Source of the DNA: a virus
DNA length: 21,449 nucleotides
Direction: 5' to 3' (one strand)
Virus record (IMG/VR): IMGVR_UViG_3300009705_000156
Location: 1-21,449 of that record
Under the pieces are notes generated by a model. That model did not search any database. It saw only the letters and a list, made by a program, of their open reading frames with translations, and was not told the DNA's origin. Numbering within the stretch: the first letter of the stretch is position 1; the number at the start of each line of letters is the position of its first letter. A program made the translations under genes and the position numbers. Shown here piece after piece: positions 1 to 21,449 of the stretch.

Positions 1-3000
1 ATACCTGTATGCGTTTTAGAAGTAGTTGTGGCTGTAACAAATTGTGTTGCTGTAGATGTACCTGCATCTGAGTAATGATTGGCGTCGGTAGCATCTGCTA
101 TAACTTTTATTGTGTATTTTGATGATTTGTCTTCTACAAACGCAGTACTATTACTATTAGGGAATGTTCCAATAACATGATTTAATATGTTACTTGTTGT
201 TACATTAATATGCGTAGTAGTTCCGTCTGTTCTTTCGTTAATGTGTAAGCCGTCTGTGGTTCCTACAAATGAAGTTGCACTAGCTGTTGCTGTACCAATC
301 TCTGCTTGGGTCCATACTGTAGTTTTAGTTGTAGACGCTGTACTTGAAATATTTGCTGGTGCTAATAACTTAGCATCTGCATCTACTGGCAACATAGTCT
401 TTAATCCAATACGTCTATAAGGATTATTAATTTTGTATGCTGAATTAGTTACATTCTCTGTAGTGCCTTGTCTAATGATACCATCTTCGATGTCACGCCA
501 CATTGGAGAGTTGCCACTACCATAATTAGTATATGTTGTTGTAATGTATTGAGCGTCCCACCAACTTGGCTTTTTAACAAGTCCCAACATTTCCCATGGA
601 TGAGTATGTGGTCTAGCAGTATCAAAACAATCTTCAAAAATGCCTCTCCAGAAACCAGCGTTTGCTGTACCCGAGTTGTAATTCCAACTAAATGGTTTAG
701 CAACATCATAATATTCGTTTTCAACAAAGTCCGCTTCGTTTCTTGCAATAAATTTGTTAAAGTTTTCTCTTAAAATATTGTAGTATGCAGTTCTGCTAAC
801 TCCAGTATTTCTAAATGCGCCTGGTCTAATATCATGCACATTTAAATCTGGATGATCTGGCTTGTTTCTATAAACTTGCTGTACGCTGTTGTAAACTCTC
901 TTTTCAAATTCTAATAAAATATCATCTTGCTTATCGTTGTCTGCAACGGTTCTACTTCCGTCATGTCCAACTATAACATTAATTGCTTCTGCAAATGATG
1001 TATCGGACATAATTTTTGGCAAGTGTACAGGTGTAATACCCATAGCAGATGTAGTTGGAGGACATTGAGCACTTTCTCTGTTTTTGTTAAAGAATCTAAT
1101 TTTAATAGAGTTGCCTAATGTTAAGACATACTCGGTTGTAAATGTTATAGTACACACACCGGCTGTGCCAGTCATTGTGTAATCTTTATCTATTAATAAT
1201 AATACGTCATTGCCTTTAGCATCTTGGTCATAAACATGTATAGCATTTTCTATGTTATTTAAATTTAAGAAGTTAGTTAGCGTGTATTCTTTTTGTACAA
1301 CGTTATTAATAACTATTAGTTCTTCATCATACCTGTCTCCTAATGCTAACATGTAACTGTAGTCAAATACTAGTTTGCCTGGATTGTATGCAATAACATT
1401 TTGTAGAACGTCTTCTAATATTGCATGGTCAGACATTGAAGTTGTGTCGTTAGAATCGATGTAACGTTTAATTTCTTTCTTCAATCTGTTTTTGTATTTT
1501 AGATACTCGTCACCGTTAAACTTCATTGCATCTACAATGTTAAATTTATCGTTGCTTAGAAGAAATCCTGCCATCTGCAAGTCGTCGTCTGTTTGTACAA
1601 TTTTGTTTGCAAGAGTTTTATCATCGTCTAGACTAGCAAAATTATTATCACCTAAAGCATTACCAACTATGTTAGTTTGCTCTTGTATATAATTCTTAAT
1701 ATGTTCTAAATACTGTGGTTCACTGATAGATAATACATCAGCTTTTCCAGTATTAGCATACCAGCCTAACGGTAATTCATATCGTCCAGCTCTTTTCTTT
1801 TCTTGTAATATACCAGTTGTTGTAGGAGTAGTGATTCTAATGGTGTCATTCTTTACTAAATTAAATGCTGTAAACTCTATTGCTTTTAATGTAGTGTTGT
1901 ATGTCCAGTCTTCTCTACGAATACCATTTACTTTTACTCTAATTTTAGTAGTATCAGATGGTACTGTAGTAATATCCCAAAGTGTACGTTTGTTGTCAAT
2001 ATCAAGTTGCGATACTTCAAAATCGTCTTCCACTTTCTGTTTAAATGAATCTTTATGTCCACGCCATGCTGTGTCGTAAGTAATTACTCCGTCGGATCCT
2101 TTCTTCTTGTAATAAATGTAACCGTTTACAAAGCTAGTAGTGGTGCCGCCGAACGGTGTATAACTAATTACATCGCTAGTTGTGTTATTGTCAAACACAA
2201 TTTCACTAAAGTTATTAAAGTTTTTATACTCTAATGGGAATCCTAATACACTGTCATTAGTTGTACTAGTAAGTGCTTTCTTATAAGAAAATAACTTAGT
2301 TCCTTTGAATGAGGAATTTGGATATGTTAGCACGTTGTCAACAGATTTTTTACTAGAGTCATATGCCGCAAATAATGGAGCGGAATTAACTGCTGTTTTT
2401 CTTTGACCAACTTCCCATGATGTCCCAGTCCAGTAGTATTCTTTACCTTGGTGTTGAGCTCCGAATAAAACAGCTACAATATCGCCTGTTGTTGGAGTCC
2501 ATGGAACAAAGGTTGCATCGCCGTCAACTGCTCCAGTCGGATTAGTTGTTGGATGTGGCATCCTTGTTAATTTTATTCTATTACTAAAAGTTAATGTTAC
2601 ACCGTTTGCAATAGTCTCTGCTTGATTTAATGTAATAGTAAGTGTGCTAGTATTAATGCTTGATACTACGGTATCATCATTACTAATGCCTGTGCCTTTA
2701 ACTAAAGCACCGATGTAAACATCTGAAATATTGTCTAGTACAACAGTAGTGGAACTAGAAACAGCACCGTTAACAGTTTGTGTTTGCTTGTCCTCTACAA
2801 CATAAATATATTTTGATATAGTTGCTTCTTCGTCTGGTAATAGCAGTTTGTTAGCAACTTTTAATCCTTGGTTATCTAGTAAAGCACTAACGGCTCTACC
2901 CTGCACTTCAGATTTAGTATATCCTGTGCCACTTAAATCAGCACTGAAATCCGATCCCTTGTTACCAAAGTTATATAATTCTAAATTTCTATCAAATTCT

Positions 3001-4112
3001 AGAATAGGTCTTTTTGCTCTGAAAGCCTTACTAGGCAATGCAGTAGACGATTCTATAAATCTATCTTTGTGATGCCAAAAGTTAATCCTACTCCAAGTGT
3101 TATTATCTTCTGCGGCTCTTTGCATAAGCAAATAGTCGGGTACTATCTGAGTGTTGCCACCATCCCATGGTTCAGCATCAAAGCCTTGAGTACCTGTGTT
3201 CATATATGAAAGGAATCCACCAGCGCCAGTAACATAACCTTTCCAGTAATAGTCACCAGTTAATGTCATATCATCTAACGTAACAAATACTGTTTCAGGA
3301 ACGGCTTGTCCAAAGGCGTCATAGTATTGTCTGGCACTACCGTCGTCTTCAAGTAGCAATGCTGAAGCAGTTATTGATCCTGACGGTATGTCAGATGCTA
3401 TAAGTGTTGTTTCAGCTGTTATAACTTCATCGTCCCACGGTGTAAATGCTGGAGTTGAAAATATAGCACTAAAGTTTTGATCTTTAGCATATAACACTAT
3501 GCTCTCACCTACACCTTCTACAATATATCTAGTGCCTAAGTATGTTGCTGGAATAACATGGGTGCCTGCAAATTCTACAATAGCACCGTTTTTAAATTCT
3601 ACTCCATTAGGCGAAGTATAAAACTTCTTGCCTACTATATCTTTTAAAACATTAATAGTTGTTGTATCAGTTCCGCTAACTGTAATCTTGTTTGGGCCGT
3701 CTACGCTCCAGAAATATTCCTGGAAGTTAACTAGCTTGTCATAATCAATTGGAGGTAAAAAACTATAAAAGTTTGTGTCGAACAATACATTTTCGTTTTT
3801 AGTATCTACGCCATAACTTGATAATTGATTAACAAAGTCTTCGTAGAATAATACGTTGGTTGCTTCACCGGTAGTTACATCAATTGTGTTTACTACTGGC
3901 TCTAAACTGTATTTTTGTCTGCTTGGATTTGGTTCAACAATGTAGTGGTCTCTAGTGGAATCAAATTGCTCTGGTTCCTTACGTCCAATGTATGCGGAAA
4001 TTGTTTCAATGTTACTTTTACTGAATAACTGTTCTACGGTACTTTCAAAAAAGTTCTTTAATACCGTGGTCTGTAGTTGACCTGGTAACTTACTTATTTG
4101 CTTATCAGCCAT
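1..4112 (-). CDS. Giant virion structural protein, probable baseplate wedge gp7-like (partial, C-terminus outside window)
   Basis: Starting at the ATG complementary to 4110-4112, the minus-strand frame stays open to the window edge, giving at least 1370 residues; I translated several long blocks and found no stop. The start has a good ribosome binding site (AGGA, 6-7 bases upstream) lying in the end of gp6, 8 bases after the gp6 stop. The protein begins MADKQISKLPGQLQ and is rich in aromatic, Thr, Asn and Asp residues, typical of phage tail proteins. Recognisable blocks include WEVGQRKTAVNSAPLF in the middle and a Trp-rich HPWEMLGLVKKPSWW segment further on, which I recall from very large structural proteins next to gp6 in marine T4-like phages. 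Its place after gp25-gp6 matches T4 gp7, but T4 gp7 is about 1030 residues, so the gp7 name is an inference. It probably forms part of the baseplate wedge. Confidence 0.72.
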   Translation of the reverse strand, partial: MADKQISKLPGQLQTTVLKNFFESTVEQLFSKSNIETISAYIGRKEPEQFDSTRDHYIVEPNPSRQKYSLEPVVNTIDVTTGEATNVLFYEDFVNQLSSYGVDTKNENVLFDTNFYSFLPPIDYDKLVNFQEYFWSVDGPNKITVSGTDTTTINVLKDIVGKKFYTSPNGVEFKNGAIVEFAGTHVIPATYLGTRYIVEGVGESIVLYAKDQNFSAIFSTPAFTPWDDEVITAETTLIASDIPSGSITASALLLEDDGSARQYYDAFGQAVPETVFVTLDDMTLTGDYYWKGYVTGAGGFLSYMNTGTQGFDAEPWDGGNTQIVPDYLLMQRAAEDNNTWSRINFWHHKDRFIESSTALPSKAFRAKRPILEFDRNLELYNFGNKGSDFSADLSGTGYTKSEVQGRAVSALLDNQGLKVANKLLLPDEEATISKYIYVVEDKQTQTVNGAVSSSTTVVLDNISDVYIGALVKGTGISNDDTVVSSINTSTLTITLNQAETIANGVTLTFSNRIKLTRMPHPTTNPTGAVDGDATFVPWTPTTGDIVAVLFGAQHQGKEYYWTGTSWEVGQRKTAVNSAPLFAAYDSSKKSVDNVLTYPNSSFKGTKLFSYKKALTSTTNDSVLGFPLEYKNFNNFSEIVFDNNTTSDVISYTPFGGTTTSFVNGYIYYKKKGSDGVITYDTAWRGHKDSFKQKVEDDFEVSQLDIDNKRTLWDITTVPSDTTKIRVKVNGIRREDWTYNTTLKAIEFTAFNLVKNDTIRITTPTTTGILQEKKRAGRYELPLGWYANTGKADVLSISEPQYLEHIKNYIQEQTNIVGNALGDNNFASLDDDKTLANKIVQTDDDLQMAGFLLSNDKFNIVDAMKFNGDEYLKYKNRLKKEIKRYIDSNDTTSMSDHAILEDVLQNVIAYNPGKLVFDYSYMLALGDRYDEELIVINNVVQKEYTLTNFLNLNNIENAIHVYDQDAKGNDVLLLIDKDYTMTGTAGVCTITFTTEYVLTLGNSIKIRFFNKNRESAQCPPTTSAMGITPVHLPKIMSDTSFAEAINVIVGHDGSRTVADNDKQDDILLEFEKRVYNSVQQVYRNKPDHPDLNVHDIRPGAFRNTGVSRTAYYNILRENFNKFIARNEADFVENEYYDVAKPFSWNYNSGTANAGFWRGIFEDCFDTARPHTHPWEMLGLVKKPSWWDAQYITTTYTNYGSGNSPMWRDIEDGIIRQGTTENVTNSAYKINNPYRRIGLKTMLPVDADAKLLAPANISSTASTTKTTVWTQAEIGTATASATSFVGTTDGLHINERTDGTTTHINVTTSNILNHVIGTFPNSNSTAFVEDKSSKYTIKVIADATDANHYSDAGTSTATQFVTATTTSKTHTG

Positions 4113-4120
4113 GTTTTTTC

Positions 4121-7100
4121 CTAATATCCGCTGTTGTCTGATGAGCTACTAGAGTTGCCCACAGAATTATTTAGAGTAATTGTATTACCCAATGTAGTGT
4201 TTGCTACACTTTGATCCAGTACATAAGTACCATGGTAGTATGTTACACCGTTAGGCATGTAAAATACTTGCCCAAAGAATGTGTGCGTCATACTTGTTCC
4301 GTCACCAGCAAAGTTTGCCGCTTCAGCTGAAGCATATAACGGATAGTATCCGTTAATAGCATAAGGACCTACAGAGCTGTCAACACCATTGTATGTTGTT
4401 AATAGTCCGCTACTAGTCTTGTTAGGCTTAATGTTACCATGTGTTAATTTGTCTACAACATCAATTTCGTCAATGCCTGCTGTACTTAAAAATAGTTCGT
4501 CTGCATCTGCTTTAACTTGGAATAAGTCTCCAAAAACACCACTTGCTTTTGTAGGCACAATAACAATACTGCCTATAGCATTTCCAACTTGTTGATGTAT
4601 GTAACTGCTTAGTTCTGTGAAGTAAAAAGTATCGCCAAAGTCCCAATTGTCTATATTGAAGTATTGATTAATTGCGGCAACAACTTTTGTTTTAATTTCG
4701 TTATCACTTAAACTTGTTCCAGGTAATCGAACAACTTTGAATTTTGCTTGTAGCTCATCCGTTGCATCGGCGCCGAATATTAATTTAAATCTTCCGCTCT
4801 TGAATACTAATTGGTCACTAGCGGATTTATAGTCTTGTAAAATAGCAAATTCATTTTCTAATTCTGAACTAGTAGGTGCTGTTGGGAAATCTGTGCCGGG
4901 CACTTTAATATAAGATTGCATGTCTTCCCAGTAAGAAGAAGTAAGTACGAAGAATTCATGTACGTTACTAACACTAGGATCAATTCGCATACTGTTATCT
5001 GCAACGTGAGTCCATTTAAATACTACACCGTTTTGTCTAAGTGACTGAGAGTTTTGTGTAAAACTTCTACCCTTTTTAGCAAAGTGACTTGAACTTTCAT
5101 AGTTGCTAACACTTGCTAAGTTTGTACTACTCTTAGTTAAAATAAATACCTTGCCAGTGTCTTTAGCGTAAATCTTTTTATTATGCATACCGCCTGTGGT
5201 TTCATTTTTACCTTGCTGGTTATTAAATAAATCAACGACAGTCTTGTTTCTAACTAAGTAGAAATCATAATCAGCAGTATTAAATGTTACACCAGATGCG
5301 CCTAAAACAGTTGACCTATCTCCGGCAAACGTAAGTGTTGTCTCTTTTCTTAAATCTAATATACCTGCTTTAACTGGTCTAGTATAAGTGTATCCGTCAA
5401 AGTCTTCATAGTTTTCAAATAACACAATGTCGTCATCACCGACAAAATGTTCAAACTGGATTGGATTATCCGGACTATCTGATGATGCTGTGTTAACCGG
5501 AGTAACTTTAACCTTCTTAGGATCAGTATATCCGTCTGGGTAACTGAAGTTTCCTATAGCACTATATACTATTGGAGCATCAAGTCTTGTATTATCGTTA
5601 ACATACTTAACTGCAATAGTATCACTTCTATTATTTCTAGCAGAGTTGTCTATGGCATAGTGATGTCTTGCTTCAAAGTCAACTTCGAGTGTTCCTGTTT
5701 GTGCCGCATAGTTACTAGTAGCTAATCTGAAAGCCGCGCCAGCTATTGAACATGAGGCGCCAGCCGCCAATGTTAAATTCTGGTTATTATATCTATATGC
5801 AATTTCACCTGATGAGTTTAAAATTGGTCCGCCGAATGTGGAACTAGTAAATGCTATAGTTATTTTTGGCAACTTATAAATTACGCCAGTGTCTGCAACC
5901 ACTACTACTTTGTCAGTAACAGTTGTTGTTGCCGATGTGCCTAATTCTATATCTGTTGGTTGTACAAAGGCCCCTATGGTTCCGTTTTCGTAAATACCTA
6001 AGTTAGATATAACTGAAACTGCTATATCGAAATGCTGAACATTTCTGGAAATTAGCGGTATGTTAGAAAAGTAAGATCCGGTAGCATCTAAATACCACTG
6101 GTCACCTGTTCCATTGTCGTCTGTGTCTACCCATGTAAACGATTCTGTGAAACTAGGCTTAATGTTTAATGTTGGCAATTCAATTGAATCGTATTTTGCT
6201 AAACCTGTTGCATTATCTTGCAATCTATTTTCATTAACATTATAAAATCTAACATCGTCTAAACTTTCGAACACAAACTGTGTTCCTCTAATTTCAATAT
6301 CGTATCTGTATGATAATGTATCTACATTAACATATTTAAATTTTAATATCCAACTTGCATCTAATCCTGTTCCTGATGAGTCACCGGTGGTAGAAGCACT
6401 AAAGTCTGTAGAAGTACTTAAATTGTTATTCTCAATAATATAGAATCTGTTTTCGCTAGGCATAAATCTTACGCCAAATGTTCTCCTAGAAGCCATTGCT
6501 GTTTTTAATTGCTGTTCTTCTAATGCAAATAATATTTTTCTTAAAATAACAATTACTTCATCACACTTCCAACCATTTGGAATTTTCTTATTAAGTTTAA
6601 CTGGGCCATTTGCTGTACTACTAGCCGAGTTCCTAACACCATTGTTATCCATGCTAACAATTTTAGCCCATTCATATTTTGTTTTATCAGTAGGGTCATA
6701 GAATTTTAACATGTAGCCGGGCTGTATAATTTTAAACAGAGTATTTGATGTGTTAACATCAGTAGGTGTTCCACCAGCTGTATATATCTCAGACATATAT
6801 CCATATACGCCAGTAGTAATTCTTGGCAATGTATTCCATGTTATGCCGAATAATGAAACATCAAACATATCTTGATAAGCAGGAACCTCTTTAACTTTAG
6901 TTCTAAATGTACTGTAAATAAAATCATTAAGTTTTAAGTTCTTAATAATAGTTGGAAACTTTGTGTTAATAAAATCTTGTGTAGTATTAGTAATTGTTAC
7001 TTTAAATGCATCGCTAGAGTTACTAGCTTCTTCATATAATGCGCCATCTTCTGCAATACTAGTTGTAGTTTGGAAAGTACTAGTAGGATCTGTAATATCG

Positions 7101-8494
7101 ATATATCTACTATGTCCAGCATGTGTTTTGTTAGTAACTTTTAATTTTTTAATGTTTGTGCTTTTAGCTAAAGGAAGTACTTGGTAGTCTTGAGCTGTAA
7201 CCATTCTGTCTTGGGCATAATATGCCTGTGGTGCTCTTTCCTTAATACCAGCAAGTGTTTCAGCAGGTAAACTATTTGATACCTTGCCTTCTAGTTTCGA
7301 TGTAATTGTTAACTGATGCGACTTACCATCTTGTGTAAAGTAAGGTATAGTTGATACCACAGACTTAACATCATCTGGCTGTAATGTAAATCGTTCGTTA
7401 TCACTAACTCTGTACTGAGCTTTATATGATCCCATAGGCACATTTGCAAAGTTACCGTCTGCAAACTGTAGTCTAATGCCGCCCTGTCCTACGTTTTGTA
7501 CAGCATATAATAACGGAGTATTTTTAGCCTTAGTGTTATACATTAAAGTCTGTCCAACGGTATTTGGAACTTTAACCCACTTAGTTAATACTTTATCATT
7601 GTTATCTACTTCAGACAAATACACATCTGTTTCATTAATATCAGCAACAGCAATCGCTTGTTGTCTGTTTTCAATTGGTGTAGTAAAATCGAAATTTGAT
7701 GATTGCAATGTACCTTGCTTAAACATCATAAAGAATCCAGTATTTTTACTTAATGATCCTAGTCCGTCATTTCTATGAAGTATTGAAAAGTTGTTTGTGC
7801 TATCTGGATGCTTTTCTGCAAATACGCCAGCGTCTTCAAAATCAACATTTACAAATTCAAATGCTCTATTAACTCCGTTAACATTTACATCAAAGCTGTA
7901 TGTTTGCGGTGAAGTGATTGGCGTGTTAATGTCGTATCTGTCAGTTATAATTCCACCAACAGTTCCTGTTTTTACAGGCTTACTAAATCTGTTAACATTA
8001 CCAAATGCACTATTCATTATAGTTAAAAATTGTTCGTAGCTGTCTGGATTGTTTGCATCATTCCAGCTAATAGTCTTATCGTTTATACTTGCACCCGAAC
8101 TGTCTGTTAACGGCTCAGAAGTTGCAACACTTACGATTTTCATTAATCCACTTGCAGGCATGTTTCGTTTTGGATTATATCCAAGCTGTCTAGCAAGTTT
8201 AAATACTGAGTCTCTTCGCTCAGCAGTTTCTAAAAAGTTTTCTCTTGTATTGATATCCATTCTGAATGCAATACTTTGCCCGAGGTAGGCAAGCAATTCT
8301 ATGATTGCTATGAATTCTGAACTTTCAATATAGTCATTGAAGTTTTCTGGGAAATTAGATTTGATATACTCGACCATTGCATTTCTAATAGTGTCGAAGT
8401 CGTATGCTTGAAAGTCTACTTGACTATATGCTTGATAGGCTACTGACCAATCTTCTGCCGCGAATAAATTATTTTGTCTGCTGTTAACTGCCAT
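4121..8494 (-). CDS. 6: Baseplate wedge protein gp6, oversized
   Basis: This is the T4 gp6 (baseplate J-like) wedge protein that forms the inner ring of the baseplate. The N-terminus is clearly gp6: residues 32-125 contain the FDTIRNAMVEYIKSNFPENF block, IIELLAYLGQSIAFRMDINT and NPKRNMPASGL. Residues 411-440 hold the family segment ERAPQAYYAQDRMVTAQDY. A J-like segment with NQYFNIDNWDFGDTFYFTEL lies near residues 1275-1300. At 1457 residues it is more than twice T4 gp6 (about 660). The extra length is in the middle and in a C-terminal tail from about 1311 that has a YMPNG...YYHGTY block and a Ser/Asn-rich end, suggestive of a surface-exposed add-on. The gene starts one base after the gp25 stop, so translation is probably coupled. 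I see no internal stop or frameshift. Confidence 0.95.
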   Translation of the reverse strand: MAVNSRQNNLFAAEDWSVAYQAYSQVDFQAYDFDTIRNAMVEYIKSNFPENFNDYIESSEFIAIIELLAYLGQSIAFRMDINTRENFLETAERRDSVFKLARQLGYNPKRNMPASGLMKIVSVATSEPLTDSSGASINDKTISWNDANNPDSYEQFLTIMNSAFGNVNRFSKPVKTGTVGGIITDRYDINTPITSPQTYSFDVNVNGVNRAFEFVNVDFEDAGVFAEKHPDSTNNFSILHRNDGLGSLSKNTGFFMMFKQGTLQSSNFDFTTPIENRQQAIAVADINETDVYLSEVDNNDKVLTKWVKVPNTVGQTLMYNTKAKNTPLLYAVQNVGQGGIRLQFADGNFANVPMGSYKAQYRVSDNERFTLQPDDVKSVVSTIPYFTQDGKSHQLTITSKLEGKVSNSLPAETLAGIKERAPQAYYAQDRMVTAQDYQVLPLAKSTNIKKLKVTNKTHAGHSRYIDITDPTSTFQTTTSIAEDGALYEEASNSSDAFKVTITNTTQDFINTKFPTIIKNLKLNDFIYSTFRTKVKEVPAYQDMFDVSLFGITWNTLPRITTGVYGYMSEIYTAGGTPTDVNTSNTLFKIIQPGYMLKFYDPTDKTKYEWAKIVSMDNNGVRNSASSTANGPVKLNKKIPNGWKCDEVIVILRKILFALEEQQLKTAMASRRTFGVRFMPSENRFYIIENNNLSTSTDFSASTTGDSSGTGLDASWILKFKYVNVDTLSYRYDIEIRGTQFVFESLDDVRFYNVNENRLQDNATGLAKYDSIELPTLNIKPSFTESFTWVDTDDNGTGDQWYLDATGSYFSNIPLISRNVQHFDIAVSVISNLGIYENGTIGAFVQPTDIELGTSATTTVTDKVVVVADTGVIYKLPKITIAFTSSTFGGPILNSSGEIAYRYNNQNLTLAAGASCSIAGAAFRLATSNYAAQTGTLEVDFEARHHYAIDNSARNNRSDTIAVKYVNDNTRLDAPIVYSAIGNFSYPDGYTDPKKVKVTPVNTASSDSPDNPIQFEHFVGDDDIVLFENYEDFDGYTYTRPVKAGILDLRKETTLTFAGDRSTVLGASGVTFNTADYDFYLVRNKTVVDLFNNQQGKNETTGGMHNKKIYAKDTGKVFILTKSSTNLASVSNYESSSHFAKKGRSFTQNSQSLRQNGVVFKWTHVADNSMRIDPSVSNVHEFFVLTSSYWEDMQSYIKVPGTDFPTAPTSSELENEFAILQDYKSASDQLVFKSGRFKLIFGADATDELQAKFKVVRLPGTSLSDNEIKTKVVAAINQYFNIDNWDFGDTFYFTELSSYIHQQVGNAIGSIVIVPTKASGVFGDLFQVKADADELFLSTAGIDEIDVVDKLTHGNIKPNKTSSGLLTTYNGVDSSVGPYAINGYYPLYASAEAANFAGDGTSMTHTFFGQVFYMPNGVTYYHGTYVLDQSVANTTLGNTITLNNSVGNSSSSSDNSGY

Positions 8495-8495
8495 T

Positions 8496-8867
8496 TTATA
8501 TCTCTACGTTTTCCCTAGCATACTCTACAAATAATGTGTCTTCCGATAAAAACGGTTTAAACTTTAAGTGTAATGTTATGCGAATTGTGTGGTCTAATAT
8601 ATCAGTAAACATGTCGGTCATTTCTACCCTAGAGTCCTTAGATACAATACGCTCTATATCTTCTTTGATTTCTGCAACAACGTATTGATCCATTGGGTTC
8701 ATTAATATATCCCAAATCCTAGTACCGTATGTAGGTCTCATTACTCGTTCGCCTCTTTTGGTATAAAGTTCATTGAGTAAGTCAGCTTTTATAAGTTCAC
8801 CATCAATTAGCGTGTAAGGTGCTCTTACTCTGCCTGTTGTGCTGAATCCTCTGTATATATTTGCCAT
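8496..8867 (-). CDS. 25: Baseplate wedge protein gp25
   Basis: A 123-residue protein close in size to T4 gp25 (132 residues) and of the gp25/GPW family, a small wedge component that contacts gp6 and gp53 in the baseplate. The start MANIYRGFS is favoured because the T4 protein also begins MANI and no other Met occurs before residue 43. The block ERVMRPTYGTRIWDILMNP near residues 39-57 corresponds to the family's conserved RPxFGxxxxxxLF-like stretch, and IRITLHLKF near residue 95 to its beta strand. It is the first gene of the left-hand late operon, directly followed by gp6. A GATAAATA late-promoter-like motif ends only 5 bases before the ATG. Confidence 0.92.
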   Translation of the reverse strand: MANIYRGFSTTGRVRAPYTLIDGELIKADLLNELYTKRGERVMRPTYGTRIWDILMNPMDQYVVAEIKEDIERIVSKDSRVEMTDMFTDILDHTIRITLHLKFKPFLSEDTLFVEYARENVEI

Positions 8868-8872
8868 ACAAC

Positions 8873-8880
8873 TATTTATC
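8873..8880 (-). promoter_or_regulatory. Candidate late promoter motif (GATAAATA) before gp25
   Basis: Read on the minus strand, these bases are GATAAATA, one base from the T4 late consensus TATAAATA and identical to motifs before gp48 and the cytochrome gene. By T4 geometry (motif at about -13 to -6) transcription would start at the A of the gp25 ATG, implying a leaderless message. The motif also overlaps a weak AGGA, so chance occurrence is possible. Confidence 0.5.
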
Positions 8881-8932
8881 CTAAAGGATTAAAACTAGTT
8901 ATAATAAACACCATAATAAGCCTAAAAAAATG

Positions 8933-8961
8933 TTGACTTTTCAACAGAATGGATACATAAT
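8933..8961 (+). promoter_or_regulatory. Sigma70-type early promoter for the 91-aa/hydrolase cluster
   Basis: TTGACT (8933-8938), a 17-base spacer, then CATAAT (8956-8961). Spacing is optimal and each box is one base off the sigma70 consensus. It sits about 50 bases upstream of the next gene and shares the string TTGACTTT with the promoter before gp55, which suggests a common class of phage early promoters read by host RNA polymerase. Confidence 0.75.
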
Positions 8962-9010
8962 AACATAGTAGGAATTATCTTACTAATTTTATAAATTTAT
9001 AGGAAAGCCA

Positions 9011-9286
9011 ATGAGAAATATCATTGAACGATTCGACAGCATTTGCAAAAAAGCAGACGCAGTTAACAAGCAGTTAAAATTAACTGATAAGTCTTCTGGA
9101 TACGGACCTCGTTTCCAAAAGATGATGTCGAAAAAACAGAATCGTCTACATTCCGTAGGCATTTACGATTACCATACTAAGGGTTATGTATTGTTTGAGA
9201 TGGTTAACCTTGTAGGTCAGAAGGGCAAAGTACCACAGGAATTCTATGATATGGAATCTATGCTCAAGAATGCCGCAACCGCCTAA
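9011..9286 (+). CDS. Hypothetical small basic phage protein, 91 aa
   Basis: I do not recognise this protein. It begins MRNIIERFDS, is Lys-rich in its first half (KKADAVNKQLK, FQKMMSKKQNR), has a more hydrophobic stretch GYVLFEMVNLVG near residues 57-68 and no membrane segment or signal peptide. An AGGAA ribosome binding site lies 6-7 bases before the ATG. It is the first gene behind the 8933 promoter, so it is probably an early protein; its end overlaps the start of the hydrolase gene by 41 bases. Size, charge and position fit a small host-interaction or nucleic-acid-binding protein, but that is only inference from context. Confidence 0.8.
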   Translation: MRNIIERFDSICKKADAVNKQLKLTDKSSGYGPRFQKMMSKKQNRLHSVGIYDYHTKGYVLFEMVNLVGQKGKVPQEFYDMESMLKNAATA

Positions 9287-9896
9287 TAAAAATATTGTTT
9301 ATATACATGGTAGTGGCGCCTCCACGTTAAGTTTTAACTTTTTACAAATATTCTTGCCAGAACATAACGTACTTTATATAGAGTACGATACGCAAGAGCT
9401 ACCAGAAACAGTAATAACTCGCATCAAAATGCAAATACTTGATGAGTTTGGGCATGACCCATTCTCTGTAATAGCACACAGCTACGGGTGTTTGCTAGGA
9501 TTAAAAGCGGTACAGGCATTTGCTAACTGTGATGTATTTTTAGCCATGAGTGCCCCATGGGGTGGCAGTAGAACAGCAAAGTGGTTATCGTATGCATTCA
9601 GACATAGTAAACTTTTTACAGCACTAAATCCAAAGAGTGCGTTTATCACTGCGTTACAAACTGTAAACAACGATTTTAAGATAATTAATATAGTAACAAC
9701 AGGAACTAGAGGAGCCGGAAATGCTCTTGCTGGTATGGGCGAATCTAACGATGGAACTCTAACTGTTAGAACACAGAAATCTGTTCCTAACAATTTTAAT
9801 AATCTGAAACAGATTGAAACAGGTACTAGTCACAACGAAGTGCTAGTTAATTTTGAAACGGTTGAAATTATAAAAAGGGAGATTTTTTGTGAATAA
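9246..9896 (+). CDS. Alpha/beta hydrolase, probable lipase or esterase
   Basis: A 216-residue protein with all core features of an alpha/beta hydrolase. IVYIHGSGAS (residues 17-26) is the oxyanion-hole strand and loop, and IAHSYGCLLG (76-85) is the nucleophile elbow with Ser79. SNDGTLTV (167-174) places the acidic residue at Asp169, and GTSHNEVL (193-200) places the histidine at His196. Hydrolases with HSYG and NDG...V resemble PGAP1-type or lipase-like esterases acting on ester or thioester bonds; the substrate cannot be told. No signal peptide or transmembrane segment is visible, so it would act in the cytoplasm or in lysis/virion after release. The start at 9246 has AGGA 5 bases upstream; an in-frame ATG at 9270 lacks a good site but would remove most of the 41-base overlap with the preceding gene. 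The Ser-Asp-His set appears complete, so it is probably active. Confidence 0.88.
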   Translation: MIWNLCSRMPQPPNKNIVYIHGSGASTLSFNFLQIFLPEHNVLYIEYDTQELPETVITRIKMQILDEFGHDPFSVIAHSYGCLLGLKAVQAFANCDVFLAMSAPWGGSRTAKWLSYAFRHSKLFTALNPKSAFITALQTVNNDFKIINIVTTGTRGAGNALAGMGESNDGTLTVRTQKSVPNNFNNLKQIETGTSHNEVLVNFETVEIIKREIFCE

Positions 9897-10101
9897 AAAT
9901 ACTAGCTTAAACGATACCTTAGAAGAAGAACTTCGTGTCATGCTTGTTGATAAGCAAAACGAATGTAACCACCTAAGAGCCGAAATTAAAACCTTAAGAA
10001 GGTCAGTGGCTGAAGAACAAGAAGGCAAATATAGAGCCTATATCAAGTTTGCTGATTTACAAAAAGAATTATCTAAATATAAGAAGGGCGAACTAGTTTA
10101 A
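9889..10101 (+). CDS. Small coiled-coil protein, 70 aa, hypothetical
   Basis: Starts at GTG, overlapping the last 8 bases of the hydrolase gene, with a strong AAAGGGAGA ribosome binding site 6-7 bases upstream. Nearly the whole protein is charged and heptad-like (LEEELRVMLVDKQNECNHLR, then IKTLRRSVAEEQ and LQKELSKYKKGE), predicting one long helix or coiled coil. I do not recognise a family. As the last gene of the three-gene cluster it is probably co-translated with the hydrolase and could be a partner or scaffold. It ends exactly one base before the leftward gp5 gene's stop codon, leaving no spacer. Confidence 0.75.
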   Translation: MNKNTSLNDTLEEELRVMLVDKQNECNHLRAEIKTLRRSVAEEQEGKYRAYIKFADLQKELSKYKKGELV

Positions 10102-11646
10102 CTATTTAACTGGCTTGTCTTTATCCACATGTCCTATGTAAGGCTCTCGAGTCAGCAATATATCTATAATACTAGTAACAGTATCTTGATCACCTTCTCT
10201 CTTGCCCTCAGTAGTTAACGGATTATCTTCGCTAGTATCTTGTAAGTCATATTCCCACCCTGGGGTTTCTATGGGCTGGTCTTCATGATCTACTAATGGG
10301 ATAGCTACCGCGGTTTTACTGTTCTCTGCCTGTGTTGCACTACCACCATCATTGAGATGTACTGTACTGCCCACTACGTTTGTTTTACCACCTGCTTGTA
10401 TGTTTGTATCGCCACCTGACTTAATATGCTGAGTGTCAGACGCTGTACTAAACATGTTAGATTTAGCGTTTAAATGCATGTCTGTACCTGCTGTTGCAAG
10501 TAGCGAATTTCTAGCAGTTAAATGCATACTGCCTTTGTCGTCTACTTCTAGCACAAAGTCTTTCATAACTTTCATACTAGCTTCTGCACCAGCATTAATA
10601 TTGAGTACGCCACGTTGATTGCCGTCCTCGTCTTGTTGTTCGTGTGCTTCGCCGTAAACACCTGCATTAATATTTACAGATGTGTTGCCTTCTAAATTTA
10701 AATTTTTGTCTGCACGAATATTAATATTGCCTTTAGCTCTATACGAAATATCTTTTTCACTGTATATTTGTATGTCACCATCGCCACTCATCTCTACCCA
10801 CGCATTACCTTTTGCGTTTATTATATAAATTAGACCGTTAGTGTCGTCCATTAATACTTGGTTGCCACCTGCTGTTCTAATTCTTATGTTCTTACTTTCA
10901 CCATTAATGTTACCATCGTCCATCACAAAACTGTGCCCACCTGTTCTGTGTGTGCCGTCTTTTTTACCTGTAGTTAAATTTACATCTTCTGCACCGGGAG
11001 TAGATATACCAAATACTGCACTAGGCGATTCCCTTCTTGCACTAGATGTCGATAAGCCTCTGAGCTTGTCATTAATCAATCCTTGGTCAAGAATAGGTTT
11101 TGTTATATATGGATTAACTGGTCGTGTAGCATTAACGCCGTGATTTATCTCGTCTGTCTGTCTATTAATTTCTGCTACTGGCAGTTTTTGGTCTGTGCCG
11201 AACGTTGTGCCTGCGGCATTTCCAGGTACCATGTTAGCCATTTGATCTGGTAGTAAACACCCTAGTACAAATGGTAATTTAGATTTGCCGTCTGCAAAAC
11301 ATACTAATACCCAGTTACCTACATCCGGCGGTACCATCCACATGCCATATGTTTTTTGTGTCTCAACATACGATGCTAAATTATCTCCAATTCTATTAGA
11401 CGGTGTACTTCCGCCAAACGGAGTACTCCAAAATGCATTAACCCAATTGCTTGGGTTGTCTCTGTCTTTGCCTAATGCCGGAATATATACTGTTAGTCTG
11501 CCACTGTTGGTATCGTCTTTAGGTCTAACAATAACTTCGCCTAAGTAAACACCAAAATCTAAATCAGCATTTTTAGTCATTTCGCTAGTGGGGTTATTTC
11601 TACTAACCTTAAATTTATCTGCTTTATAGTTTCCGCGTAAACTCAT
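10102..11646 (-). CDS. 5: Baseplate hub / spike protein gp5, without lysozyme domain
   Basis: T4 gp5-family hub protein forming the membrane-piercing needle at the tail tip. Residues 31-135 are the OB-fold: VYLGEVIVRPKDD, GRLTVYIPALG, then MWMVPPDVGNWVLVCFADG and FVLGCL. From about residue 237 to 430 runs a triple-stranded beta-helix typical of gp5/VgrG spikes, with repeating short strands such as GNQVLMDD, GNAWVEMSGDGDIQIY, GNINIRADKNLNLEGN and HIKSGGDTNIQAGGKTNV. At 514 residues it is near T4 gp5 (575), but the region between the OB-fold and helix (about 140-235) shows nothing like the T4 phage lysozyme domain with its catalytic Glu. It is the last gene of the right-hand late operon and its start shares one base with the stop of the 823-aa gene (TAATG). 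Confidence 0.9.
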   Translation of the reverse strand: MSLRGNYKADKFKVSRNNPTSEMTKNADLDFGVYLGEVIVRPKDDTNSGRLTVYIPALGKDRDNPSNWVNAFWSTPFGGSTPSNRIGDNLASYVETQKTYGMWMVPPDVGNWVLVCFADGKSKLPFVLGCLLPDQMANMVPGNAAGTTFGTDQKLPVAEINRQTDEINHGVNATRPVNPYITKPILDQGLINDKLRGLSTSSARRESPSAVFGISTPGAEDVNLTTGKKDGTHRTGGHSFVMDDGNINGESKNIRIRTAGGNQVLMDDTNGLIYIINAKGNAWVEMSGDGDIQIYSEKDISYRAKGNINIRADKNLNLEGNTSVNINAGVYGEAHEQQDEDGNQRGVLNINAGAEASMKVMKDFVLEVDDKGSMHLTARNSLLATAGTDMHLNAKSNMFSTASDTQHIKSGGDTNIQAGGKTNVVGSTVHLNDGGSATQAENSKTAVAIPLVDHEDQPIETPGWEYDLQDTSEDNPLTTEGKREGDQDTVTSIIDILLTREPYIGHVDKDKPVK

Positions 11647-14117
11647 TATCCGTCACCTCTGTCTGCATTAAACTCTGCTAGTTGTCGTGCATTAGTTTCT
11701 TCTGTTAATGCTAAAATTTCTGCATCTGTTAATGGAGCATCGCCATCATCTACTCCGTAATCTATATCTACTATGTCGTACTCAGATAAATTTAGTGCTG
11801 TATTCTTTTTAGCATTTACTTCTATTTCAAACATGCCATTATTGAATGTACATGTAGTCGCCATAATTTGATATACTCCACTTATAAAATAAGCCGTGCC
11901 AGCTTTTTCTAGATAACCTGTATTGTTATCCTCATCGTCCATGTCAGGATCTATTACCCTAGGAGTTTGCATTGTAAATAAAAAATAGTTATCATTGCCG
12001 TTGTACGAAATGGAATCCATTGTGGTAGCTTTTCCAATATTGTCTAATTGTGCTGTCATGCCTTTGCCTTTGTGCGGGTCAACCGGCTTCTCGCCTAAGT
12101 ACCACACATCGCCCCTAATTTTTAATCCTAAATCAATTAATATACTCGCATCATTAACATTTTGATACATGTACCCAAACAATGTTGCTTTAGGTGTGCC
12201 GTCAACCGTATTACCTGATGTGGAAGTAATGCTCTTAGAATAATCAAATGACGGTTTAGTAACTGATGTTTTTAAAGTGTTCATTGCTTGACGAGAACTA
12301 AGTTCGCCGATAACAATTTCACTGCCGCCTGCATTGTCAATAAGATCTGCTCCATACAAATACCCACTTGGCTCTGGCTTATAAGGTGGATTGGTTTCAT
12401 TTGGATTCGGATCTGATGATGTCGGGGTGCTAGGATCTGTATTAGATGCTTGGGACCTAAAATATCCTAGAGGATCATTGCCGCCGTTGTTCAATAGTAC
12501 CATAGCTTCTGCTAAATTCTTTCGTGCTTGTTTATTATCTTGAAGAGACTTTCTTTCTGATTCACTTAAATTTAGTTTGTCGGCAACTTCATTCTGGTAT
12601 GCCGCATTATTTAATTGCTTGGCTAATGCATCTGTATCTTCTTGTGCTTTTGCAATTTCAGCCTTCTTTTGTTTATTGTTATTATCACCATCACTTGTCG
12701 GAGTTCCTGGTGCGTTAGGATTAGTAGATGCATCACCCATCAATCCTCCTTGTGGAGCGCCTAGTAATAGTTGTCCTGCTTTATAGCCAATTGTTGCTTC
12801 TAAAATTTGGTCATTTTGTCCAGTATACAAATAATGATATGCTTTTCTTATTTTCATTTCATTTATTCGAGTGGTAATATTTTCTTTAGTAGTGTTAAAT
12901 TCGCCCGGGCCACTTGATAGTGATTCATCTGCCGTTTCATACAGTACAGGCTTATAAACTACTCTCTTTGCGTAAGTATTTCTTCTATGATCATAGTCTA
13001 GCCATTCTGTTGCCGCTTCGATCCTGTACCATGTAGTAAATGTTTGATTCATGTCTAAACCATCTTCGTCTATAACAGGATCTTCGAAATCGTGCTTTCT
13101 TGTAATTTGTTTTAAAAAGTCATCATTCATTACTAGTAATGTTGTAAGGATTTTATGGAAGTTTGTGCCTTGCTTAACTTGTACTCTGTTTCGTCTCCAA
13201 ACTCCGCCACTTGCTTCTATGCCGCCATCTAAACTGTCTGGGTTGTCTTCTAATATCTTATCGTATTCTTCTCTGGTCTTAATTCCCATTGCATCAGCAT
13301 TCATTAATCTGTTTACTTGTTCAGCCTGGCGAAAGTTTGAATAATTTATGTTGCCGTCTCCACCGAGCATTAATACAAGATTAGAGAAGTCAAATTCTAC
13401 TTCATCTTGTACAGCATGTTCTTTATAGTTGTCTGTTCTAAACTTCTTAAGGGTTGTTTGTAAGTCTTCAAGACATTCTACAATAGTACTACCAGTCATA
13501 CTAGTGTCAGCTGGAATTGTATAATATGTATCTGCGTATGCGTTTGAATTTGTTTGCACAAACGTACAATCATATGTGCTACCAGTATCATTAATATTTA
13601 CGTCGATAGTCATAAGCTCTAATTGCCAGCACCACGGACCATCAATAGTAACAGGGTCGCCAGCGGCTTCGTTATCGTCTAAATCTTCTGTGTAGCCTTT
13701 AAAGTTTAATTCGAGGAATACAGGTGCATTGGCAAACATACCAGCTTTGATGCCAAGTACTTGTTTTGCCATTTGTATTTGGTCTAGCAAGTCTGCGGCG
13801 CCGGGCTGTATAAGTGTAAAAGCACCGTTGGTCACAAATACGCCTGCTCCGGACCTAACTATATTTAATTCTATATTTTCTATTGCCACGCCGGTTACAC
13901 TAGTTTGAGCAATAATAACTGTTTGTTCTGGTTTAGCTTTTAAGGCACCGTTTTTATATCCGCCGCCTTCTCCGTCATCATCTGGGATCATATAAAGTCT
14001 AAAATTATATGATGCATTGTTGAAAGCATCTAGTTTATTACCGGCTACTGCGCCAATCCATCGGTCTTCGACTATAGGAGTTTCAGCGTTCTCTTTGTCT
14101 TTAGAGGATCCAGCCAT
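11646..14117 (-). CDS. Large virion/baseplate hub protein, 823 aa, function unassigned
   Basis: Located between gp53 and gp5 in the late operon and joined to both by one-base TAATG overlaps, so it is almost surely a structural protein made in step with the hub. The N-terminal part (SYNFRLYMIP, TVIIAQTSVTGVAIENIELN, residues 37-85) is beta-rich and looks like tail-tube or hub domains. In the middle there is a distinct inserted segment: a Gly/Asn/Asp linker near 465-480, a Lys/Glu/Ala-rich helix near 483-545 (KAEIAKAQEDTDALAKQLNN) and a Pro/Thr/Ser/Asn linker near 559-582. A second folded part follows (YLYGADLIDNAGGSEIVIGE). The C-terminus is acidic. A gp27-like hub role beside gp5 is a reasonable guess given the position, but I see no diagnostic motif. 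Confidence 0.75.
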   Translation of the reverse strand: MAGSSKDKENAETPIVEDRWIGAVAGNKLDAFNNASYNFRLYMIPDDDGEGGGYKNGALKAKPEQTVIIAQTSVTGVAIENIELNIVRSGAGVFVTNGAFTLIQPGAADLLDQIQMAKQVLGIKAGMFANAPVFLELNFKGYTEDLDDNEAAGDPVTIDGPWCWQLELMTIDVNINDTGSTYDCTFVQTNSNAYADTYYTIPADTSMTGSTIVECLEDLQTTLKKFRTDNYKEHAVQDEVEFDFSNLVLMLGGDGNINYSNFRQAEQVNRLMNADAMGIKTREEYDKILEDNPDSLDGGIEASGGVWRRNRVQVKQGTNFHKILTTLLVMNDDFLKQITRKHDFEDPVIDEDGLDMNQTFTTWYRIEAATEWLDYDHRRNTYAKRVVYKPVLYETADESLSSGPGEFNTTKENITTRINEMKIRKAYHYLYTGQNDQILEATIGYKAGQLLLGAPQGGLMGDASTNPNAPGTPTSDGDNNNKQKKAEIAKAQEDTDALAKQLNNAAYQNEVADKLNLSESERKSLQDNKQARKNLAEAMVLLNNGGNDPLGYFRSQASNTDPSTPTSSDPNPNETNPPYKPEPSGYLYGADLIDNAGGSEIVIGELSSRQAMNTLKTSVTKPSFDYSKSITSTSGNTVDGTPKATLFGYMYQNVNDASILIDLGLKIRGDVWYLGEKPVDPHKGKGMTAQLDNIGKATTMDSISYNGNDNYFLFTMQTPRVIDPDMDDEDNNTGYLEKAGTAYFISGVYQIMATTCTFNNGMFEIEVNAKKNTALNLSEYDIVDIDYGVDDGDAPLTDAEILALTEETNARQLAEFNADRGDG

Positions 14118-14416
14118 TAGTTTGCTAGCCTGTCTATTGTTTCCTTAGTAGGTACGAATATAGATAAACCTGACACAAAATCTTCTATAGGATCTACTAA
14201 TGCATCTGGGTTTCTTAATGCAAACACCCACCATAGTTGTACAGTTCCGTATAGTTCGTGTGCCAGTAAGTCAGGACGTTTTGCGTATTTAGGTTCTATT
14301 GCATACTGTCTATCTGCTCGACTTTTTGGAAGTTTAGGCAAATCGTTTACGTCAAGAAATAATCCCCTTGTAGGAGCTCTGCGTAGGAAACTGTCCTTGT
14401 TATTAGTGTTAGCCAT
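14117..14416 (-). CDS. 53: Baseplate wedge protein gp53
   Basis: A 99-residue protein whose C-terminal two-thirds fits the gp53 / LysM-like wedge family: ADRQYAIEPKYAKRPDLLAH, then ELYGTVQLWWVFALRNPDAL, then VDPIEDFVSGLSIFVPTKE. The pattern of an early Y/P-rich strand, a helix with LWW, NPD, DPI and a final G..I.VP is diagnostic of the LysM-like fold that caps the wedge near gp25. T4 gp53 is about 196 residues, so this is a compact version, which I recall as usual for marine relatives. Start and stop both form TAATG junctions with gp48-like and the 823-aa gene, indicating translational coupling. Confidence 0.85.
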   Translation of the reverse strand: MANTNNKDSFLRRAPTRGLFLDVNDLPKLPKSRADRQYAIEPKYAKRPDLLAHELYGTVQLWWVFALRNPDALVDPIEDFVSGLSIFVPTKETIDRLAN

Positions 14417-15156
14417 TAGATAAATCCGTCCGATAGCCCTTTGCCACTAGTAAATCGTTGCAAGTTAAATTTCTTTCTTGTTTTTCTATATGTGTATTGT
14501 GGTGCAAGTTCTATCATTATGCTAGTTTCCGTTGGCATCATTGTAGTTGTGCCTTTGTATTTAACAGGAACGTAATCTACGTTGGGCGGTAACTGGAAGT
14601 TATAGTTTCGTATAATAACTGGAACTTTGTTGAACCCAAATTCTCCTAAGTATTCAAATAATAATACTGGAGGAGGCGTTCCAAAGAATCCACTCTTAAC
14701 AGCACTGTCACCATAGAATGCTTTAGTAACACTTCTTAAAAAATGGAATACTGCTAACATATATTGTGCTTCGTCTGTAGTATTTGCAGTAAACGTTCCT
14801 GTGATAGGTAGTGTTGTAGGTCTACTATTAATGTATGTATAAAACGGATAGTTCGATCCGTGTTGTGTAGACTCGTTATAATCTGTAGAAGCCGCAAGGA
14901 AAATATCTGGTGTAAAAGGAAACACAATTCCGCCTTTGTCTTGCAATGGCTTTAGTACACTATCAGTAATTTCTTTAGTGGGGTCATCAGGATCTACTAG
15001 ACCGTATGCCCATTTCTCTCCGCCTTTCTTAGGTCGGATTCTTGCTCGCCAATCTATTTCGCCAAATTCTGAACCGTCGTTGCGTTGCATGAATTGGTCG
15101 AATTCTACATTGTCAGTGTTGACTTTAGGTTGGTTATATTCTGTATCTTCTGCCAT
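14416..15156 (-). CDS. 48: Baseplate tail-tube cap protein, gp48-like
   Basis: Probable tube-cap protein that sits on the hub and starts tail-tube growth. The start at 15156 (MAEDTEYNQ) is preferred over an upstream in-frame ATG at 15198 because an AAGGAG ribosome binding site lies 6 bases before it and the upstream choice would overlap the late promoter. The 246-residue product has IVFPFTPDIFL near 90-100, TLPITGTFTANTTDEAQYML near 130-150, a following FFRS-like FHFLRSVTKAFYGD, then VPVIIRNYNFQLPPNVDYVPV and a C-terminal end SGKGLSDGFI; this series matches what I recall of gp48 in marine T4-like phages, though it is shorter than T4 gp48 (364). gp54 is the main alternative. Confidence 0.72.
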   Translation of the reverse strand: MAEDTEYNQPKVNTDNVEFDQFMQRNDGSEFGEIDWRARIRPKKGGEKWAYGLVDPDDPTKEITDSVLKPLQDKGGIVFPFTPDIFLAASTDYNESTQHGSNYPFYTYINSRPTTLPITGTFTANTTDEAQYMLAVFHFLRSVTKAFYGDSAVKSGFFGTPPPVLLFEYLGEFGFNKVPVIIRNYNFQLPPNVDYVPVKYKGTTTMMPTETSIMIELAPQYTYRKTRKKFNLQRFTSGKGLSDGFI

Positions 15157-15162
15157 AATGTG

Positions 15163-15168
15163 CTCCTT
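15163..15168 (-). promoter_or_regulatory. Ribosome binding site deciding the gp48-like start
   Basis: Minus-strand AAGGAG, 6 bases before the ATG at 15156. It selects MAED as the start. If the late motif just upstream is used with T4 geometry, the messenger would begin almost exactly at this site, giving a leader of only about a dozen bases. Confidence 0.8.
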
Positions 15169-15173
15169 CGTTG

Positions 15174-15181
15174 TATTTATC
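15174..15181 (-). promoter_or_regulatory. Late promoter motif (GATAAATA) for the gp48-gp53-823aa-gp5 operon
   Basis: Minus-strand GATAAATA, one base off the T4 late consensus, 17 bases upstream of the gp48-like ATG. No other promoter is obvious for this structural operon. It forms the left half of a perfect inverted repeat with 15184-15191. Confidence 0.72.
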
Positions 15182-15183
15182 AC

Positions 15184-15191
15184 GATAAATA
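15184..15191 (+). promoter_or_regulatory. Late promoter motif (GATAAATA) facing gp55
   Basis: Plus-strand copy of the same octamer, two bases from the minus-strand copy, so the pair TATTTATC-AC-GATAAATA is a perfect palindrome. It could let gp55 RNA polymerase read rightward into gp55, gp47 and gp46 late in infection, or may only be a by-product of the palindrome. Confidence 0.5.
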
Positions 15192-15231
15192 ATAGCACGT
15201 TTTAATTATTAGTAAGAATATTAGAAAACAG

Positions 15232-15260
15232 TTGACTTTGTCTTGCTTAGACACTATACT
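15232..15260 (+). promoter_or_regulatory. Sigma70-type early promoter for the gp55-gp47-gp46 operon
   Basis: TTGACT (15232-15237), 17-base spacer, TATACT (15255-15260): near-consensus boxes with ideal spacing, starting transcription about 16 bases before the gp55 start. An AAGGAG ribosome binding site (15272-15277) follows. The -35 region TTGACTTT is identical to that of the promoter at 8933. Confidence 0.85.
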
Positions 15261-15282
15261 ACTGTTTAACTAAGGAGATTAT

Positions 15283-16155
15283 ATGGCTCACATTACACCA
15301 AAAAAGGTTAATTATTTAAACAATAAGGACATACTGAAGCAAATTCATGCTAGTAAGATGTCGTATTGTTATGTGCAAGATGACAAGTACATGAATCCAG
15401 ATATCATTTTAATGGATGTCAACGAAATTAATAAGACTACTATTAAACAGGCCCAAGAGAATAGGTCAGCAAAATTACAATCAGATGGCTACCAAACTGC
15501 TATGAAAGACGGTGGTTGGGATAAGAAGCCCAAGCAGAAAGACTTTGCAGTTGATCCGCTTTCTCTTGCAGTAGATGAACTAGTGTTTAGAGTTATGGGA
15601 TATGACCATATTCCAGATGAACCAGGTAGAAAGAAAACTACTAAGACGGTTGCTGATACAAAAGCAAAACTAAATTTCCCTCCATTCAAACATTATATTG
15701 TGGATGGTGCTGGAACTAATCCTAGGGAAGTTGCTAGAAGTCATTGGGTAGGTGGACTACACAATGGTCACTTTAGTGTCGACCACGGAAAAATTACAAA
15801 TACCCTCGGTAGCATGTTTATGAAACTTGTAGAGCGTTATAGTCAAAGAGGTAACTGGCGAGGTTACACTTATGTTGACGAAATGCGTGGACAAGCATTA
15901 GTACAACTTGCTCAAATAGGATTGCAGTTTAACGAAGCAAAATCAGACAATCCATTTGCATATTATACCGCTACAGTTAATAACAGTTTCACTAGAGTTT
16001 TAAACTTAGAGAAACGTAATCAATCAATTAGAGACGACATCTTAATCGAGTCCGGTCATTTACCAAGTTACGGTAGACAGATTGCATACGAGAATGAGAT
16101 GAAAGAACTTCGTAAGATTGCAGAAACTGAAGTAGAAAATACATCAACTGAGTAA
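15283..16155 (+). CDS. 55: Late-transcription sigma factor gp55, long form
   Basis: Directs host RNA polymerase to phage late promoters. The C-terminal 110 residues match T4 gp55: KLVERYSQRGNWRGYTYVDE (181-200), MRGQALVQLAQIGLQF, NPFAYYTATVNNSFTRVL and EKRNQSIRDD (243-252), the sigma region 2-like helices that read the late -10 box. The N-terminus (VNYLNNKDILKQIHASK, then MSYCYVQDDKYMNPDIIL) is the conserved gp55 start. Between lies about 120 residues absent from T4 gp55 (185 residues), including LVFRVMGYDHIPDEPGRK and LNFPPFKHYIVDGAG (about 100-145). The total of 290 matches my memory of marine gp55. A clear hydrophobic-acidic sliding-clamp tail like that of T4 is not evident at the C-terminus. 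It heads the early operon and its own product would act on the motifs at 8873, 15174 and 20738. Confidence 0.93.
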   Translation: MAHITPKKVNYLNNKDILKQIHASKMSYCYVQDDKYMNPDIILMDVNEINKTTIKQAQENRSAKLQSDGYQTAMKDGGWDKKPKQKDFAVDPLSLAVDELVFRVMGYDHIPDEPGRKKTTKTVADTKAKLNFPPFKHYIVDGAGTNPREVARSHWVGGLHNGHFSVDHGKITNTLGSMFMKLVERYSQRGNWRGYTYVDEMRGQALVQLAQIGLQFNEAKSDNPFAYYTATVNNSFTRVLNLEKRNQSIRDDILIESGHLPSYGRQIAYENEMKELRKIAETEVENTSTE

Positions 16156-16164
16156 CAAACCACT

Positions 16165-17184
16165 ATGGCAAACCTTTTTGAAAGGGCCGCGTGTTTCACC
16201 GATATACATTACGGCTTAAAACAAAACAGTAGACAGCATTTAATAGATTGCGATAATTTTATAACGTGGTTTATTGAAGAAGCAAAAGCAAGGAATTGCG
16301 AGACTTGTATATTTCTAGGCGACTGGCATCATCATAGAGCAAGTATTAACATTGCTACTATGAACTCTACTATCAAAGACTTAAAGCGATTAAACGATGC
16401 ATTTGAAACGGTGTACTTTATCACCGGTAACCATGACTTGTTTTATAGAGAAAAGCGTGACTTAAACAGTATCGAGTTTGCTAGAGATATGTCTAACATT
16501 GTTATGGTAGATGACCACTTTCTACAAGATGATGTTGCGATTGTTCCATGGTTAATCGGAGACGAACACAAAGATGTTGCTAAAGTAAAATGCAAATATA
16601 TGTTCGGACATTTTGAGTTACCGTACTTTAAAATGAATGCTATGATTGAAATGCCGGATCACGGTGGTATTAGGGCAGACATGTTAAGCGGTCCAGAATA
16701 TGTATTCAGTGGTCACTTTCACAAACGTCAATATAAAGGCAACATACATTATATTGGTAATGCTTTCCCACATAACTATGCAGATGCACAAGATAATGAA
16801 CGTGGCGCAATGTTTTTAGAATGGGATGGCGAGCCACAATATGTTAATTGGGCAGAGTGTCCAAAGTATGTTACTATGGGTTTACGTCAGTTGCTTGAAG
16901 CACCGGAAAAATATTTAGACGCACAAACTCATGCAAGAGTTAAACTGGATGTAAACATCAGTTACGAAGAAGCAAACTTTATTCGTGAAACATTTGCAGA
17001 ACAATTTAAAGTCAGAGAGATACAATTACTTCCTGTTAAAGAAGAAGAGGAAGCCTTTGAAGGCGGTGAAATACAATTCGAAAGTGTTGACCAAATTGTT
17101 ATCCAGCAGTTAGAAACTATTGAGAGCAATCTAGTCGATACCGGCGAGCTTGTTAAAATTTACAGAAGTTTAGAGACTTTATAA
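16165..17184 (+). CDS. 47: Recombination nuclease subunit gp47 (Mre11/SbcD-like)
   Basis: A 339-residue metallophosphatase, the same length as T4 gp47. It pairs with gp46 to resect DNA ends for recombination-dependent replication. Catalytic metal ligands are all visible: D13 and H15 in FTDIHYG, D53 in FLGDWHHHR, N89-H90-D91 in ITGNHDLF, H149 in MFGHFELP, and H184 and H186 in FSGHFHKR. The C-terminal part (from about 245) would bind the gp46 coiled-coil base. It lies 9 bases after gp55 with a weak ribosome binding site, so it is probably co-translated, and its stop shares one base with the gp46 start (TAATG). Confidence 0.95.
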   Translation: MANLFERAACFTDIHYGLKQNSRQHLIDCDNFITWFIEEAKARNCETCIFLGDWHHHRASINIATMNSTIKDLKRLNDAFETVYFITGNHDLFYREKRDLNSIEFARDMSNIVMVDDHFLQDDVAIVPWLIGDEHKDVAKVKCKYMFGHFELPYFKMNAMIEMPDHGGIRADMLSGPEYVFSGHFHKRQYKGNIHYIGNAFPHNYADAQDNERGAMFLEWDGEPQYVNWAECPKYVTMGLRQLLEAPEKYLDAQTHARVKLDVNISYEEANFIRETFAEQFKVREIQLLPVKEEEEAFEGGEIQFESVDQIVIQQLETIESNLVDTGELVKIYRSLETL

Positions 17185-18953
17185 TGCTTACTATAAAAAA
17201 CGTAACAGCAAAAAACTTTATGAGTATTGGAAACAATACCCAAGCGGTTACATTTGATACCGAGCAACTAACACTAGTCCTAGGACACAATTTAGACCTG
17301 GGTGGCGATGGTAGTAGAAACGGTACAGGTAAAACAACAATCATTAATGCACTAAGTTATGGATTATACGGCGAAGCGTTAACAAACATTAGACGTGATA
17401 ACTTAATTAATAAAACAAATGCCAAAGGTATGATTATTACCGTTGACTTTGATATCAACGGAAAAGAATATCGTATTGAGCGTGGCAGACGTCCTAACAC
17501 TTTGAAGTTTTTTATAGATGGTGTAGAGAAAGCAGATGACGAACAGCAAGGCGATAGTAGAGAAACACAAAAAGAAATAGAACGTATTATTGGATTCCCT
17601 CATAATATGTTTAAGCATTTAATTGCTTTGAACACATACACTGAGCCGTTCCTTAGTATGAAAACTAATGACCAACGTGATATGATTGAGCAGTTATTAG
17701 GCATCACTGAGATTAGTGAAAAAGCAGAACTACTTAAAGAGCTACTTAAAAATACCAAAGACAGTATTAAAGATGAAGAGTCGAGAATACAAGCAGTACA
17801 GAATGCTAATAAGCGTATTGAAAAGAATATCGACGATATTGAATTGCGTAGGAAAGCCTGGGACAACCAGCATAGCGTAAAATTAAAGGACTTACAAGCA
17901 TCATTAGATGCATTAAGTGAAACTGATATTGATTTAGAACTAGATAAGCACAGGCAATTAGACGTTGTCCATAAGCAGTATTCAAAAATGCAAGGCTTAC
18001 AAAATGAGTTGAAGCAACTACAAACTAGTAGCAAACGTAATGCTAGTACACTTGTTAGTATACGAAGCGATATCGAGAAAGCAGAAACGGGTGTGTGCCC
18101 GGCGTGTGACCAGAGTACAGCACACTTAGATACTCACGAAACATATACAGCAGAGCTTAAAGAAAAAGAAGGAAAAGAATTATCGTATTCTACGGAATTA
18201 GAAGGCAAAATAGAGGTGTTAGAAAAAAGCCTAACAGACATCGGAGAACTGCCTGAAAGTCCTATTACTTTTTATAACAGCATGGAAGATGCTTTACAGC
18301 ATAGACATAATTTAGATACTATCACAGAACAACTTACTGAACGTAAAGAAGAAACTAATCCATATTCTGATCAAGTAGTTACACTTAGAGAAACTGGATT
18401 GGAAGAAGTTAGTTACGATGGCATTAACGAGTGGACTAGATTAAAAGATCATCAAGACTTTTTGTATAAACTATTAACAAGCAAAGACAGTTTTATAAGA
18501 AAGAAAATTATTGACCAGAACTTGCAATATTTAAATTACAGACTAAATTATTATTTAGAAAAATTAGGCTTGCCACACGATGTTAGATTTAACTCGGATT
18601 TGAGTGTAGACATCACAGAGTATGGCAGAGACCTAGACTTTGATAATTTAAGTAGAGGTGAACGTAACAGATTAATACTTGGCATGAGTTGGGCATTTAG
18701 AGATATTTATGAAAGTCTTAACCAACCAATGAACTTAATGTGTATCGATGAACTTGTTGACTCTGGCATGGACACAACTGGTGTCGAAGCGGCACTTGGC
18801 GTACTTAAAAAGATGGGGAGAGAATCTAAGAAAAATGTATTCTTAATTTCCCACAAAGAAGAACTGCAAGGAAGAGTTAGCAATGTATTGTATGTTGTAA
18901 AGGAAGGAGGGTTCACTTCTTACGCTAACGATATTGAAATATTAGAAACGTGA
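17184..18953 (+). CDS. 46: Recombination ATPase subunit gp46 (Rad50/SbcC-like)
   Basis: A 589-residue SMC-type ATPase (T4 gp46 is 560). Walker A is GSRNGTGKT at 43-51. A long coiled coil runs on both sides of a zinc hook, CPAC at 305-308. The ABC signature LSRGERNRL starts at 489, and Walker B with the catalytic Glu is CIDE at 520-523, followed by an ISHKEEL histidine-switch segment. All motifs for an active ATPase and for hook-mediated dimerisation are present. It overlaps gp47 by one base and the next gene by four (GTGA), so the three are tightly coupled. The product would load with gp47 at DNA ends. Confidence 0.96.
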   Translation: MLTIKNVTAKNFMSIGNNTQAVTFDTEQLTLVLGHNLDLGGDGSRNGTGKTTIINALSYGLYGEALTNIRRDNLINKTNAKGMIITVDFDINGKEYRIERGRRPNTLKFFIDGVEKADDEQQGDSRETQKEIERIIGFPHNMFKHLIALNTYTEPFLSMKTNDQRDMIEQLLGITEISEKAELLKELLKNTKDSIKDEESRIQAVQNANKRIEKNIDDIELRRKAWDNQHSVKLKDLQASLDALSETDIDLELDKHRQLDVVHKQYSKMQGLQNELKQLQTSSKRNASTLVSIRSDIEKAETGVCPACDQSTAHLDTHETYTAELKEKEGKELSYSTELEGKIEVLEKSLTDIGELPESPITFYNSMEDALQHRHNLDTITEQLTERKEETNPYSDQVVTLRETGLEEVSYDGINEWTRLKDHQDFLYKLLTSKDSFIRKKIIDQNLQYLNYRLNYYLEKLGLPHDVRFNSDLSVDITEYGRDLDFDNLSRGERNRLILGMSWAFRDIYESLNQPMNLMCIDELVDSGMDTTGVEAALGVLKKMGRESKKNVFLISHKEELQGRVSNVLYVVKEGGFTSYANDIEILET

Positions 18954-19744
18954 TTATAGACATACATTTAGGACATAATGCAGAACACACATTAAGTTAC
19001 GAATTGTACGACAATGATGTTGCAAGATTATTCCATAAAAGATTACATGAACAAGAGAACAAGGTTGTAAGTAGAACACAATTTTATAACTTTGGTGAGA
19101 CAGAAGAATCAGTACAAGCAGAACTGATGGCTGTTACAGAACGTTTACAAGAACTTGGCATTGTACAAGATGCTAGTTTACAAACTCTAAATAATTTACA
19201 CGAAAACTTTCCTAACGCTCACGATGAAAGTGAAGGCGAAGTTCGTGAATTATTACGAATGTTTAATTATCATATACATCATTTAGAAGATATAAGGCGT
19301 AAGCATTATAATGGTTCTAGATTTATTTTTGCATGTGAAGATGCCGGAACGGATATACCTGCAGAAGCACTAGATATGTTTACTGTGCGTAGGCGCTATG
19401 GCGAGTTGTATATGCATTACCCTCACGTGGGTAAACACTTGCTTGAGGTATTTGCAGACAATGATGTTAATGTTCCTGCGGATCATTTAATATGTACAAA
19501 CGTAATGCGTAATACTTTATGTGGATGGTTTGGAGAAGACAGATTTACCACAACTATAGAACAAGAAAATTTAATGATGTCGTTGTTTATGTTTTACAGA
19601 CAAATAATGCATAAAATTCCTTACCAATGGAAAGATCCTAAATTAGCAATTGGCTACTTGCCTTTAGGAATGTTAATTGACCTAGAACAAGACATTAATA
19701 TTATCAACGACAATAAGTACATTCATAGTTGGAGTTGTAGATGA
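18950..19744 (+). CDS. Hypothetical phage protein, 264 aa
   Basis: Not recognised. It starts at GTG overlapping the gp46 stop (GTGA) and ends with ATGA overlapping the next start, so it belongs to the recombination operon. The protein is acidic, mostly helical, with no membrane segment, signal peptide or catalytic motif. Visible stretches are IDIHLGHNAEHTLSYELYDN (2-21), a His-containing helix FNYHIHHLEDIRRKHY, a TVRRRYGELYMHYPHVGKHL block, and a C-terminal LPLGMLIDLEQD. The HIHH and HYPHVGKH clusters could bind metal but no fold is evident. Location suggests a role in DNA replication or repair, or a regulatory partner of gp46/47, as inference only. Confidence 0.82.
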   Translation: MIIDIHLGHNAEHTLSYELYDNDVARLFHKRLHEQENKVVSRTQFYNFGETEESVQAELMAVTERLQELGIVQDASLQTLNNLHENFPNAHDESEGEVRELLRMFNYHIHHLEDIRRKHYNGSRFIFACEDAGTDIPAEALDMFTVRRRYGELYMHYPHVGKHLLEVFADNDVNVPADHLICTNVMRNTLCGWFGEDRFTTTIEQENLMMSLFMFYRQIMHKIPYQWKDPKLAIGYLPLGMLIDLEQDINIINDNKYIHSWSCR

Positions 19745-20169
19745 GTGAAAAATGGACATATCAAGGCAAAACAGTAGACGAACTTCCTAACGATTGCGAA
19801 GCATTTGTCTACTTAATCACAAATACCACAAACGATAAAAAGTATGTAGGTAAAAAATTAGCAAAATTTAAAACAACAAAGCCTCCTTTAAAGGGTAAAA
19901 AGAATAAACGTCGCGGAACTAAAGAATCGGACTGGCGTACTTATTGGGGGAGTTCAGATCACCTAAATGCTGATGTTTTAGAGTTAGGAGAAGGCAAGTT
20001 TACAAGAGAAATAATTTGGTATTGCCCCAGTAGAGGTGTTGCAAGTTATCTCGAAGCCAGAGAACAATTTGAAAGACGAGTATTAGAAACAGATGATTAT
20101 TATAATGGTATTATCAATGTTAGAGTGGGCGGTTCAAAAATCTTACGAGAAGCGTTGAAAGATAGATAA
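19741..20169 (+). CDS. GIY-YIG nuclease-like protein
   Basis: A 142-residue protein resembling the small GIY-YIG-type endonucleases common in T4-like phages. FVYLITNTTNDKKYVGKK (22-39) corresponds to the two-strand GIY...YIG core, here VY and YVG. A basic loop (KGKKNKRRGTK, 51-61) with WRTYWGSS follows, and YLEAREQFERRV (103-114) supplies candidate catalytic Glu105 or Glu108. The ending NVRVGGSKI is also typical of this group. Arg and Tyr positions are plausible but the first motif is degenerate, so activity is uncertain. It may be a stand-alone homing-type nuclease or a recruited DNA-processing enzyme. It overlaps the 264-aa gene by four bases (ATGA) and ends the operon. Confidence 0.68.
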   Translation: MSEKWTYQGKTVDELPNDCEAFVYLITNTTNDKKYVGKKLAKFKTTKPPLKGKKNKRRGTKESDWRTYWGSSDHLNADVLELGEGKFTREIIWYCPSRGVASYLEAREQFERRVLETDDYYNGIINVRVGGSKILREALKDR

Positions 20170-20187
20170 CTAACTATTGCATAACAA

Positions 20188-20234
20188 CACAGACACCAAG
20201 TCACAGCAAGGCACACCACAGACACCAAGTCACA
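20188..20234. repeat. 18-base perfect direct repeat, two copies
   Basis: CACAGACACCAAGTCACA occurs at 20188-20205 and again at 20217-20234 (29-base period, 11-base spacer). The flanking A/C-rich sequence is unlike the AT-rich surroundings. Only two copies are present, so it is not an array. It could be a protein binding pair, a recombination by-product, or part of a transcribed RNA. Confidence 0.85.
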
Positions 20235-20243
20235 CACATAGGA

Positions 20244-20322
20244 CTATACACCAGCCCCACCCGAGGCCAGTATCGGACTCCTCGACAAACCTGAACAAGG
20301 TGCGAGAATTGGAGATGTATAG
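20244..20322 (+). ncRNA. Possible structured RNA: 7-bp outer stem with inner hairpins
   Basis: CTATACA (20244-20250) pairs exactly with TGTATAG (20316-20322). Inside lie a CGAGG/CCTCG hairpin (20262-20266 with 20280-20284) and an ACCT/AGGT hairpin (20289-20292 with 20298-20301). The 79-base span and three-part folding resemble a tRNA in outline only; it has no T-loop, anticodon arm or CCA. It is GC-richer than the neighbourhood. Assignment as RNA is inference from pairing alone. Confidence 0.35.
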
Positions 20323-20362
20323 CGGTAAAGATACAAACACACGACAAACTGTATTAAAAGGA

Positions 20363-20390
20363 TGTAGGCAATGAGAAAAAGCAACCTACA
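20363..20390 (+). other. Hairpin overlapping a 17-codon open frame
   Basis: TGTAGG (20363-20368) pairs with CCTACA (20385-20390) across a 16-base loop that contains an ATG at 20371. That ATG opens a 17-codon frame ending at 20424, with AAAGGA somewhat too far upstream. The stem could hide the start if the frame is real; translation is doubtful. Confidence 0.3.
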
Positions 20391-20544
20391 AGTTTGTGTA
20401 ACTAAACTCTACAAGGTTACATAAATTTCCGTGAGATGAGACGGTAGTGTATGGGGACAGAAAGCTCACTGGTTCCTATTAGCACCCGAGTTAGAGATGA
20501 TGATGGCTCATATGATGTCGACAGACACTATATTTTCCAAACAG

Positions 20545-20566
20545 CTTCTCCTTGCAATAGGAGAAG
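20545..20566 (+). other. 8-bp perfect hairpin (CTTCTCCT/AGGAGAAG)
   Basis: CTTCTCCT (20545-20552) and AGGAGAAG (20559-20566) form a perfect stem with a 6-base TGCAAT loop. It is one of the most stable elements in the region. No U-run follows, so it is not a standard rho-independent terminator, though it may still protect or process an RNA end. Confidence 0.6.
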
Positions 20567-20658
20567 TATGACTCCAACTATATGATATCGCATTACTTAA
20601 TAAAAACTTTCTAACAAGAACTGAAATGAATGTAATGAATGAAGTTAGTAGTTGGAAA

Positions 20659-20673
20659 AGATACGAAGTATCT
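20659..20673 (+). other. 6-bp hairpin with GAA loop
   Basis: AGATAC-GAA-GTATCT is a perfect 6-bp stem with a triloop, followed by AAAAA on this strand. Just upstream, TAGTTGG (20648-20654) can pair with CCAACTA (20574-20580), making a larger fold possible. Confidence 0.5.
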
Positions 20674-20680
20674 AAAAAGC

Positions 20681-20700
20681 TAATTGTAATTAATTGTAAC
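20681..20700. repeat. Tandem 10-base repeat (TAATTGTAAY)
   Basis: TAATTGTAAT and TAATTGTAAC stand head to tail at 20681-20690 and 20691-20700, one helical turn apart, about 40 bases upstream of the late motif of the cytochrome gene. The one-turn phasing is compatible with cooperative protein binding, but AT-rich chance repeats are common. Confidence 0.6.
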
Positions 20701-20714
20701 AAACATATATAAAC

Positions 20715-20726
20715 AGTTCTAGAACT
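20715..20726. promoter_or_regulatory. 12-base perfect palindrome upstream of late motif
   Basis: AGTTCTAGAACT is a perfect inverted repeat ending 11 bases before the GATAAATA motif, where a -35 contact or activator would sit. It may be an operator half-site pair. Confidence 0.45.
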
Positions 20727-20737
20727 TATGTATATAA

Positions 20738-20745
20738 GATAAATA
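20738..20745 (+). promoter_or_regulatory. Candidate late promoter motif (GATAAATA) for the cytochrome gene
   Basis: Identical octamer to those before gp48 and gp25. With T4 geometry transcription would start near 20751, leaving a leader of about 76 bases before the ATG at 20827. Local sequence is very AT-rich (TATATAAGA occurs at 20731-20739 and again at 20749-20757), so a chance match has to be considered. Confidence 0.55.
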
Positions 20746-20756
20746 CTTTATATAAG

Positions 20757-20807
20757 AATATAACATAAGGTTATATTAGTATCAGAGCATTCGCTCGTAT
20801 TTGATAC
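20757..20807 (+). promoter_or_regulatory. Two hairpins in the cytochrome-gene leader
   Basis: First hairpin: AATATAAC (20757-20764) with GTTATATT (20770-20777), 8 bp, 5-base loop. Second: GTATCA (20779-20784) with TGATAC (20802-20807), enclosing GAGC-ATTC-GCTC (20785-20796) and a one-sided GTATT bulge. The ribosome binding site AAAGGA (20815-20820) follows 8 bases later and stays free. Such placement suits message stabilisation or translation control. Confidence 0.55.
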
Positions 20808-20826
20808 GCAATCCAAAGGAAAACAA

Positions 20827-21449
20827 ATGTACAAGTATATAGCCATGGCGCTTTTAGCCAGTGTGTCTGTATCATCATGGGCAACAGACTATGTTTCAGG
20901 CGTTGCTGATATTATTAATACCAATTGTGTAGTATGCCACAGAGCAGGAGGCATAGGACCAATGAGTTTTGAGACATACGAGCAAGTACGTCCATGGGCT
21001 CCATTAATATCACTTAAAGTAATGAAAAGAGAAATGCCACCTTATGCATACGATCACGGAATTGGCATACAAGACTTGCAAGGAGATTGGCGTCTGTCTC
21101 AAAAGGACATAGACACAATCGTGGAATGGGTAGACAACGGAAGCCTACGAGGCGACCCCGAAGTGGTAGTGCAGTTAGCACAACTACCTGATCCAGAAGC
21201 ATGGAGTTTTGAAGAAGACTTTGGCGTGCCGGACGCAATTATAGCCAGTGTTGCAATTGACATTCCAGCAAGTGGCAACGACTTGTGGCATAAACACAAT
21301 GTTCCAACAGGACTTAGTGAAGACCGATGTATTAAAGCAGTACAAGTTAAACCACGTGGTAATGCAAAGTCAGTAGTACACCATGCTAACAGCAGTATTA
21401 TAACTGAGGGAGGCAGACAAGGAATGTTAACTGAGTATGCAATGGGAAA
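20827..21449 (+). CDS. Exported c-type cytochrome / copper monooxygenase-like protein (partial)
   Basis: The frame is open from ATG 20827 to the window end (207 codons), with AAAGGA 6 bases upstream. Residues 1-19 form a signal peptide (short basic start, hydrophobic core, cleavage likely after SWA), so the product would enter the periplasm. CVVCH at 34-38 is a covalent haem c site, and Met70 in KREMPPY is the probable sixth haem ligand. GGIGPMSFETYEQVRPW and IVEWVDNG are typical of a one-haem domain that in bacteria precedes a copper type II, ascorbate-dependent (PHM-like) monooxygenase domain. The downstream DLWHKHNVPTGLSEDR and VVHHANSS, with a His pair as a possible copper ligand, fit the start of that domain. 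The gene looks GC-richer than the phage genes (for example about 57% in 21121-21180). It could be phage-borne metabolism or the edge of host DNA. Confidence 0.8.
   Translation, partial: MYKYIAMALLASVSVSSWATDYVSGVADIINTNCVVCHRAGGIGPMSFETYEQVRPWAPLISLKVMKREMPPYAYDHGIGIQDLQGDWRLSQKDIDTIVEWVDNGSLRGDPEVVVQLAQLPDPEAWSFEEDFGVPDAIIASVAIDIPASGNDLWHKHNVPTGLSEDRCIKAVQVKPRGNAKSVVHHANSSIITEGGRQGMLTEYAMG

Follow-up and report, generated by a model that had tools for sequence, protein, structure and literature searches.

The stretch of DNA analysed (the window) comprises the 21,449 bases of a linear IMG/VR virus record; its features given here from 15283 onwards are all on the plus strand. Database matches identify genes for a gp55-like late sigma factor (15283..16155), gp47-like (16165..17184) and gp46-like (17184..18953) recombination nuclease subunits, and a segE-like GIY-YIG endonuclease (19741..20169). 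At the right end lies the 5′ half of a gene, here termed PHM-A, for a cytochrome c-PHM-type copper monooxygenase (20827..21447), which starts with ATG and has a reading frame that is open at the window end after 207 of ~425 codons. The gene is incomplete solely because the contig stops there; on other viral contigs, most of the relatives that are full-length have ~417-440 residues. The initial annotation placed PHM-A some 650 bases from a gp55-47-46 operon; a gap of 657 bases is indeed present, but it follows the segE-like gene, not gp46, which ends at 18953 and is separated from the gap by two ORFs. Elsewhere in the window, an α/β-hydrolase-like ORF (9246-9896, below the Pfam cut-off) lies amid baseplate genes.

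The N terminus of the encoded protein is, by eye, signal-peptide-like (MYKYIAMALLASVSVSSWA, residues 1-19, 20827..20883), with a Lys, a hydrophobic core and SWA. It is followed by a CVVCH motif for c-type haem attachment (C34, C37 and H38; residues 34-38, 20926..20940), which is invariant in the superfamily, and by MPPY (21034..21045), the Met of which, M70, is a candidate second haem ligand that is invariant among 75 aligned superfamily members. Alignment to relatives identifies the leading two CuH ligands as a His-His pair (H185-H186, 21379..21384); the remaining copper ligands, H232, H312, H314 and M397, fall beyond the contig end and are present in the copy on viral contig L004 and in other relatives. 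The signal peptide, CVVCH, the Met in MPPY and the HH pair, all noted initially, are thus as described in the ORF translation. That they do not occur by chance follows from the 72-100% identity of the ORF to proteins of 80 other viral contigs (of at least 232 found), from the invariance of all ten residues (C34, C37, H38, M70, H185, H186, H232, H312, H314 and M397) in 32 of 32 full-length viral copies, and from dN/dS values of about 0.07-0.17 among phage PHM-A copies, values which also imply purifying selection.

Upstream of PHM-A, a motif match identifies a T4-late-promoter-like element (GATAAATA, 20738..20745). Of 43 viral copies of the PHM gene, 19 have the pattern [TG]ATAAATA no more than 110 bases upstream, compared with ~1 expected (two controls), though since the copies are related these are not 19 independent events. 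The gp55-like late sigma gene in the window is consistent with a late-type promoter before PHM-A, expression of which is predicted to be late in infection. A leader hairpin before the ribosome-binding site (20779..20807) is kept in L004, L008 and L026, i.e. in four copies with the window, and has changed once on both of its sides (GAGC/GCUC to GAGU/ACUC); neither Rfam families nor tRNAs were found in the segE-PHM gap.

The PHM/DBM copper monooxygenases are known from hormone and neurotransmitter synthesis and are best known from animals. Their six copper ligands (HH and H for CuH; HxH and M for CuM) are complete in the full-length viral copies. When the alignment was widened with bacterial relatives and paralogues, giving 75 sequences of 30% mean identity, the metal-type columns that survived were those of the haem and copper ligands; the chief departure is in bacterial redoxin-fused relatives, in which H312/H314 are replaced by R/N. 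A profile search of the PDB identified human DBM (E=2e-5) with all six copper ligands aligned; these we take to be H262, H263, H333, H412, H414 and M487 in human numbering (chain offset +39).

The protein modelled was the L004 copy; the 207 residues of the window protein are 87% identical to it. With close viral homologues only, AlphaFold2 gave a pLDDT of 45; with bacterial and B paralogues (see below) added, i.e. with the 75-sequence alignment, the pLDDT was 89 and the pTM 0.86. The predicted model has the double jelly-roll fold of PHM, and in a Foldseek search of the PDB the best 31 matches are all PHM or DBM (E 6e-11 to 3e-8), the PHM structures giving TM scores of 0.56-0.63 when normalised by target. 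A search of the BFVD viral folds returned low-TM noise and jelly-roll capsids only.

For PHM-A there is no match above cut-off to Pfam PF01082/PF03712, nor any PHM family in Pfam, NCBIfam or PHROGs, and the B paralogue matches PF03712 weakly and below cut-off (E 0.011). Since the direct Pfam matches of PHM-A are only weak ones to cytochrome c (Cytochrome_CBB3, E 9e-4, below cut-off), it is a PHM branch missed by curated models; sequence and model comparisons indicate that it is a distant branch of the PHM/DBM superfamily, outside the curated PF01082/PF03712 families. The invariant CxxCH and axial-type Met, together with the export signal, mark the N-terminal domain as a c-type cytochrome with predicted haem attachment. 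The initial proposal of a cytochrome c joined to a PHM-type copper monooxygenase is thus sustained by the DBM profile match, the Foldseek matches and the invariance of the ligands across a superfamily of ~30% identity. The extension to the right that it called for is supplied by full-length relatives on other contigs, which have a complete PHM-like domain with all six copper ligands.

PHM-A relatives are encoded on at least 232 IMG/VR viral contigs; in 50,697 cultured-phage genomes no match was found. The 32 full-length viral copies have a mean column identity of 82%. The order gp55-gp47-gp46-segE-PHM recurs in L002-L005 and L007, with L006 spanning the gp46-segE-PHM part, and also in L019, L021, L023 and L050, where gp55 is only ~66% identical. 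To the right of PHM-A in L004 are a baseplate hub gene (E 6e-24) and a weaker tape-measure-like match (E 4e-5), i.e. phage genes, not bacterial ones, and in L043 a pair of PHM genes is flanked by the gene for the major head protein on one side and tail tube genes on the other. Of 49 records with PHM, 13 have a gene for gp23 and 13 have one for gp20, gp23 falling into at least three score classes. L273, a close sibling that lacks PHM (gp46 95% identical), follows the window as far as 20673; its match to L004 stops at 9850 and resumes past PHM, at 11562. Because L273 matches both flanks, the PHM gene lies within a clean insertion of ~1.7 kb starting near 20674, the left part of which (20674..21449) is in the window. 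Among 38 comparable gp46 loci in which the sequence extends far enough downstream, only 5 have the gene, which is therefore accessory. PHM-A is thus carried by many uncultured T4-like phages, including that of the window.

Regarding its origin, a quick maximum-likelihood tree places 31 of the 32 viral rows, together with L083, in one group within the gammaproteobacterial family, with moderate supports (SH-aLRT 91-92) and with L082, L084, L085 and L086 as sister rows; L054 is a viral row outside the main group, on a long branch. The grouping fits a single old capture, after which the gene passed from one phage lineage to another. By sequence, the phage gene is of gammaproteobacterial origin, and, judged by gene ancestry, the phage hosts are probably Gammaproteobacteria. 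L083 (PBPT01000016.1) was considered as a bacterial sister ('Neomarinimicrobiota') and rejected; it is a phage contig, with a T4-like gp23 gene, binned in a GTDB MAG so labelled. L102 is suspect as bacterial, in that its Flavobacteriales-labelled GTDB MAG holds T4-like gp23 contigs.

The family is greatly expanded in marine Gammaproteobacteria, with 15-44 homologous matches, some partial, per host-type genome; genomes G050-G056 and L101, L124 and L141 have up to 44 cytochrome c-PHM profile matches per genome, in tandem arrays. Bacterial copies cluster with genes for MFS transporters, Gluconate_2-dh3 and GMC oxidoreductases, none of which is present in the phage stretches examined; these bacterial neighbours suggest an alcohol product that is then oxidised further. 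A redoxin domain (AhpC-TSA) is fused to some of the bacterial relatives. In such proteins, e.g. L098:2953-4719, R/N replace the CuM His pair while the CuH ligands and the Met are kept, so they are possible natural one-copper or redox-only variants.

The region 3′ of PHM-A was surveyed in the 64 viral loci with sufficient sequence beyond it. In 40 (e.g. L043:11224-12456) a second cytochrome c-PHM gene (B) comes directly after PHM-A; 20 have a lipoprotein gene, 2 have both and 6 neither. The B protein is of ~410 residues, has HHM, HMH and DEM motifs, and is ~49-53% identical to the bacterial redoxin-fused proteins, but lacks their redoxin domain. The lipoprotein, of 57-74 residues, has a conserved NxRxCRSxxxCxAxxLF motif, and its gene usually overlaps the PHM-A stop (e.g. 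L004:11268-11462; it is also just 3′ of PHM-A in L013, L022, L025, L026 and L042). One relative matches phrog_15849 weakly. The lipoprotein was not found in bacterial PHM loci, L083, a phage contig, excepted. When 66 lipoprotein loci were scanned separately, a PHM-like gene was adjacent in most, sometimes in the reverse order; in others the gene lies 3′ of segE without PHM, so its association with PHM is strong, but not absolute. This cassette anatomy, with B or a phage-only lipoprotein after PHM-A, is new relative to the first reading of the window. On a 230-kb phage contig, genes resembling those for IscU (by eye) and taurine dioxygenase lie directly 3′ of PHM-A (L016:11253-13006).

Host-derived, accessory, under selection and carried by bona fide phage genomes, PHM-A has the properties of an auxiliary metabolic gene (AMG). 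The reading that we favour, with a probability of roughly 0.7, is that it is an AMG of T4-like phages of marine bacteria, encoding an exported haem c-PHM monooxygenase that hydroxylates a small organic substrate. A putative oxidative role in the infected periplasm, as first proposed, is reasonable; how the metals are loaded, how electrons travel, what class of substrate is used, when the enzyme acts and what the phage gains are our inferences, as follows. Late in infection the protein would be exported, the host cytochrome c maturation machinery would attach haem at CxxCH, and periplasmic copper would load CuH (H185, H186, H232) and CuM (H312, H314, M397). The haem domain may then take up electrons supplied by the host respiratory chain and pass them to CuH, so replacing ascorbate, enabling CuM to activate O2 and hydroxylate a small organic molecule. 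The phage enzyme would supplement an activity encoded by many paralogues in host-type genomes, and GMC-type dehydrogenases encoded beside those paralogues could further oxidise the product. The precedent of pmoC-carrying phages, with their apparent late-infection activity, supports this explanation (PMC7674155).

A rival reading, in which bacterial DNA or a chimeric join has ended up on a phage contig, a concern raised in the initial annotation, might be suggested by the window stopping inside the gene and by the identity, of up to 81%, of the L004 copy to bacterial genes, which does indicate a bacterial origin at some time. The same join, however, recurs in independent samples and assemblies and in diverged phages, with phage genes on both sides; window 19752-21449 matches L004 continuously at 90%; and the GC3 of the phage PHM gene (0.33) is near that of gp46 (0.29) and far from that of a bacterial copy (0.63). 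This explanation, which is hardly credible, was rejected, and the recurring synteny, the gp23 and gp20 genes on the same contigs and the clean insertion argue that the gene is phage-borne.

PHM, the nearest solved fold, hydroxylates peptidyl-glycine, and it may be that the phage enzyme modifies exported peptides or surface proteins, e.g. so blocking superinfection or changing the envelope before lysis. The export targeting, the late-type promoter and the frequent overlap with the phage-only lipoprotein gene are in keeping with such a role, which we nonetheless consider unlikely, since the nearest relatives by sequence are bacterial proteins, multi-copy and encoded beside MFS and GMC dehydrogenase genes, suggesting catabolism. 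A redox or copper-handling protein, i.e. an electron sink or a scavenger of O2 or copper, shielding the infected periplasm with no defined hydroxylase substrate, could work with the one haem c and two predicted copper sites, and redox-only derivatives may exist among the redoxin-domain relatives without the CuM His pair; the retention by phage A and B of both copper sites whole, including the CuM Met, and the purifying selection on A make this improbable. It is also conceivable, though we regard it as tentative, that PHM-A together with a partner or membrane anchor, i.e. B or the CRSxxxC lipoprotein, forms a phage-specific periplasmic oxidation module across distant T4-like and jumbo lineages, with a purpose of its own (a new substrate or envelope modification) rather than simple host catabolism.

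If the small-substrate monooxygenase reading is correct, marine phages carry an entire copper enzyme that uses O2 and is coupled to haem c, the list of phage oxidative genes grows past photosynthesis genes and pmoC/amoC, and the PHM/DBM family is brought into phages. The work also points to an apparently uncharacterised bacterial family, the substrate of which could matter for marine carbon turnover, and offers for testing a small candidate partner lipoprotein found only in phages. The initial view that the two-domain type is not known as a phage auxiliary gene agrees with the open-access literature searched, in which no earlier report of phage PHM/DBM-type or haem c-PHM genes was found, though an unlisted one may exist.

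PHM is a cellular double jelly-roll protein (PMC8812541), and the phage protein resembles PHM/DBM in its predicted fold and in the order of its six copper ligands (HH, H, HxH, M). It differs from them in its low identity (~10-14%), in its phage/bacterial occurrence, and in having an N-terminal haem c domain instead of an external ascorbate donor, a donor role for this domain being presumed. The cytochrome c-PHM proteins of marine Gammaproteobacteria (Pseudohongiella, OM182 and other Pseudomonadales), with the same architecture, all ligands and 65-81% identity, are much closer and, on sequence grounds, are the direct source family of the phage gene. Whereas the bacterial genes are arrayed in many copies alongside MFS, redoxin-fused and GMC genes, the phages have only one or two PHM genes and the phage-only lipoprotein. 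The phage pmoC and viral amoC genes are likewise phage-borne, host-derived parts of a copper monooxygenase, with pmoC apparently most active late (PMC7674155). However, they encode membrane subunits of an unrelated multi-subunit enzyme, and PHM-A, which differs in fold and architecture from the membrane CuMMO subunit C, is predicted to encode a whole enzyme that stands alone and has a haem domain of its own.
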